Of a DNA stretch of 64,000 nucleotides, positions 1 to 64,000 are shown one piece after another (position 1 is the stretch's first letter; every line of letters starts with the position of its first letter). This stretch comes from an uncultured Clostridia bacterium. Its GTDB lineage: Bacteria > Bacillota > Clostridia > Christensenellales > CAG-917. The position numbers and the translations under genes were made by a program. The stretch lies in the NCBI GenBank assembly GCA_944349635.1, contig CALVNH010000003.1:64727-128726 (forward strand), in the 5' to 3' direction. The notes under the pieces were generated by a model. It was not told the DNA's origin. It was given only the letters and a program-made list of their open reading frames with translations, and made no database searches.

Positions 1-1191
1 CGAATAGACGATACGCAGATTGTTGTCCAGCACAAGCTGGTCGTACTCCGCCTCTCTGTTTGCGGGAATGTAGAGCGCAAACGAAGCGAAATTGTAACCG
101 CTGTTCAAAAAGCTGCTCGGCACTATGGCAACGGAGTTGGACCCCACGCTGACGGTCGGACATCTGGACGAATCGTTGTCGTAATAGGTGTTGACCATAT
201 TCAGGAAGATATAGTCGGACTCATACTGTTCGCGTTTGCCGGAATCGGGATAATACAGATAGCGCGTGACTATTCCGTAAGAATTGTTGTAATAATAGGT
301 GTAATCCTCGGTGGAAGAAGAGCCCCACTCTTCATGAACGTAAAACTTTCCGTTCCCGAGATAAGTTGCTTCCGTGTAATACTTGGTGTGGTCGTCTGCG
401 GCGGCATAGGTGCCGAAAGCGGGCGCCTTGACATCGGGAGAAGCGGAAGCCGTCTGCGGCACGGAATAGATGTAGGACGACACTTCCTTGTCGGAGTTGG
501 TGTATTTGACGGTCACGTACTTGTCGTCGAACGCGAGAAGATTGTCGAGACTTTTGGAAGGATTGTAGACCCTGCACGCGAGTTCACCCGTGGAAGCGCG
601 GTAAATCGGAGTGTAAAGCGTCACGCCTTCGGCGCGGCACGCGACGTCGTAAAGAGGATTCACGGCGACGAGTTCGGAATCGAGGATTCTGATTGCGTCG
701 TAGATTTTGACGGAGGAAGTCACACCCGCGGTTTTGGACAGCGAAATCACTTCCCTGCCGTTTGCGTCAAGCACGCCGACCTTTTCGCCGCCCGTGCGCA
801 CCGCAATCATTCCGCACTCGACGTCGATTGCCTGCACGGCAACGTAATCGGCAATCAGCAAATCACCCACCGTCTTGTCCGTGCCCGCCGTGGATTTGAT
901 GACGGAGAGATTCTTGGTGGAGGAGTTCTCCACGATATAGCTGTCCAGCGCGCGGATATACCCTATATCGGAATCGCCGTGTCCCGACGTGGAAGTCAGC
1001 ACGGTATAGCCGTTGGGCACCACCACCTGCAACGCCGAACCGTTCAGCTGCGAATAGGAGGAAACCCCGCGGTAAATCTCACCGATGGAAGGATACTTTT
1101 CTCCTCCGAACTTGTCACACCCCGCAAAAGCAAAAGCGGCACACGCAAGCACAAGCACGAGCACCAACACGGAAAGTCTTTTCATTTTCAT
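1..1191 (-). CDS. Secreted lipoprotein of unknown function (C-terminal end lies beyond the window)
   Basis: An open frame of at least 397 codons runs off the left edge without a stop. It begins MKMKRLSV with a hydrophobic run and a lipobox ending FAGC (Cys25), so it should be lipid-anchored outside the membrane. The mature part is rich in Tyr, Ser, Val and Asp. A segment around residues 100-130 (VGVLDANGREV) resembles a WG/beta-propeller-type strand pair, but I recognise no family. Its ATG overlaps the recO stop as ATGA, with AAGGAG seven bases upstream, so it is probably translationally coupled to recO and is the distal gene of the yqfC-recO operon. The lipobox and start are seen directly; function is unknown. 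Confidence 0.85.
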   Translation of the reverse strand, partial: MKMKRLSVLVLVLVLACAAFAFAGCDKFGGEKYPSIGEIYRGVSSYSQLNGSALQVVVPNGYTVLTSTSGHGDSDIGYIRALDSYIVENSSTKNLSVIKSTAGTDKTVGDLLIADYVAVQAIDVECGMIAVRTGGEKVGVLDANGREVISLSKTAGVTSSVKIYDAIRILDSELVAVNPLYDVACRAEGVTLYTPIYRASTGELACRVYNPSKSLDNLLAFDDKYVTVKYTNSDKEVSSYIYSVPQTASASPDVKAPAFGTYAAADDHTKYYTEATYLGNGKFYVHEEWGSSSTEDYTYYYNNSYGIVTRYLYYPDSGKREQYESDYIFLNMVNTYYDNDSSRCPTVSVGSNSVAIVPSSFLNSGYNFASFALYIPANREAEYDQLVLDNNLRIVYS

Positions 1192-1883
1192 CTTTGCTCC
1201 TTAAAGTAACTGCCGTCGGGACGCACTCCGAGAGTGCGGTACACGAAATCGGCAAGCATTATGTTTGCTCTGTTTTTCAGGGAATCGGGAATTTCGCGGT
1301 TCTCGCCCGCAAGGAAAGCGCGGGAAACGGCGTCGATTTTTATGCCGTCGAAAGAGGCGCAATGCGGACACACGACGCCGTCCGATTCCGAATAAGAAGC
1401 GTCGCCGTCCAGAATGCAACGGCAAGCGGAGCACGCGGAAAAATCCAGTCCAGCACCGTTGTCGTTGAGCGTATGCAACAAAAAATCGCACACGGCGTCC
1501 GCCGCGGCTTTGTTTTCGTACGCCATTGCTTTCAGTTCGTTCACGGAGTGTAAAAAGAGGGAGGGTTGCGCCTCGGGAGAAAGCCTTGCCAGCATTTCGA
1601 GAATCAGACACGCCGCATAATACTTGTCGATGTCCGCCGTTATCGGCGAAAAGGAATCGTACTGCACGCAGTCCGTGACTATGTATCTGTCGCCCTTGCC
1701 GCTCAGCATATACTCGCCGAAGTTCATCGGCGCCGCGGCATAGCGCAGTTTTGCGCCGGGTTTCAGGCAACTTTTGGCGGACGCGGTAAGCTTTCCCTCT
1801 TCGAGGGAAACGAGGGTCAGAATCAAATCAGCTTCGCGGTACGGCACCGCTCTCGTCACTATGGCTTTTACCTTCTTGTCCAT
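1188..1883 (-). CDS. recO: DNA repair protein RecO
   Basis: 231 aa, close to the usual length. RecO acts with RecF/RecR to load RecA on SSB-coated single strands and in family members binds the SSB C-terminal tip. The N-terminal OB-fold is recognisable (VKAIVTRAVPYREADLILTLVSLEEGKLTASAKS begins near residue 5). A four-cysteine zinc motif follows at about residues 151-176 (CSACRC then CPHC). The start ATG has GGAG five bases upstream. Its 5' end overlaps the small yqzL frame and its stop overlaps the start of the next lipoprotein gene. The era-yqzL-recO order matches Bacillus. Identification is firm. Confidence 0.96.
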   Translation of the reverse strand: MDKKVKAIVTRAVPYREADLILTLVSLEEGKLTASAKSCLKPGAKLRYAAAPMNFGEYMLSGKGDRYIVTDCVQYDSFSPITADIDKYYAACLILEMLARLSPEAQPSLFLHSVNELKAMAYENKAAADAVCDFLLHTLNDNGAGLDFSACSACRCILDGDASYSESDGVVCPHCASFDGIKIDAVSRAFLAGENREIPDSLKNRANIMLADFVYRTLGVRPDGSYFKEQR

Positions 1884-1974
1884 ACTCCGTGTCGCGCAAA
1901 GCGCGGTAGGCGTTGTAAAATTCTATTTTGCCCGTGGCAGTAAACATTTTCCAGAAATCGTTGCCGTTCATCAT
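1828..1974 (-). CDS. yqzL: YqzL-family small protein (48 aa)
   Basis: A 48-codon frame lies exactly between era and recO, the position of yqzL in Bacillus subtilis. The translation starts MMNGNDFWKMFTATGKIEFY, and the FWKxFxxTGxIexY pattern is the YqzL signature. A second in-frame ATG follows immediately, so the true start may be at 1971. The 3' end overlaps recO by 56 bases in another frame. The Shine-Dalgarno is weak (GGAAAC). The molecular role of YqzL is not known; the conserved place between two GTPase/repair genes is the main clue. Length is typical (about 45-50 aa). Confidence 0.8.
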   Translation of the reverse strand: MMNGNDFWKMFTATGKIEFYNAYRALRDTEYGQEGKSHSDESGAVPRS

Positions 1975-2045
1975 ACGGCTAGTTTGTTTCCGCAAAAACG
2001 TTTTATACCGTTGCCCTCACGCCGCGCGCGACGCGTCGGAGGACG

Positions 2046-2942
2046 TCATTTCTTGAAATCCTTCGGGTCGTAACCAAGCTCCCGCATAAGATAGTCGCTG
2101 TCGCGCCATTCGTTCTTGACGCGCACGTAAAGCGTCAGAAACACCTTTGCGCCCGTCAGCTCTTCCAAATCCTTGCGAGCGGCCGTGGCGATGGATTTCA
2201 GCGTCGCACCGCCTTTGCCTATGACAATGGCCTTGTGAGACTGCTTTTCGCACACCACGTCGGCGTCGATGTCGTAAATGTCCTTGTCATCGCGCGGGGA
2301 AAATTTGTTGACGTAAACGCCTATGCCGTAAGGCACTTCCTTGTCAAGCAGATAAAGGGCCTTTTCCCTTATGATTTCCGCCGCCATGAAGCGCATGGAG
2401 CTGTCCGTGTACATATCTTCGGGGAACATCGCCACGCCATCGGGAAGCTGCTTTTTGAGCTCTTCCGTAAGAGGTTGCAGATTCTCGCCCTTTTTGGCGG
2501 ATACCGGCACAACGGCGTTCAGCCCCTTGATTCCGTTCAGTTTTTCCAACGACGCAAACATCGTGTCGCGCGTCACGGCGTCCTCTTTGTTGAGCGCCAC
2601 CGTCACGGGAAGCTGTTCGGCGTATTTTTCCAGAAATTCGTAATCCTCTTTCTGCAACCCGCGGGAAGCGTCGATGACGTAAAGGACTTCGTCCACGTCT
2701 TTCAGGCTGCCCGAAACGGCCTGCATCATATACTCGCCCAGCTTGTTTCTTGCGCGGTGAATTCCGGGAGTGTCGATGAACACCATCTGGCTGTCGCTGT
2801 CGTTCACTATGCCCAGAATTTTGTTGCGCGTGGTCTGCGGGCGCCAGGAAACTATGGCGACCTTTTCGCCTACCAGCGCGTTAATCAATGTTGATTTGCC
2901 CGCGTTCGGCAGACCTGCTATACAAATAAAACCCGATTTCAT
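2046..2942 (-). CDS. era: GTPase Era
   Basis: 298 aa, normal for Era, the GTPase that binds the 3' end of 16S rRNA during 30S subunit maturation. G1 is GLPNAGKST near residue 9, the G2 threonine lies in RPQTTRN, G3 is DTPG and G4 is NKED. The C-terminal KH domain is complete, with VIGKGGATLKSI near residue 245. It lies 39 bases downstream of ybeY, without the dgkA and cdd genes that separate them in many Bacillota. yqzL and recO follow. Nothing is missing from the core motifs. Confidence 0.97.
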   Translation of the reverse strand: MKSGFICIAGLPNAGKSTLINALVGEKVAIVSWRPQTTRNKILGIVNDSDSQMVFIDTPGIHRARNKLGEYMMQAVSGSLKDVDEVLYVIDASRGLQKEDYEFLEKYAEQLPVTVALNKEDAVTRDTMFASLEKLNGIKGLNAVVPVSAKKGENLQPLTEELKKQLPDGVAMFPEDMYTDSSMRFMAAEIIREKALYLLDKEVPYGIGVYVNKFSPRDDKDIYDIDADVVCEKQSHKAIVIGKGGATLKSIATAARKDLEELTGAKVFLTLYVRVKNEWRDSDYLMRELGYDPKDFKK

Positions 2943-2981
2943 CTTGTCCTCTGTGCAAAATCCTTTTCTCTTGCGGAAAAG

Positions 2982-3458
2982 TCAGTTTGCGCTCCTTCCG
3001 AGTCCGACGTCTTTCATAACCTCTTCGGCAATGCCAGTCATCTCTTTTTCACCCTGCTCCGTGACGTGGTCGAAGCCGAGCAGATGAAGCAGTCCGTGAC
3101 AGGCGAGATAGGCAAGTTCGCGCCTGAAACCGTGGCCGTACTCCTCCGCCTGTTTCCTTGCTCGTTCGCGCGAAATCATTATACTGCCGAGCGCTACCCG
3201 TTTTCCGTCGAAGGCCTCGTCGGAAAAGTCACTTGCCGCGACGGGAAGTTCGAGTCCGTCGAAATACGGAAAACTGAGCACGTCGGTTTCGCTGTCGATA
3301 CCTCTGTTCTCGCGGTTGAACTGTCTGACCGTTTCTCCGTCCGTCACCGCGAGGTCGACGGTGAAAATGTCGTCTTGTCCCAGTCTGCGGTACAGAGCTC
3401 TCTCCACCGCGCCTATGAGACGACGCTCCGAGAATGTCAATCCCGTGTACTCTATCAT
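2982..3458 (-). CDS. ybeY: Endoribonuclease YbeY (rRNA maturation factor)
   Basis: 158 aa from the ATG at 3458. That ATG overlaps the pgpH stop as ATGA and gives the expected N-terminus (MIEYTGLTF). A longer upstream frame exists but would sit inside pgpH. The zinc-binding motif HGLLHLLGFDH near residue 120 supplies the three metal-binding histidines. LSFPYFD and GSIMIS are also family motifs. YbeY is a metal-dependent RNase for 16S rRNA 3'-end processing and ribosome quality control, and its neighbour Era acts on the same rRNA end. Confidence 0.95.
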   Translation of the reverse strand: MIEYTGLTFSERRLIGAVERALYRRLGQDDIFTVDLAVTDGETVRQFNRENRGIDSETDVLSFPYFDGLELPVAASDFSDEAFDGKRVALGSIMISRERARKQAEEYGHGFRRELAYLACHGLLHLLGFDHVTEQGEKEMTGIAEEVMKDVGLGRSAN

Positions 3459-4927
3459 AGTCTCTTTTTGTCGTAGGACACTCTGCCGTGTTGAACGCGC
3501 GGAAGCGTCTCGATAATGGTGCTTCTTATGACGGCGAGGTCCTTCATCGTGACGGGACACTCGTCGAACTGTCCGAGTTTGAGTTTTTCGTCGATGAGAC
3601 TCTTGACTCGCGCCTCGTACTCTTCCTTGCTCTCCGGTGTGTAAGCTCTCATCGCCGCTTCCACCGTGTCGGCAATCATAATGATTGCGGAAATTTTGCT
3701 CTGCGGTTTGGGACCCGGATACGTGAAATTCCTTACGGACAGGTCTCCCTCCTCCGTCAGATTAAGCGCCTTTCTGTAAAAGTATCCGACGGGAGACGTG
3801 CCGTGATGTTCCTTGCACACGGCGACGATTTCGGGAGGCAGTCTGTACTGCTTGGCAAGAATCTCTCCGAACACCGTATGCGAAGTGATGACGCTGACGC
3901 TCACTTCGGGAATAAGTTCGTCGTGCGGATTGTAGGTGGACTGGTTCTCGGAAAAATAAACGGGAGATTTGAGTTTGCCTATGTCGTGATAGTAAGCGGC
4001 GGCGCGTGCGAGATTGGGATTCTCCCCTATGGCGTTGGCGCAGGCCTCGGCGAGATTGCCGACCACCAACGAATGATTGAACGTACCGGGCGCTTCGCTT
4101 GCCAGACGTTTGAGCAGAGGCTGGTTGAGGTTGGTCAGTTCGTTCAGGCGGAAATCGTCCGCGATGTTAAAAATGCCCTCGAATATCGCGACGAGCGGGG
4201 TAAACACGAATACCGCCGCCGCAGAAGAACCGTAAGACCACAACGGATTGAACAACAAATCGATTCCGACTTCGCCCGTAGCCAGCGTACAGACTATGAC
4301 GAGGGGCACGGACGCCAGCGCCGCCATAAGCGCGCCTATAATGAACTGCAACCGCGTGAGATGTTTGTTCACCAGCGAATTGATTGCAATCGCGGCAACG
4401 AAATTGCACACCACGGAGATGAGCAACCCCGTGATACGTACGTCAATGAACTGTTCGCCGTATCCGTAAGCAAAGATGAGCATACACGCCGCCACCAGCG
4501 TGGTAATCATCGAAGTCCTGCGGTTGGACAGCTCCACGAGCACCAGCGCGCAAAGACTGAGAGGCAGTGCGTACACGTTCAAAAACCGCGTGGTGGCAAG
4601 ACTCACGATATAGGTTATTGTCAGCGTGACGACGGACAGAAGATAATGCCTGCCGGCGAATTTCCCCGCTTCCTCATAGTTGTAAATGCCGAAAAACATT
4701 ATGCCGAAAAGCACGGCGTTCGTTGCGAAAAGTCCGCTGGTCGCCGCCGCGTGATGCGGTGAAAATGACAGGGCAAAATCCCCCGTCATATAAATGGTGA
4801 ACACCGTCAGCAGCATTGAAATCAACAAGGCCGGCGGGTAAACCTTGGCAAACGTGACGAACATCTTGCGCCGTTTGAGTACGGCGGCTTTTTCCGAACT
4901 TGTCAGTTCGTCGAAACTCTTTTTCAT
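3455..4927 (-). CDS. pgpH: PgpH-type HD phosphohydrolase (cyclic-di-AMP phosphodiesterase) lacking the extracellular domain
   Basis: 490 aa from the ATG at 4927, with GAGGAG just upstream and one base after the phoH stop. About eight hydrophobic helices span residues 28-252 (for example 28-48, 64-82, 93-112, 117-134, 140-157, 167-185, 192-215, 231-252). A cytoplasmic HD domain follows, with GTFNHSLVVGNLAE (His285) and YYHDIGK (His314-Asp315). By family knowledge these hydrolyse c-di-AMP to pApA. Usual PgpH/YqfF proteins are about 700 aa with a long extracellular 7TMR-HDED domain after the first helix. Here TM1 is followed almost directly by TM2, so that sensor is absent. Context (phoH before, ybeY after) is canonical. 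Confidence 0.92.
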   Translation of the reverse strand: MKKSFDELTSSEKAAVLKRRKMFVTFAKVYPPALLISMLLTVFTIYMTGDFALSFSPHHAAATSGLFATNAVLFGIMFFGIYNYEEAGKFAGRHYLLSVVTLTITYIVSLATTRFLNVYALPLSLCALVLVELSNRRTSMITTLVAACMLIFAYGYGEQFIDVRITGLLISVVCNFVAAIAINSLVNKHLTRLQFIIGALMAALASVPLVIVCTLATGEVGIDLLFNPLWSYGSSAAAVFVFTPLVAIFEGIFNIADDFRLNELTNLNQPLLKRLASEAPGTFNHSLVVGNLAEACANAIGENPNLARAAAYYHDIGKLKSPVYFSENQSTYNPHDELIPEVSVSVITSHTVFGEILAKQYRLPPEIVAVCKEHHGTSPVGYFYRKALNLTEEGDLSVRNFTYPGPKPQSKISAIIMIADTVEAAMRAYTPESKEEYEARVKSLIDEKLKLGQFDECPVTMKDLAVIRSTIIETLPRVQHGRVSYDKKRL

Positions 4928-4928
4928 A

Positions 4929-5933
4929 TCACTCCTCGGAAGAAGAAGCTTCCGCTCCGTCCTCCTCCTTGCGCCTTTCGGCATCCTCTTTTGCCGCACG
5001 GTCGTAAGCACGGATAATCCTGCTCACGAGTTCGTGCCTCACCACGTCGCAGCATTCCAGCCTGACGACGGCAATATCCTTCACACCTTTGAGCACTCGC
5101 TCGGCGTGCGTGAGTCCGCTTGTGACGTTGCGGGGCAAATCTATCTGCGTATCGTCTCCCGTAACGACCATTTTGCTGCCCTCTCCGAGACGCGTGAGAA
5201 ACATTTTCATCTGCTCTTTCGTCGTATTCTGCGCCTCGTCGAGAATTATGAAACTGCGGTTGAGCGTCCTTCCGCGCATATAAGCGAGCGGCGCGATTTC
5301 CACCAGACCGCGTTCGATGTTCCTCTGATAAAACTCGCTCCCGCCCATAAGCTCTTCCAGAGCGTCGTAGAGCGGACGGAGATAAGGGTCAACCTTCTCC
5401 GCAAGGTCACCGGGAAGAAAACCCAGTTTTTCTCCCGCTTCCACGGCGGGACGCGTGAGAATGATTTTGTCCACTTCGCGGTTTTTGAGAGCGTCGACCG
5501 CAAGTGCGACGGCAAGATAGGTCTTGCCCGTGCCGGCGGGTCCTATGCCGAACACCACGCTGTTGCTCTTTATGGCGTCGACGTACAATTTCTGCCCGAG
5601 GCTTTTTGGGAAAACGGCTTTTCCTCTGCCTACCGTCACGGATTCGAACAAATCCTTCACGTTGGACACCTTGCCTTTGCGGACCATATCAACGACGGCT
5701 TCCGTCTGTTGTGTTCCGATGGGCTCCTTAGAGGACAGCGTTACAAGCGCGTCGATTGCGGCAATGGCGCTCTCGACGTCGCCCTTTTCGCCCGTGATTT
5801 TCAGAGAATCGCTCCCGGTGAAAACGGAAACGCCGAAACTGTCTTCCAACAGTTTCACGTTGTTGTCAAGGCCTCCGAATATTTCTTTGAAAGCCTCGTA
5901 ATTGTCTATGTGTTTTTCTTTCGAAATTCTCAT
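4929..5933 (-). CDS. phoH: PhoH family ATPase
   Basis: 334 aa. An N-terminal KH-like segment (residues 1-75) is followed by the PhoH P-loop domain: Walker A GPAGTGKT near residue 130, TRPAVEAGEKLGFLPGD, and Walker B ILDEAQN near residue 230. The GDDTQIDLP motif follows, then a charged Glu/Lys/Ser-rich tail. PhoH proteins are ATPases linked to RNA metabolism; the exact role is unsettled. It lies between yqfD and pgpH as in other Bacillota and ends one base before the pgpH start. Confidence 0.95.
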   Translation of the reverse strand: MRISKEKHIDNYEAFKEIFGGLDNNVKLLEDSFGVSVFTGSDSLKITGEKGDVESAIAAIDALVTLSSKEPIGTQQTEAVVDMVRKGKVSNVKDLFESVTVGRGKAVFPKSLGQKLYVDAIKSNSVVFGIGPAGTGKTYLAVALAVDALKNREVDKIILTRPAVEAGEKLGFLPGDLAEKVDPYLRPLYDALEELMGGSEFYQRNIERGLVEIAPLAYMRGRTLNRSFIILDEAQNTTKEQMKMFLTRLGEGSKMVVTGDDTQIDLPRNVTSGLTHAERVLKGVKDIAVVRLECCDVVRHELVSRIIRAYDRAAKEDAERRKEEDGAEASSSEE

Positions 5934-5956
5934 TTGCCTACCGTTGCAACCGAGGT

Positions 5957-7270
5957 TCAGACGTCTATGCGCTCCTCCGCCTCCAAAGTAACTTTGACAT
6001 AAGTGCCGCCCTCCGCCCGCCTCACGGAAACAATGCTGTCCGTCACGACGGCGTCGGGAGAGAGTTTCTCCCTAACGGAAGAAACCGCGGCGGCAGTCAT
6101 CTGCTCTTCCGTCATCGTGTTCTGCATCTCGGTGTAGCGCACTTCCCTGAACGTGTACTCGAACACCCCGTATCCGAAGAGAAAGGAATTGCGAAACGTA
6201 TTCACAGACAATTCAAACTCTTCAAACGGCGAATCGGGAGTCTCGGGCACCTTTCCGAAAAAAGACAGCCTGGTGTAGGTCTTTGTGTCGCCGTATTCCC
6301 TCGTGATTACCGTGTCGGGATAAAACAGCGTGGCTTCCGTGTAAGTTTTTCCGAAAACCTCGCCGTTCGCGGCGCAGGCCACCCGTTCTTCGCCGACAAG
6401 CACGTAAGGGGCAATCAGCGCTGTTCCTTCATCGACGACGTCGCCGTACTTTACAAGCAACGTTCCCGAAAACACGATTGCTCTCGTGACGACGGCACGT
6501 TTGGAAGCTGCGACGGAAGAAGTGGGCACAGTGTCGAATTCGGCGTCGTCGCGCTCGTTGCGTACGACCACGTACACGCGCGTACCGCGTTTGGTCACGG
6601 AAGCAAACGAAATCCCGTAAAGCGAAAGGATGCGTTTTTCCACCGCGTCGGCGTCGAAGTCCCATAAAAACGCCCCACGCACAACGCCGCTTTCCGTCAG
6701 TATGCGCGAAATCTCCGCGTTGCATTCTCCGTCCGTGACAATGTCGCTCACCGAAAACGGATATACGCACAACGCCCCCGTCACCAGCAACGCGCCCGCC
6801 AGAATCCCCCACCTGCGCAACAGCCGCAGAATGCGGAGAAACGGGCCCGTTTCTTTTATTATTATATAATCATAGCATAGTGAATCAAAGATTGCAACAA
6901 CCTTTGTCTTGTCCGATGAGGGTACGCTGAACAATAAAGCGTTGCCCTCGGAAGGCTGAAATTTCACCGTCGTCACCCGCGACAATTCGCTGATGAGTCT
7001 GCCGCGGTTCAATCCTTCCGTTTTGAAGTGTGTGCGCGAAAACGGCACTTTTTCTGCACATATATGACTTTTAACACGCATTTTGCGTTCTTTTCCGACT
7101 GCATTGCGCAAATCCTCGACGTACATCGACGACGGTGTCCGCTCCCGCCCCGTACCCGCGGTCGCTGCAACTTCCGCGTCGCGATTCCGAGCGGAAAAGC
7201 TGCGGCAGAACCGTTTTCCGACATTGCTTTGCATTTCCGTCACTGAACTTTCCCCGCCGTTTTCAATCAA
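5957..7270 (-). CDS. yqfD: Sporulation protein YqfD (start uncertain)
   Basis: The core matches YqfD. After an N-terminal domain (FSRTHFKTEGLNRGRLISEL) there is one membrane helix (WGILAGALLVTGALCVYPF). A large extracytoplasmic domain follows with the family pattern GxxRGAFLWDFDADAVEKRIL, then VYVVVRNE, then DEGTALIAPYV. YqfD and YqfC are sporulation proteins expressed in the mother cell in Bacillus. Two starts are possible. TTG at 7270 overlaps the yqfC stop and has a strong AAGGGG-type Shine-Dalgarno, but adds about 60 low-similarity residues. ATG at 7081 begins close to where homologues start but has only GGAAAAG upstream. I give the longer form; the family alignment favours the shorter. 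Confidence 0.85.
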   Translation of the reverse strand: MIENGGESSVTEMQSNVGKRFCRSFSARNRDAEVAATAGTGRERTPSSMYVEDLRNAVGKERKMRVKSHICAEKVPFSRTHFKTEGLNRGRLISELSRVTTVKFQPSEGNALLFSVPSSDKTKVVAIFDSLCYDYIIIKETGPFLRILRLLRRWGILAGALLVTGALCVYPFSVSDIVTDGECNAEISRILTESGVVRGAFLWDFDADAVEKRILSLYGISFASVTKRGTRVYVVVRNERDDAEFDTVPTSSVAASKRAVVTRAIVFSGTLLVKYGDVVDEGTALIAPYVLVGEERVACAANGEVFGKTYTEATLFYPDTVITREYGDTKTYTRLSFFGKVPETPDSPFEEFELSVNTFRNSFLFGYGVFEYTFREVRYTEMQNTMTEEQMTAAAVSSVREKLSPDAVVTDSIVSVRRAEGGTYVKVTLEAEERIDV

Positions 7271-7568
7271 GTTCCACCCCTTTTACGTCGCCTTTTACAT
7301 AGGCGTCCCCGCCGCCTATCTGCACGATAAGGAGATTTTCTCCCGTCACTTTAAGTCCTCCCTTCGAAAAACGTACGCACACTTCACTTGCGGAAGAAAA
7401 CGTCACGCTCTTGATTCCGCTTATCACGACGTGGCCGTTGCCTATGATATTCACCGTAAAAGGCGCAAATGCGTCCTCGATGCCGAACCTGTCCAGAATT
7501 TCGTCTATAAACATACTAAAATCTATGACGCCGATTTCGGCGTTATGCCGCGATGTCCTCACAGACAC
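7263..7568 (-). CDS. yqfC: YqfC/YabP-family sporulation protein
   Basis: 101 aa from a GTG at 7568; an internal ATG at 7514 is an alternative. The beta-rich pattern of the YabP/YqfC family is clear: VNIIGNGHVVISGIKSVT, then VCVRFSKGGLKVTGENLLIV, then YVKGDVKGVEL at the C-terminus. This small protein precedes yqfD in Bacillota and belongs to the mother-cell programme. It is the first gene of the operon running to recO, 84 bases after the dnaB terminator hairpin. I could not find a convincing sigma-A, sigma-E or sigma-K promoter in that gap. Confidence 0.85.
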   Translation of the reverse strand: MSVRTSRHNAEIGVIDFSMFIDEILDRFGIEDAFAPFTVNIIGNGHVVISGIKSVTFSSASEVCVRFSKGGLKVTGENLLIVQIGGGDAYVKGDVKGVELD

Positions 7569-7651
7569 CGATAGGCTTTTCGCGTCGCGGTTCCGTCAGG
7601 CGTTTTCTCAAACGGAACGTTATCAATTTGCCGTTCGTCAATCGCGGTCGC

Positions 7652-7677
7652 AAAAAAAGCGGCGCACGAAGCGCCGC
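7652..7677 (-). terminator. Intrinsic terminator after dnaB
   Basis: On the minus strand GCGGCGC pairs with GCGCCGC across a five-base loop (TTCGT), followed by seven T. It lies 90 bases after the dnaB stop and separates the parE-dnaB region from the yqfC operon. Confidence 0.9.
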
Positions 7678-7766
7678 AAATGCGATATACGGGTTTATGT
7701 CGGACGCGGGAATTTCCTGAGCGTGTACGGGCAGACACGGAAATCCGCGCAGAAACTTCTCGGACG

Positions 7767-9461
7767 TCAAAACGGCAAATCGTCGCCGTCGGTATCGTCG
7801 CCGTCGTCGACGAATTCGTCACCGTCGTCGTAACCGTCGTCTTCCTCGGGAGGAGGTTCGGGAGCAACGTAATCGCCGTCCGTATCAAAAGGAGGTTCGT
7901 CTTCGTCGGTTTCGAAAGGCATGGCTTCGGAATCGGCTTTGACTTCCTTGTCGGCGAATATTTCGTCGGCGAATTTCTCCGCGACCTTTTCGGCGGATTG
8001 AGCCGCGACTTCGGTTTCTGCGGCGTCGCTTGCCTTTGCGCTCTCGGTGCTCTTTTTCAAGCCCCCCCTATCCTTCTCGACGGGTTCGGCAGGCGCCTTC
8101 GCCGCCGCTATCATATCGGGGTCGACGCATTCGCGGAAGGAAGTCGTGTCGCCGTCCCATTCCAGCAACACGTCGCCTACGGGACCGTTCCTGTTCTTGC
8201 GTATGAGCAACTTGACGAGGTTTTCGGGCACGGCTGGATTGAACCTGTTTTCCTTGTTCAAAAACATTACCATGTCCGCGTCCTGCTCTATGGCTCCCGA
8301 TTCACGCAGGTCACTGAGCATAGGCGTGTGCTGGTCGCGCTTTTCCACGTCACGCGACATCTGTGACAACAGAATAATCGGCACGTCGAGTTCCTTTGCG
8401 TATATCTTCATCTTGCGCGACATATCGCTGACTTCCTGTTGCCTGTTGTTGTCGCGCCCCGCCGCTCCCGCGTTCGTCATAAGTTGGAGATAGTCGATTA
8501 TGACGAGGTCGAGTCCGCGCTCTCTTTTGAGTCTGCGGCACTTGGAAAGAACGTCGGAAGGGCCGTTAAGGGAGTAGTCGTCAATGTACAACTGAGTTTC
8601 CGACAGCCTGCGGAAGGCGTCGTAAAGTTTGCCGTTGTCCACGGAGGACGAAAGTCCGCCGCGCATATCCATTTTGGTCAGAGAAACCTTGGACACATAG
8701 GACAGCATACGTTTTACCAGCAGTTCACCCGGCATTTCCAGAGAGAAAATGGCAACGGTCTTGTTATGGTTCAGACAGGCGTTTGCCGCGATGTTGAGCG
8801 CAAACGCCGTTTTGCCCACGGAAGGACGTGCCGCAATGAGCACCATTTCTCCGGGTTTGAGACCTCTCGTCATTCTGTCGAGAGAAGGGAAATCCGTAAA
8901 AATTATGTTCTTGGGCAAATTGCCGAGTTGCGCGTCCTGAATCTTTTTCATCGCGATACCCAGCGCCACGTCGGCTTTCACGAGTTCCTTCTGCGTGATG
9001 TCCTCTGCTATGGCGTAGACTTCGCGCTCCGCGTTGGCAAGAGCGTCGGTACCGCTCACGCTTTCGTAACCGAATTTCGCGATGTTGTTGCCTGCGTTTA
9101 TGACGCGCCTAATCAATGCGTCGCGCTTGACAATGTCGGCATAATGGTCTCCGCTTGCGGCGGAAGGCACGCTTTCGGCAAGCAGGTTGAGATACTCTAT
9201 ACTGCCCACTTCGTCCAACTTTCTGGACGTTTCCAAAGCGTCGGCGACGGACACGGTGTCGACGGGTTTCGACTCCTGTTGCAACGCGCGCATCGCCGCA
9301 AAAATCGTCCTGTTTGCGGCAAGATAAAAATCGTTCTCCCGCAAAATGGGAATGAGCATTTCAGCGGCGGTATCGTCGATGAGAATGGAGCCGAGCACGG
9401 CTTGTTCCGCCTCGATGTTGTTGGGCATGCCCTTAAAGGTCATTTTTTCTTTTTCTGCCAT
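7767..9461 (-). CDS. dnaB: Replicative DNA helicase DnaB with an acidic, SSB-like C-terminal tail
   Basis: 564 aa. The N-terminal helical domain is at residues 10-115. The RecA-like motor has Walker A ARPSVGKT at 211-218, the LIIDYLQLM Walker B near 320 and LSDLRESGAIEQDAD near 385. DnaB is the ring helicase that unwinds DNA at the fork and binds primase. The core ends near residue 450, as in typical DnaB of about 440-460 aa. A 115-residue disordered acidic tail follows, ending DDTDGDDLPF, which matches the SSB C-terminal tip (DDDLPF in Bacillus). Two earlier Pro-Phe dipeptides (AMPF, EPPF) lie in the tail. The start overlaps the upstream lipoprotein gene by 22 bases. Confidence 0.97.
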   Translation of the reverse strand: MAEKEKMTFKGMPNNIEAEQAVLGSILIDDTAAEMLIPILRENDFYLAANRTIFAAMRALQQESKPVDTVSVADALETSRKLDEVGSIEYLNLLAESVPSAASGDHYADIVKRDALIRRVINAGNNIAKFGYESVSGTDALANAEREVYAIAEDITQKELVKADVALGIAMKKIQDAQLGNLPKNIIFTDFPSLDRMTRGLKPGEMVLIAARPSVGKTAFALNIAANACLNHNKTVAIFSLEMPGELLVKRMLSYVSKVSLTKMDMRGGLSSSVDNGKLYDAFRRLSETQLYIDDYSLNGPSDVLSKCRRLKRERGLDLVIIDYLQLMTNAGAAGRDNNRQQEVSDMSRKMKIYAKELDVPIILLSQMSRDVEKRDQHTPMLSDLRESGAIEQDADMVMFLNKENRFNPAVPENLVKLLIRKNRNGPVGDVLLEWDGDTTSFRECVDPDMIAAAKAPAEPVEKDRGGLKKSTESAKASDAAETEVAAQSAEKVAEKFADEIFADKEVKADSEAMPFETDEDEPPFDTDGDYVAPEPPPEEDDGYDDGDEFVDDGDDTDGDDLPF

Positions 9462-10120
9462 AATACGCCTTTGACGACAGCCGTCGCAACGGCTGCGATT
9501 GCAACCGCCAGCACGGAGGCTCCCACAAGCGCCGCGTACCAGTTTTCGGTTGCGGCATAGCGCAAGTATACGCTTAAAGTTGCTGTTTCAGTCTCGCGCG
9601 AAACGGCTGTCATGTGTCTGTACAAATCGTCGACTTTCACCGACTCACCGTCGGATTCCGTCTTACTGTTCAGTGTATCATAATAAAAATAAATATTCAA
9701 GAGTCCGTCCGACGGATTGCCCTCGAAGTCCACGAGTTTTGCAAGATATTCCTTTGCGGCGGCTTCGGCATCGGCATAAGAAACCGTGAAATCCGCGCCG
9801 TTGACCCTGTAAAACAACCCGTCCGCCAAATCGTAGTAATGAACGGAACACGCCGCTTCGGCAAGCGGGTTTTCCACCGACGACAGCGTGAAACAGACGT
9901 TCACGGAACCGTCCTCCGCACGTTCCGCCGAAACGGGATACATCGCGCTTTGTTGGACAAAGGAATAGTCTTTCTCCTTACCGTAGCCTTTGCCGTCGCA
10001 ACCCGCAAGCAGACACGCCGCCGACACAAACAGACAAATCAAGGTGCAGACAAGCGCGATTGTTGTTCGCGGCTTTCGACAAGACGCGAATCCGCACAAA
10101 CGGGAACGGTTACGTCTCAA
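9440..10120 (-). CDS. Lipoprotein with C-terminal membrane helix, unknown function
   Basis: 226 aa from a TTG start that overlaps the pepF stop (TTGA), with GAGGAG eight bases upstream supporting TTG. The N-terminus is basic, then a hydrophobic run and a lipobox LAGC near residue 41. The exported part (about 42-190) has no recognised domain. A hydrophobic helix at about 195-218 is followed by four lysines, so both ends would be membrane-attached and the tail cytoplasmic. The gene is overlapped by its neighbours on both sides (pepF upstream, dnaB downstream), so translation of the three is likely coupled. No function can be assigned. Confidence 0.8.
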   Translation of the reverse strand: MRRNRSRLCGFASCRKPRTTIALVCTLICLFVSAACLLAGCDGKGYGKEKDYSFVQQSAMYPVSAERAEDGSVNVCFTLSSVENPLAEAACSVHYYDLADGLFYRVNGADFTVSYADAEAAAKEYLAKLVDFEGNPSDGLLNIYFYYDTLNSKTESDGESVKVDDLYRHMTAVSRETETATLSVYLRYAATENWYAALVGASVLAVAIAAVATAVVKGVLWQKKKK

Positions 10121-11916
10121 ATTTTATTCTCCTCGACAAAGCATTTTTCCAGTTCTTTCAAAGTACGGGCAAATTCGTTCATCGCCTTTTCGTAGGGTGC
10201 GTCGCTCTCCAAATCGACGTCGGCAAGACGCAGAATGTCGAGAGGAGGCATACTGCCGCCCGCAGAAAGGAAATCGCGGTACTTACCGAAATATTTTTCG
10301 CCGCCGGACAAGATGTTGTCGGCAATGGTGACGGCGGAGGTTATGCCCGTGGCGTACTTGTAGACGTAGTACGAGGAATAGAAGTGCGGAATGCGTGCCC
10401 ACTCGTAACGGATTAGGTCGTTGTGCCTGACGGCTCTGCCGTAATACTTTTTGTTGAGTGCATAATAGATTTCGCCGAGAGCCTGCGCCGTAACGGGTTC
10501 GCCCTTTTCCACAAGCGAATGCGCCGCGACTTCGAACTCCGAGAACATGGTCTGTCGGAACAGCGTCGTGCGGAACATATCGAGATAATAGCCGAGAAGA
10601 TATTTGCGCATCTCGCCTTCCGCGCTTTTGAGAAGATGTTTCAGCAAAAGCACTTCGTTTACGGTGGAAGCGATTTCCGCGACGAAAATCTCGTAACCCG
10701 CTTTCGGCAAGGGCTGTGCTGCGTCGGAATAATAACTGTGCAACGCGTGTCCGAGTTCGTGGGCGATAGTGAACACGTCGTGGGTGGTTTCGGTATAGTT
10801 CAACAGCACGAACGGGTGTGTACCGTAACTGCCCCAACTGTACGCGCCGCTGTGCTTTCCTTTGTTCTCGAACACGTCAATCCAACCGTTTTCGAAAGCC
10901 GAGGAAAGAATGTCGCCATACTCCTTACCCATAACTTTAAGTGCCGATTTGACGGTGTCAACTGCCTTTTCGTACGGCATTGCGAGATTCTGCTCCTTGA
11001 CGAGGGGAACGTGCAAATCGTACATGTTCAAATCTTTGACACCCAGCACACGACGACGGAGAGCGATATACCCGTGCAACGCTTTCGTGCCCTTACCCAC
11101 CGCTTCCAGCAACTTGGCGTAACACGTCGGAGGCACGTTTTCGCAATACATCGAATACTCCAACGCGGAAGAAAATCCGCGGACTTTCGCATAAAACCAG
11201 TCCTTTTTTAGGTTGCCGGCATAATTCGCGGCAAGCGTGTTGATGTGGTCGCGGTATGCCGTGAACATACTCTCGAACGCCGCCTTGCGGACTTCCTGCG
11301 AAGGGCTTTGCAAAAGCAACGAATATATGCCGTGGCTCATTTCCGTCTCTCTGCCCTCTTCGTCTATAACGGGAGCAAACTTCACGTCGGCGTTGTCGAA
11401 CATTGCGAAAACCTCTTCCGCCGTATCTGCGAAAATGCCCGCTTCTTTGAGAATTTTCTCCTCTTTCTTACCGAGAATCACGTTCTTGTTGCGGATAATC
11501 TCCTTGAAGAACACCGAATAATCGGCAAAGGCGGGAGAGGCGGAAAGGGCTTCCAGTTTTTCCGTCGAAAACCCGACGAGTTCGGGAGTTATGAAGGAAG
11601 CTGCGGAAGAATAGCGCACGCTGAGCGATTCCGCCCTGTCCGTCATTGCCTGGTATTTCGCCTCGCGCGAGTCCTCGTCGCGGCGCATACGCGCATACTG
11701 ATACAAACGCGATATGTTGTGCGACAGCGACGTGTTGAAATTAAGACATTCGGCAAGCGCTTCGTCGTCGCCCAGTCTGTCGCAGTACGACGCTATCTTG
11801 CCCATTCTTTCTTCCGTGGCAAAGAAGCACTCTTCCCACGCGTCGTCATCGGAAAAAATATCTTCCAGTTTCCACTTGTAACAATCCGCAATGTCCAATC
11901 TGTTTCTGACTTTCAT
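10117..11916 (-). CDS. pepF: Oligoendopeptidase F (M3 family metallopeptidase)
   Basis: 599 aa from the ATG at 11916, which has AGGCGGT upstream; an in-frame TTG 21 bases earlier would include that Shine-Dalgarno and is less likely. The zinc site is clear: AHELGHALHSYYS near residue 380, with the third ligand in the downstream FVAEIASTVNE. Length matches PepF (about 600). These cytoplasmic enzymes cleave short peptides of about 7-17 residues. N-terminal helices match PepF (WKLEDIFSDDDAWEE). It is followed by a lipoprotein gene overlapping by four bases. A 177-base gap without a clear terminator separates it from the phosphoesterase gene upstream. Confidence 0.95.
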   Translation of the reverse strand: MKVRNRLDIADCYKWKLEDIFSDDDAWEECFFATEERMGKIASYCDRLGDDEALAECLNFNTSLSHNISRLYQYARMRRDEDSREAKYQAMTDRAESLSVRYSSAASFITPELVGFSTEKLEALSASPAFADYSVFFKEIIRNKNVILGKKEEKILKEAGIFADTAEEVFAMFDNADVKFAPVIDEEGRETEMSHGIYSLLLQSPSQEVRKAAFESMFTAYRDHINTLAANYAGNLKKDWFYAKVRGFSSALEYSMYCENVPPTCYAKLLEAVGKGTKALHGYIALRRRVLGVKDLNMYDLHVPLVKEQNLAMPYEKAVDTVKSALKVMGKEYGDILSSAFENGWIDVFENKGKHSGAYSWGSYGTHPFVLLNYTETTHDVFTIAHELGHALHSYYSDAAQPLPKAGYEIFVAEIASTVNEVLLLKHLLKSAEGEMRKYLLGYYLDMFRTTLFRQTMFSEFEVAAHSLVEKGEPVTAQALGEIYYALNKKYYGRAVRHNDLIRYEWARIPHFYSSYYVYKYATGITSAVTIADNILSGGEKYFGKYRDFLSAGGSMPPLDILRLADVDLESDAPYEKAMNEFARTLKELEKCFVEENKI

Positions 11917-12093
11917 TTTTACCGCCTTTGCGTACAACGCATTTCAGCCGGATTTCCCGATTCTATTATTTCCGGATATGCTTTCGGAATGTTCTTCTCC
12001 GAAAGAACGCAGAACTTCCCCGCACGCACAAGCGCGCGAGGAAGTCTTGTATTGCCTTGAACGATTTTTCGAATTAGTCCGACTGTCTTGAAA

Positions 12094-13545
12094 TCAGACG
12101 AACTCGCCCGCTTTCGCACCCTGATAGGGCTGCTGACGGAGGGTCATATCGCCCGTGACGTGGTCGATTTTGATTTCCGTTCCGCCTCGCTGTTCGATGT
12201 GCCCGGCTATGCCGATGTAAGCCAGATAGTCAATGCTCATACCGTAGGTCAGACGGATTTTCTTTCCGCTTTCCAAAGTGATTTCCAAGGAATAGGTGTT
12301 ATAGTGGTCGTGTCCGCAGAACGCGCCTTGTCCGTAATGCGCCGCCATCGTCTCGAAAGTTTCGCAACCGGCTTGTCCGGGATAGGACTTCTCTCCGTCC
12401 TCGCCTGCTTTGCCGAACAAATATTTCACATTGTCCGCGCCTGCACGGTATGCGCTCCAATACTCGCCGTATTCCGTGAGCGGAATGTGGAAGAACACGC
12501 AGTTCTTGACCTCGGGATTCTCGTAACCAGCGTCGGCGTTGACTGCCGTCAGTCTGTCGATTTCACTTGCGTACCAATCGGTCTGACTCTTCTTTATGTT
12601 GTCGTAGTTCCAGCTGATTCCGAGCATGCTGCCTTCGACGTAAGAGTGTGAGTCAAGCATGACGAAAGACTGAATGATTTTGCCTTCCTTGTTCTTGACG
12701 AGAATCATATCGTTGCCGCAACCTGGCAAATCTTCGGGACCTTTGTTGAAGAGGCAATACGTCCACTTCTCGTTCTCGTAGAAATCACCGATTTGGTCGC
12801 GGTCGTAGAGACTGTAAATTTCGGTGTCGTGGTTGCCGAACGTCATGGTCCAGTAGACGCCGAGTTCTTCCATGAGGGAAGCAAACATTTCCGCTTCACG
12901 CATATTGTTAAAGGTGCCTGCCTGGAAAGGAACGGGATACGCGATGTCGCCCGTGACGATGACAAGGTCGGGCTTCGTCTTGTCGATGACGGTGCGAACC
13001 GCGTCGAGAGCACATCTGTCCTTTGCCGCTGAGAATGCACCCGCGCCGATGTGTACGTCTGTGAGCTGCAACACGCGGAAGTCCTCGTCGGTGTCGGTCG
13101 TGAACACCGTGTAACCCAAATCCTTGTCGAACGTGGGGGTGTAGGGACTGTCATAATCGATTTTGCCGAGCGACGCTATGTACTTGAAGTTGCCGTTGTA
13201 GCCCGCGTAACTGCAGATTGCGCAAATTGCGAAGAACAGCAACACGACGCCGAAAACCGAGCAGGTGATGATGATGTCCTTGATGCGGCGGACGCGTCTC
13301 TGTTCGGGCGTCATATCCTTTCTGCGGATACGCTTTTTCTTCTTCGAAGGCTCTTTCGGAGAGAAGAAATCTTCCTCCTTTGCTTCTCCGTTTGCCTCGT
13401 CGCTCCGAACTGCGGCGGATTCCGTCTCTGCGGAAACGGCGGTTTCGGCGCCGACGGCGTTTTCCTCCGCAACCGGTTCGGCGGCGGATTCCGCGACTTG
13501 CGTTTCTTCAACGCCGTTTACATTTTTTTCGTCTTCCTTTTTCAT
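12094..13545 (-). CDS. Membrane-anchored calcineurin-like metallophosphoesterase
   Basis: 483 aa. Residues 1-75 are acidic and Ala/Glu-rich, then a Lys/Arg cluster (KKKKRIRRK) and one membrane helix at about 89-113, so the catalytic domain lies outside the cell. The dimetal motifs are all present: LTDVHIG, TGDIAYP, FGNHDTE, FFHIPL and CGHDHYN. The natural substrate is unknown; the class includes secreted nucleotidases and phosphodiesterases. Start ATG has AAGGAGG. The preceding 78-base gap has only a five-base-pair hairpin, so co-transcription with the cation efflux gene is possible. The long acidic cytoplasmic tail is unusual. Confidence 0.88.
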   Translation of the reverse strand: MKKEDEKNVNGVEETQVAESAAEPVAEENAVGAETAVSAETESAAVRSDEANGEAKEEDFFSPKEPSKKKKRIRRKDMTPEQRRVRRIKDIIITCSVFGVVLLFFAICAICSYAGYNGNFKYIASLGKIDYDSPYTPTFDKDLGYTVFTTDTDEDFRVLQLTDVHIGAGAFSAAKDRCALDAVRTVIDKTKPDLVIVTGDIAYPVPFQAGTFNNMREAEMFASLMEELGVYWTMTFGNHDTEIYSLYDRDQIGDFYENEKWTYCLFNKGPEDLPGCGNDMILVKNKEGKIIQSFVMLDSHSYVEGSMLGISWNYDNIKKSQTDWYASEIDRLTAVNADAGYENPEVKNCVFFHIPLTEYGEYWSAYRAGADNVKYLFGKAGEDGEKSYPGQAGCETFETMAAHYGQGAFCGHDHYNTYSLEITLESGKKIRLTYGMSIDYLAYIGIAGHIEQRGGTEIKIDHVTGDMTLRQQPYQGAKAGEFV

Positions 13546-13623
13546 TTTTCCTCCTTACTGACAAAGAGTCGTTTTTTTGCTATCTTATCCGCCCTTCGGC
13601 GGCAATTCCCGTTCCTTGCGCGT

Positions 13624-14559
13624 TTACCGTTCTTCTTCTGCGTCGTCCGTATTTCCCGCAGACGAAACCTGCCCGCATTCCGTTTCGGATTCGTCCGTCG
13701 CGACGAAAGGAAGAACGAAACGCACTTCCACGCCGTGAGCGAAAGCGGTGCGTGATATCTCCCGACGAATCCGCGTCTTGTCCTCTTCCGAAACGCCGTC
13801 ATTGAATGTGAGTTCAACCACGGCTTCCGCTCTGTGCTGCCCCAAATCGTAAACTCTCACCCGTGCGTCGGACACGCCTTCAAAGGACTTGCACAGACGC
13901 TCCGCTCCCTCTGTGCGCTTGGCGTCGCGGCAAAGTACCAATTTGCGGAAATTGTCCGCGAAGAGCTTTACTCCTTCGACAATGAGCAGAACGCTGATTA
14001 TCAACCCGAACAGAGCGTCCACGGGGAAGGAAACGTATCTCGAAAGGAAAAGTCCCGTGAGCGCGAACAGCGTGACGAAACAGTCGGTTATGCTGTCAAG
14101 AGTCTGAGCCTTCATGACGGGCGACCCGTACTTTCCGTATGTCATTCCCGCCGCCACGGCAAGAGCTATCTTCACGACAATCGTGCAGGCAATCAGCGCG
14201 AACTGCGTCCAGGAGAACGCAACCAGCGGATGATAAAAGAACCTGTCCATCGCAGTATAAGCGAACACCCCGCCCGTTGCTATGACGATGATACCCATCA
14301 CGAACGCCACGACGTATTCCACCCTGCCCAGTCCGAAAGGATATCCGTGCGAAGGTTTCCTGTACTCGACGATGAATCCCGCCGTTGCGCCCGCACCGCT
14401 GAACACGTCGCCGAAATTGTTTACGCCGTCGCTCAGAATGGCTATGCTGCTCGTGAAAATGCCTACATAAAGCTTGATGATTCCGAGAGCCAGATTGACA
14501 ACGCTCGACGAAGCGGCTACAGCGATTTTTACGGTGCGTTCTTCCGGTTTTTTCTTCAT
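13624..14559 (-). CDS. Cation diffusion facilitator family transporter
   Basis: 311 aa with about six membrane helices in the first 215 residues and a cytoplasmic ferredoxin-like C-terminal domain. Metal-site motifs are seen: SDGVNNFGD in helix 2 and TLDSITD in helix 5. Aspartates at both sites, without the histidine typical of zinc-specific members, hint at Mn or Fe rather than zinc, but this is inference. The family exports divalent metals in exchange for protons. An acidic tail ends the protein. It follows the DUF1846 gene by 15 bases. No good Shine-Dalgarno precedes the ATG. Confidence 0.9.
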   Translation of the reverse strand: MKKKPEERTVKIAVAASSSVVNLALGIIKLYVGIFTSSIAILSDGVNNFGDVFSGAGATAGFIVEYRKPSHGYPFGLGRVEYVVAFVMGIIVIATGGVFAYTAMDRFFYHPLVAFSWTQFALIACTIVVKIALAVAAGMTYGKYGSPVMKAQTLDSITDCFVTLFALTGLFLSRYVSFPVDALFGLIISVLLIVEGVKLFADNFRKLVLCRDAKRTEGAERLCKSFEGVSDARVRVYDLGQHRAEAVVELTFNDGVSEEDKTRIRREISRTAFAHGVEVRFVLPFVATDESETECGQVSSAGNTDDAEEER

Positions 14560-14574
14560 AATGTCAAGAATCCG

Positions 14575-16062
14575 TCAGCTGTTGAACAGATTGTTGTCGA
14601 GAAACTCCGGCTCGCAGGTCAGATTGAGTCCCAGTTTGCGGAAGGGGTTTTCGTCCGCCTTGTAAAGCATATGGGAAGAATGCGCTTCGCAACCCTCCAG
14701 TTCGACCAGTTTCTCGGTGGCACGCGCCGCAGACACGTCCGTCGCCGCGCATATAGAAAGAGCAATCAGAGCCTCGTCCAGAGTGAGAGTGTTCTCCTTG
14801 TCTTTCAGTATCTTGGTTTTGAGGTCCAGAATAGGACCGATTACGTACGGCGAAATGAGTTTCACGCTGTCGTTGATGCCTGCAAGCACTTTGACCGCGT
14901 TGAACACGCACGCCGCCGAAGCGCTCATTATTTCGCTGTTCTTACCCGTGACAATAGTGCCGTCCGCAAGTTCTATGGCAACGGCGCCGCAATCGTTGTT
15001 CGCTTTGCTCTTCTCGTTGGCGGCCGCCACGACTTTTCTGTCCGCAACGCCGATTTCCAGACGGGACATCAAAAACTCCAACCGCTGAATGGTGGAAGGC
15101 TTCGCCGTACCGTTCTTGAAATCGCACAACGCCTTGAAATAGCGGCGTATGACCTCCTGCTTGCTGGCTTCCACGCAGGCTTCGTCGTCCACTATACAAT
15201 AGCCCGCCATGTTGACGCCCATATCGGTGGGAGAACGGTAGACGAGCTCGCTGCCCGAAATTTTGGTGAGAATGCTCCGCACCACGGGGAAAACGTCGAT
15301 GTCGCGGTTGTAGTTGACCGCCATTTTGCCGTATGCCTCGAAGTGGAAGTTGTCCACCTTGTTGACGTCCTTCAAATCGGCGGTAGCCGCCTCGTACGCC
15401 ACGTTGACGGGGTGCCCGAGAGGCAGATTCCAAATCGGGAAGGTCTCGAACTTGGCGTAACCCGCCTTGACGCCTCTCTTGTACTCGTGATAGAGCTGAC
15501 TGAGGCAGGTCGCGAGCTTTCCGCTGCCGGGACCTGGCGCCGTTGCGACAACGAGCGGACGCGTGGTTTCGATGTAAGGATTCGCGCCGTAGCCCTCGTC
15601 GGAAACGATGGTATCGATTTCGTGGGGATAACCCTTTGTGGGACGGTGAATGTACACCTTGATTCCGCGGTTCTCCAACTTATATTTGTACGCCGTGACA
15701 GCCTGCTGGTCGCAGAACATCGTGATGACGACGCAGTTGATGTAGATGCCCATGGAGGAGATGTTGTCAATCATTCTCTCCACTTCGCTTCCGTAGGTGA
15801 TGCCGTAGTCGGCGCGGATTTTGTTCTTCTCGATGTCGCCCGCGTTGATGCAGATGATGAGTTCCGCCTTGTCGCGGAGCTTCTGCAACAGTTTTATTTT
15901 GGCGGCTTTGTCAAACCCGGGCAACACGCGCGCGGCGTGCAAATCGTCGAAAAGTTTTCCGCCGAATTCCAGGTACAGTTTGTCGAATTTGGAAATCCTT
16001 TCCAGGATTTGTTCGGACTGTTTCTGCATGTACAATTGGCTGTCGAATCCGATTTTTTTCAT
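14575..16062 (-). CDS. DUF1846 (UPF0371) family protein
   Basis: 495 aa, the usual family length. Recognised by MKKIGFDSQLYMQKQSEQIL at the start, the FGGKLFDDLHAARVLPGF segment, and a glycine-rich loop APGPGSGKLATCLSQLY near residue 180. The loop resembles a nucleotide-binding site. The family is common in Clostridia and structurally known, but its biochemical role is not established. It lies 18 bases after parC and 15 bases before the cation efflux gene, within the unit driven by the parE promoter. Co-location with topoisomerase genes has no obvious functional meaning. Confidence 0.9.
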   Translation of the reverse strand: MKKIGFDSQLYMQKQSEQILERISKFDKLYLEFGGKLFDDLHAARVLPGFDKAAKIKLLQKLRDKAELIICINAGDIEKNKIRADYGITYGSEVERMIDNISSMGIYINCVVITMFCDQQAVTAYKYKLENRGIKVYIHRPTKGYPHEIDTIVSDEGYGANPYIETTRPLVVATAPGPGSGKLATCLSQLYHEYKRGVKAGYAKFETFPIWNLPLGHPVNVAYEAATADLKDVNKVDNFHFEAYGKMAVNYNRDIDVFPVVRSILTKISGSELVYRSPTDMGVNMAGYCIVDDEACVEASKQEVIRRYFKALCDFKNGTAKPSTIQRLEFLMSRLEIGVADRKVVAAANEKSKANNDCGAVAIELADGTIVTGKNSEIMSASAACVFNAVKVLAGINDSVKLISPYVIGPILDLKTKILKDKENTLTLDEALIALSICAATDVSAARATEKLVELEGCEAHSSHMLYKADENPFRKLGLNLTCEPEFLDNNLFNS

Positions 16063-16080
16063 CTGTCTGAAACCCCTCTC

Positions 16081-18498
16081 CTATATGAGAACTTTCGCAA
16101 CCGCGGCAATGCCGGATTTGAAAAGCTGTTTTCCTTTTGTTGTGCGAGTGTCTATACGGATATTCTCCGTGTTGAGCACGTTGGGAGTGCCCCCCGACAT
16201 CACGATGAGGTCGAACGGCATTTTGACGCCGCCGACGAACTTCACGCTGCTTCGGTCGAGCTCTATGATTTTGACGCCTTTGAGATAACGCGAACCGACG
16301 TCCAGAGTGGAAGCTATCACGCGTTTTGCGTAACCCGTGTCGGACATCACGATGATTTCGCCTTCGTCGTCAATCTGCCCTCCGAAAGCCACGCTGTCGC
16401 CGTCACCGAGCTTTATGCCCTTGACTCCCGCCGCTTTTCTGCCCTGCAAAGGGATTTCCTCGGGAGCGTATACGAGTGAAAGCCCGCCTTTTGTGACTTC
16501 GAGAACGTTTTTGCCGCCTTCCAGATTCTCGACGTTGACCAGCTTGTCGCCGTCGCCTAGAATGATTGCGCTGCCTGCGCCGCGCAGAGAGGAATAGTCG
16601 TTCCAATCACTGCGTTTTACTATACCCTTTTCCGTGAAAAATAGCAACTCCCCTACGGGGGTGGAATCGAAGAACATTATTTTCACGGGCTTTTCGTCGA
16701 TGTGGATTTCGGGATTGAACTGCGAAAGCATCATTCCCTTTTCGCGCCAACGCTTTTCCTGCACGTCGGTGACGTCGAGTTTCGCCACGGTACCGCGGTC
16801 GGTGAAAACGTAGGCACAGCCTTTGTTGTTGACTTCCGCCGCCGCGACGGGCAATTCTCCCGGCTGCAACAGACACTCTTTCGTAAGCGTGCCGAAGTTC
16901 TTGCGCGACATAAAGCGCAATGTTCCCGCCGAGGATTGCACCAGCACGCCGTCACGGTACGCCACGGCTTCTTCCTTGGTGGGCAGTTCCGCGGAAATGT
17001 CTTCGTCTGCGTCCAGAATGACGGACATTCTGGCGGAGTTCATGTTCTTTTTAATCTGCAGAATCTCTTCCTTGATGACGTTGTACTGACGTCTGGGGGA
17101 AGCGAGTATGGCGGAAAGTTTCGCAATCAGTTTTTCCAGTGCGGCAAGCTCTTCTTCCAGTTTTCCGACTTCGAGATGAGTCAGGGCTTTCAGACGCATG
17201 TCCACGATTGCCTGCGCCTGGTCCTCCGTGAGCGCGAATCTCTCGCGCAAAGCTATTTTCGCTTTCGGGGTTGATTCCGACGCCTTGATTATCTTGATGA
17301 CCTCGTCGATGTTGCGTATGGCGATGAGCAATCCTTCCACGATTTCCGCTCTCTTCTTTGCGGCTTTGAGGTCGAACGTGGTTCGTCTGACGATGACGTC
17401 GCGCTGATAGGCGATGTAATACACCAGAATGTCTTTCAGCCCCATCTGTTCGGGCTTGCCGCCGGCTATCGCCACCATATTGACGGAATAATACTGCTCC
17501 AATCCCGTCTTCTTGAAAAGGAAAGCCACGATTTTGGCGACATCCGCCTCGCGTTTGAGCTTGATGACCGCGCGCATTCCCGTCTTGTCGCTCTCATCCA
17601 CAATCTCGCTGATTCCCGATAGCAACTCCTTGTTGTCGTCGCGCAAATCCGCGATTTTTTTGAGGATTTCGGACTTGGACGCCTGATACGGCATTTCCGT
17701 GATGACGATGTTCTTTTTGCCGCCGTCGTCCTCTATGTGCATTCTGGAACGGATTTTGATTCTGCCCTTGCCCGTGGAATAAATGCTTTCCAGACTGTCG
17801 ATGGGGATTATGAATCCTCCCGTGGGAAAGTCCGGACCTTTGACAATCTGCAACAGCTCCGCCGTCGTAATCTTCGGGTTGTCAATCGTCGCGACCACGG
17901 CGTCTATGGTTTCGCCCATGTTGTGAGGAGGAATGTTGGTGGCAAGACCGACGGCAATGCCGCTTGCGCCGTTGACCAGCAGATTGGGGAAACGTCCGGG
18001 AAGCATGTTGGGCTCCTGCATGCTGTCGTCAAAGTTCGGGCTCCACGTGACGGTGTCCTTGTCCAAATCGCGCAGAAGTTCGAGTGCGAGCGCGCTCATT
18101 CTGGCTTCGGTATATCTCATTGCCGCGGGCGGGTCCCCGTCCACGGAACCGAAGTTGCCGTGACCGTCCACGAGTTTCATTCTCATGGCAAAGGGCTGCG
18201 CCATTCTGACCATTGCTCCGTAAACGGAACTGTCGCCGTGAGGGTGATATTTGCCCAGGCAATCGCCGACTATACGCGCGGATTTCTTGTACGGTTTGTC
18301 GGGGGTGAGCCCCATCTCGTGCATGGCGTAAAGAATACGCCTCTGAACGGGTTTGAGCCCGTCCTCCACACGCGGAAGGGCGCGGTCGAGAATGACGTTT
18401 TCGGAATAAGGCAACATGCTGTTGTGCATGACCTCTTCGAAAACGACGTCGTAAACCACGGTGTTATACTGCAATTTTTTTGCTTCTTTTTTCGCCAT
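16081..18498 (-). CDS. parC: Topoisomerase IV subunit A (ParC; GyrA-family)
   Basis: 805 aa. The breakage-reunion domain is complete, with catalytic tyrosine in [10 protein letters not shown] near residue 130 and the [10 protein letters not shown] region before it. The C-terminal beta-pinwheel is present (residues about 510-800). At the place of the GyrA box (QRRGGKG) the sequence reads [14 protein letters not shown], so the supercoiling motif is absent. That argues for decatenating topoisomerase IV rather than gyrase. In the quinolone-determining region Ser83 is kept (GDSS), but the acidic residue four places on (Asp87 of GyrA, Glu84 of ParC) is Gly. It follows parE by 46 bases. Confidence 0.9.
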
Positions 18499-18544
18499 AT
18501 TCTCCGTCGGGCTTTCGCCCTCCCGTCATCCCACGCGGGGAACT

Positions 18545-20503
18545 TCACTCTGCAACGGCAAAGTCGTCCACGCGGTTAAAATCTGCGTACTGATAAATGT
18601 AATCTTTCCTCGTCGCGCTGTCGTCGCCCATCAACACCGTGATACGCTTGTCCGCCGCCGCGGCGTCCTCTATCGTGACTCTCGTAAGCGCACGGTGCGC
18701 CGGGTCCATTGTGGTGTCCCAGAGCTGTTCGGGGTTCATCTCGCCGAGCCCCTTGAACCTTTGCAAGAGCGCGGTCTTTCCCATTTCTTTCTTGCCGATT
18801 TCGAGAGCGGCGTCGTCGTAGAAATACCTGACTTCGTCCTTGCGCTGCATCTTGTAAAGAGGCGGCATTCCGATATAGACGTGCCCCTCCGTGATGAGAG
18901 GTCGCATATAACGGAAGAAGAAGGTGAGCAACAGCGCCCTGATGTGTGCGCCGTCCTGGTCGGCGTCGGCAAGAATGATGACCTTGTCGTACTTCAAATC
19001 GTCGATGTTGAAAGCGGGTTCGATGCCGGTGCCCAACGCGCTGATGATTGTGGAGATTTCCTCGTTTGCCAAAATCTTTTCCAACGGGGCTTTCTCCACG
19101 TTAAGAGGCTTTCCGCGCAAAGGCAGAATTGCCTGGAAACTTCTGTCGCGCGCCTGCTTGGCACTGCCGCCCGCACTGTCGCCTTCGACAATGAACAGCT
19201 CGTTTATCTGCGCGTTTCTGCCCGTACAACTGCTCAATTTGCCGATAAGGTTGGAGCCGTTCAGCTTGTTTTGCTGACGGGCGATGTCCTTGGCACGCTT
19301 AGCGGCTTCCCTGCTTTTGGCAGCGCCCATCGCCTTGGCGACGATTTTCTCCGCGGCGGATTTGAACCCGCGCATGGCAATCAGGGCTTCCAGTTTTTCG
19401 GAAACGAGGTTCTCCACCTTGTTTTTGGCTTCGGGATTTCCCAGTTTGCCTTTGGTCTGTCCCTCGAACTGCACGTTCTGCATCTTGACGGTGATGACAG
19501 CCACCATGCCTTCGCGGAAATCCTCCCCGAGCAGATTGGCCTGCTTCTCTTTGAGAATGTTGTTCTTGCGGGCAAACTCGTTGAACACGCGCGTCACGGC
19601 GCTCTTGAAACCCACTTCGTGAGTGCCGCCCTCCGCGGTGGGAATGCTGTTGACGTAGGAATATATATTTTCCGCGTAACCGGAGGTGTGCTGAATGGCT
19701 ACCGCGACTTCGAAATTCCCCTCGCTCGCTTCCACGTACAGGGGCTTGTCGTAAAGCACTTCGCGCCCTTCGTTGAGATACTGAACGTAATCGGCGATAC
19801 CGCCCTTGTAGCAGAACACGTCGCTCTTTTCCGTGCCGCCGTCGAGAGGAAGCCTGGAATCTTTCACCGCAATGGTGATACCCTTGTTGAGATACGCAAC
19901 CTCGCGCATTCTCTGGGCGATGACGGGATAAGAAAATTTCTCCTGACCGAACACTCTCTCGTCGGGTTTGAAGGTGACGGTGGAGCCTTTTTCTTTGGTT
20001 TTGCCGATGAGCGTGAGCGGATTCTTGACCACACCGCTCTTGATTTTGCCGCCCACAAGAGGCGAATGGAACTCCGCACGGTAAAGGAATCCGTCGCGCT
20101 TGACATCGACGGTGAGCCACTCCGAAAGCGCGTTGGTGACGGAAGCTCCCACGCCGTGCAGACCGCCGGAGTAGGCATACTGTCCGCTGTCGAATTTCGC
20201 GCCCGCATGCAACTGCGTGAACACGACCTCGACGCCGCTGACTTTCAGTTTGGGATGTTTGTCGACGGGAATGCCTCTGCCGTTGTCGGAAACGCGCGCA
20301 ACGTTGCCGTCGAGCAATTCCACCGTCACCGTATCGCCGTAACCGTTGGCAACCTCGTCGACGCTGTTGTCGATGATTTCCCACAGAATGTGGTGCAATC
20401 CCTTCGAACCGGTTGTTCCGATGTACATACCGGGGCGCTTCCTTACGGCGTCCAGCCCTTCCAGCACTCGGATATCACCGGCTTTGTATTCGTGATTTGC
20501 CAT
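18545..20503 (-). CDS. parE: Topoisomerase IV subunit B (ParE; GyrB-family)
   Basis: 652 aa. The GHKL ATPase domain shows EIIDNSVDEV, DNGRGIPV and the ATP-lid GGLHGVGASV. The Toprim domain shows FIVEGDSAGGSAKQ and ILADADQDGAHI. Together with ParC it forms a heterotetramer that passes duplexes to unlink daughter chromosomes. The ParE rather than GyrB name rests on pairing with a GyrA-like subunit lacking the GyrA box; by sequence alone the two are hard to separate. A clear extended -10 promoter lies 60-90 bases upstream. Confidence 0.9.
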   Translation of the reverse strand: MANHEYKAGDIRVLEGLDAVRKRPGMYIGTTGSKGLHHILWEIIDNSVDEVANGYGDTVTVELLDGNVARVSDNGRGIPVDKHPKLKVSGVEVVFTQLHAGAKFDSGQYAYSGGLHGVGASVTNALSEWLTVDVKRDGFLYRAEFHSPLVGGKIKSGVVKNPLTLIGKTKEKGSTVTFKPDERVFGQEKFSYPVIAQRMREVAYLNKGITIAVKDSRLPLDGGTEKSDVFCYKGGIADYVQYLNEGREVLYDKPLYVEASEGNFEVAVAIQHTSGYAENIYSYVNSIPTAEGGTHEVGFKSAVTRVFNEFARKNNILKEKQANLLGEDFREGMVAVITVKMQNVQFEGQTKGKLGNPEAKNKVENLVSEKLEALIAMRGFKSAAEKIVAKAMGAAKSREAAKRAKDIARQQNKLNGSNLIGKLSSCTGRNAQINELFIVEGDSAGGSAKQARDRSFQAILPLRGKPLNVEKAPLEKILANEEISTIISALGTGIEPAFNIDDLKYDKVIILADADQDGAHIRALLLTFFFRYMRPLITEGHVYIGMPPLYKMQRKDEVRYFYDDAALEIGKKEMGKTALLQRFKGLGEMNPEQLWDTTMDPAHRALTRVTIEDAAAADKRITVLMGDDSATRKDYIYQYADFNRVDDFAVAE

Positions 20504-20568
20504 AAAACACTACCTTTTCCGGAATAGCAATCGCGCACACGGGCGCAATTATATTAAAGTATAAAGGA

Positions 20569-20597
20569 ATTATACCACAATATCTTGCGGAGTAAAA
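20569..20597 (-). promoter_or_regulatory. Sigma-A promoter of parE
   Basis: Minus strand TTTTAC-17-TATAAT with TGG directly before the -10 (extended -10, TGnTATAAT). It gives a leader of about 60 bases before the parE ATG. Confidence 0.65.
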
Positions 20598-20618
20598 GCG
20601 TTTTCCCACAATTTATAC

Positions 20619-20648
20619 AAAAAGAAGGAATGAACGAGTCATTCCTTC
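20619..20648 (-). terminator. Intrinsic terminator after the hydrolase gene
   Basis: Minus strand: GAAGGAATGA pairs perfectly with TCATTCCTTC over a five-base loop, followed by TTTTT. It lies just upstream of the parE promoter and isolates the two units. Confidence 0.9.
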
Positions 20649-20680
20649 CGCAATCGTAAGTTCGTATTTGAGAGCCGCCG

Positions 20681-21607
20681 TTATGCCTTTGCCGTCATTT
20701 TGTCGATGGCGGCGAGAAAGTCCGCATAAACCTCGGCATTGTTGGTTTCGTTGAGAATTTCGTGCCTTGCGTCCTCGTAAAGTTTGATTGAAACGTCCTT
20801 GACGCCGAGGTCCTTGTACATATCGTAAAGCTTCTGCACCAGCTTGCCGTTGCCTCCGACGGGGTCTTTCGCACCGCTGAAAATAGCAATGGGTTTGTCA
20901 AGGTCTATACCCGCTAGGTTTTCCTTCTTGTAAGAGGCTTTCAGACCGTTGAAGAAATATTTGAAGAAAGCGATGGACATCACGTTGCCGCACTGCTCGT
21001 CGAAGATGTATTTCTTGACCTGCTCCTTGTCTCTGGACAGCCACGCGAAAGGTGTCTTGTCCTTTTTGAACTTCGCGTTGTAGGAGCCGAAGCTGAGCTT
21101 GTCCAGCAATTTGCCCTCTTTTTCTCCTCCCAACAGTTTGTACTGAGCGTTGGACACCGCGGCACCGATGCCGAGAAGTCCGCCCTTCATGTTGGCTGAC
21201 CCGCAAAGCACCGCTCCGCAGGATTCGTTCTTCAACTGTATGTATCTCTGTCCGAGCATACTGCCGTAGCTGTGCCCGAGATACACGACGGGAAGATTGT
21301 ATTTCTCTTTCAGATACGCCGTGATTGCGACTTCGTCTTTCACGGTGTCGTTGTAGATGTCGCCCTTGTGATAACCCTTGACGCCCTTCTGACTCTGTTT
21401 CGTGGAAGTCTGTCCGTGTGCGCGGTGGTCATCGGCATAGACGATGTAACCGTTGCGGTTGAGATAGGAAGCGAAATTGTCGTAACGGCGGGCGTGCTCC
21501 GCCATTCCGTGCGAAATCTGCACCACTCCCTTGGGGTTTTTGACGTCGTTCCAAAGATAGCATTGAAGAACGGTGCCGTCAAAGCTCTGGAATTTTTCTG
21601 TTTTCAT
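20681..21607 (-). CDS. Alpha/beta hydrolase, monoacylglycerol-lipase/S33 type
   Basis: 308 aa from the ATG at 21607, which has AAGGCGG upstream; the open frame continues upstream but lacks similarity. The nucleophile elbow is GHSYGS near residue 107. The acid is in FSGAKDPVGG and the histidine in ARHEILNE. SHGMAEHARRYDNFASYLNRNGY is the typical oxyanion/HGxxEH segment of lysophospholipases and monoacylglycerol lipases. The likely role is hydrolysis of a lipid monoester or a related small ester in the cytoplasm. Single-gene unit with its own promoter and terminator, divergent from murG. Confidence 0.9.
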   Translation of the reverse strand: MKTEKFQSFDGTVLQCYLWNDVKNPKGVVQISHGMAEHARRYDNFASYLNRNGYIVYADDHRAHGQTSTKQSQKGVKGYHKGDIYNDTVKDEVAITAYLKEKYNLPVVYLGHSYGSMLGQRYIQLKNESCGAVLCGSANMKGGLLGIGAAVSNAQYKLLGGEKEGKLLDKLSFGSYNAKFKKDKTPFAWLSRDKEQVKKYIFDEQCGNVMSIAFFKYFFNGLKASYKKENLAGIDLDKPIAIFSGAKDPVGGNGKLVQKLYDMYKDLGVKDVSIKLYEDARHEILNETNNAEVYADFLAAIDKMTAKA

Positions 21608-21638
21608 AATCATCCGCCTTATTTGTTTTGTTGAAAAT

Positions 21639-21667
21639 ATTTTATCATACCGCAATGCGAAATGCAA
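21639..21667 (-). promoter_or_regulatory. Probable promoter of the hydrolase gene
   Basis: Minus strand TTGCAT-17-TAAAAT preceded by TGA (extended -10). Transcription would start about 30 bases before the ATG at 21607. Confidence 0.45.
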
Positions 21668-21732
21668 ACTATATTTTAATCCGTGCATACTATGTACACG
21701 GCGTTCCGATTGGACGCAAAGGGGGTGCGAAA

Positions 21733-22797
21733 ATGAAAAAGATATTGCTTGCGGGGGGCGGCACGGGCGGACACATATATCCCAACATAGCTCTGGTTCC
21801 CGCGTTGGAAAGACGCGGATTCGAAGTGTATTACGGAGGCGAAAAAGGCGACAGCGCGGAAGCCGTCGTCGCACGCAAGGAAAAACTGCCCTTCTACGGC
21901 GTTACCTGCGTGAAGCTGGTGCGCTCTCTCCGTCCTGCCGCAATCAGAAACAATCTTTCCATTCCCGCAACGCTCCTGAAAGGCGTCAGAGAAGCCCGCA
22001 GAATTCTCGCGGAAACCGCTCCCGACGCCGTGTTTTCCAAAGGCGGATTCGCAGCGTTGCCTTTCGTCCTCGCGGCAACGGCGGAGAGGATTCCCCTCTT
22101 GTGTCACGAGTCCGATTCCACTTTGGGACTGTCCAACAAAATAGCGGCGGCAAAGGGGGCGCGGGTGCTGACGGCATACCCGGACTGCGGCTTCGGGGAA
22201 TTCGTGGGAATGCCCATAAGAGAGGATCTATTCTGCAAGGACGGCACTGTGACGCGCCGCGCGCTCGGCATACCGTCGGGACGGAAAGTTCTGCTTGTCG
22301 TCGGCGGCAGCAGCGGCGCGGAATTTCTGAACGACGCCGTGCGGCAACTGCTTCCCGCGCTCACCTCGCTGTGTACGGTGATACACGTCACGGGCAAAGG
22401 AAAATTCTCCGACACGGAAAGACGCGACGGCTACATTCCTCTGGAATATTCCGACGATATGGGCAGCCTCTATGCGGCAAGCGACGTGGTGCTTTCCCGC
22501 GCGGGAGCAACGGCGGTCGCCGAAATTTCCGCGCTCAAAAAGCGCGCCGTGTTCGTGCCTCTTCCCAAAGGAATATCCCGCGGCGACCAGATTCCCAACG
22601 CCGAACTCGCACGTCGTTACGGCGCAACAGTTCTCGCACAGGACGACAAATTTATACACAAACTCTACCCCGTCGTAAAAAAAGCTTTCGACTCCGCCCC
22701 CATGAAACGCATTGCGGACGACGCCAACGGAAAAATTGCAGAACTCGTCGATGATACAATACGGCGAGGTGTAAAATGCAAAGACAAAAAAAGATAG
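21733..22797 (+). CDS. murG: UDP-N-acetylglucosamine transferase MurG
   Basis: 354 aa from the ATG at 21733, preceded by AAAGGGGGTG. It begins MKKILLAGGGTGGHIYP, the N-terminal glycine-rich loop of MurG. Further motifs are VFSKGGFAALPFVLAA, HESDSTLGLSNKI, VVGGSSGAEFLN and SRAGATAVAEISAL near the C-terminus. MurG adds GlcNAc to lipid I on the inner membrane face to make lipid II. It stands apart from other mur or division genes here. Its 3' end overlaps the next gene by 22 bases, implying coupled expression. I see no convincing promoter in the divergent gap. Confidence 0.95.
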   Translation: MKKILLAGGGTGGHIYPNIALVPALERRGFEVYYGGEKGDSAEAVVARKEKLPFYGVTCVKLVRSLRPAAIRNNLSIPATLLKGVREARRILAETAPDAVFSKGGFAALPFVLAATAERIPLLCHESDSTLGLSNKIAAAKGARVLTAYPDCGFGEFVGMPIREDLFCKDGTVTRRALGIPSGRKVLLVVGGSSGAEFLNDAVRQLLPALTSLCTVIHVTGKGKFSDTERRDGYIPLEYSDDMGSLYAASDVVLSRAGATAVAEISALKKRAVFVPLPKGISRGDQIPNAELARRYGATVLAQDDKFIHKLYPVVKKAFDSAPMKRIADDANGKIAELVDDTIRRGVKCKDKKR

Positions 22798-24110
22798 CCA
22801 AATGGCTTGCAATCGTTCTGCTCTTCACCATGGCGGTGGGAGCATACATAATGTACGACGCTCTGTACGTCAACGGCGACAACGGCACGGCGGCGGGCAC
22901 CGACGGAGTTCGGCAACCCGACGACCAGACGCCGCCCCCCGACGGCACTCCCGACGCGGAGCCGGACCCGCCCTACTATACCGAACTGCCCCGTGCAATC
23001 CAGAGTTTCGGCGCCACGGAAGTTTTCAACGCGGGCGGAGAGGGTGACGACTCCCTTGCCGCCGCCGTCTTTGCGGGGACGACGACGCTGTTGTTTTTCA
23101 ACACGGATTCCGAAGAGTACGATTGCCGCGGAAAAGGCGCATACTGCGCAGTGTTCACGTCCGAGCAGTTGCTCTCCGTCAAAAGGCTGAGCGCAGACGA
23201 AACCGTCACCGACGCAAAACTGACGACGGAGGGCGTTACGGTGCTCTCACGCACCGCGACGGGAGGCAAGCTCCGTCTTCTCGGCACTGACGGCAGCGAA
23301 AAAGCGGTTTCGGATTTTCCGCTCTATTCCGACGCCGAAATTCACGTCGGCGCAAACAATTCCACTCACGTCTATTACATCGGCGACGGCAATCTGCGCC
23401 ACGCGAAAATAGGTGCGGGTCTGCAACCTGTTGTCAGTTCTTTCGTATGCTCCGCGAACGTGTCCGAAATCGGGCACGTGGTGACTTCCGTGCAGTCCGA
23501 CCTGATTGTCGCAAACACTTCGACAGGCGGAGTGCTTGTGCTTTCTTTTTCGCAGGAAAGCGGCTTTACGATAACTGAAAGCATAGAAAAAGCCTCGTTT
23601 TTGCAACTTGCGGCGGTTGCGGGAGAAACGGCGCCCGCCTTTTGCATACTGCTTTCACTGGCTGACAAACTCATGCTTTCCGTGCTGGACGAACGCGGCG
23701 TCGAAACGGTTTCGCGCGTGGTGGAAAACCGCTCCCGCGGTGCTCTTTTCAGCGACGGTGTTTCGCTCACTCTGGTATGCAACGGCATCACCGAAATATA
23801 TTGCCGTCACCTCGACGTGATAGCCTCCTCCTCGACGTCGGTACGTTTCGACGAAGTGCTCTTCGCAAAAACTTCCGCAGGACGTAAGCTGCTCGGATAC
23901 GTTTCCGGCGAGACCTTCGGAATACTCTCCGTTCAAAGCGACAACTCGACGGATTCGCTCTTCAGATGCGATACGGAAATCCCGGCGCTGATATGCTCCG
24001 CCGCGGATTCGGAGAACCTGCACATTGCCTTCTCCTGCTCGCTGACGCAGGGACTTTTCTATCAGAACTTCGGGAAAAAGGACGTCTTCCTTTTCTCCGT
24101 GGCGTTTTAG
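22776..24110 (+). CDS. Membrane-anchored extracytoplasmic protein of unknown function, coupled to murG
   Basis: 444 aa. One N-terminal helix (about residues 8-28), then an Asp/Pro-rich linker (PDDQTPPPDGTPD) and a roughly 370-residue exported domain. The latter is almost all short beta-strands with repeating DxxVTVL/GxLxLLGTDG-like turns, which suggests a beta-propeller; this is inference. No family recognised. The start lies inside the murG 3' end (22-base overlap), which points to a role at the envelope side of peptidoglycan synthesis, but nothing in the sequence shows catalysis. A long GC-rich inverted repeat (24117-24147) follows without a T-tract. Confidence 0.8.
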   Translation: MQRQKKIAKWLAIVLLFTMAVGAYIMYDALYVNGDNGTAAGTDGVRQPDDQTPPPDGTPDAEPDPPYYTELPRAIQSFGATEVFNAGGEGDDSLAAAVFAGTTTLLFFNTDSEEYDCRGKGAYCAVFTSEQLLSVKRLSADETVTDAKLTTEGVTVLSRTATGGKLRLLGTDGSEKAVSDFPLYSDAEIHVGANNSTHVYYIGDGNLRHAKIGAGLQPVVSSFVCSANVSEIGHVVTSVQSDLIVANTSTGGVLVLSFSQESGFTITESIEKASFLQLAAVAGETAPAFCILLSLADKLMLSVLDERGVETVSRVVENRSRGALFSDGVSLTLVCNGITEIYCRHLDVIASSSTSVRFDEVLFAKTSAGRKLLGYVSGETFGILSVQSDNSTDSLFRCDTEIPALICSAADSENLHIAFSCSLTQGLFYQNFGKKDVFLFSVAF

Positions 24111-24174
24111 CCCGTCCGCGTCGCGGCATCCTTGCTTGCGACGCGGAGTCCCTCCTTTTCGGCTCTCGCACATA

Positions 24175-24203
24175 TTGACTATCGGCAAGAAGTATTGTAA
24201 AAT
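24175..24203 (+). promoter_or_regulatory. Promoter predicted to give a leaderless mRNA
   Basis: TTGACT-17-TAAAAT. Six bases separate the -10 box from the ATG at 24210, so transcription should start at or within a base or two of the start codon. Confidence 0.65.
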
Positions 24204-24209
24204 GTGAAT

Positions 24210-24623
24210 ATGAGAAAAAAGAAAGAATACATCGACACATACCCTCAGGAAGAGGATTCCCGTCGGCAAAGCGGACTCACCCCGAAGGGCACCGCCGCCA
24301 AAGGAAGCCCCGTCGTCCTGTACGTCGGGCTGGCACTGACCGTCGCGGCTTTTTTGTTAGTGTTCGTACCCCTCGTACTCTTTCTCGTTCCGGGAGGCGT
24401 TGCGTCAGCTTCCACGCCGCTCATTACGGTGTGCATTTATCTCAACGCCCTGGGCGTTGCGCTCAGTTTCGCGGGTATCGTAATGACGGCAAACTCCGCC
24501 CTCTGCAACAAAGGCATTGCAAGACTTTCCTTCTTTTTCGGCACGCTTGCATTTCTGTTCGGACTGGCACTTCTCATCGTGTGCCTGCTCTTCGGGGAAT
24601 TCATTCCCCTCCCCTATCTTTGA
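24210..24623 (+). CDS. Small three-helix membrane protein of unknown function
   Basis: 137 aa from ATG 24210; a GTG six bases earlier is in frame. The N-terminal 35 residues are hydrophilic (RKKKEYIDTYPQEEDSRRQ). Three hydrophobic helices follow at about 35-60, 69-95 and 103-130. No family recognised. There is no Shine-Dalgarno, and the -10 box of a good promoter ends six bases before the ATG, so the message is likely leaderless. It is a single-gene unit ending at a strong bidirectional terminator. Confidence 0.75.
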   Translation: MRKKKEYIDTYPQEEDSRRQSGLTPKGTAAKGSPVVLYVGLALTVAAFLLVFVPLVLFLVPGGVASASTPLITVCIYLNALGVALSFAGIVMTANSALCNKGIARLSFFFGTLAFLFGLALLIVCLLFGEFIPLPYL

Positions 24624-24635
24624 CATTCTTTACTG

Positions 24636-24663
24636 AAAAACGCCCTCACAGAGGGCGTTTTCG
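24636..24663. terminator. Bidirectional intrinsic terminator
   Basis: AAAACGCCCTC pairs with GAGGGCGTTTT over ACA; T-rich on both strands. It serves the small membrane protein gene (+) and the gx gene (-). Confidence 0.9.
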
Positions 24664-24742
24664 TTTTGCGCATACGTTTGCGTTTTGATTCCGTTTTCTT
24701 TGCCGTCGGACGCAAACCGCAAGCGAGGTTGTGCGCGGCAGG

Positions 24743-25291
24743 TCATATTTCCCCACGCGGCAAACGTCTGTACGTCAAATCCCTGCCGGAAGGACCGTAT
24801 GCGGAAAGCGCGGACAACACGAAATGGCACGCACAACCCGTAACGAGTCCCGCAAGTCCGCCTGCCACCAGCATATAAGGGAGATACACGACGACGGTTT
24901 CCGCAACCACGAACACCGCCACAAGTATCTGAACCGCATTGTGAATCATTCCGCCCAGCACGGAAAGCCCCGCCACGGAAAAGAGTTTCGTTCTGTAAAG
25001 CAACGTCATCGCGGTATATGCCGCAAGCGCGGACGGCAAAGACCAGACAAGCATCGAAAAATTGCCGGCGAAAACGGCGCTCAAAAGGCATTTGAGAATG
25101 AGCACGACGTATCCGGCACCCGTTCCCGTCACGAGGAAACACGCCAGCAGAACGACGTTGCCCAGCCCGAGTTTTGCGTAAGGAAGCACGGGAACGAGCG
25201 GCGGAATCAACCCTTCCAACAAAGAAACAATCAGGGCAAGCGCCAGGAAAAGCCCCGACCTTGCGGTTTTGACGGCAAGAGATTTTTTCAC
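24743..25291 (-). CDS. Gx transporter family / heptaprenyl diphosphate synthase component I-like membrane protein
   Basis: 182 aa from a GTG at 25291 that overlaps the NusG_II gene stop as GTGA. About five to six helices are seen. The opening SGLFLALALIVSLLEGLIPPLVPVLPYAKLGLGNVVLL is the Gx-family signature (positions 12-48), with the conserved GxAKLGLGN-type motif. These proteins resemble substrate-binding (S) components of ECF transporters. In flavin-based extracellular electron transfer loci a relative is encoded beside NusG domain II and ApbE proteins. Here all three genes are contiguous. Substrate unknown. Confidence 0.88.
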   Translation of the reverse strand: MKKSLAVKTARSGLFLALALIVSLLEGLIPPLVPVLPYAKLGLGNVVLLACFLVTGTGAGYVVLILKCLLSAVFAGNFSMLVWSLPSALAAYTAMTLLYRTKLFSVAGLSVLGGMIHNAVQILVAVFVVAETVVVYLPYMLVAGGLAGLVTGCACHFVLSALSAYGPSGRDLTYRRLPRGEI

Positions 25292-25668
25292 GTTATCGCG
25301 TCCACCTCCCCGCCTACCGTTATCACCACTCTGTTCGGCAGACAGACTATCATTCCGCCCTTGCCCGAAATCGGAGCGCTGTGTACGCAAAGCTGTTCCG
25401 GACAATCCGATTCTTTCACGCTCACCTTGCCGTCGGCAACCGTGATGACCATGCCGACGTCCGCAAGTTGCGTTTCGCCGTCCTTCGAGAGCGGGAGAAC
25501 GCATCTCAGTTCTCCGTCCACGTACACCCGCGCTTCGCTTCCGTCGGGGCGCGTTGCCACCCACACGGAAAGAGCAACGGCAATCAAGAGCACGACGAGC
25601 AGCAGCAGGTCTCCCGCCTTGAAAAGAGATTTGAAGGCTTCCGCCGCTTTTCCCCCGCCCTTTCTCAT
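25288..25668 (-). CDS. NusG domain II-containing membrane protein
   Basis: 126 aa from the ATG at 25668, with CGGAGAG upstream. One N-terminal helix (about 19-37) is followed by the NusG-II beta fold: ARVYVDGELRCVLPLSKDGE and ITVADGKVSVKESDCPEQLCVHSAPISGKG near residues 80-110. The CPxxxCV pair near the C-terminus is conserved in this family. The domain is exported and unrelated in role to the transcription factor NusG. It sits between apbE and gx, overlapping gx by four bases, as in flavin/quinone-linked redox loci. Confidence 0.88.
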   Translation of the reverse strand: MRKGGGKAAEAFKSLFKAGDLLLLVVLLIAVALSVWVATRPDGSEARVYVDGELRCVLPLSKDGETQLADVGMVITVADGKVSVKESDCPEQLCVHSAPISGKGGMIVCLPNRVVITVGGEVDAIT

Positions 25669-25717
25669 GTCGTCTCTCCGAAACCGTTCCCGCGACAAAT
25701 TCCGCCGCACAATGCAA

Positions 25718-26707
25718 TCAAACACATTCGACGGTGCGTCCGCCGAACACGGAAACGGCCATATCGCCGTTTACCGCGATAATGGAGCAGCCCGTGGCGG
25801 AAACCCATTTGTCCGCCGACGTCGTTCCCGCAACCACAACGGCGGTTGCCAACGCGTCGCCCAACGCTCCGTCGGACGAGATGACGGAAGCTCCCGCGAC
25901 TCCGCTGTCCGCGGGTCTGCCCGTGAAAGGATTGATGATGTGGTGATACCTTACACCGTCTTTGATAAAACAGCGTTGATAATCTCCGCTCGTGGCGATG
26001 CACTCGCCCGCGTACAGCTCCACCACGGCAAAATACTGCGAAGCGTATTCCCTGGGTGCGCTTATGCCTATCCTGTACGTTTTGTTTGCGGCTCCGATAT
26101 TGCCTCCGAGGTTGACAAGTGCCTTCTGCTTTTTGCCCACTTCGGAAAGCGCCTTTTCCACGGCGTAGCCCTTGGCGATTCCGCCCAAATCCAGTTTTGC
26201 GCCCTCGACAAGTTTTGTCACGGTGCCTTTTTCGTAATCAACGGAAAAACATTTTCGGAATCCGACTTTTTCAAGCGTCGCGGCAATATCTTCGTCGGTG
26301 GGAATGTTGCCTTCGGCTCCCGCAACGAACTTGTCGGGTGAGAACCCCCACAACTCGACCAAAGGAAAAACCGACGGGTCGTATGCTCCGTCGGTAAGGT
26401 CGTAAACGTATTCCGCCTCTTTGACTATTTCCATGGTGACGGGACGACAGGCAACCGCTTCGCCGACAGGCGCCGCGTTGACGGCGTAAATGTCGCTGCC
26501 TTCCATAACGGTGGACACCGCAAGCTCCGTCTCCTGCATAAAGGCGTTGATTTCGTCGGCAAGCGCCGCGCCGCCCGCGCCTTCGGTCTTGATTTCGAGA
26601 AAGGTTCCCAACACGTAATATTCCGCATTGGCGTCACACGCGGCAAGCATAACGACGCATACGACGACAAGCACAAAGACGGCAAACGCTTTCAGGGACT
26701 TTCTCAT
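25718..26707 (-). CDS. apbE: FAD:protein FMN transferase ApbE (lipoprotein)
   Basis: 329 aa with a signal peptide and lipobox LAAC (Cys24). ApbE motifs are present: GGIAKGYAVEKAL, LVNLGGNIG, TSGDYQRCFIKDG and YHHIINPFTGRPAD. ApbE transfers FMN from FAD to Ser/Thr of exported flavoproteins such as Rnf/Nqr subunits or FMN-binding domain proteins, using Mg. No FMN-binding-domain substrate is encoded in this window. The gene lies between degV and the NusG_II gene; all run to the terminator at 24636-24663. Confidence 0.95.
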   Translation of the reverse strand: MRKSLKAFAVFVLVVVCVVMLAACDANAEYYVLGTFLEIKTEGAGGAALADEINAFMQETELAVSTVMEGSDIYAVNAAPVGEAVACRPVTMEIVKEAEYVYDLTDGAYDPSVFPLVELWGFSPDKFVAGAEGNIPTDEDIAATLEKVGFRKCFSVDYEKGTVTKLVEGAKLDLGGIAKGYAVEKALSEVGKKQKALVNLGGNIGAANKTYRIGISAPREYASQYFAVVELYAGECIATSGDYQRCFIKDGVRYHHIINPFTGRPADSGVAGASVISSDGALGDALATAVVVAGTTSADKWVSATGCSIIAVNGDMAVSVFGGRTVECV

Positions 26708-26725
26708 AGGTATGCGTCCGGAAAC

Positions 26726-27592
26726 TTATCTGCTTTCGGCGGTGAAAATCACGCCGTACGTTCCGGGACCGCAGTGAGCGCCTATGACGGGACCCACGGG
26801 CTGAACGAGAATGTCAGCGGAGGGACAGACGGCAAGAATGCGTCTTCTGATTTCCTCGACGTACTCGTCGCAATCCGCACCTACAATGACGACGGGTGCG
26901 CCCTCGACGGGTTTATACTTGCTTTCGAACTCTGACACGACGAAAGACATTGCCTTTTTGAAGCCGTTCTGCTTCGTCAGAATGTCGATTTCGCCCTCCT
27001 TGTTGACGTAAAGCACAGGTTTGACCTGCAACACGTTGCCTATGCGCGCTTTCGCGGGGGAAAGCCTGCCGCCGCGCGCCAGGTATTTGAGGTCGTCCAC
27101 GACGAAGAGCACCTTGACTTTCTGCACGATGCTTTCGAGATAATCGTATGTGGCGTCGACGTCGCCGCCGTGCGCGTTGAAGAATTTGGCCGCAAGATAG
27201 ACCAAAAGCCCCGCACCCATGCAGATGTTGAGCGTGTCGAAGATGCGGTATTTGACGTTGGGATACTTCTCTTTCAACTCCTTTATCGCGATGTCGTGAT
27301 ACTTGAAGGTGTTGGACAGCTTTGAAGAGAATGCAACGTAAAGAATGTCTTCGCCCGCCTTGAAGTAGGGCTCGAAAATTTCGGTATACGTCTGAGGATT
27401 GAGCCCCGAAGTCATCACCGCGCTCCCCTCTCTCATACCGCGGAAAAACGCCTTGAAATCTGTGTTTTCGCCCAAATCGTACATCTTTTCGACGCCGTCG
27501 ACCGTATAGGGCATCGGAATCACCTTGATTCCCAGTTCTCGTGCCGTGGTGTACCACAGCTCGCAATCGGTATCGCAAAATATAACGGACAT
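26726..27592 (-). CDS. DegV family fatty-acid-binding protein
   Basis: 288 aa from the ATG at 27592 (AAGGAGAAACAA upstream). Family motifs: IFCDTDCELWYTTARELGI at the N-terminus, TSGLNPQTYTEIFEPY, YVAFSSKLSNTFKYH, VDDLKYLARGGRL and the C-terminal GPVIGAHCGPGTYGV. DegV proteins bind a fatty acid and in Bacillota feed FakA with acyl chains. No fakA is seen nearby. First gene of a unit with apbE, the NusG_II gene and gx, behind a near-consensus promoter. Confidence 0.94.
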   Translation of the reverse strand: MSVIFCDTDCELWYTTARELGIKVIPMPYTVDGVEKMYDLGENTDFKAFFRGMREGSAVMTSGLNPQTYTEIFEPYFKAGEDILYVAFSSKLSNTFKYHDIAIKELKEKYPNVKYRIFDTLNICMGAGLLVYLAAKFFNAHGGDVDATYDYLESIVQKVKVLFVVDDLKYLARGGRLSPAKARIGNVLQVKPVLYVNKEGEIDILTKQNGFKKAMSFVVSEFESKYKPVEGAPVVIVGADCDEYVEEIRRRILAVCPSADILVQPVGPVIGAHCGPGTYGVIFTAESR

Positions 27593-27647
27593 TTGTTTCT
27601 CCTTGATGTAAATTCCAACGGTTCGTCTCACACAACGCTTCCGCAAT

Positions 27648-27676
27648 ATTTTAATATAATGCGCGCGCGTTGTCAA
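27648..27676 (-). promoter_or_regulatory. Sigma-A promoter of the degV-apbE unit
   Basis: Minus strand TTGACA-17-TAAAAT; -35 is consensus and -10 matches five of six. The leader is about 50 bases and ends with AAGGAG. Confidence 0.8.
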
Positions 27677-27719
27677 ATATGTTTGCCGTCACCGTCGTGG
27701 GTTAAACCGACGATGGGTT

Positions 27720-28637
27720 TCATCTGCAATTCAGGAACATATCGTCGTCGATGTGATAAATCCCGTTCAGGCATTTTACTCCCACTCCGTAGCGCAACAT
27801 GTTTTCGAAAAGCGCGGCGCAGTCGATGAGCCTGAGGTTGGGCACCTTGGACGCGAACGCCCTCGTTTCGCGATGAAAATTGGAGTTGGTGACAAGCACT
27901 CCTTTCGTAGCGCCGTAAGCCGTCATAACCCCCAGAAATTCGCGTGCCACCTTGATGGAAACATAGGCGCGTTCGTTCAGTTTGGTTTTGGATTGGAAAA
28001 AGACCGTTTCCTTGAAGCCCGCAGGGTCAACGACGTAAAGTTTGCCGTCTATGCCGTTGTCGTCGGGACCCGCCGTGAGTTCGTTCCCGACCACGCTGTC
28101 GCCGTATACGGCAATGAGCAGCTTCATGCTGAGTTCCTCGAAAAACTCGCCGCCCGCCTCGTTTATGCACAGCGTGACAGCCTTTTTCAACGCCGCGGTA
28201 TAACGCTCCTTGCCGATTTTGCCCGTCCGCGCTTCCTCGTACTTCTTGTGCGCGGCGGAAAGCAGTTTCCCGAGAGGGGTATCGGGATATGCCGAAGCCT
28301 GCTCTGCTCTCGCCGCGGCACGCTTGCGCGCGGCACGGCGCTTCTGCGTTTTTGAGAGTGCCTTTTTGACCTCGGCGGGTGCAGGCAGCGAAAGCAGCTT
28401 GTCCTCACCGAGCACCAGCGTTTCCGCCGCTATCATCTCGTTGATGACGACGCCCGTCAGGCTCTTCAAGCGGGTGTTGAGCGATTCGCAACTGCGGTCC
28501 TTGAGTTGTTCTGCCGTGTAGCCGTAACATTTCTGCGAGCGTTCAATGACCACTTTGCGTTCCAGTTTTTCTTTGGCAAGCACGGTTTTCACCGCACCCT
28601 CTATCTCTTGTTTGGTTGGAAATTCTCTGTCTGACAT
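27720..28637 (-). CDS. Orphan Mrr-like restriction endonuclease
   Basis: 305 aa. The C-terminal half is a PD-(D/E)xK Mrr-type nuclease: GPDDNGIDGKLYVVD carries the catalytic Asp and FFQSKTKL gives the Q-x-K motif (about residues 190-215), then AREFLGVMTAYGATKGVLVTNSNF. The N-terminal 70 residues look like a winged helix as in Mrr, and a Lys/Arg/Ala-rich helix lies at about 90-115. Mrr enzymes cut methylated or otherwise modified DNA (type IV restriction). No methyltransferase or other defence gene is adjacent. It has its own promoter with a very short leader. Confidence 0.85.
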   Translation of the reverse strand: MSDREFPTKQEIEGAVKTVLAKEKLERKVVIERSQKCYGYTAEQLKDRSCESLNTRLKSLTGVVINEMIAAETLVLGEDKLLSLPAPAEVKKALSKTQKRRAARKRAAARAEQASAYPDTPLGKLLSAAHKKYEEARTGKIGKERYTAALKKAVTLCINEAGGEFFEELSMKLLIAVYGDSVVGNELTAGPDDNGIDGKLYVVDPAGFKETVFFQSKTKLNERAYVSIKVAREFLGVMTAYGATKGVLVTNSNFHRETRAFASKVPNLRLIDCAALFENMLRYGVGVKCLNGIYHIDDDMFLNCR

Positions 28638-28653
28638 ATTGTTCTCCGCCTAC

Positions 28654-28682
28654 ATTGTAGCACACCCAGAACGTTTTGAAAA
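28654..28682 (-). promoter_or_regulatory. Extended -10 promoter of the Mrr-like gene
   Basis: Minus strand TTTTCA-17-TACAAT with TGC before the -10. The predicted leader is only about ten bases and contains the GGAG Shine-Dalgarno. Confidence 0.55.
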
Positions 28683-28864
28683 CGGTTTGGCGACGAAATC
28701 CCGTTGCGGTCGTCTGAAACAATCCTGTTCCGTACGACCCGACGGAACGACTTGAAAAATTTTCGATGAATTTTAATTTCGGTTTAATTTTCCGGAGCAT
28801 TATATAAAATATAAAGTAAACCGACCGCGCAATTACGGCGCAGCGACTCACGACGAGGTAAAAA

Positions 28865-29986
28865 ATGGACAACTACGACAATTTTTTCAATGACGTAAAC
28901 GGCGGAAACGCACCCAGAACACCTCTCTACCATACCCCCGACAACGACAATAAGCCCGACAAAAAGATGACAAGGCTGACAGTTCTGTTCGTCATTATTG
29001 CATTGCTTATGTGTCTTATCGCGGTGGTGAACGTGGTTGTGCTTGCCGTCCTCAAGGACGACATCGCCGCAAATTACACGGCACAGTTGCAGGCGTCGAT
29101 AAGACAGGAATACGAAAACGCCATTGCCGATTACATTGCCGACAAGAACATTTCCGAGGACATCAAGAACACCGTGGAAGCCGACGTTCTGAACAAACTT
29201 AACACCACGACCGCCGAAATCGCGGGCACGCAGACCATTCTGTCCACGGCGGTAATAACGGCAAGTTCCGGCACACAGGGAGCAACGGCGTCGGGGTTTC
29301 TCATCTCCGACCGCAACGAAGCAAAAGGCATCACGACGCGTTATCTGGTAACCAACGCTCACGCAGTGCTCTACGAAAAGGCATCCTCCTCGTCGCCTTT
29401 CGGCTTCAATCCCACATACAGCTTTCAGCTTTACGACACCATAACCTGCACCTTCCTGAACGACAACACCACTTACAAACTCGAAGTAGTGGCGTTGGGT
29501 GCTTACAAAGGCGATTACGTGACAAGTTCCGAATACCAGTCCAAGCCCGACCTCGCAATTCTGGCGTTCACCGATAAGCAACCCGACGAAACGGCACATC
29601 CTTCTCTCAAAATCGCTTCTTCGGATTACGCAAGCTTCGGTGACGAAATAGCAATAGTGGGCAATCCCGCGGGCGTGGGTCTCAGCGTCTCCTCCGGTTG
29701 CATTTCCCACGAGGCACGCGAAATCGTCAACTGGGGCTACGGAAAATTTTATATGACGGACGCGGCAATCAACGGCGGCAATTCGGGCGGTCCCATGGTC
29801 AACCGCAACGGCGTCGTGGTCGGAGTCGTCGAATCCAAACTCCAGTCCGAAGAAATCGAAAACATGGGCTTTGCCGTCGCCGCTTCCACTCTTGTCGAAT
29901 TCATAGAAAATTCCCAACTTGCGGCCAACAACAGATTGGGCAAAAACATCACCATTCCTTACCTGACACAAGGAATCGTTTCGTGA
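28865..29986 (+). CDS. Membrane-anchored trypsin-like serine protease (HtrA/DegP-like, no PDZ)
   Basis: 373 aa. A cytoplasmic N-terminus of about 35 residues, one helix (about 37-64), then a predicted coiled segment. The chymotrypsin-fold domain has His in VTNAHAVLY, Asp in KPDLAILAF and Ser in NGGNSGGPMVN. The domain is exported. The protein ends shortly after the protease, so the C-terminal PDZ domain of HtrA is missing. Likely envelope protein quality control or a regulatory cleavage. Start has GAGGT. Upstream is AT-rich (TATATAAAATATAAAG at 28801) but no -35 fits well. Confidence 0.92.
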   Translation: MDNYDNFFNDVNGGNAPRTPLYHTPDNDNKPDKKMTRLTVLFVIIALLMCLIAVVNVVVLAVLKDDIAANYTAQLQASIRQEYENAIADYIADKNISEDIKNTVEADVLNKLNTTTAEIAGTQTILSTAVITASSGTQGATASGFLISDRNEAKGITTRYLVTNAHAVLYEKASSSSPFGFNPTYSFQLYDTITCTFLNDNTTYKLEVVALGAYKGDYVTSSEYQSKPDLAILAFTDKQPDETAHPSLKIASSDYASFGDEIAIVGNPAGVGLSVSSGCISHEAREIVNWGYGKFYMTDAAINGGNSGGPMVNRNGVVVGVVESKLQSEEIENMGFAVAASTLVEFIENSQLAANNRLGKNITIPYLTQGIVS

Positions 29987-30041
29987 CGGCGCACGCCTGA
30001 CCGCTTAGATACCTTTCCGCTTCTCCTTAATAAATCTCTCC

Positions 30042-30072
30042 GCAAAAGAGCTCCGCAAAGGAGTTCTTTTGC
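30042..30072 (+). terminator. Intrinsic terminator after the serine protease gene
   Basis: GCAAAAGAGCTCC pairs with GGAGTTCTTTTGC (one G-T wobble) over GCAAA; the 3' arm provides TTCTTTT. Confidence 0.8.
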
Positions 30073-30285
30073 ATTGTGTTTCCGTTTTCAAACAGCTTTT
30101 ACGGCAGTTTTTCCGTTGTCGCAGTTTCGGCGGCAAGCGGAAAACGCGGCGGTTTCTCGACTGCACCACCGTTAAACTTCGTTGCCCTTCCTACTTGACC
30201 GCACATCGAAATTTGCCCACTCGTTCCGTTTGACAATCAGACGGCATTCGCGCCGACAACGTAAAACGCCATGCAGTGCGAAAAC
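30073..30285. other. Intergenic stretch without a recognised gene
   Basis: Between the protease terminator and the 44-aa gene terminator. I see no frame with a Shine-Dalgarno and no paired -35/-10. TTGACA occurs at 30229-30234 on the plus strand but lacks a -10 at the right distance. Confidence 0.5.
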
Positions 30286-30311
30286 AAAAAAACGTCCTCA
30301 ATCGAGGACGT
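30286..30311 (-). terminator. Intrinsic terminator overlapping the end of the 44-aa gene
   Basis: Minus strand ACGTCCTC pairs with GAGGACGT over a four-base loop, then TTTTTT. The last sense codons lie in the stem and the stop codon at the start of the loop. Confidence 0.88.
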
Positions 30312-30432
30312 CTTCGAGTTTTTTCAGCAATGTTCTTTTCGTCTTTTTTACAAGATTCTGATTGCTTGCCGAATAGATTGCCGTTGCTGCCACTACGCCG
30401 AGCGTTACGCCCAGCAAAACAGAGTTCTTCAT
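30298..30432 (-). CDS. 44-aa single-helix membrane protein
   Basis: A short frame with a strong Shine-Dalgarno (GGGAGG, five bases before ATG) and a terminator at its end, so it looks like a real gene. The sequence starts MKNSVLLGVTLGVVAATAIY: one hydrophobic helix (residues 4-20). A basic amphipathic segment (VKKTKRTLLKKL, about 28-39) follows, with an acidic end (EDVLD). The layout resembles YtxH-like small proteins but I cannot assign it. It follows the cysteine desulfurase gene by 68 bases with no intervening terminator and may share its transcript. Confidence 0.75.
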   Translation of the reverse strand: MKNSVLLGVTLGVVAATAIYSASNQNLVKKTKRTLLKKLEDVLD

Positions 30433-30500
30433 ATCAACCTCCCGACAGTAGTATGCCGCGAAAGAGGGTGTGCTATGCGTTCGAAAACAATGTTAATCGC

Positions 30501-31652
30501 CTATTTCCCGGACTGCCGCAGACGATTCACGCATTCCGCCACTTTCAGCGCGGCGAACTCCGCGTCCTGCTCCGTGCTGTATCTTCCGAAGGTAAAACGC
30601 ACCGAAGCCATCGCTTCCTGCTCCGAACGGCCTATCGCAAGCAGAGTTCTGCTGGGTTCGGAAGACCCCGCCGAACACGCACTCCCGTTGGAGGCGCACA
30701 CTCCCTCCAAATCGAGAAGATAAAGCAAATTGCCCGCCACGTTACCGAAAGTGAAATTGGCGTTGTTCGGCAATCGTTCCGCTTCGTTCGAGGGTCCGTT
30801 GTATATCACGTCCGTCACGGACGACAACACCTTTTCCGCAAACGCGTCGCGCAATGCGGCAATGCGGCGGTTCTCCTCTTCCCGCACGGCACAAGCGTAT
30901 TCCAGAGCCGCGGCGGCTCCTGCGACGGCAGGAACGTCCGTCGTTCCTCCCCTGCGACCTCTCTCCTGCTCTCCGCCGCTCATCAAAGGCTGCAAATCGG
31001 TGCCGTTTTTGACATACAGCACGCCGCAACCTTTGGGTCCGTAAAACTTGTGAGCGGACAGCGAAACCATGTCCGCGCCCAAAGATTTCACGTCAAGCGG
31101 CAGCGCGCCCGCCGCCTGAACGGCGTCGGTATGGAACAGCGCTCCGTGAGCGTGCGCAACTTCCGCAAGTCGGGCAACGGGCTGCACGGTACCGATTTCG
31201 TTGTTCGCATACATCACGCTGACAAGCAGGGTGTCTGCCGTCATCGCGGCTTCCAACGCGTCGCACGACACGAAACCGCGGCCGTCGACGGGCAGATACA
31301 CCACGTCGAACCCCCGCCTTTCAAGCTGTTTGCACGCCTCGTATACGGCGGAGTGTTCCACCGCTGACGTCACTATTCTGCCACCATTGCGGATACGTTT
31401 TTCGGCAATGCCTTTGATTGCCCAGTTGTCGGACTCCGTTCCGCCCGAAGTGAAATAAATTTCGTTGACTTCCGCCCCGAGGCACGAGGCAACGCGTCGC
31501 CGCGCCGCCGCCACGGCTTCCGCCGCATCTCTGCCGAAAGCGTGCAGGGAATCGGCGTTGCCGAACGTCTGCGAAAAATACGGCTTCATTGCGGAAAACG
31601 CCTCTTCGGAAAGAGGCGTCGTAGCGGCATAGTCGAGATACACTTTTTTCAT
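30501..31652 (-). CDS. Cysteine desulfurase (NifS/IscS type)
   Basis: 383 aa from the ATG at 31652; an in-frame TTG upstream would overlap proA. It begins MKKVYLDYAATTPL. The PLP lysine is in LSAHKFYGPKG near residue 200 and the active cysteine in NGSACSAGSSEPS near residue 320, with the extended loop of IscS-like enzymes. It releases sulfur from cysteine as a persulfide for Fe-S clusters or tRNA thiolation. No iscU, thiI or mnmA is adjacent, so the partner is not known. It follows proA by 13 bases. Confidence 0.94.
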   Translation of the reverse strand: MKKVYLDYAATTPLSEEAFSAMKPYFSQTFGNADSLHAFGRDAAEAVAAARRRVASCLGAEVNEIYFTSGGTESDNWAIKGIAEKRIRNGGRIVTSAVEHSAVYEACKQLERRGFDVVYLPVDGRGFVSCDALEAAMTADTLLVSVMYANNEIGTVQPVARLAEVAHAHGALFHTDAVQAAGALPLDVKSLGADMVSLSAHKFYGPKGCGVLYVKNGTDLQPLMSGGEQERGRRGGTTDVPAVAGAAAALEYACAVREEENRRIAALRDAFAEKVLSSVTDVIYNGPSNEAERLPNNANFTFGNVAGNLLYLLDLEGVCASNGSACSAGSSEPSRTLLAIGRSEQEAMASVRFTFGRYSTEQDAEFAALKVAECVNRLRQSGK

Positions 31653-31665
31653 AGACGAAACGCGG

Positions 31666-32919
31666 TCAGCGCCTGACCTGACCGTCTCCTTTGACAACGT
31701 ATTTGACGGACGTCAGCTCTTTGAGAGCAATGGGTCCGCGAGCATGCAGTTTCTGTGTGGAAATTCCCATCTCAGCCCCCAGACCGAACTCGAATCCGTC
31801 CGTAAATCTCGTGGAAGCGTTGAGATACACCGCCGCCGAATCCACGTTGACGGCAAAATAATCCAAGCATTTTTCGTCACGGGAAAGAATGGCTTCGGAA
31901 TGATTCGTGCTGTGCGTGTTGATGAAATCCACGGCCTCGCGGACGTTGTCAACCAGCATAACGGTGATTTTATACGTCAAAAACTCCGTATAAAAGTCCT
32001 CTTCTGTCGCAAGCGTCACATCGGGCACTATTGCGACGACTTCTTCCGTGCCGAGGATTTCGACGTTCTTTTCTCTGAGCGCGGCACATATCGGGGGCAA
32101 AAATTCTCTCGCCGCCGCACGGTCCACGATGAGGTGTTCCAGCGCGTTGCAGGTGGAAGGTCTCTGCACTTTGGCGTTGACAATGACGGGAACGGCTTTT
32201 TCAAGGTCCGCCGTCTTTTCGACATAGATGTGACAGTTTCCGCCCGCCGACGCTATGACGGGCATGGCGGCGTTGTCCAGCACGAAGTGTTTGAGGCCCT
32301 CGCCCCCTCTGGGAATCACCACGTCGATGTATTCGTCCAGTCCAAGCATGACTTTGCTTGCCTCACGCGAGGCGTCGTCGATGAAGGCGACAACGTCGCA
32401 TTCGTACCCGACAGAGGCGATTGCACCTCTCATGATTTCGTAAAGCGCACGGTTAGAGTTCAACGCGTCCTTGCTGCCGCGCAAAACTATGGCGTTGCCC
32501 GACTTTATGCAGAGTGCCGCGGCGTCCACCGTCACGTTGGGGCGCGCCTCGTAGATTATGCCGATGACTCCCAGCGGCGCGCGCACCTTTTTGATGTCCA
32601 GCCCGTTGGGAAGCACTCTGTGCTCCACCACTTCGCCGACGGGGTCGGGCAAAGAGATTATCTGATTCACGCCGCAAATCATGGTTTCCACTCTGGCGGG
32701 AGTCAGCGTCAGCCTGTCGATGAAGGTGGCGTCCTTGCCGTTCTTGCGCGCTTCTTCGACGTCCACCGCGTTGGCGCTCATCATTCTCTCGACGTTGCGC
32801 GGCTCGCTCAGAGCGTCGGCAACGGCTTTCAGCATTGTGTTTTTCTCTTCCGCCCCGTACCCGGCAAGCCGGTACGACGCGAGTTTTGCGCGTTTGCAGA
32901 CATTGGCAACGTCAATCAT
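31666..32919 (-). CDS. proA: Gamma-glutamyl phosphate reductase
   Basis: 417 aa, normal length. Aldehyde-dehydrogenase fold; catalytic cysteine in QRPSTCNALEHLIVD near residue 250. Other motifs are APLGVIGIIYEARPNVT, VIPRGGEGL and the C-terminal ARGPIALKELTSVKYVVKG. It reduces gamma-glutamyl phosphate to the semialdehyde with NADPH in proline synthesis. The usual partner proB is absent from this window. The ATG begins one base after the yebC stop. Confidence 0.96.
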   Translation of the reverse strand: MIDVANVCKRAKLASYRLAGYGAEEKNTMLKAVADALSEPRNVERMMSANAVDVEEARKNGKDATFIDRLTLTPARVETMICGVNQIISLPDPVGEVVEHRVLPNGLDIKKVRAPLGVIGIIYEARPNVTVDAAALCIKSGNAIVLRGSKDALNSNRALYEIMRGAIASVGYECDVVAFIDDASREASKVMLGLDEYIDVVIPRGGEGLKHFVLDNAAMPVIASAGGNCHIYVEKTADLEKAVPVIVNAKVQRPSTCNALEHLIVDRAAAREFLPPICAALREKNVEILGTEEVVAIVPDVTLATEEDFYTEFLTYKITVMLVDNVREAVDFINTHSTNHSEAILSRDEKCLDYFAVNVDSAAVYLNASTRFTDGFEFGLGAEMGISTQKLHARGPIALKELTSVKYVVKGDGQVRR

Positions 32920-32920
32920 T

Positions 32921-33664
32921 TTATTCTTCCTCGTCCTGTATGGTTATGACGGCGTTGTGGTAGATGTTCTGAACGTCGTCGAGTTCTTCCATCTTGTCAA
33001 TCATTTTGAGCAGAGTTTCCTGCTGCTGTTCGTCGGGGGTGACCTCGTTTTCGGGAATCATGTCCACTTCCGCACTGAGAATTTTGACTCCGCCCTGTTC
33101 GAGAGCGTCGCGTACGGAACCGAGGTCGGACGGAGCGGTAAGCACCTCGAAGACCTCGTCGTCTTCGGTGACGATGTCTTCGGCACCCGCGTCGAGGGCT
33201 GCCATCATGAGGTCGTCTTCGGAGATGTCGCTCTTGGAAACGGTGATTACGCCCTTTTTGCTGAACATAAAGGACACGCAACCGGTGGTTCCCATGGAGC
33301 CGCCGAACTTGTCGAAGAGGTGTCTGACATCGCCCGCGGTGCGGTTCTTGTTGTCGGTGAGCGCTTCGACGATGAAAGCCGTGCCGCCCACGCCGTAACC
33401 TTCGTAAGTCATTTCTTCGTAATTTATGGAGCCCAGTTCGCCGCTGGCCTTTTTGATGCTTCTTGCGATGTTGTCGTTGGGCATATTGTTGCTTTTGGCT
33501 TTCGCGATGGCGTCGCGAAGTTTGCTGTTGCTGTTGGGGTCGGGACCGCCCTGTTTGACGGCAACGGCGATTTCACGCCCGATTTTGGTGAATACGTTGG
33601 CACGAGCCGCGTCGCTTTTTCCCTTTTTTTGCTGAATGTTGTGCCATTTGCTGTGTCCGCTCAT
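32921..33664 (-). CDS. yebC: YebC/PmpR family protein (TACO1 type)
   Basis: 247 aa. It starts [20 protein letters not shown], the unmistakable family N-terminus. [42 protein letters not shown] and the downstream [15 protein letters not shown] are also canonical. Some family members regulate transcription, and recent work connects others to translation of polyproline stretches. It lies 17 bases after the TrmH-type gene and one base before proA. Confidence 0.96.
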
Positions 33665-33681
33665 AGTAACCTCCGTGAGTG

Positions 33682-34437
33682 TCAGTTATTGAAAATAAAA
33701 GCCGAAAGATACATAGCGACTGCCGAGGCAACCGCCACGTTCAAAGATTCCATACCGTTGAACATCGGCAAAGACCTGACCGAAGCGCACGCGCGCAAAA
33801 CGGCAGGTCTCACGCCGTGAGCTTCGCTGCCCGCGACCAGAGTGACCCGCGGGGGAAGCCCGCCTTCCGTGAAAGATTTGCCCGCCATATCGAGAGCAAC
33901 AGCTCCGTCGTCGGAAGCCAGTTCGCACGCCTGCTCTTCCGTGACTTCGTATAGCCTTGTCCTGAAAATGCCCCCCATGCTTGCACGCACGGTCTTGGGC
34001 GAATACGGGTCGGCGCAACCGAGAAGGTACACGTCGTCGAACCCCGTCGCCGCCGCCGTACGCAGAACGGTGCCGAGGTTGCCGGGGTCGGACACGCCGT
34101 CAAGCAACAGCGCGTTTCCCCGAGGGTGTGCAAATTCCCGAACGGGAATCTCCGCCACGGCGGCAAGTCCGTAAGGCGTCACGGTGTCCGAAAGGCTCTT
34201 CATCACCGCATCGGTGACATAATACACCTGCGGGCGCGAAGAATCAACCCGCACGGGAATTTCGTCCGCACGTCGCTCCGTTGCGAGATAGAATCTCACG
34301 TTCACGTCCTGCGGAATGTCCTTTACGATATTTCCTCCCTCCACCAAAAAAAGACCCGTCTGCACGCGGAATTTTTTTTCCGCGAGGGATTTTGCGAGTC
34401 TGACGGTATCGTTTTTGACGGAAGTGATGATTTCCAT
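33682..34437 (-). CDS. TrmH/SpoU family RNA 2'-O-methyltransferase
   Basis: 251 aa. An N-terminal L30e-like substrate-binding domain (residues 1-95) precedes the SPOUT fold. Motif 1 is [21 protein letters not shown] near residue 110, motif 2 [12 protein letters not shown] and motif 3 [20 protein letters not shown]. It methylates a 2'-OH in rRNA or tRNA; the target cannot be told. It lies downstream of rplT. No Shine-Dalgarno is visible near the ATG; instead a GC-rich hairpin (34448-34467) sits just upstream, which may limit read-through or translation. Confidence 0.93.
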
Positions 34438-34480
34438 AATAACGCGAGAGGCGCGACAACGCGCCTCCCGATAAATTGCT

Positions 34481-34834
34481 TTACGCGAGTTTGGCTTTTG
34501 CCTGTTCGCAAAGTGCGGTGAACGCTTTGGGGTCGGACACGGCGATTTCGCTCAGGACCTTGCGGTTGAGCTCGATTCCCGCGAGTTTGAGACCGTGCAT
34601 GAGCTTGGAGTAGCTCAAATCGTTCATACGTGCGGCGGCGTTGATACGGGCAATCCAGAGTTTTCTGAAATCGCGTTTCTTCTGTTTTCTGCCGACATAC
34701 GCATAGTAACCGCTGCGCATGACCTGCTGTTTGGCAACACGGTAGAGACGATGCTTTCCGCCGTAGTAACCCTTTGCTTGCTTCATTATTTTTCTGCGCT
34801 TCTTGACCGCGCTGACAGCTCTTTTGATTCTCAT
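34481..34834 (-). CDS. rplT: Ribosomal protein bL20
   Basis: 117 aa. [19 protein letters not shown] and [22 protein letters not shown] are typical; the C-terminus has the globular [20 protein letters not shown]. An early assembler of the 50S subunit and, in Bacillus, the repressor of its own infC-rpmI-rplT operon through the leader RNA. A leader with an intrinsic terminator is present here upstream of infC. Confidence 0.97.
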
Positions 34835-34846
34835 ACTTCAATCTCC

Positions 34847-35044
34847 TTATTGATAGGGCAAAAGTCTCTTGATTTCGGCCTCTTTGGTCTTGTCGATATA
34901 CTGGTCCTGACGCAGAGAACGTTTTCTCTTGGTTGTCTTTTTGGTCAGAATGTGGTCGTGACCGCTGTGGTCGCACTTATAGTGACCGTTGGCGCTCTTT
35001 CTGAAGCGCTTTTTTGCTCCGCTGTGGGTTTTCTGCTTTGGCAT
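34847..35044 (-). CDS. rpmI: Ribosomal protein bL35
   Basis: 65 aa. [20 protein letters not shown] is the conserved start, then [17 protein letters not shown] small basic 50S protein. Twelve bases upstream of rplT and 122 bases after infC, the standard order. The longer infC-rpmI gap shows no terminator with a T-tract. Confidence 0.96.
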
Positions 35045-35166
35045 AACGCTGCCTCCTGTTAATTTTGTTATGGTGCGGACAAAGCCGCACGGGATTGCGC
35101 TTGCGCGCTGTGTTTTCTGTCTGTTGCCTCATTCGCGGCGGGTGCTCCGCCCGAACGGCGTTTCGG

Positions 35167-35682
35167 TCACTTCTTGGACTGCGGCGCGAGAATGGTGTAG
35201 ATGATTCTGCCTTCCTGCACGGGCGCTTTCTCGATGACGGCGCCCTCGCCCACCATACCGATGTAATCGTTGATTATGCCGACGGCGATGTCGGGGTGAG
35301 CCTGCTGTCTGCCTTTGAGTCTTATCGACGCTTTGACCTTGTTGCCTTCCGCTATGAACTTCGCGGTCTGGGCGGCAAGGCGTTTGGTGTCTCCCACGTC
35401 GATTGTCGCGGACAATCTCACTTCTTTGAGCTCCACAATGCGCTGATTCTTGCGCTGTTCCTTCTCACGCTTCTGCTGGTCGTAACGGTACTTGCCGTAA
35501 TCCATCAACTTGCAGGTGGCGGGAGTGACGTCGGGAGGAGAAACCTTGCACAAATCGAAACCCTTGTCCTCGGCAATTCTGCGCGCCTCGGCAATCGGAA
35601 TAATGCCGTACTGCGTGCCGTCCTCCCCTATCAGCCGAACTTCGCGGTCTCTGATTCTCTCGTTGATAATTAACTCCTTCAA
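35167..35682 (-). CDS. infC: Translation initiation factor IF-3 (non-AUG start)
   Basis: 171 aa from a TTG at 35682 placed six bases after GGAGG, giving MKELIINERIRDREVRLIGE. This aligns with Bacillus IF-3, where FIINEQIRAREVRLI follows its AUU start. No ATG is available at this place. An ATC preceded by AAGGAG 12 bases further in is another possible start. N-terminal and C-terminal domains joined by the lysine-rich linker are complete (MDYGKYRYDQQKREKEQRKNQ, then VKASIRLKGRQQAH). A rare start codon is a known self-control feature of infC, because IF-3 rejects non-AUG starts. Confidence 0.95.
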   Translation of the reverse strand: MKELIINERIRDREVRLIGEDGTQYGIIPIAEARRIAEDKGFDLCKVSPPDVTPATCKLMDYGKYRYDQQKREKEQRKNQRIVELKEVRLSATIDVGDTKRLAAQTAKFIAEGNKVKASIRLKGRQQAHPDIAVGIINDYIGMVGEGAVIEKAPVQEGRIIYTILAPQSKK

Positions 35683-35805
35683 GAGCAACCTCCAAAAAAA
35701 ATGTCGGCGAACAAAGTTCTCCGACACACACCTGTCCCGCAAGGGAAATAACTCGTTGTGACAACCACTTGGCGAAGCCGGTGGTGAAAGGAAACCTTTG
35801 CTTGC
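35683..35805 (-). ncRNA. infC operon leader RNA with attenuator (L20-leader type)
   Basis: About 123 bases from the predicted start site to the IF-3 start. It holds an upstream hairpin pair (AAAGG/CCTTT; CCAC...GGC-TTC-GCC...GTGG) and then a terminator directly before GGAGG. Position and layout match the L20/IF-3 leader known in Bacillota, though it is shorter than the Bacillus one. Assignment to that RNA family is inference. Confidence 0.6.
35694..35726 (-). terminator. Attenuator terminator in the infC leader
   Basis: Minus strand: TGTCGG/CCGACA plus GAAC/GTTC with one A-G mismatch, loop TTT, then eight T. It ends about ten bases before the infC start. Confidence 0.85.
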
Positions 35806-35811
35806 CCGATA

Positions 35812-35840
35812 AATATATCAAATCCTGCGCGCGCTGTCAA
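35812..35840 (-). promoter_or_regulatory. Sigma-A promoter of infC-rpmI-rplT
   Basis: Minus strand TTGACA-17-TATATT: -35 consensus, -10 five of six. It sets the start of the 120-base leader. Confidence 0.8.
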
Positions 35841-36019
35841 ACGAATTTTCGCCGAAATCTCAAATCTCACGCATTTTCCCGTTTCCCTGCGCCGTCACGA
35901 CGTCGCGAAACCCGTATCACGAACGAAAAATGCAGACGTTTCGGACAAAATCCCGAATGCTCACCGTTTTGAAAGTCCGTTTTTTTGGACAGACACACGC
36001 CGTTTCCTTTGCCGCGCAT
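35841..36019. other. Intergenic stretch without a recognised gene
   Basis: Between the infC promoter and the terminator of the zinc-ribbon gene. Contains a weak GTCC/GGAC inverted repeat around a T-run near 35970. No gene, promoter or structured RNA is recognised. Confidence 0.5.
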
Positions 36020-36047
36020 AAAAAAGGGCGGATTGTATCCGCCCTTT
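36020..36047 (-). terminator. Intrinsic terminator after the zinc-ribbon/TM2 unit
   Basis: Minus strand AAAGGGCGGAT pairs with ATCCGCCCTTT over ACA, followed by T-rich sequence. Eleven perfect pairs. Confidence 0.92.
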
Positions 36048-36058
36048 GAAAACATAAT

Positions 36059-36559
36059 TTACGTTTTGCGAATGTCTTTCACCGAAGCCGGTCGTCGGCG
36101 AAGTTCGCCCGACTTTCGCTTGCACCTGAATGACAAAACGAGAAGAATCACCGTTGCGGGTATGAACAGAATTTCGCCGAAAGCAAATCCCGCCACCATA
36201 TTCGCCACTATTTCGGAAGCGTGCCCGTCCGCCGAAACAATCATACCGCAAACAAACAGTATCGCAGGCGTTACGGCAAGTGCGGCAAACACAGCCGACA
36301 ACACTCTGAAAATCTTTCTCAGCCTGTTTGTAGCAAAAAGACTTGCTTCGAGATTGTCGATTAAGTTCTTGGCGGACTGCTCTTCCCGTATTCTGTTCTC
36401 AAACTCTCCGCTTTTTCTGCGCATATCTTCCGCACGCAGTTCCGCCATGTGAGTTTTTTCCGAAACAAACTCACGTCCGCAAAAATTGCAAACGTAAGCG
36501 AATTTGTTTTTGTCGTAAACTGGCAAAGCACCGCAATCGGGGCATCTTTCCGTATTCAT
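36059..36559 (-). CDS. Zinc-ribbon membrane protein of unknown function
   Basis: 166 aa. The N-terminus is a four-cysteine zinc ribbon (CPDCG at 6-10 and CNFCG at 24-28). A charged helical stretch follows (30-70), then two hydrophobic helices (about 83-107 and 117-143) and a basic C-terminus. The ribbon resembles those of MJ0042/zinc-ribbon membrane proteins but no function is known. It lies nine bases after the TM2-domain gene in a two-gene unit divergent from an Xre regulator. Confidence 0.82.
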   Translation of the reverse strand: MNTERCPDCGALPVYDKNKFAYVCNFCGREFVSEKTHMAELRAEDMRRKSGEFENRIREEQSAKNLIDNLEASLFATNRLRKIFRVLSAVFAALAVTPAILFVCGMIVSADGHASEIVANMVAGFAFGEILFIPATVILLVLSFRCKRKSGELRRRPASVKDIRKT

Positions 36560-36568
36560 AGTCGACTG

Positions 36569-36922
36569 TTATTTCAAATTCGGGTATGTTTTGACAAACA
36601 TCTTCCAGTTTTTCCTTTTCGCCGCAGACACAGTGGTGAAAATTCCGAGAATCCACAACACGCCGCACCCTCCGAGCGTCAGCAATTTGATTACCGCCAG
36701 CCCTTTGTTGCCTAAGTACATGCTTCCAACTCCCAGGAATCCGAAAAACAATTCAAGCAAAAAAGCTTTTTTGGGGTCGAGAATTTTTTTGTCCAGCAAA
36801 CCCACCGTGAAAGCCAATTTCGGGTCGGCACTGTCCAAAAAACCGAGAAGTTTGTCTGCGTTTTCCGCTTTCAGGCTTTTGCGGATTTTTGCTTCGAAAG
36901 CAGGTGTGTAGTTTTTGCTCAT
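36569..36922 (-). CDS. TM2-domain membrane protein
   Basis: 117 aa. Residues 1-50 are hydrophilic and helical (KLLGFLDSADPKLAFTVGLL), then DPKKAFLLELFFGFLGVGSMYLGN, the TM2-domain hairpin. Two helices (about 52-70 and 77-98) are joined by a short turn with a KGLAVIKLL segment. TM2 proteins are widespread and mostly of unknown role. The start has GAGGAG and a promoter with the spacer occupied by an inverted repeat. It is the first gene of the unit. Confidence 0.85.
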   Translation of the reverse strand: MSKNYTPAFEAKIRKSLKAENADKLLGFLDSADPKLAFTVGLLDKKILDPKKAFLLELFFGFLGVGSMYLGNKGLAVIKLLTLGGCGVLWILGIFTTVSAAKRKNWKMFVKTYPNLK

Positions 36923-36951
36923 ATAACATCTCCTCTATGTTTGATAAATAC

Positions 36952-36980
36952 ATTTTATAGAAGATTTTCTTCTATGTCAA
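36952..36980 (-). promoter_or_regulatory. Promoter of the TM2/zinc-ribbon unit with an operator filling the spacer
   Basis: Minus strand TTGACA-17-TAAAAT. The 17-bp spacer is exactly the inverted repeat TAGAAGATTTTCTTCTA. Confidence 0.85.
36958..36974. promoter_or_regulatory. Operator 1 (TAGA-N9-TCTA)
   Basis: Perfect palindrome TAGAAGA-TTT-TCTTCTA between -35 and -10 of the TM2 promoter. Thirteen of its 17 positions recur in operator 2. Confidence 0.7.
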
Positions 36981-36987
36981 GATATTT

Positions 36988-37004
36988 TAGAAAATATTTG
37001 TCTA
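36988..37004. promoter_or_regulatory. Operator 2 (TAGA-N9-TCTA) at the xre start
   Basis: TAGAAAATATTTGTCTA, same outer half-sites and spacing as operator 1, centre 30 bp away. It overlaps TAAAAT (37003-37008), the likely -10 of xre. Confidence 0.65.
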
Positions 37005-37014
37005 AAATTATCAT

Positions 37015-37218
37015 ATGAAAACGTCATTTCCTCAAATGCTGAAAACTTTGCGCAAGCAATGCAAAATGAAACAGGCACAACTTGCGGAATTGCTGAACAC
37101 GTCGCAAAGAAACGTTTCGTATTGGGAAAACGGCGAAACGCAACCGGATATAGATACGCTGATAAGAATTGCCGACATATTCGACGTGACTCTCGACGAA
37201 CTGGTCGGCAGAAAGTGA
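37015..37218 (+). CDS. Xre-family helix-turn-helix regulator
   Basis: 67 aa, essentially only a HTH_3 domain: LKTLRKQCKMKQAQLAELL then NTSQRNVSYWENGETQP as recognition helix and DTLIRIADIFDVTLDELVG. Such proteins act as dimeric repressors. No Shine-Dalgarno precedes the ATG; TAAAAT ends six bases before it, so a leaderless message is likely. It is divergent from the TM2/zinc-ribbon unit, with two similar operators in the 92-base gap, so it probably controls that unit and itself. Followed by a strong terminator. Confidence 0.9.
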   Translation: MKTSFPQMLKTLRKQCKMKQAQLAELLNTSQRNVSYWENGETQPDIDTLIRIADIFDVTLDELVGRK

Positions 37219-37226
37219 AAACAAAA

Positions 37227-37256
37227 CAAAAACCCGCAGTCTATGCGGGTTTTTTG
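37227..37256. terminator. Bidirectional terminator between xre and thrS
   Basis: AACCCGCA pairs with TGCGGGTT over GTCTA, with T-runs on both strands (TTTTTTG on plus; TTTTTG on minus). Confidence 0.88.
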
Positions 37257-37366
37257 TTGAGATTTTGAATTTTGTTTTAGGTCGGAAACCGTGGTTTCCT
37301 CTGACGTGCGCCGCGTGCGGCTGAACGCCGCAACCGTAGTACGGCAGGGTCACCTCCCGTCACACG

Positions 37367-39304
37367 TCATTTCCTTTCGCGGGACTTGATTTCCGCCTTT
37401 GCAAGCGCGACGAAGTCCGCAATCTGCATTGTTCCGAGGTCGCCTTCGGTACGGTGACGAACCGCCACGACGCCCTCTTCCGCTTCCTTGTCGCCTATGA
37501 CGAGCACATAAGGCACCTTTTCCAGCTGCGCTTCGCGGATTTTCTTGCCGAGTTTTTCGCTTCTGACGTCGGCTTCCGCTCTTATACCCTCGTCGAAAAG
37601 TTCTTTCGCCACGGCTTTTGCGTTCTCCGCCGTGCGGTCCGTGAGAGAAAGCACTCTGACCTGTTCGGGCGCCATCCAGAGCGGGAAAGCTCCGTTGTAT
37701 TTCTCGATGAGCATTGCGAGCGTGCGTTCGTAACAGCCGATGGAGCTGCGGTGAATAATGAGCGGACGCGCCTTCTCGCCGTTCTCGTCGATGTAAATCA
37801 TATCGAATCTTTCAGCCAGTGCGAAGTCGAGTTGCACCGTGAAGAGGGTGTCCTCCTTGCCGTGCACGTTGGTGCCCTGCACGTCGAGTTTGGGTCCGTA
37901 GAAAGCCGCCTCGCCCCATTCTTCGGAATATTCTATTCCGAGGTCGTCGAGAATCTTTTTCATAACGCTCTCCGTCTTTTCCCAGTCCTCGGCAGTACCG
38001 ACGTATTTGTCGCTGTTCTTGGGGTCCCAGCGCGAGAAACGGTAGGTGACGTCGCTCTCCAAATCAAAGGTTTTGAGCATATATTTGATGAGGTCGACGG
38101 CGCCGAAAAATTCCTCTTCCAGCTGGTCGGGCGTGCAGACGATGTGTCCGTCGGCAAGCGTGAACTGTCTGATTCTGGTGAGTCCGTGCATTTCGCCGCT
38201 GGCTTCCTTGCGGAACAGAGTCGCCGTTTCCGCATAGCGCAGAGGCAGGTCGCGGTAGGATTTCAGCCCGTTCTTGTAAATGGTGAACTGGAAAGGACAG
38301 GTCATCGGACGCAGACAGAGGATTTCGTCGTCGACGTCCTCTTCGCCGATGTAGAACATCTTGTCTTTGTAGTGGTCCCAGTGTCCCGAAGTGATGAACA
38401 GATTGTTTTTGGACATTATGGGCGTTTTGGTGAGAAGGTATCCTCTCCTCTGTTCCTCGTCCTCGACAAAGCGTTGCATAATCTGGACAATGCGTGCGCC
38501 TTTGGGCATAAGCAGCGGCAAGCCCTGTCCGATGTTCTCGTCCGTCATGAACAGTCCGAGTTCGCGTCCGAGTTTGTTGTGGTCGCGCTTCTTCGCCTCT
38601 TCTAAACGGGTGAGATATTCGTCAAGGTCGGACTTCTTGTCGAACGCCGTGCCGTAAATTCTGGTCAGCATCTTGTTCTTCTCGTTGCCGCGCCAGTACG
38701 CTCCCGTGAGAGAGGTCAGTTTGAAGCACTTTACTTTACCCGTGGAGGCAAGGTGAGGACCTGCGCAAAGGTCGGTAAAATCGCCCTGGGTATAAAAACT
38801 TATTTCTTCGCCCTCGGGAATGTCGGCAAGCAGTTCCATTTTGTAGGTCTGCTTCATCTTCCTGATGAGTTTTTCGGCTTCGGTGCGGGAAACGGTTTTG
38901 CGGACTATGGGCATATCCGCCTTGATAATGCTCTTCATTTCCGCTTCGATTTTGTCGAAATCCGCCTGCGTGATGGGCGTCTTGAAATCGAAATCGTAGT
39001 AGAATCCGTCCTTTACGGCGGGTCCTATGGCAAGCTGAACTGTGGGATAGATGTTCTTGACGGCCTGCGCCAGGATGTGGGAACAGGTGTGTCTGTAAGC
39101 AAGCCTGCCCTCTTCGTCGGCAAAGGTGAGCACTTCGAAAGAGCAATCGCGGTCGACAACCGTGTTCATGGAAGCAAGTTGCCCGTCAATGCGACATACG
39201 AGAGCCGCTCTTGCCAGACCTTCGCTTATCTGCTTTGTGATTTCGAGTGCGGATTTGGCGCCGTCGACGGCGAGAATGCTGCCGTCCTTCAATGTAATGT
39301 TCAT
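37367..39304 (-). CDS. thrS: Threonyl-tRNA synthetase
   Basis: 645 aa from the ATG at 39304 (GAAGGAG upstream). TGS domain at residues 1-63, editing domain with HTCSHILAQAV and TDLCAGPHLAS, class II core from about 240. Zinc ligands are seen in RPMTCPFQF, DGHIV and the histidine of IIHRSSIG; the anticodon-binding domain follows (GAFPLWMAPEQV). Editing motifs HxxxH and the CxGPH-like motif are intact. No T-box is present in the 57-base leader. Terminates with the bidirectional hairpin shared with xre. Confidence 0.97.
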   Translation of the reverse strand: MNITLKDGSILAVDGAKSALEITKQISEGLARAALVCRIDGQLASMNTVVDRDCSFEVLTFADEEGRLAYRHTCSHILAQAVKNIYPTVQLAIGPAVKDGFYYDFDFKTPITQADFDKIEAEMKSIIKADMPIVRKTVSRTEAEKLIRKMKQTYKMELLADIPEGEEISFYTQGDFTDLCAGPHLASTGKVKCFKLTSLTGAYWRGNEKNKMLTRIYGTAFDKKSDLDEYLTRLEEAKKRDHNKLGRELGLFMTDENIGQGLPLLMPKGARIVQIMQRFVEDEEQRRGYLLTKTPIMSKNNLFITSGHWDHYKDKMFYIGEEDVDDEILCLRPMTCPFQFTIYKNGLKSYRDLPLRYAETATLFRKEASGEMHGLTRIRQFTLADGHIVCTPDQLEEEFFGAVDLIKYMLKTFDLESDVTYRFSRWDPKNSDKYVGTAEDWEKTESVMKKILDDLGIEYSEEWGEAAFYGPKLDVQGTNVHGKEDTLFTVQLDFALAERFDMIYIDENGEKARPLIIHRSSIGCYERTLAMLIEKYNGAFPLWMAPEQVRVLSLTDRTAENAKAVAKELFDEGIRAEADVRSEKLGKKIREAQLEKVPYVLVIGDKEAEEGVVAVRHRTEGDLGTMQIADFVALAKAEIKSRERK

Positions 39305-39363
39305 AAAAAACTCCTTCGCAATCGGCCCCACGAACGGCCGTGCATATTTTAATATCAAAAAGC

Positions 39364-39392
39364 ATTATAGTGACGTAACCGAATTAAGTCAA
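39364..39392 (-). promoter_or_regulatory. Sigma-A promoter of thrS
   Basis: Minus strand TTGACT-17-TATAAT: -10 consensus, -35 five of six. The short leader excludes a T-box riboswitch. Confidence 0.85.
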
Positions 39393-39527
39393 CCCGAAAC
39401 GGCATAAATCGGAGCACATTCTTCAAAATCTTTTTTCAAAGGAAAATGCTTTCTTGTCGAAAAACAGGTTTTCCCGCGCCGTGCCGTCGGACGCAAACGC
39501 GTTTCGGACTCCGAAACGCCCGAAAAG

Positions 39528-39554
39528 CAAAAACCCCCGCCTTGCGGCGAGGGT
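39528..39554 (-). terminator. Intrinsic terminator after the beta-galactosidase gene
   Basis: Minus strand ACCCTCGCC pairs with GGCGGGGGT (one T-G wobble) over GCAA, followed by TTTTTGCTTTT. Confidence 0.9.
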
Positions 39555-39576
39555 TGAAGTTTGTGCCGATTTTGCG

Positions 39577-42618
<3,042 letters not shown>

Positions 42619-43332
42619 CTATTTTCCCGGAACGAAAAGAATGCGTCTGCAATTGGGACACTCGGCATAGTCGCCGGGATTTTTCAGTTTGCCTTTTATG
42701 TCGCCCGAAAGCTCCATAAAACACCTGCCGCACACGTCGGAGCCCACTTCGTATTCGACGAAAGCGGGAAATTTTTTCGCGGTGCGGAGGGAATCGTACG
42801 CCTCCATGAACGCGGGTTCGATGCCCGCGCGCAAATCTTTCAGAGCCTTCTGCATGGCGTCCACGCGCGGCTTCATTTCCTGAATGAACGCATTATACGC
42901 GGCATAGGCCTTCTTGTATTCGTCAGTGGCTTTGACGCCGCTGTCGAAGGTCTTTTTGTATTCCGCGTTGATTCCGTCTATTCTGTCGTTGTCGCGCTGA
43001 ATCTCCTTTTCCAGCGCGGTGATTTCGTCGCTTATCGAAGCTATTTGCTTGATGTAATAATCCGTTTCTCCGACGTCGTCCACGCCGTCCAGAATGCCGT
43101 TGAACTCATCGAGAGACTCTTTCAACTTGTCTGCCCTGCCCGTCAGTTTCGCATAACCCGCGAGCATTTCCGCAGCTTCCTGTGAGAGCTTGATGATGCC
43201 CGCCTTCGCCGCGTCGAACCTGGCTTTCGCGGAAGCGTAGTCCTTATACGCCTTGCTCTTCGCCACCTCGTTTTCCAGCGCAATCAATTCCTGGTCTATG
43301 CGCTGATACTCCAGAATTTTGTCGAATTTCAT
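42619..43332 (-). CDS. C4-type zinc-ribbon, coiled-coil protein
   Basis: 237 aa from the ATG at 43332, which overlaps the nif3 stop as ATGA with GGAGGAAC upstream. A long antiparallel coiled coil (about 5-175) is followed by a zinc ribbon: CGRC near residue 198 and CPNC near residue 224. This architecture is the CT398/YbgI-associated C4-type zinc ribbon family, often beside nif3 and trmK. Proposed to bind nucleic acid; function unknown. Confidence 0.9.
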   Translation of the reverse strand: MKFDKILEYQRIDQELIALENEVAKSKAYKDYASAKARFDAAKAGIIKLSQEAAEMLAGYAKLTGRADKLKESLDEFNGILDGVDDVGETDYYIKQIASISDEITALEKEIQRDNDRIDGINAEYKKTFDSGVKATDEYKKAYAAYNAFIQEMKPRVDAMQKALKDLRAGIEPAFMEAYDSLRTAKKFPAFVEYEVGSDVCGRCFMELSGDIKGKLKNPGDYAECPNCRRILFVPGK

Positions 43333-44090
43333 AGTTCCTCCAAAGTGTCGTACGGACACCGTCTTTGCTGTTCGACGACTTTCAGTTCGCCGAAACGAGA
43401 CTTTATTATGTCCGAAAATATATCACAACATATTATTTCGCTGTAATAGTGAGAAAACTCTACCACGGGAATTTTCTCCGCATACGCCTTGACGTAGGTC
43501 TCGTGCCTGACCTGCGCCGTGACGAGAGCCGCGCCCTCCTTTGCCGCGGCTTCCAGTTCTTCCTGACTTCCGCCGCTTCCGGACACGACGTAAATTCTGT
43601 TCACCGTCGCGTCAGGGTTGCACACTCTCACGCCTCGGTCGCCCAGCACCGCGGATACTCTGCGGGCAAGTTCCGCCGCCGTGCACGGTGCCACGGACGC
43701 ATAGCAACCGAATTCAAATCTCTCCGTGTCTTTTCCCCCGAACATTTCCGCAAGAAAAACGCTGAGTCCTCTCTCCGCCACGTCCAGATTGGTGTGCGCA
43801 GAATAAATCGTAACGTCGTTTTTGAAAGCAGCTTCCGCCGTTCTCGCCTTGTCCGTCACAAGTTCCAGGTCGTAAAGCGGTTTGAATACGAACGGGTGAT
43901 GACTGACAATCAGATTGCAGCCGTTTTCCGCCGCCGCGGAAACCGTTTCTTCCGTGCAATCGAGACATACCGCAACTCCCGTGCACTCGCGGGAAACGTC
44001 TCCGAGCATTACGCCCACGTTGTCCCACTCCGCCGCACACGAGCGCGGAGCGAACTCCTCTATTGCCGAGATTATTTCGCGTATTTTCAT
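43329..44090 (-). CDS. Nif3-like dinuclear metal centre protein (YqfO family, short form)
   Basis: 253 aa, the short form without the PII-like insertion seen in Bacillus YqfO. Metal ligands: SHHPFVFKPL near residue 60, SAHTNLDVAERGLS near 100 and FSHYYSEI near 215. The family is annotated as GTP cyclohydrolase 1 type 2, but the true reaction is debated. Start overlaps trmK as ATGA; stop overlaps the zinc-ribbon gene as ATGA, so three genes are coupled in a chain. Confidence 0.92.
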   Translation of the reverse strand: MKIREIISAIEEFAPRSCAAEWDNVGVMLGDVSRECTGVAVCLDCTEETVSAAAENGCNLIVSHHPFVFKPLYDLELVTDKARTAEAAFKNDVTIYSAHTNLDVAERGLSVFLAEMFGGKDTERFEFGCYASVAPCTAAELARRVSAVLGDRGVRVCNPDATVNRIYVVSGSGGSQEELEAAAKEGAALVTAQVRHETYVKAYAEKIPVVEFSHYYSEIICCDIFSDIIKSRFGELKVVEQQRRCPYDTLEEL

Positions 44091-44752
44091 ACGACTACCT
44101 CCGAAAGGGCTTCCCGCAGTTCTTCCGCGCGCCGTGCGAGGTTCACGGCTTCGGGATTGCTTGCAAGCATTGCTTCCAGCTTGTCCAGTTCGCGAACCGC
44201 CGCCGCCTTGAACTCCTCGTCCTCGCGGAAAAATTTGCCGTAACGCAGTTGTTTGCCGTCCAGCTTCTCCTTGCCGCCGCGCATGGTCTTTATCAATGGA
44301 TAGACCTTGCCCGCCTGCTCCACCCTGCCGTCGTACACAATCGTGTGATTGGTGTTGCAGATTTCCGCGCGCACCCTCTCCGCGTGCGTGTTGGGCGACA
44401 GTATGTAATATTCAAAGTCTTTTCCGCTCTCTCTGCCGCGTTGCAGTATACCCGCCATAACGTCGCCGCCTAGCCCCGCAATCACCACGGTGTCGGCTTC
44501 GTCGCACTCCACGGGATTGAGTCCGTCACCCACTCTTACGGATATAAGGTCGCTCAATCCGCAATCGGCAATCAGCCTTTCCGCCTTGCGCAGGCTCTGT
44601 GCGCTGATGTCCGTGGCGATTGCGCTCTCCGCTCTGCCCGTCTGCACGAGATAGCAAACGAGTTTTCCGTGGTCGCTTCCCACGTCGCACACCTTTTTGC
44701 CGAGCACGAGCGAAGCTATGGCATTCAACCTTCTGTCCAGTCGTATCGGCAT
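44087..44752 (-). CDS. trmK: tRNA (adenine(22)-N(1))-methyltransferase TrmK
   Basis: 221 aa. SAM-binding Rossmann fold: LVLGKKVCDVGSDHGKLVCYL (motif I, near residue 20), then ATDISAQSLRKAERL and VVIAGLGGDVMAGIL. The helical C-terminal arm is present. TrmK makes m1A22 in tRNA of Gram-positive bacteria. The ATG overlaps the rpoD stop by one base (TGATG). The rpoD-trmK-nif3 order is conserved in Bacillota. Confidence 0.94.
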   Translation of the reverse strand: MPIRLDRRLNAIASLVLGKKVCDVGSDHGKLVCYLVQTGRAESAIATDISAQSLRKAERLIADCGLSDLISVRVGDGLNPVECDEADTVVIAGLGGDVMAGILQRGRESGKDFEYYILSPNTHAERVRAEICNTNHTIVYDGRVEQAGKVYPLIKTMRGGKEKLDGKQLRYGKFFREDEEFKAAAVRELDKLEAMLASNPEAVNLARRAEELREALSEVVV

Positions 44753-45792
44753 CAGTCGAAATCCTTGAGCTTTTTCAGTCTGTTGGGATGACGCAGTTTG
44801 CGCAGAGCTTTCGCTTCAATCTGTCTGATACGCTCACGCGTGACGTTGAACTCTCTGCCCACCTCTTCCAGCGTTCTCGGGTGACTGTCGTCGAGACCGT
44901 AACGCAATCTCAGCACCTTTTCTTCGCGCGGAGTCAGCGTATTGAGCACCTGAACGAGCTGCTCTTTCAGCATATTGCTTTCCGCAACGTCGGAGGGCGA
45001 CAGCGCCGTGTTGTCCTCTATGAAATCTCCGAGGTGGCTGTCCTCCTCCTCGCCTATCGGCGTTTCCAGAGAAACGGGGTCCTGCGCTATCTTCTGAATC
45101 TCCCTCACGCGCTCTTCGCTGCAACCGAGATGTTCGGCGATTTCTTCTGGAGTGGGTTCGCGCCCCAGTTTCTGCAAAAGCTGTCTGGTCGCCCTGACCT
45201 GCTTGTTTATGGTTTCCACCATGTGCACGGGGATTCTGATGGTCCTCGCCTGGTCGGCAATGGCTCTGGTGATTGCCTGCCTTATCCACCAGGTGGCGTA
45301 CGTCGAAAATTTGAATCCCTTCGTGTAATCGAACTTTTCCACGGCCTTCATAAGACCGAGGTTGCCTTCCTGAATGAGGTCGAGAAACTGCATTCCGCGT
45401 CCGACGTATCTTTTGGCAATGGAAACAACGAGGCGGAGGTTGGCTTCGGAAAGAGTTCTCTTCGCCTCCTCGTCCCCTTCTTCCATACGCTTGGCAAGTT
45501 CGACTTCCTTTTCCGCCGACAACAGCGGCACCTTGCCGATGTCTTTGAGATACATCTTGACGGAGTCGTCGAAGTTGCCCTCGATAATCTTGTCGATGTC
45601 CTCGTCGTCCTTTGCTGACGTCACGCTGATGTTCTCGGCGGCAAGAGCGTTGAACACTCCTTCAAGGTCCTCCGCCGTGGCGTTGAGATGTTCCAGTCTC
45701 GCCATTATGTCGTCCTCGGAAACGCTGCCGTTGGCACGTCCGAGTGCGACGATTTTTTCAATCTCCTGTTTGAGAAGTTGTTCTCTGTCCAC
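44752..45792 (-). CDS. rpoD: Primary sigma factor RpoD (SigA)
   Basis: 346 aa, the short Gram-positive form. Region 1.1-like N-terminus (1-75), region 1.2 ([17 protein letters not shown]), region 2 ([47 protein letters not shown]), region 3 and region 4 ([43 protein letters not shown]). Consistent with the many TTGACA-17-TATAAT promoters in the window. It follows dnaG by 91 bases that hold a hairpin oriented as a terminator for the opposite strand. Confidence 0.98.
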
Positions 45793-45840
45793 TTTTTCCT
45801 CCTGGGTATGGGTGAATTGTCTGCTATTCCTTGTTGGTTG

Positions 45841-45866
45841 GCGGCTTTCGCCGCTTTTGTTTTTTA
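45841..45866 (+). terminator. Terminator-like hairpin oriented antisense to dnaG-rpoD
   Basis: Plus strand GCGGC/GCCGC over TTTC followed by TTTTGTTTTTT. No plus-strand gene ends here, so it may stop antisense transcription entering dnaG, or the pattern may be incidental. Confidence 0.4.
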
Positions 45867-45883
45867 TTCGGTTTCAATGAGAT

Positions 45884-47656
45884 TCACAGCTTGTCCGCGG
45901 GGTCGGACGACTTCAGCTTTATCTGCAAATCGCGGATTTTCAGCAGCATTTCGCGCCTCTCGCCCGCGTCCGTAAGTTGCTTGTACGCCGCGGTCATGGT
46001 CTCCAACTGCGAGGAAATAAACTCGTTTGCCAGCACGTTTACGCAGTCCACGTAATACGCCTTCTCTTTCAGGTCGCTGTCGAAAGTGCCCTCGGCGTCA
46101 AGAATGCGGTTGAGCTCTTCCCTGTCCGTGTCGTCTGCGGAAAACAGTTTCCCCGCCACGATTTCGCCTCTCGGTTGCGAGCGCACGAAAGCCAGAATGT
46201 CCCTGTGCGCCTGCAAAGAAAACCATTCGTCGCAAAGTGTGCCGACATCGGCAAACACCTTGTTGTCAAGCAGTTTGTTCAACACGAAACGCGCCGCGCG
46301 AACGGACTTCTTTTCCTTTTCTCCGACGGGAGCGGAAGGTCTTGCAACCACGGGACGCGCGCTTTTCCCCGCAATTTCCGATTTCAGCGTTTCGACGGAA
46401 ACACCGCTTTTATCCGACACAATGCCAAGATAAACCTCTCTTTCCGCCGTGTTCTCCACTTCTTTCAAAACTTTAAGCGCGGCGGAAACGTATCTGGCTC
46501 TGCCCGTCGCGGAATCAAGCCCGTAAGCGTTTTCGCAAAGTTTGAGTTTGTATTCCAGCACGGGCAATGCCGCCGCCCTTCTGGCGTCGAAACCCTCTTT
46601 ACCTTCCTTCCTCACCGTGTCGTCGGGGTCGGCTCCTTCGTCAAGAGCCATGACTTTCACTTCCAGCCCTTCGGCAATCAGCGGTTCCACGTTGCGCATC
46701 GCGGCTTTTCTGCCTGCCGCGTCGCCGTCATAACAGACGTAAACGGTGTCCGTCAGTCGCTTGATTTCCCGTGCCTGGTACGGAGTCAGCGCCGTGCCCA
46801 TGCCCGCCACGGCGTTTCCGATTCCCGCCGCCGCAAGAGAAATGACGTCCATATACCCTTCGACGAGAATAACGAAAGGAAGGCTTCCGTTCTGTTTTTT
46901 CTCTTTTTTGACGAAGTTTATTCCGTATACGCAACGGCCCTTGTCGAAGAGCACGGTGTTTGTGGAGTTCTTGTATTTGGCAACGTCCTTTTCCCCTCTG
47001 TAAATTCTTCCGCCGAAGGCGATGACATCGCCCATTCCGTTCATTATGGGAACGATTATTCTGCCCGCGAACGCGTCGGAAAGGCGTTCGCCGTTCACAA
47101 GCCCGCACTCACGCAGATTCTCCGCGGAATAACCCTTGCGACGCATGTACCCCTGCAACCGGTCGTATCCCAAAGAAAGCCCGATGCCGAAGCGTACTGC
47201 CGTCTGTTCGTCCAGACCGCGCGACGCCAGATACTGCCTCGCCTCTCTGCCTTCGTTTTCGCGTTTGAGGTTGGCGTGATAATAGAGTGCGGCGTCCCTC
47301 ATCAACTGTTTCAGCACGTCCTGTTTCTTTTTCTTTTTTGCGAAATCGCCGCCGCCCGTGTATTCGGGAAGCGCAAGCCCCGCTTTTTCGGCGAGAATTT
47401 TAACGGCGTCGGGATAACTCACCGACTCGATTTCCATAATGAAAGTTATCACGTCGCCGCTTGCGTTGCAGCCGAAACAATGGTAATACTGTCCGTCCGT
47501 GTTGACGCACATCGACGCCGTTTTTTCGTTGTGAAAGGGGCAACAGCAAAAATATTTATTGCCTTTTTTAGTCAAAGGAACATATTGCGATATCACGGAA
47601 ACGATATCGCACTTGTACTTCAATTCCTCGATAAACTGAGTCGGGAAACCGGCCAC
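45884..47656 (-). CDS. dnaG: DNA primase DnaG
   Basis: 590 aa from a GTG at 47656 (GAGGG upstream), giving MAGFPTQFIEELKYKCDIVSVI as in other primases; the frame continues upstream without similarity. The zinc-binding domain is CPFHNEKTASMCVNTDGQYYHCFGC (begins near residue 41). The Toprim domain has VEGYMDVISL and YDGDAAG. A C-terminal helicase-binding region (about 440-590) would contact DnaB. It starts the group dnaG-rpoD-trmK-nif3. No clear promoter was found upstream. Confidence 0.96.
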   Translation of the reverse strand: MAGFPTQFIEELKYKCDIVSVISQYVPLTKKGNKYFCCCPFHNEKTASMCVNTDGQYYHCFGCNASGDVITFIMEIESVSYPDAVKILAEKAGLALPEYTGGGDFAKKKKKQDVLKQLMRDAALYYHANLKRENEGREARQYLASRGLDEQTAVRFGIGLSLGYDRLQGYMRRKGYSAENLRECGLVNGERLSDAFAGRIIVPIMNGMGDVIAFGGRIYRGEKDVAKYKNSTNTVLFDKGRCVYGINFVKKEKKQNGSLPFVILVEGYMDVISLAAAGIGNAVAGMGTALTPYQAREIKRLTDTVYVCYDGDAAGRKAAMRNVEPLIAEGLEVKVMALDEGADPDDTVRKEGKEGFDARRAAALPVLEYKLKLCENAYGLDSATGRARYVSAALKVLKEVENTAEREVYLGIVSDKSGVSVETLKSEIAGKSARPVVARPSAPVGEKEKKSVRAARFVLNKLLDNKVFADVGTLCDEWFSLQAHRDILAFVRSQPRGEIVAGKLFSADDTDREELNRILDAEGTFDSDLKEKAYYVDCVNVLANEFISSQLETMTAAYKQLTDAGERREMLLKIRDLQIKLKSSDPADKL

Positions 47657-47905
47657 TTCTACCCTCTGGCGAGAAGCGCGCAATCCGACGGCGCGCAATT
47701 CGGGTGCAGACGCACACAACTTTCTTTATTTTCATATATATATACGTTTCGCATTTCGTATTTTCCTAAACCCGCGCAAACTTTTCCGAATATTTTCGTC
47801 AAAAACGGAACTCGCGCAAGCTCCGCGTCGCGACACGCCCCGAACAAAACCGCAAAGAATTTCGGCGAGGCATTCCGATTGCCGGAACTTTCCGAATTTC
47901 CCGAC
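47657..47905. other. dnaG upstream region without a confident promoter
   Basis: Contains an AT run (TATATATATA near 47735-47744) and a TTGACG at about 47799-47804 (minus strand), but no pair at 16-18 bp spacing. No gene or structured RNA recognised. Confidence 0.5.
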
Positions 47906-47928
47906 AAAAAAACCGGGCGTTTGCCCGG
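47906..47928 (-). terminator. Intrinsic terminator after the sugar transferase gene
   Basis: Minus strand CCGGGC-AAAC-GCCCGG followed by seven T. Confidence 0.92.
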
Positions 47929-47976
47929 AATGCTTTTGCCGTAAAACCTCGTGACCGCAGGCAAACGGCATTTTGG

Positions 47977-48633
47977 TTACGCTCCTACGTCCGCGTTCTT
48001 GTCACGGCTCTCGTCCCGTTTTCCGCGCATTTCGGCTATCGCGGCAGGGTCGACGTGACGAAGATACCTCTCCTCTCCGAAAACCACGACGCCCAACGTC
48101 TTGAACAGGATTTCGACATCCATGGAAAAACTCACGTTGCGGGTGTACACAACGTCGTAAAAACTGCGTTCTACCGAACTCAAATGCCCGTTGCCGCGAA
48201 TTTGCGAAAGCCCGCTCATTCCGGGTTTCACGGTGAATTTTTCTTTCTCCCACTCTTCGTACCGTTCGAGATATACGGGCATGAGAGGACGGGGACCTAT
48301 CAGACTCATATCTCCGATTAAAACGTTTATCAGTTGAAGAAATTCGTCGATTTTGAGGCGGCGGATGACTTTGCCCACACGGGTGAGATTCTCGTTGTCG
48401 TTGCCGATGACGGGATGGTCGATGTCGAAAACGACGTCCGTTCTTTTCATGGTGCGGAATTTGAAGACTTTGAAACGCTTTTCGTTCATGCCAACGCGCT
48501 CCTGCCTGAAAAAAGCAGGCCCCGGACTGTCTATTTTGATTGCCAAAGCAACCAGCATGAGCGGGAAAAACAGAAAGACGATTCCGAAAAAAGCCAGCAC
48601 TTTGTCAAGTACCGTTTTGATTGCTTTGTACAT
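47977..48633 (-). CDS. Initiating phosphoglycosyl transferase (bacterial sugar transferase)
   Basis: 218 aa, the small monotopic form. A re-entrant N-terminal membrane helix (about 10-32) with SPGPAFFRQERVGMNEKRFKVFKFRTM, the catalytic Asp-Glu in LKIDEFLQLINVL near residue 95, then GDMSLIGPRPLMP and VKPGMSGLSQIRG. It transfers a phospho-sugar from a UDP-sugar to undecaprenyl phosphate and so starts repeat-unit synthesis for a surface polysaccharide. It is divergent from the lipid kinase gene and has its own consensus promoter and terminator. Confidence 0.93.
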   Translation of the reverse strand: MYKAIKTVLDKVLAFFGIVFLFFPLMLVALAIKIDSPGPAFFRQERVGMNEKRFKVFKFRTMKRTDVVFDIDHPVIGNDNENLTRVGKVIRRLKIDEFLQLINVLIGDMSLIGPRPLMPVYLERYEEWEKEKFTVKPGMSGLSQIRGNGHLSSVERSFYDVVYTRNVSFSMDVEILFKTLGVVVFGEERYLRHVDPAAIAEMRGKRDESRDKNADVGA

Positions 48634-48688
48634 AACCCTTTTACGGTCGCTCCGTGGAACAACTCACTTTTATCTTTATATTTTTTTT

Positions 48689-48717
48689 ATTTTAACATAC
48701 GGAAAGGGACTTGTCAA
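48689..48717 (-). promoter_or_regulatory. Sigma-A promoter of the sugar transferase gene
   Basis: Minus strand TTGACA-17-TAAAAT with TGT before the -10. Leader about 50 bases. Confidence 0.85.
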
Positions 48718-48749
48718 AAATTAGAAAAAAATGTCGAAGCATAAAACTG

Positions 48750-48778
48750 TTGCCACAATATAATTTTTTATGTAAAAT
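48750..48778 (+). promoter_or_regulatory. Promoter predicted to give a leaderless lipid kinase mRNA
   Basis: TTGCCA-17-TAAAAT; seven bases lie between the -10 and the ATG at 48786, so the transcript should start at the start codon. Confidence 0.6.
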
Positions 48779-48785
48779 ATTATTT

Positions 48786-49670
48786 ATGAGTAAATGCGCC
48801 GTAATAGTCAACCGCCTTTCCGGCAACAGCAGACGCTTTTCCCGCGAAACGCTGCTTGCCGCTTTCGGAAAAGGTTTCGAAACCGATTTCATAGAAATCA
48901 ACGAGGAGACCGTTCTCGATGACCTGACCGAGTACGACCGACTGGTGATATGCGGCGGGGACGGCACGCTGAACAGCGTGCTGAACTGCGCGCACTCCCC
49001 TTCCGCGGAAAAGATATACTGCCCGTCCGGCACTCTGAACGAACTTGCGACGGGAAACAGCAACAAGGACGATTACCTTCTGCACGAAGTGGGAATGGTG
49101 GGCGACAGACTTTTCGCTTATGTCTGTGCCTGCGGCATTTTCACGTCTTTGGGCTACGTGGTTAAAAACTCGAACAAACGCCGCTACAAGTGGCTCGCGT
49201 ATCTTTGGAAAGTGGCGAAATTGTACCGCATTGAGGACATCCGTGCGACCTTCCGCACCGCCTCTCATGAGGAAAGCGGCGTCTATACCCTGATTATGGC
49301 AATCGATTCTCCGAAATGCTTCGGGTTCCGTTTTAATTGCATGTACCGCCTCGACGACGGCAAACTGCATCTGCTTGCCATACGCGCTCCGAAACGCAAG
49401 AAACTTTTGGGTGCAATCAAGGTGTTCTTCCCCCTGTTCAGAGCTTTCTTTATAGGTTTCAAACACGAATATCGCTCAAAAAATATGTTTTTCGTTCCGT
49501 TTGACGACATAAACATCGAATTGGAGCAGAAAACCGACTTTTGTCTCGACGGCGAAAGATATCCTCTCGAATCCTCTTTTTGCGTGAAAGTGCACCGTCT
49601 GCCCTCTCCTTTGCGAATACTTTTGCCTCGCACCGTTAAAAAGCTGGCAAAAGGCGAATACTCTTTGTAG
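48786..49670 (+). CDS. Diacylglycerol kinase-like lipid kinase (DagK/YegS family)
   Basis: 294 aa from the ATG at 48786; the frame extends upstream through the promoter. The nucleotide motif is VICGGDGTLNSVLN near residue 60, then CPSGTLNELATG in place of the more usual GTGNDFA. The C-terminal beta-sandwich (about 120-290) is present. The family phosphorylates diacylglycerol or related lipids. No Shine-Dalgarno; a -10 box ends seven bases before ATG. Beside polysaccharide genes it may recycle lipid or modify a carrier, which is inference. Confidence 0.85.
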   Translation: MSKCAVIVNRLSGNSRRFSRETLLAAFGKGFETDFIEINEETVLDDLTEYDRLVICGGDGTLNSVLNCAHSPSAEKIYCPSGTLNELATGNSNKDDYLLHEVGMVGDRLFAYVCACGIFTSLGYVVKNSNKRRYKWLAYLWKVAKLYRIEDIRATFRTASHEESGVYTLIMAIDSPKCFGFRFNCMYRLDDGKLHLLAIRAPKRKKLLGAIKVFFPLFRAFFIGFKHEYRSKNMFFVPFDDINIELEQKTDFCLDGERYPLESSFCVKVHRLPSPLRILLPRTVKKLAKGEYSL

Positions 49671-49689
49671 TCCGAACGGACGACCCCGT

Positions 49690-49718
49690 TTGACACGCCA
49701 TCTCGCAAAGTGTATAAT
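49690..49718 (+). promoter_or_regulatory. Consensus sigma-A promoter of the ABC exporter operon
   Basis: TTGACA-17-TATAAT, both hexamers perfect. The leader is about 80 bases. Confidence 0.92.
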
Positions 49719-49804
49719 GTAAACAAATCATATAGATTAACGTTGCGGAGCCGTCCCCGCGGGGAATTTTCGCCGCCGGACTTTCGCAGAGAAATACGTT
49801 GCCG

Positions 49805-50626
49805 ATGCAAATACCGAATACACGAAAAATCAAAGCCAACGCTTTGCAAGCGCGCAAGTCGATGGTAATACTGGAATCGATGGTTCGCAAGAACATCAAA
49901 AATCAGTACCGTCGTTCCTTTTTGGGCGTTCTGTGGACGGTGCTCAACCCCCTGCTCACGATGCTCGTCATGGCGTTCGTGTTCTCCAATATCTTCGGAC
50001 GACAAGGCATCAGCATGGACTACCCCGTTTACGTGCTTTCGGGCAACATAGTGTTCAGCTTTATGCGTGCCGCAACTTCCAACTCTCTCACGTGCATCGT
50101 CAACAACTACGATTTGCTCACCAAGACCAGAGTGCCTTATGCGGTGTTTCCCATTTCGCAGACGCTGTCATCCGTGGTCAATTTCGGTTTTTCTTTCATA
50201 GCTCTCATCGTGGTGATGTTGATACGAATCCCCAACGGCGTCACATTCCACTGGACAATGTTCATGACGTTGGCGCCATGGCTTCCTTCGATAATGATGT
50301 TCACCACGGGCATATCTTTCATACTGTGCTCCGTGTATGTCCGTTTCAGGGACATCAAACACATCTACTCCGTGTTCCTGACGCTGTGGATGTATATGAC
50401 TCCCATATTCTATTCTCTGGACGTTCTCAAACTCGACCCCGTCGCCCGTCAGGTGATGGAAATCAACCCCATGTTGCATTATCTCAATTACTTCCGCGAC
50501 ATAGTCTGCGGAACCGTGCCCACCTGGCAGGCACACGCGATATGTTACGGCGCAGGTGCGGCGGCTCTGCTTGTCGGCTGGGTGATATTCAGACTGAGCA
50601 GAAAGAAATTCATACTTTACATCTGA
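49805..50626 (+). CDS. ABC-2 permease for polysaccharide export (Wzm/TagG type)
   Basis: 273 aa from the ATG at 49805 (a TTG six bases before is in frame). Cytoplasmic amphipathic start, then RRSFLGVLWTVLNPLLTMLV and six helices. The family signature appears as FRDIKHIYSVFLTLWMYMTPIFY and NPMLHYLNYFRDI. With the following ATPase it exports a lipid-linked O-antigen, capsule or teichoic-acid-like polymer. The stop overlaps the ATPase start by one base (TGATG). Confidence 0.93.
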   Translation: MQIPNTRKIKANALQARKSMVILESMVRKNIKNQYRRSFLGVLWTVLNPLLTMLVMAFVFSNIFGRQGISMDYPVYVLSGNIVFSFMRAATSNSLTCIVNNYDLLTKTRVPYAVFPISQTLSSVVNFGFSFIALIVVMLIRIPNGVTFHWTMFMTLAPWLPSIMMFTTGISFILCSVYVRFRDIKHIYSVFLTLWMYMTPIFYSLDVLKLDPVARQVMEINPMLHYLNYFRDIVCGTVPTWQAHAICYGAGAAALLVGWVIFRLSRKKFILYI

Positions 50627-51504
50627 TGGAAAACAAAGCGGAAAACACAGTCCCGACAACCTCGGTTTCCGCCGTGTCGGAAAACGCAGAATTCAACCCC
50701 GCCAATCCCGCGGGCGATTTCGTTGCGGACGAAAACATTCTCATCGACGTGCACGACGTGTGCATGAATTTCCGTTTGCCCGTCGAAAAAATCGACAACA
50801 TCAAGGAATACTTCATAAAGTTCGTCAAGGGCAAGTTGAAATACAAGGACTTCAACGTGCTCAAACACATAAATCTGCAGGTGCGCCGCGGCGAAAGCCT
50901 GGCTCTCATCGGCAGAAACGGAGCGGGCAAAAGCACTCTGCTCCGCATAATAGCGGGCATTATCGAGCCTACGGGCGGTTATGTTCAGACCCGCGGAAAC
51001 ATGGTACCTCTGCTCAAACTCGGCGCAGGCTTCGACTACGACGCAACCGGGAAGGAAAACATTTTCCTGAACGGTGCCATGCTGGGATTTTCAAAGCGCG
51101 AAATGCAGAAAAAGTACGACAGCATCGTGGCTTTCTCGGAGTTGGAAAAATTCATGAACGTGCCGCTCAAAAACTACTCTTCCGGTATGCTGTCGCGCCT
51201 CGGGTTTTCCATAGCCGTGGACGTCCACCCCGACATACTCCTGATAGACGAAATCCTGGCTGTCGGCGACGCTCCTTTCCAGAAGAAATGCGCGGAAAAA
51301 ATAGACTCGCTGAAAGCCGACGGAACCACGTTCATCGTCGTGTCGCACAGCATGTCGCAAATCAACAGACTGTGCGAACGCGCCATATACCTCAAAGACG
51401 GCGAAATCGTGGAGTACGGCGCGACAAAAGCCGTGGCGGACCATTATCTTCGCGACTGCGACGCGGCAACGAAAAACGCCGCTCCCCCTCCTTCTTCGGT
51501 CTGA
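50626..51504 (+). CDS. ABC transporter ATPase for polysaccharide export (Wzt/TagH type)
   Basis: 292 aa from ATG 50626. The first 35 residues are Ala/Asn/Glu-rich. Walker A GRNGAGKST, the signature YSSGMLSRLGFS, Walker B ILLIDEILAVGD and the H-loop VSHSM are all present. There is no C-terminal carbohydrate-binding domain, so export probably does not need a modified chain terminus, as in TagH-type systems. A loose stem (51475-51514) with a 24-base loop and TTTCTTTT follows and may be a weak terminator. Confidence 0.93.
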   Translation: MENKAENTVPTTSVSAVSENAEFNPANPAGDFVADENILIDVHDVCMNFRLPVEKIDNIKEYFIKFVKGKLKYKDFNVLKHINLQVRRGESLALIGRNGAGKSTLLRIIAGIIEPTGGYVQTRGNMVPLLKLGAGFDYDATGKENIFLNGAMLGFSKREMQKKYDSIVAFSELEKFMNVPLKNYSSGMLSRLGFSIAVDVHPDILLIDEILAVGDAPFQKKCAEKIDSLKADGTTFIVVSHSMSQINRLCERAIYLKDGEIVEYGATKAVADHYLRDCDAATKNAAPPPSSV

Positions 51505-51589
51505 GCGCGGCGTTAGGTTTCTTTTGTCGGATTCACCGTCGGTTTTGCTGTCGATTGACACCTTGTTTTCACCTTGATTCAACGGCAAA

Positions 51590-52501
51590 TCATTCGTTTT
51601 CTCCGCGTTTCAACGCGGATTTTCTTCTGCGCAACATCAAAAGTTTCTCCGGAATCAACCTGACGACAAGCGGTCTGAACGCATAGACGAAGCCCGTCTT
51701 GCCGGAGCGGAGATTCTCCCTGCACTCTTTCAGCACTTCGCCAAATCTTTGCCGTCCGTCCGTCAAATAAAGCACGGGCAGATACAAAGGCTTTTCGCCC
51801 TCTTCAATCAGCTTTTCGAAAAACATGCCCGTCAGACATTCCGAAACAAACAGCCTGTCCATGCGTGTTCTGCGCGCTTCCAACTTTTCCAACACACCGA
51901 AAATCCATTCGCAATAGCGGAAAAACGTATGCTTCGGAAAAATAAACATATTGTAGAAAAACGTTCTTCTGCCTTTGAAATAGCGTTCCGCCGCAGGCGC
52001 GTAATCGGGATAATCCGTGCGTATCACGTCGAGTGCGATGTCCGCGTCGTCGGAGCGGTGCGCCATTTTGAAGTTTTCGTATACCGATTTTCTGACTGTT
52101 GGCACGGGGGCCACGAAATCACAACCGCCGAGAAGGGAAACTACGTTTTCCCGCGTGCAATGCAACAACCCGCAGACGTCTTGCGTGCTCGCCTTTGCTT
52201 CGTAATATGCGTAAGGCCGCTTCTCAAAAATGAAAAACCGCCTGTAATGGCACAGCCCCACGGCGTCGGGAGAGCCTATCTCGTCATAGTTTTTCCACGC
52301 CCAGTACACCACGCTCATTTCGTTGTAAACGGGATTTTTTTCGGAAACGTTATCCCCCGTGTCGTCGCCCTGCATAACGGACGGACACCACTCGTCCGAA
52401 CTCACGGCTCTGCCCGCCTGCACGGGAAGAAAGGGGGCGTGGTTCACGAGAGCCGCCCGCTTGTGATAAACGGTGAGAATTCTGAGCGTGTCGCACTTCA
52501 T
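51590..52501 (-). CDS. DUF4422 glycosyltransferase
   Basis: 303 aa. Recognised by ILTVYHKRA at the start, NEMSVVYWAWKNYDEIGSPD and the hallmark VGLCHYRRFF near residue 90. RRTFFYNMFIFPKHTFFRYCEW follows. The family is found in capsular and exopolysaccharide clusters and is a predicted glycosyltransferase; donor and acceptor unknown. The ATG overlaps the stop of the upstream GT4 gene (ATGA). The C-terminus is basic and may touch the membrane. Confidence 0.88.
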   Translation of the reverse strand: MKCDTLRILTVYHKRAALVNHAPFLPVQAGRAVSSDEWCPSVMQGDDTGDNVSEKNPVYNEMSVVYWAWKNYDEIGSPDAVGLCHYRRFFIFEKRPYAYYEAKASTQDVCGLLHCTRENVVSLLGGCDFVAPVPTVRKSVYENFKMAHRSDDADIALDVIRTDYPDYAPAAERYFKGRRTFFYNMFIFPKHTFFRYCEWIFGVLEKLEARRTRMDRLFVSECLTGMFFEKLIEEGEKPLYLPVLYLTDGRQRFGEVLKECRENLRSGKTGFVYAFRPLVVRLIPEKLLMLRRRKSALKRGENE

Positions 52502-53610
52502 TTCTTTTCTCCGTTGCGAACGGGCGCAATCAACGACTCGTAGTAGCTTTCGAGACGTGCGGATTCCCTCGTTATGTCATAGCCGTTCTCGGCGATGACT
52601 TCCGTTGCGTCGTATTTTCGACAGACGTCCAGCATGACGTCCAGTTCCTCCGTCCACTTCTCCGTGGCGTCAACGGGCAGAAACCGCACTTCTCCGCCGA
52701 CGGAAGTTTCGGGTGTGATTTCCGACGAAAGCAGACAGGGCAACCCCATTGCCTGCGCCTCCACGGCAACGAGAGGAAGCCCCTCGAAAAGCGACGGCAG
52801 GGCAAACACGTCAAAGAGAGCGAAATAGTCCTGCACGTCCTTCTTCTCCGTATACACGCGCGCTCTGTCGCCGATACCCTTCTCTCGGATTTTCTCCGCG
52901 ATTTCTTCGGCAAGACTTCCGCCTCCCACAATCGCAAGAGCGACGTCCTCACGTCTGCGCGCCAGTTCGGCAAAAGCGTCCACAAGGAAAAGCTGATTTT
53001 TCTGAAACTCGAATCTGCCGATGTTGCCGACGACTTTCTTGTTCTCCAAGCCGTATTCGCGGCGCAGAGCGGCGGATTTCCCGTCGTCACGGCTGAACCT
53101 TTTCAGGTCGATTGCGTTGCGCAACACGAAAGCCCCGTCGCCTCTTCTTTTGCCGTAAAGCCAACGGCAAGCGTATCTGCTGCACCCCGCAAGCGCGGTG
53201 GCAAACATTCCGGCAAACGCTTTCAGGAAACATTTTACGATGTAGACCTTTTCCGTCTTATGCGTGGTGGAATGAGCGTGACTCACACGCACCTTGACTC
53301 CGGCGGTCTTTGCGGCAAAGAGCGGAACGACGTTCAAAGTGGTGAGATGAGCGTGAACGATGTCGTAGCTCTGCTCGCGGAAACGCTTTCTCATGGCGGC
53401 AACGGACTTGAAAGGCACAAGCACGTTGGGAATATAAAACACCTTGCCGCCCAGGCTCTCGATTTCCTCGTCGAAAGGAGACGGACCGTAGGTGTAAAAA
53501 TGAAATTCGAATCTGTCGCGGTCCACGTGTCTGAAAAAGTTCAGCACACAGCTCACGACTCCTCCGAAACGGGCATTGCCCACCACTTGCGCAACCTTGA
53601 TTCTTTCCAT
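52498..53610 (-). CDS. Glycosyltransferase family 4 (GT-B)
   Basis: 370 aa from the ATG at 53610 (AAGGAC upstream). N-terminal acceptor domain: VAQVVGNARFGGVVSCVLNFF and DIVHAHLTTLNVVPLFAA. The C-terminal domain has VGNIGRFEFQKNQLFLVDAF, AIVGGG and the GT4 signature FALPSLFEGLPLVAVEAQAMGLP with the donor-binding glutamate. Close in form to EpsF/CapM-type enzymes. Transcribed after the ligase gene and coupled to the DUF4422 gene. Confidence 0.92.
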   Translation of the reverse strand: MERIKVAQVVGNARFGGVVSCVLNFFRHVDRDRFEFHFYTYGPSPFDEEIESLGGKVFYIPNVLVPFKSVAAMRKRFREQSYDIVHAHLTTLNVVPLFAAKTAGVKVRVSHAHSTTHKTEKVYIVKCFLKAFAGMFATALAGCSRYACRWLYGKRRGDGAFVLRNAIDLKRFSRDDGKSAALRREYGLENKKVVGNIGRFEFQKNQLFLVDAFAELARRREDVALAIVGGGSLAEEIAEKIREKGIGDRARVYTEKKDVQDYFALFDVFALPSLFEGLPLVAVEAQAMGLPCLLSSEITPETSVGGEVRFLPVDATEKWTEELDVMLDVCRKYDATEVIAENGYDITRESARLESYYESLIAPVRNGEKK

Positions 53611-53651
53611 CTTTGTCCTTAGCTCGCAATATCGGCACTTAAACCGCAATT

Positions 53652-55157
53652 TCACACGGTTTCAACGCCGTTTTGTGCAGAAATCACTCTGCGTTCCCTG
53701 GAATAAACCTCACACATCAATTCGTTGCTGCGCGCGCCTTCGAGTTCCGTATTTTCCCTTTCGACGATGAGGTTCAGCAACATCACGAGAGCCATTATGG
53801 GCACGGGAATGAAAGTTCCCGTGTCAATCATCGAATAGAGCTCAAAGCCTATCAAGGCTATGAGCGCAAACAGACTGAATGCGTTTTTCTTAACCTTTGC
53901 TCCTATTATTTTATAGCGAACGGCGTAAAAATACGCGTACGCAGCAAGCCCTACCAGCCCCATGCTGCCGATGACCTGGAAGAATGTGGAATGGAACCAG
54001 TAAAACCCCACGGCGCTGATTTCGAAATTGTCGCCTCTGTAACCTATCCCCGCACCGAACAGCGGATGATTTCTGAAACATTCGCAGGCTTCGAGGTAAA
54101 GTTTGTCGCGGTTTGCCCAGCCCGCAAGGCTGTCGCCCGACACGATGTTTGCGAACATATCCTTGACGTAGCCGTTGATTTTGTCGAAGAACACACCGTA
54201 AAACGCCAGCACTCCGACAATCGCAATGCAAAGCGGAATGATGCAGTTGAGTTTGTTTTTGCTCTTCGCAATCGTAAACCCCAACACGAACGGCGCGGTC
54301 AACACGGCAAAGACAATGCCGCCGCGGCTGAGTGTCAGAACTATGGTGGCATACTGAATCAGTCCGGCGACGCAATACAGCCAACCGAATTTCTTTTTGA
54401 AATCATCGCTCTGTTTTTTGCCTTCCGCAAAGCTCAGATAAAAGCACATCGGCGCCGTAATCAAAAGCAGGGTCGCGACGTTGTTGTCGATGCCCCACCC
54501 AAGATTTATCCAACCTTGATTGAGGTTGTCGATTCCGATTCCGTTCCTTATATAGTAAGTCACGATTTGCAGGCACATCAGCAACCCGAAATACAGCATT
54601 GTTTTTGCAAAATAAGTGCTGTTTTTGATATGCGCGTTTTTTCTGTAATAGCTTCCGTAAACGACATAGACGACAAGTATGAGAACTCCGAGCAACAGCA
54701 CGTATCCCAGCGTCGCCGAATAACTTTCCGAATCGATTGACGTGCACCCCGCAACGAGGAGCGCCACGCTTATCGCAACCTGCGGCAGAAACATTTTGCC
54801 GAGAGTCAAAACGGGAGGATAATATATCAGATGAAACACCACGGCAAGTATCAACGGAATGAGTGCCGTGATGTAAATGAGATACGACGCTATGTTGTCC
54901 GTCGCAAAAATGCAACACGCCATTATAAGCAACGGCATAGTGGGGGCAAGGTCCGGCGTCGCAAGAAGTGCAACCGTGCCGAACAGCGAAATGGTAAGCA
55001 GACCGATTACGGGCTGATTGGTCACCCACGAAACGTAAACGAAAACAGCAAGCAACGCAAGGTAGACGTCCGAATAAAAAAACGGAGTAACTTTCGCCGA
55101 AAGCGCGGAAATAAATGAATCGAGTTTAGTGCGGAAACCGCTTCGTTTTTCAATCAT
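53652..55157 (-). CDS. O-antigen ligase-like / polymerase membrane protein
   Basis: 501 aa from the ATG at 55157; a GTG codon directly before it is also in frame. About ten to twelve helices, with the large external loop carrying NRDKLYLEACECFRNHPLFGAGIG near residue 345 and WFHSTFFQVIGSMGLVGL after it. LTLSRGGIVFAVL is the cytoplasmic-loop/periplasmic motif of the Wzy_C family. It could be a polymerase or a ligase joining glycans to a surface acceptor. First gene of the ligase-GT4-DUF4422 unit. Confidence 0.88.
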   Translation of the reverse strand: MIEKRSGFRTKLDSFISALSAKVTPFFYSDVYLALLAVFVYVSWVTNQPVIGLLTISLFGTVALLATPDLAPTMPLLIMACCIFATDNIASYLIYITALIPLILAVVFHLIYYPPVLTLGKMFLPQVAISVALLVAGCTSIDSESYSATLGYVLLLGVLILVVYVVYGSYYRKNAHIKNSTYFAKTMLYFGLLMCLQIVTYYIRNGIGIDNLNQGWINLGWGIDNNVATLLLITAPMCFYLSFAEGKKQSDDFKKKFGWLYCVAGLIQYATIVLTLSRGGIVFAVLTAPFVLGFTIAKSKNKLNCIIPLCIAIVGVLAFYGVFFDKINGYVKDMFANIVSGDSLAGWANRDKLYLEACECFRNHPLFGAGIGYRGDNFEISAVGFYWFHSTFFQVIGSMGLVGLAAYAYFYAVRYKIIGAKVKKNAFSLFALIALIGFELYSMIDTGTFIPVPIMALVMLLNLIVERENTELEGARSNELMCEVYSRERRVISAQNGVETV

Positions 55158-55223
55158 CACACACCGTGTGTGCCGACGTCGTCAAAGTCAGAGTGCTCTG
55201 CAACGCGGCAACGCGTTTTTTTC

Positions 55224-55248
55224 ATTATAGCATATCCGCCGAAAAAAA
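55224..55248 (-). promoter_or_regulatory. Extended -10 promoter of the ligase-glycosyltransferase unit
   Basis: Minus strand TGCTATAAT (perfect -10 with TGn); the -35 is only a T-rich stretch. Leader about 60 bases. Confidence 0.55.
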
Positions 55249-55356
55249 CAAACAAGTGAAACACACGTGGAAAAGAGTTAATACAGCACCCCTGCTCTCC
55301 CGTTTGACGGGCTTTCCGCCGCCGATTCTGCGTTGCGGAAAAGCACAACGGAAAAC

Positions 55357-55387
55357 AAAAATGCGGCGGCTCAACCGAGCCGCCGCA
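55357..55387 (-). terminator. Intrinsic terminator after the 1511-aa gene
   Basis: Minus strand TGCGGCGGCTC pairs with GAGCCGCCGCA over GGTT, followed by TTTTTGTTTT. Confidence 0.93.
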
Positions 55388-55399
55388 CATACTTGTCGA

Positions 55400-58300
55400 C
55401 TATTCAGCAAATATGCCTATGTTGCCGATAATAATTTCATCGTCGTTACGGCTTTGACTGCCGTCCTTCTGATATGCAAACGTGATTACGTCGCCTGCAA
55501 CCACGGAGCAGGCATAGTTCCCGCTTTCCACCCCTGATTTCGTCAGCAACGCCGTTGAGCCGTTGTTTTTCTTTACAATCAGCTTATCGTAACTCGACTC
55601 GGAAGACACCGCCCAGTCAAACCGCAGTTGTCCGCTCTTGGTCACGTTGAGCGTGAGCGTGGACGTGGTGCTGTCCGACTTATTTGTCGAAGTGTAAGAA
55701 TCGGACGAGGAATTGTACGTGAAAGGATAACGACTGTCGTTTGTCACGGAAAACGCGTCTGTGAGTTCGTCTCCGGGCACAACTCCCGTGCCGCTCGCCA
55801 CAAACTCGAAACCGCTTATACGCACCCTGTCGTCGCCTGTAGATATGCTTCCGTCCTTGGAGTAGCTTAACCTCACTTCGTCGCCTGCCGAAAGACTGTA
55901 TGTCAAAGTGCCGCTGCGAGTGCCGGAATACGAATCTCTGCGAGTGCCGTTTACATACACGCGGAAGTAATCCGGACCCTCGGAAGACACCTCATAATCG
56001 AAAGTCAGCGTGCCGCTTTCGTAAATTTCGAACGTGACGGACGACGTGGTGTTGTTGGTTTTGTTGGAGGACATCAGCGTTCCGTTGTCGCCGACGTAGA
56101 ACGGATAAGTGGAATCGGCAGTCCAGCCGTAATGCGCTTCCGTGCCCGTTAATTGCACGGGTATGGATGTGAATCTCGCTGCGTTCGAGCCCTCGGAAGC
56201 GTTGTAAGCGGGATTGCGGTAAGTCACCGTAATGATATCGCCCTCTTTCACATAGACCAGATATTCGTCTGCCGTTTTACTCTGGTTTAAAAGCTTGTTA
56301 CCGTTGAGAGTAAGCGTGTAGTCCCCCGCGTTTGCGTCACAGGCGCAGTCAAACGCGAAGAAACAGTTTTGCAACGCCGTGAATTTCATGTAGCACTCTC
56401 CCGAATATGCAGCTTCAAAGGGAGTCAGTGTATAGCCCTCACCGCCTACTACCTCGTCAACGGTAAACGGCAGGTTGTTTTCATTGCTCCACGACAGATA
56501 TGAATCTGAGCCTTCAACCTTCGGAATAAGAACGACAGGCACCACTAACATCTCTTCGATTATACCCGCATCTTCTCCGGAATTTCCGCTTGAATTCTTG
56601 CTGTAAGTGAACGTCAGCGTGTCACCTGTATCAACCTTGATTACAACGGGAGTACTCACGTTGCCCGACTGGCGTATGACTTCGGTGTCGTTTTTCTTTA
56701 ATGTGAAATAGTCGCACCCCTGTTCGGAACTGACACGGTAACTAAGCTGCACGCAACACGCCTCGGTGAAAGTCATGCTGAAAGTCGCGCTCGACGAACT
56801 TGCATGGTTGGTTGAGGCCAGCGAGAAGAAAACGTTATCCGTGTTGAATCGGAAAGGATAAGCCGAGTCGTTGTTCCATGTGAAAAACGTTGTCGCGCCC
56901 TGACCGGGTTGAGAACCGACGCCTGTCACCGATACGTTGGTAACATAGAAGCAGTCATCGCCGGAACTTGTGCCGGAATCCTTGCTGTAAGTAAATGTCA
57001 GCGTATCGCCTGCCGCCATATCGACACTGAAACGCGAAGAAAGATTGCCGGATTCCCTGACGATTTCGGAGCCGTTTTTCCTCACGGAGAAAATGTCGTA
57101 ATTGCTTTCGGAACTGACTCGGTAGTCGAACGCAAACGTGCACGCCTCGGTGAAAGTCATGCTGAAAGTCGCGCTCGACGAATCATTGTGATTGGTCGAA
57201 GTCAGCGAATAGTTCGTCGTATCGAATTCGAAAGGACAAGTCGCATCGTTGTTCCAGATAAAGTACTGCGTCGTACCCGACAATTCCGTATCGCCGCCTG
57301 TTCCGGGCGTCGAACCGCCTTCGGGAATGAAGATTCCGTTCTGTGCGAAATAAGTGTTGTAGTAATTCGCCACATTCGGCATATATTTTTTGACTTCCTC
57401 GACGCTTCCCGAGTATGCGGCGGTATAAGGCGGATAAGCAGGGTCGGCATAGACAAGAGAATAATATATTTCAAGCGAGTCGTATATGGGATAATAAATC
57501 ATATCCGCAATGGTCACGCTCTGATAACATTCTCTCCATGCGTAACTGTTCATACGGTAATCGGAAGAAGAATCCTCATACCTGACCTTCATATACATCG
57601 AGCTGTCGTCAAGCCCGTCACCGACGGAGTTGGTCACGAACGAATACGTCACATCGGGATTTCCTGTCACCGAATCCCCGATTTTTGTTTCGGGAATGTA
57701 CGTGACGGACATCAGAGTTTTCTTCCCTGCGTCGAATTCCAGTTTGAAATACCTGTAATTCCCGCGCTCAATATCGCTTTCGAGGGACGTAATTTCGTCG
57801 AGGACGCTTGCCGTCTCGGAAGAATACGGTCCCAGCCTCTCCAGTTTGTCGCTGAGTTTCTGCAATTCGGCATAGAGACGTTTTGCTGTGATGTTGTCGG
57901 TAAAGTAAAGAACGTTGTCGTTTTCGCCCGTGGTGTAATCTGCTTTGCCGAAGAGTGCCTTGACCTCTTTTTGAGACATTCCCACTTCCACGTCGCTCAT
58001 TCTGTCATAGAAAGGAGAATCGGCGTAAATGCAACCGGGAACTATGGACAACAGCAACACGAGAGACAGGAAAACCGCAACAAACACGGTTTGCGCCCTT
58101 CTGCTCTTTTGCGGAAGCGGAAGCTTCTTGTCGTAATGTCTGCCCATGCCGATTCCGAAAAATACGGCCGAGACTACCGCCGCTATGCTGTCAAGCAACA
58201 CGAAAGTCACATAGACGGAGTCCGACCTATATGCCAGAATCGACCATGAGATGAAACCGCCCACGAATCCGAACCACGATATGAGCCACACCACGGTCAG

Positions 58301-59935
58301 CGGAATCCTGCCCATATTGTGCTTGTCGCTGATTGCCGCCATAACTATATAGGCAAACAAAGGTATAAGCAAGCAACCGAACATTATACCGGTGATGTCT
58401 GGGGCGCCGTACTCATACATTGCAAACACGCAGATGAGCTGAACCAAGGACACGACAAAAGGCAGCAGTCCGGAAACCACACGGAGCCCCGCATAGCGCC
58501 CTCTGACGTAAATGGATTCGATGACGTCGTCGAAAGACAGGTTGAATCTGCTGCTGTATGCATCGGAAGATGTGCCGTACGCTTCCGTCGTGCATACGAA
58601 AACGTCGTCTTCCGCACAGGACGTTTCCATGACGTCTTCGTCGTCTTCCGCGCCTTCGATGATTTCGCCCGTGGGCGTGTATTCGTCGGAATACGTCTGA
58701 ACGAAATCGTCGTCGCCGTCTTCACGGAAAGTCTCGCACACCGCTTCGCCAGCCGCTGCTGTCGCCGCCGTAGCGGTTGCGGCAATCGCTCTTCTTCTCT
58801 CGTTGTCGGCCTTGATTTTGGCAATGATGTTTTTGGACGCGGTGGCAACGTCGCCGAAATAGGCGACGAGATATTCTTTGCAGGCCGCTGCGTTCGGCAC
58901 TATCGAAAGCACGTAAACAAAAGGCAATGCCGCCATCCAAATCATCGTGAACAACAATATGACAATGGCGCACGGACCGGCCTTCATCTCTTCGTTTGCT
59001 CCGCCGATAAGCGTGCAAGCCGCGACAAAAACGCAAGCTAACACGCACATTTCACCGACATAAAACCCGTATTTGATTGTTTTGTCGGATTTATCAAGCA
59101 AAGCCAGCGCAAGCTGAGCTCCGCCGGCAAGCACCAAAATCACCGCCATTGCGACGATGAACGCGCTTGCACCGTAAGCGTTTGTGAACGCTTCGGCAAA
59201 AGCTCCCATTCCGAGCACGTCGTAACCCGTGATTTCCAACACGAAGTCACTCGCGAAAATCTCAGGTATGACCATTCCCGCCACGGCTCCGCCCATGAGT
59301 CCCAGCATCAGAATGCCGAACAAAATCATGAGCGCAGCGGGGACGATTTTCATCGTAAGGGAATATGCCGCGTCAGACCGCACGTCGGACAGTCGCTCCG
59401 CAAGAGCGCGTCTTTTTTCGTTGACGAAAAGAAATCCTTGCACGCCGTTCTTTTTCTCTGCGGCGGATTCTCCGTCGGTTCCTTCCTGTGATTGCGTTTG
59501 AATGTCGCAAGCGTCCGTCTGCCCTTCCGTGGCAAGCGTTTCTTCCTCGGCGTCGGAGTCTTCCGTGTCCTCGGGATAGGTGTCGGCAAATTCCTCGTCG
59601 GAAAAAGTCTCGACAAATCCAGCCTCGTCCGCTTCCTCGGCAGAATCGTCCGCGCAACCGTTTGCGGGACTTTCCGCGCTCTCTTCCGACTCCTCAACGT
59701 CCGAAGCAACCGTCTCTTCCTCCTCGGAAACCACGGCTCCCTCCTCTTCGGGCACGGATTGCTCCGTTTCCGCAAGGAATGTGTCTACGGAATTTTCTTC
59801 GGCGTCGCTTTGCGGAAGCCGTTCTTCGTCGGACACACCGTCCACTTCGAACCGCTTTCCGCAAGACAGACATTCAAACGCCCCGTTTCCCAAATAATTA
59901 AGAGTGTCTTCTCCGCACTCGGGGCATCTTTTCAT
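55400..59935 (-). CDS. 1511-aa zinc-ribbon, multi-TM protein with five external beta-sandwich repeats
   Basis: Unrecognised as a whole. A zinc ribbon (CPEC at 4-7, CLSC at 22-25) is followed by a Glu/Asp/Ser-rich acidic region (about 30-165). Four helices span about 200-350. Another acidic/Ala stretch comes next, then five helices (about 480-640). The exported part opens with a SmpA/OmlA-like module (DVEVGMSQKEVKALFGKADY, near 655). Five repeats of about 120 residues fill about 885-1511, with pattern WNNDxxxPF, STNxxxSSxxxFxxxFxEA, FDYxVSSExxYDxF, GDxLTFxYSKDxSxSxGDD. A regulated surface adhesin or sensor is possible; no function can be stated. It lies 16 bases after the TM2 gene. Confidence 0.85.
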   Translation of the reverse strand: MKRCPECGEDTLNYLGNGAFECLSCGKRFEVDGVSDEERLPQSDAEENSVDTFLAETEQSVPEEEGAVVSEEEETVASDVEESEESAESPANGCADDSAEEADEAGFVETFSDEEFADTYPEDTEDSDAEEETLATEGQTDACDIQTQSQEGTDGESAAEKKNGVQGFLFVNEKRRALAERLSDVRSDAAYSLTMKIVPAALMILFGILMLGLMGGAVAGMVIPEIFASDFVLEITGYDVLGMGAFAEAFTNAYGASAFIVAMAVILVLAGGAQLALALLDKSDKTIKYGFYVGEMCVLACVFVAACTLIGGANEEMKAGPCAIVILLFTMIWMAALPFVYVLSIVPNAAACKEYLVAYFGDVATASKNIIAKIKADNERRRAIAATATAATAAAGEAVCETFREDGDDDFVQTYSDEYTPTGEIIEGAEDDEDVMETSCAEDDVFVCTTEAYGTSSDAYSSRFNLSFDDVIESIYVRGRYAGLRVVSGLLPFVVSLVQLICVFAMYEYGAPDITGIMFGCLLIPLFAYIVMAAISDKHNMGRIPLTVVWLISWFGFVGGFISWSILAYRSDSVYVTFVLLDSIAAVVSAVFFGIGMGRHYDKKLPLPQKSRRAQTVFVAVFLSLVLLLSIVPGCIYADSPFYDRMSDVEVGMSQKEVKALFGKADYTTGENDNVLYFTDNITAKRLYAELQKLSDKLERLGPYSSETASVLDEITSLESDIERGNYRYFKLEFDAGKKTLMSVTYIPETKIGDSVTGNPDVTYSFVTNSVGDGLDDSSMYMKVRYEDSSSDYRMNSYAWRECYQSVTIADMIYYPIYDSLEIYYSLVYADPAYPPYTAAYSGSVEEVKKYMPNVANYYNTYFAQNGIFIPEGGSTPGTGGDTELSGTTQYFIWNNDATCPFEFDTTNYSLTSTNHNDSSSATFSMTFTEACTFAFDYRVSSESNYDIFSVRKNGSEIVRESGNLSSRFSVDMAAGDTLTFTYSKDSGTSSGDDCFYVTNVSVTGVGSQPGQGATTFFTWNNDSAYPFRFNTDNVFFSLASTNHASSSSATFSMTFTEACCVQLSYRVSSEQGCDYFTLKKNDTEVIRQSGNVSTPVVIKVDTGDTLTFTYSKNSSGNSGEDAGIIEEMLVVPVVLIPKVEGSDSYLSWSNENNLPFTVDEVVGGEGYTLTPFEAAYSGECYMKFTALQNCFFAFDCACDANAGDYTLTLNGNKLLNQSKTADEYLVYVKEGDIITVTYRNPAYNASEGSNAARFTSIPVQLTGTEAHYGWTADSTYPFYVGDNGTLMSSNKTNNTTSSVTFEIYESGTLTFDYEVSSEGPDYFRVYVNGTRRDSYSGTRSGTLTYSLSAGDEVRLSYSKDGSISTGDDRVRISGFEFVASGTGVVPGDELTDAFSVTNDSRYPFTYNSSSDSYTSTNKSDSTTSTLTLNVTKSGQLRFDWAVSSESSYDKLIVKKNNGSTALLTKSGVESGNYACSVVAGDVITFAYQKDGSQSRNDDEIIIGNIGIFAE
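55403..57280 (-). repeat. Five tandem repeats of a ~120-aa beta-sandwich domain
   Basis: Repeat units begin at about 57275, 56896, 56505, 56140 and 55760 (minus strand). Units 1 and 2 are closest (shared SSATFSMTFTEAC and GDTLTFTYSK); unit 3 is most divergent. The FDYxVSSExxYDxxxVxxNG and YSKDxSxSxGDD blocks resemble external domains common in large clostridial surface proteins. Confidence 0.75.
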
Positions 59936-59951
59936 AATTTACCTCCGCGGT

Positions 59952-60596
59952 TTATTTCTGCACAGGGGGCATTCCGCACGCTTCGAGAATAAGGTTGATA
60001 TTCTTTTTCTTTGCGGAGCGGTAGCAGATGAAAACATCGACAAAATTCCAGATGAAGAACGTGCAGGCACCGAAAATCCACTTGCAGATACCGAGTGCGA
60101 TATATCCCGCATACAGTCTGTCGATGCCCGTAAAGAAGAACATGTGCGACAACAGCAACGTCACAAGCGGATTCTTCAATTTGATGCTCACCGCTCTTCT
60201 CAGCGCTTCGATAGGCGCCGTCATGACGGCCTGCATCAGTTTGTCGTAATCCTTTTGCATGATGTAGGGTGCAAAGAGCGTAAGGATTGCCGTTCTCTCA
60301 GCCTGCTCCTGTACGTAACGGGCGCTGGCGGCTCCTGCGGGCGCTGCAACGGGCGCGGGCTGAGGCGCCATCGGCTGTTCCGCCGCAACGGGTGCCGCCA
60401 CGGGTGCGGGTTGAGGCACGGGTTGAGGCACGTGTTGAGGCACGGGTTGAGGCGCGGGTTGAGGCGCGGATTGTGCCGCCGGCTTGGATACGGGTGCAAA
60501 TCTGCACACTGTTCCGCACTTCGGGCAAGTTGCCTGAGTTGCCGCGTCATCCACGGCGGAAATGGTGCCACACTTGTAGCATTTGAATTTTTTCAT
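59952..60596 (-). CDS. Zinc-ribbon, Pro-Gln-rich, TM2-domain protein
   Basis: 214 aa from the ATG at 60596 (GGGAGG upstream). Zinc ribbon CYKCG/CPKCG (5-30), then a linker of PQPAPQPVPQ-type repeats and Ala-Pro (about 35-90). A helical segment follows (YDKLMQAVMTAPIEALRRAV), then a TM2 hairpin (LLLSHMFFFTGIDRLYAGYI, GICKWIFGACTFFIWNFVDVF). Its helical segment before the TM2 resembles the other TM2 protein at 36569. First gene of a two-gene unit with the 1511-aa protein, itself carrying a zinc ribbon. Confidence 0.85.
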   Translation of the reverse strand: MKKFKCYKCGTISAVDDAATQATCPKCGTVCRFAPVSKPAAQSAPQPAPQPVPQHVPQPVPQPAPVAAPVAAEQPMAPQPAPVAAPAGAASARYVQEQAERTAILTLFAPYIMQKDYDKLMQAVMTAPIEALRRAVSIKLKNPLVTLLLSHMFFFTGIDRLYAGYIALGICKWIFGACTFFIWNFVDVFICYRSAKKKNINLILEACGMPPVQK

Positions 60597-60691
60597 AATA
60601 TACCTCCCTTTCGGTCTTTTCACCTTGACTGACACGGTGTTTCACGGTTCGCGTTTTGACAACAACGAAACACCTATTGCAGTATCGTAAT

Positions 60692-60728
60692 AATATTATT
60701 ATGAATATTATTAATTGTCAATATTATA
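60692..60728. repeat. Three direct repeats AATATTAT(T/A)
   Basis: Copies at 60692-60700, 60704-60712 and 60720-60728, around the -35/-10 of the TM2-gene promoter. Possible regulator sites. Confidence 0.5.
60693..60721 (-). promoter_or_regulatory. Probable promoter of the TM2/1511-aa unit
   Basis: Minus strand TTGACA-17-TAATAT; -35 consensus, -10 four of six. Leader about 90 bases. Confidence 0.5.
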
Positions 60729-60912
60729 AAGTCGAATTTTGCAACTTCTGCCGAAAATATTTACATCCGTCTTGTCGCAGGTAATTTCAAACATTACGGG
60801 AATACGGAAAACCGCAGACCATTGAGTTTTCCGCAACCGCTTCCTGCGCGCGAACCTGCGCGCGAATAAGTCGCGCGCAACATTTCCTACATCAACGGAT
60901 GCAGACCCGTAA

Positions 60913-61932
60913 TCAACGCTGGTCGCTGAGCGAAGCGGAAGAATTGTATTGCGACAGCGAGGTTGTCGGGTCATAAGGCGCTCCGCTTTGAGTGCCGGCA
61001 AGCAAGGCGATGTCCACGGCGTTTTCCGGCAACCCCCAGGAATTGCCCGAAAACAGCACATTCGCTCTGTCTACCACATACCCGCGTGTGTTGTACACGG
61101 TGTTGAACATGACCGTGCCCTGCGACGACGGATTGAAATATGCCGCCTGTCGAAGGGAATAAATCTCGTTGTTTCGCATAGTGAAATTCCGTACGCCGCC
61201 CTGCGTGACCACTCCTCTGTTGACCACCCACCCGGAGGAATCTCCGCTCTGCGCGGGGCCGTAAATGACGTTGTCCGCAAGAAGGACGTCGTTTGCGCCC
61301 ACCTGAATGAATTCCACGGGATACGGAACGTCGCTGGTAAACGCGAAACCTTTAATAGCGGTATTCTGCCCCGTAATAACGAAAGGAACAACCTGTGCCG
61401 TCAGCATCACCGTGGCACCCTGACGTGCTTCCAACGTGACTCCCTGCTTGTTCATCGTAAGTTGCGAATTCACGGGATATTCGCCGGACAGCACCGTAAT
61501 TTTGCCGTCGGGCTCCACCACAGAATAGGCTTCGTCAATCGTTCCGAAAGGCTTTGCCTGTGTTCCGTCACCGTCCGAGCTGCCCGCCTTTACAAACAAG
61601 CCGTAAGGATTTGGCAACAACGCTCCGTCGGCACCCGTTGCACCCGTTGCACCCGTTGCACCCGTGGCTCCCGTTGCACCCGTGGCTCCGTTTTTACCGT
61701 CCGTTCCCGCCGGTCCCGTAGCTCCCGTGGCACCGGTCGCGCCGGTGGGTCCCGTGGCACCGGTGGGACCGGGCTCTCCTTTCTCTCCCTTGTATCCGCG
61801 CGGGCCCGTAGCTCCGGTTGCCGACGAATGAAAACCGGAACGACACAAACGGAATCCGTTTGCGTAACAGACGGACTCCTCTCTGTTTCCTCCGTGACAA
61901 AACGGAGCGTCGCGACGGGTAAAATCTTTCAT
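60913..61932 (-). CDS. Collagen-like (Gly-X-Thr) protein with beta-helix C-terminus, probable spore-surface protein
   Basis: 339 aa from the ATG at 61932 (GAAGGAAC upstream). The N-terminal 40 residues hold three cysteines. About 21 uninterrupted Gly-X-Y triplets follow (residues about 40-103), mostly GAT, with GEKGEPGPT near the start. The rest (about 110-339) is Asn/Gly-rich with repeating GxNxxIxGxxF, [12 protein letters not shown] and [10 protein letters not shown] units, typical of a right-handed parallel beta-helix. Gly-X-Thr collagens of Bacillota (BclA type) form exosporium filaments but end in a TNF-like trimer; the beta-helix end here is different. A sigma-K-like promoter lies directly upstream. 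No LPXTG or signal peptide is seen. Confidence 0.85.
61620..61815 (-). repeat. Collagen-like Gly-X-Y coding repeat
   Basis: A 9-base-periodic tract (plus strand GTTGCACCC and variants) coding about 21 Gly-X-Y triplets. Near-identical units at 61635-61680 could change in number by slippage. Confidence 0.9.
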
Positions 61933-61949
61933 ACTTTGTTCCTTCAATA

Positions 61950-61977
61950 TAAGCTATGCAATCTTTGCGCGGAGGGT
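61950..61977 (-). promoter_or_regulatory. Sigma-K-like promoter of the collagen-like gene
   Basis: Minus strand AC-17-CATAGCTTA matches the Bacillus sigma-K pattern (AC, 16-17, CATAnnnTA). The transcript would start about 12 bases before the ATG, just ahead of the Shine-Dalgarno. Confidence 0.5.
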
Positions 61978-62093
61978 GAAAACCGATGTGCGCACGCTTC
62001 CGCCCGCACCACGAATTTTACAAAAGAAACGGTTTAATTGCTTAATCGAATTGATAAACACCGTGTAGTGCAAATACTTGCAACAGCTTTTTC

Positions 62094-62121
62094 AAAAAAA
62101 CACAGCCCCGAAAGGCTGTGT
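62094..62121 (-). terminator. Intrinsic terminator after the rightmost gene
   Basis: Minus strand ACACAGCC pairs with GGCTGTGT over six bases, followed by TTTTTT. Confidence 0.9.
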
Positions 62122-62207
62122 CTATTAACGAATTCTGCGCGAAGCGCACACGCGCGTCCGACGCGGAAAGCCGCGTCAACGGCTATTGCCTTGAACATCA
62201 CCACCCG

Positions 62208-64000
62208 TCATTCTTCCGTTTCGGGAGGAGGAGGCAACAAGGTTCCTTTGACGAGGAGAATTCCTTTTTGCGAGCTTATTTCGTATTGCATTCCCGCTGC
62301 CTCCGCGGTTATCGTGAAAGCGTAATCTTTGTCGCCGCCGAGTTGCATATATTCGCTTATTCGCGTGCCGTCGGATTTGGTGACGTAAAGGAAGAAGCCG
62401 TATTCGTCCTCGCCCAGAGCACTCACGTCGAATCGGAAATCCGCGTCGAATGTCAAAGTCATGTCCACGCCCTCGAACGTGCTGTTCCCGACCGCATACT
62501 CTTTGATGTCGAATTTGCCCCGCAACAAAAGTTCGATGCCGTACTGACTGCCCTTTTGCATAAGAGCGGAGGCAGGAACCGTCACGGCAATATCGGAAAA
62601 GTCGAGTTCCCCTTTTGCCGAGCACGTCACCGTACCGGAAAGACTTGCGCCTATCATGTCGAAATAGTTGCCGTCTTCCACCTGTTCGGACTGCAAAACG
62701 TGTTCCTCGTCGAACATCACTTCCATTTCTTCCTGCGAAAGGGACGGGAACAGCTTCATGCTTTCGGCAAACGCCTTGATTTCCTCTTTTCCGATTGCTT
62801 CGAGGTTTTCGTAGCCGAACGCCGCCGTGGTTTTGTATCTGGCGTCTATTATTTCAAAGACTTCGGAAGGCGACTTCCCTGCGGGAGTGAGACCGTACTC
62901 TTCCATTATCTCGTTCATTACTCTTAAAAGAGCCTCTGCGTTGACTTCGTTGCGGGGAATTCCGTAATAATCTTCAAGGATGTATTCGTCGAGCACCAGA
63001 TAAGGAACGGCAACGTATGTGCCGCCCATCAACGCTTCGTCGACGACTTTGAGCTTCGCGTTGCCGAGTTGATTGGTGTAGGTTTGATTTCCTATCGTCA
63101 GCGTCAAGGTGTCGCCGTCTCTGAAACAGGAATCCCAGCCGTCAACCTCATAAAGATTTACAAAGCAGTCGCAATCATTGGTTATGTATACGATTTTCCC
63201 GCCGAGAGTGGAAAGATAAGCCCTGCTGTTGGTATACGAATAGACGTATTCGCCGTCCTTCCAATTTAGTATCGTGTGAATTGTGCTTAAATCGTCCGAG
63301 GAGTTAGGATAAGAATCTTCGAGATACCTGATTACGAGTTCTCCTTCGGAACCCGACAAATCCTTTTCCAGAATTATGGTATACGCGATGATGGGCTCGA
63401 TAATGATTGTATTGCCGAATTCATCCACTGCACCCGACGTCGAATATAAGGGCTCAAAGCATGAAAAAACGTAACTTTCGTCCTCAACGTATTCAATCGA
63501 AAAGGTGCTGTGAGCACTTACGGTGTGATAATCATACTTTTGATATTTTTCCATAGAGGCTTTTATGGCAACTCTGCCGTCGGAAGTGTACGAGGAAAAA
63601 ATCTTGTAATATGCGATACTCGTTTCGTTGTAGCCGTCGCCGGATTCCAGATATTCCAGCACTGCGGTATCCGTGTTGGCATTGTAAGTCATGCGGGCAT
63701 AGGCTTTTGCGCCGAATTCGAATTCTACCCATATTCCCAGTTGTTTGACATTGTCCATGACTCTGGATTTGAGGTCTTCCGACACAAAATATATCGTCGA
63801 ATCGACGATGTCGTAATGCAAAATCTGAGATGGCACGATGACAGGCATCCAGTTGGGGTTGTCGTAATAATCGGGAGCGGGTTGAGTTATATCCTCCCCT
63901 GCCGCGGAAACTGCCTTACATTCGGGACGTAAACCGCCGCTTGCCGACACGGCACTTTGTGCCGCAGATGCCGATTCGGTGCCGTAAATTTCACCGGACG
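62208..64000 (-). CDS. Secreted or surface protein of unknown function (N-terminus beyond the window)
   Basis: Open frame of at least 597 codons continuing off the right edge; no start is assigned because the frame stays open to base 64000. The visible part begins GEIYGTESASAAQSAVSAS, a low-complexity Ser/Ala stretch like the linker after a signal peptide. Beta-rich, acidic, Tyr-rich sequence follows, with calycin-like strands near the end (YAVGNSTFEGVDMTLTFDADFRFD). The last segment reads ISSQKGILLVKGTLLPPPPETEE. No family recognised. Probably a lipoprotein or exported protein by composition only. Confidence 0.75.
   Translation of the reverse strand, partial: SGEIYGTESASAAQSAVSASGGLRPECKAVSAAGEDITQPAPDYYDNPNWMPVIVPSQILHYDIVDSTIYFVSEDLKSRVMDNVKQLGIWVEFEFGAKAYARMTYNANTDTAVLEYLESGDGYNETSIAYYKIFSSYTSDGRVAIKASMEKYQKYDYHTVSAHSTFSIEYVEDESYVFSCFEPLYSTSGAVDEFGNTIIIEPIIAYTIILEKDLSGSEGELVIRYLEDSYPNSSDDLSTIHTILNWKDGEYVYSYTNSRAYLSTLGGKIVYITNDCDCFVNLYEVDGWDSCFRDGDTLTLTIGNQTYTNQLGNAKLKVVDEALMGGTYVAVPYLVLDEYILEDYYGIPRNEVNAEALLRVMNEIMEEYGLTPAGKSPSEVFEIIDARYKTTAAFGYENLEAIGKEEIKAFAESMKLFPSLSQEEMEVMFDEEHVLQSEQVEDGNYFDMIGASLSGTVTCSAKGELDFSDIAVTVPASALMQKGSQYGIELLLRGKFDIKEYAVGNSTFEGVDMTLTFDADFRFDVSALGEDEYGFFLYVTKSDGTRISEYMQLGGDKDYAFTITAEAAGMQYEISSQKGILLVKGTLLPPPPETEE

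Follow-up and report, generated by a model that had tools for sequence, protein, structure and literature searches.

An SSB-like C-terminal tip on the replicative helicase DnaB of an uncultured Clostridia bacterium and its recurrence among relatives and in Bacteroidota

The replicative helicase encoded in the window, a 64,000-nucleotide stretch of DNA from an uncultured Clostridia bacterium, has an ordinary DnaB core followed by a long acidic tail that is predicted to be disordered and that carries a C-terminal tip like that of the single-stranded DNA (ssDNA)-binding protein SSB. The tip proved to be more widespread than first thought, being common among DnaB proteins of the genome's family and nearly constant in a sample of Bacteroidota. 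Our preferred reading, held with some reserve, is that a putative partner docks on this peptide much as other proteins dock on the tip of SSB.

The window DnaB and its genomic context

The dnaB gene (7767..9461, minus strand) encodes a protein of 564 aa that matches the DnaB profile TIGR00665 over residues 12 to 444 (447.9 bits; cut-off, 385.25). DnaB chains were its best matches both by sequence and by fold. In a PDB search, they aligned up to residue 448 at most, and one weak Twinkle match extended to residue 473. Relative to other DnaB proteins of TIGR00665, the window protein shares the core and adds a tail of 114 residues (451 to 564; with the stop codon, 7767..8111, minus strand), which was delimited by composition, pLDDT, and the DNA. 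By composition count, this tail contains 39 D/E and 10 K/R residues, and its last 50 residues contain 24 D/E and no K/R. AlphaFold2 predicted the core with confidence, while pLDDT was mostly below 50 from residue 454 onward, with a weak helix at residues 488 to 501 inside the tail; several rows of the input alignment carried extra residues ahead of the true start, owing to a loose start-choice rule.

The protein ends in ...DDGDDTDGDDLPF, followed by TGA. The tip D-D-L-P-F and the stop codon occupy 7767..7784 (minus strand), as supported by the DNA and by recurrence in relatives; the residues preceding LPF are acidic (DGDD), and Phe stands at the exact C terminus after Pro. The DNA coding for the end of the tail is rich in GAC, GAT, and GGC codons. 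Two internal Pro-Phe motifs, AMPF and EPPF, are located within the same tail (7887..7925, minus strand). The open reading frame (ORF) and the DNA thus agree with the preliminary description, which had reported an acidic tail past the helicase core, an end identical to the SSB tip DDLPF, and both internal motifs. Among the 46 nonoverlapping window ORFs of at least 150 aa, only DnaB has a PF end.

The genome holding the window is a 1.35-Mb draft of 17 contigs with a completeness of 89.36%. The existence of a separate ssb gene with a tip of its own, a point raised together with the tail, was confirmed, as the SSB of this genome (L001) ends in PIDDDLPF. Another protein of the genome (L002:1489-2142) carries two SSB-type domains but lacks the tip, and a further PF00436 match of similar frame length is present in many relatives. 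The genome's three matches to PF00436, the OB-fold ssDNA-binding domain, lie on contigs C1 and C9, and none was found on the contig of the window (C3). The neighborhood of dnaB looks ordinary. The recO gene, which encodes a possible tip receptor, is located on the same strand (1188..1883, minus strand; TIGR00613, 77.7 bits; cut-off, 48.7). Sequence reading identified an Era-like GTPase, a YbeY-like protein, and an HD-domain membrane protein as further neighbors, and PhoH-, YqfD-, and YqfC-like neighbors gave family matches that were all below the curated cut-offs.

DnaB ends among relatives of the genome

DnaB was detected in 58 of the 60 genomes searched, including the window's own, and ends were read from the retrieved loci; the two genomes without a match (G010 and G018) belong to the family. 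Among the 34 family DnaBs counted, 17 end in [LI]PF, 1 ends in LPY, 11 have another [LI]-x-[F/Y] end (LDY, IGY, LNF, LGF, or IEY), and 5 have no such end. The counts of DnaB ends, here and in the comparison sets below, leave out five loci with tails identical to rows already included (L121 to L125) and one with an open end (L057). When the letters of each tail were permuted, only 0.13 PF ends were expected, compared with the 17/34 [LI]PF ends found, a figure that ignores shared descent. Counted from the end, F or Y is the last residue in 29/34, L or I occupies position -3 in 30/34, and D or E occupies position -4 in 28/34. Internal PF motifs were also enriched in the family tails, with 43 found versus 11.35 expected from shuffling. 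On whether the tails of close relatives end differently, which the preliminary description regarded as decisive, the picture is mixed: of the 10 genomes of the genus, including the window's own, 7 keep LPF, but LPY, LDY (G001), and no such end (G007) occur once each.

Beyond the family, PF ends are rare. They were observed in 3/23 DnaBs from other families of the order, as APF or PPF, and in 0/30 DnaBs from a sample of the genome's own phylum, which consisted of the best-scoring 30 of 41 genomes, the lower-scoring ones being more divergent. Named loci outside Bacteroidota had a PF end in 2/69 cases, one of which (L138) has a tail resembling those of the window's family. The named records with the same tails as the family bear the titles uncultured bacterium, Clostridia, or Clostridiaceae; the group labels "Bacteroidota" and "own phylum" rest on record titles and search grouping.

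SSB ends in PF in 34 of the 35 family SSBs, the exception (G027) matching only profile positions 1 to 68. Over all relatives, this was the case in 57 of the 58 genomes read, the exception again being a partial match, and G025 and G058 yielded no SSB end. Covariation between the DnaB end and the SSB end was looked for in the relatives' genomes and was not found; within the family, DnaB ends vary independently of those of SSB.

DnaB ends in Bacteroidota

All six loci with Bacteroidota titles encode a DnaB with a PF end, and the sample examined comprised 61 genomes around one of them. Two loci, L187 and L277, represent one genome (G061), which was counted once among the six and once among the 61. 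A PF end was present in 53/61 DnaBs, compared with 0.87 expected from shuffled tails (shared descent being ignored), and the remaining eight end in FPI (two cases), LPI, VSF, VAF, VGF, SAF, and DGF. By position, F was found in 58/61 and P in 56/61, and an acidic residue (D or E) stands at -4 in 72% and at -5 in 70%. Ala or Val occupies position -3 in 44/61, a position filled by Leu or Ile in most of the SSB ends read. Farther upstream, at positions -7 to -15, the tails are not notably acidic (3 to 26% D/E). Internal PF motifs were not enriched (8 found versus 10.28 expected), so that the part conserved is the exact C terminus. Four Bacteroidota DnaB frames (L294, L295, L299, and L300) have lengths of 748 to 1245 aa, and their family match is spread over a stretched span, suggesting the presence of inteins.

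Constraint on the tip and number of origins

The last four codons of dnaB had lower pN/pS values than the linker both in the family (0.284 versus 0.448; 10 disjoint pairs) and in Bacteroidota (0.186 versus 0.42; 20 disjoint pairs). Similarly, 29 overlapping family pairs gave 0.198 for the last five codons and 0.438 for the linker. Linker identity was below 25% in 374 of the 561 family DnaB pairs; among pairs with such dissimilar linkers, agreement of the last three residues was 77% in Bacteroidota (722 pairs) and 38% in the family (374 pairs). Judged by these measures, the DnaB tip is recurrent and under constraint, with fewer amino acid changes than the linker in both groups. On the proposal that the tip is conserved while the linker is not, the evidence is divided: the linker is poorly conserved and the tip has the lower pN/pS, but [LI]PF ends 17/34 family DnaBs, compared with PF in 53/61 of the Bacteroidota sample.

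The tip probably arose at least twice, since trees of the DnaB core reject a single clade for both groups. In a core tree built from 56 hand-picked DnaB rows with the tails removed, the family and Bacteroidota each formed one clade (support of 100/99 in each case), and a joint clade was rejected (p-AU, 8e-7). FastTree analysis of 184 rows, a set that excluded very short and very long frames, required 15 changes of the PF state, with gain and loss not separated, and supported the family clade with a value of only 44.

Other proteins with the same ending

Five hand-picked Bacteroidota genomes contained 22 sites with the pattern [DE][DE]xPF followed by a stop codon (or TGG), versus 32 for a reversed-pattern control, and a looser pattern gave 56 sites versus 78 in the window's genus; neither set of genomes showed an excess over the control. 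Thirteen of the 22 Bacteroidota sites terminate ORFs of at least 100 aa, which encode five SSBs (assigned by sequence reading, one of them also by profile), four DnaBs, two DUF3127 proteins, one family-B DNA polymerase, and one Abi_C protein. The DnaB of the fifth genome ends in SDAAPF, which lies outside the pattern. As far as these assignments go, nearly all proteins with this ending in the five genomes picked bind ssDNA or act in replication. The DUF3127 proteins (PF11325; L343:1147-1515 and L351:1504-1881) have a DDLPF end like that of SSB and are possibly another kind of fork or ssDNA protein. The protein with the Abi_C (abortive infection) domain (L361:1504-2334) ends in WEDLPF.

In the window's genus, MurB ends in DDLPF in 5/10 genomes (L201, L225, L227, L229, and L234; L225 was assigned by Pfam and the rest by reading). 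A small protein with an EDLPF, DDLPF, or DDMPF end occurs in three genomes of the genus (L213, L240, L241, and L244), and the two of these four that were scanned had no Pfam match. The window's own genome additionally encodes a 267-aa protein ending in SEEDLPF (L232:1490-2290), likewise without a Pfam match. As MurB and the small protein also bear such ends, DDLPF alone is no proof of a role in DNA metabolism.

Candidate partners of the tip

One study (PMC10164576) describes how the SSB tip is bound: Phe enters a pocket, the carboxylate rests on a basic lip, Asp contacts a basic ridge, and the linker acts as a spacer. In E. coli, a Pro-to-Ser change in the SSB tip weakened RecG binding (23 uM; PMC10164576). 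Partners of the SSB tip in Bacillus subtilis include PriA, RecG, RecQ, RecO, RecJ, and DnaE (PMC3000357). The window genome encodes PriA (595.1 bits), RecO, and RecG (35% identical to E. coli RecG). The pocket of E. coli RecG has been described with the arginines R467, R474, and R614, and the residues aligned to these three in the RecG of this genome are K, Y, and T. Because these arginines are replaced, RecG is a weak candidate partner.

The helicase loader was considered both as a cause of the tip and as its partner. DciA was found in 0/60 genomes around the window, tipped or tipless (a Bacteroides control matched), and IstB/DnaC-type AAA+ matches were found in 60/60, although this family also matches DnaA and other proteins. 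Loader type as the cause of the tip was rejected, as no visible difference in loader set the relatives with a tip apart from those without. The loader gene was inspected in the window's own genome only (L335), where a DnaC-like AAA+ gene adjoins a DnaD-like gene according to Pfam; NCBIfam matches to a part of this locus were all below the cut-off. DciA has been reported in Bacteroidetes (PMC5109545). The two tipped groups thus seem to use different loaders, and for this reason the loader is probably not the partner of the tip. As the tip occurs both in a genome with a DnaC-like loader and in Bacteroidota with DciA, our guess is that PriA is the likeliest partner.

Function of the tip

The DnaB tip resembles the SSB C terminus (SSB-Ct) in that Phe, preceded by Leu and Pro, is the very last residue, acidic residues lie upstream, and the linker is poorly conserved and predicted to be disordered. 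It differs in being located on a replicative helicase without an OB fold rather than on an ssDNA-binding protein and in that Pro and the residue at -3 are less constant in DnaB than in SSB. Phage T7 gp2.5 has an acidic C-terminal tail with a terminal aromatic residue that contacts replisome partners. The DnaB tail is likewise acidic with an aromatic end, although gp2.5 is an ssDNA-binding protein and not a helicase. No description of an SSB-like tip on DnaB was seen in the literature searched, which was limited to open-licence PMC articles and makes this a weak absence.

The ligand-side features of the SSB tip (terminal Phe, carboxylate, Asp, and linker) are all present in the DnaB tail, and we infer that the DnaB tip would bind a pocket of the SSB-tip-receptor kind. 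The proposed docking element sits at the end of a long acidic tether predicted to be disordered and consists of acidic residues followed, often by way of Pro, by a last aromatic residue whose carboxylate is free. A DnaB hexamer would display six such tips, which would hold at least one fork-maintenance protein beside the helicase instead of spreading it along SSB-coated DNA. Competition of the DnaB tip with SSB, also envisaged in the preliminary description, is unlikely in bulk, as six tips per hexamer would face the SSB tips of one fork, which may number at least about 60 (PMC3000357). With such numbers, the DnaB tips would matter by position and not by number.

The docking idea gains from the recurrence of the tip, its exact C-terminal position, its slower change relative to the linker, and the presence of a separate tipped SSB. 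Against an SSB-like reading stand the differing DnaB ends of several relatives in which SSB stays LPF or IPF, the DDLPF end of MurB (not a DNA protein) in half of the genus genomes, the preference for Ala or Val at -3 in Bacteroidota, the weaker RecG binding of the E. coli SSB tip once its Pro is changed to Ser, the absence of the RecG pocket arginines, and tip-pattern counts below those of the reversed controls. The main rival is a partner specific to DnaB, such as the loader, the clamp-loader tau, primase, or the helicase ring, with the likeness to SSB reflecting convergence on an acidic-hydrophobic-aromatic-carboxylate pattern. We regard this alternative as possible but doubtful. It would account for the range of DnaB ends (LPF, LPY, LDY, IGY, LNF, LGF, and IEY) beside SSB ends that stay LPF or IPF and for the Ala or Val mostly found at -3 in Bacteroidota, as well as for the excess of internal PF motifs in family tails, for which a pocket that depends on the carboxylate offers no explanation. 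It fits less well with loaders that seem unlike between the tipped groups (DnaC-like versus DciA; PMC5109545) and with the near confinement of the ending to ssDNA-binding and replication proteins in the five Bacteroidota genomes.

It is also conceivable, but quite improbable, that the acidic tail acts as a polyanion, either as a DNA mimic or as a self-inhibitor of DNA binding by the ring, and that its PF end is incidental. The predicted disorder of the window tail and the charge of its last 50 residues are in keeping with such a role, and the RNA chaperone Hfq is reported to be regulated by acidic C-terminal domains (PMC5606850). Yet exact-end PF is far above the shuffled expectation, pN/pS is lower at the last four codons than in the linker, and the Bacteroidota tails carry few acidic residues at -7 to -15. 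An origin by chance or as an artifact of a low-complexity tail, as the GAC/GAT/GGC-rich coding sequence and the incomplete draft genome might suggest, is very hard to maintain in view of recurrence in many genomes of two separate clades, and chance of composition is rejected on the grounds of that recurrence (17/34 versus 0.13; 53/61 versus 0.87).

Implications for the replication fork

In bacteria, SSB is regarded as the hub at which fork proteins are collected through its C-terminal tip. If the docking reading is true, the helicase would serve as a docking platform in its own right in most of the Bacteroidota sample and in some Clostridia. The finding would then bear on fork restart in bacteria that, as far as is known, lack the bridging factors used for replication restart in E. 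coli. We tentatively propose that in Bacteroidota and in the uncultured Clostridia family, DnaB may form a second SSB-like hub, one that arose at least two times, in which six tethered tips would keep restart or repair proteins, with PriA as the first candidate, at the fork independently of SSB-coated DNA and may replace the missing bridging factors of replication restart.
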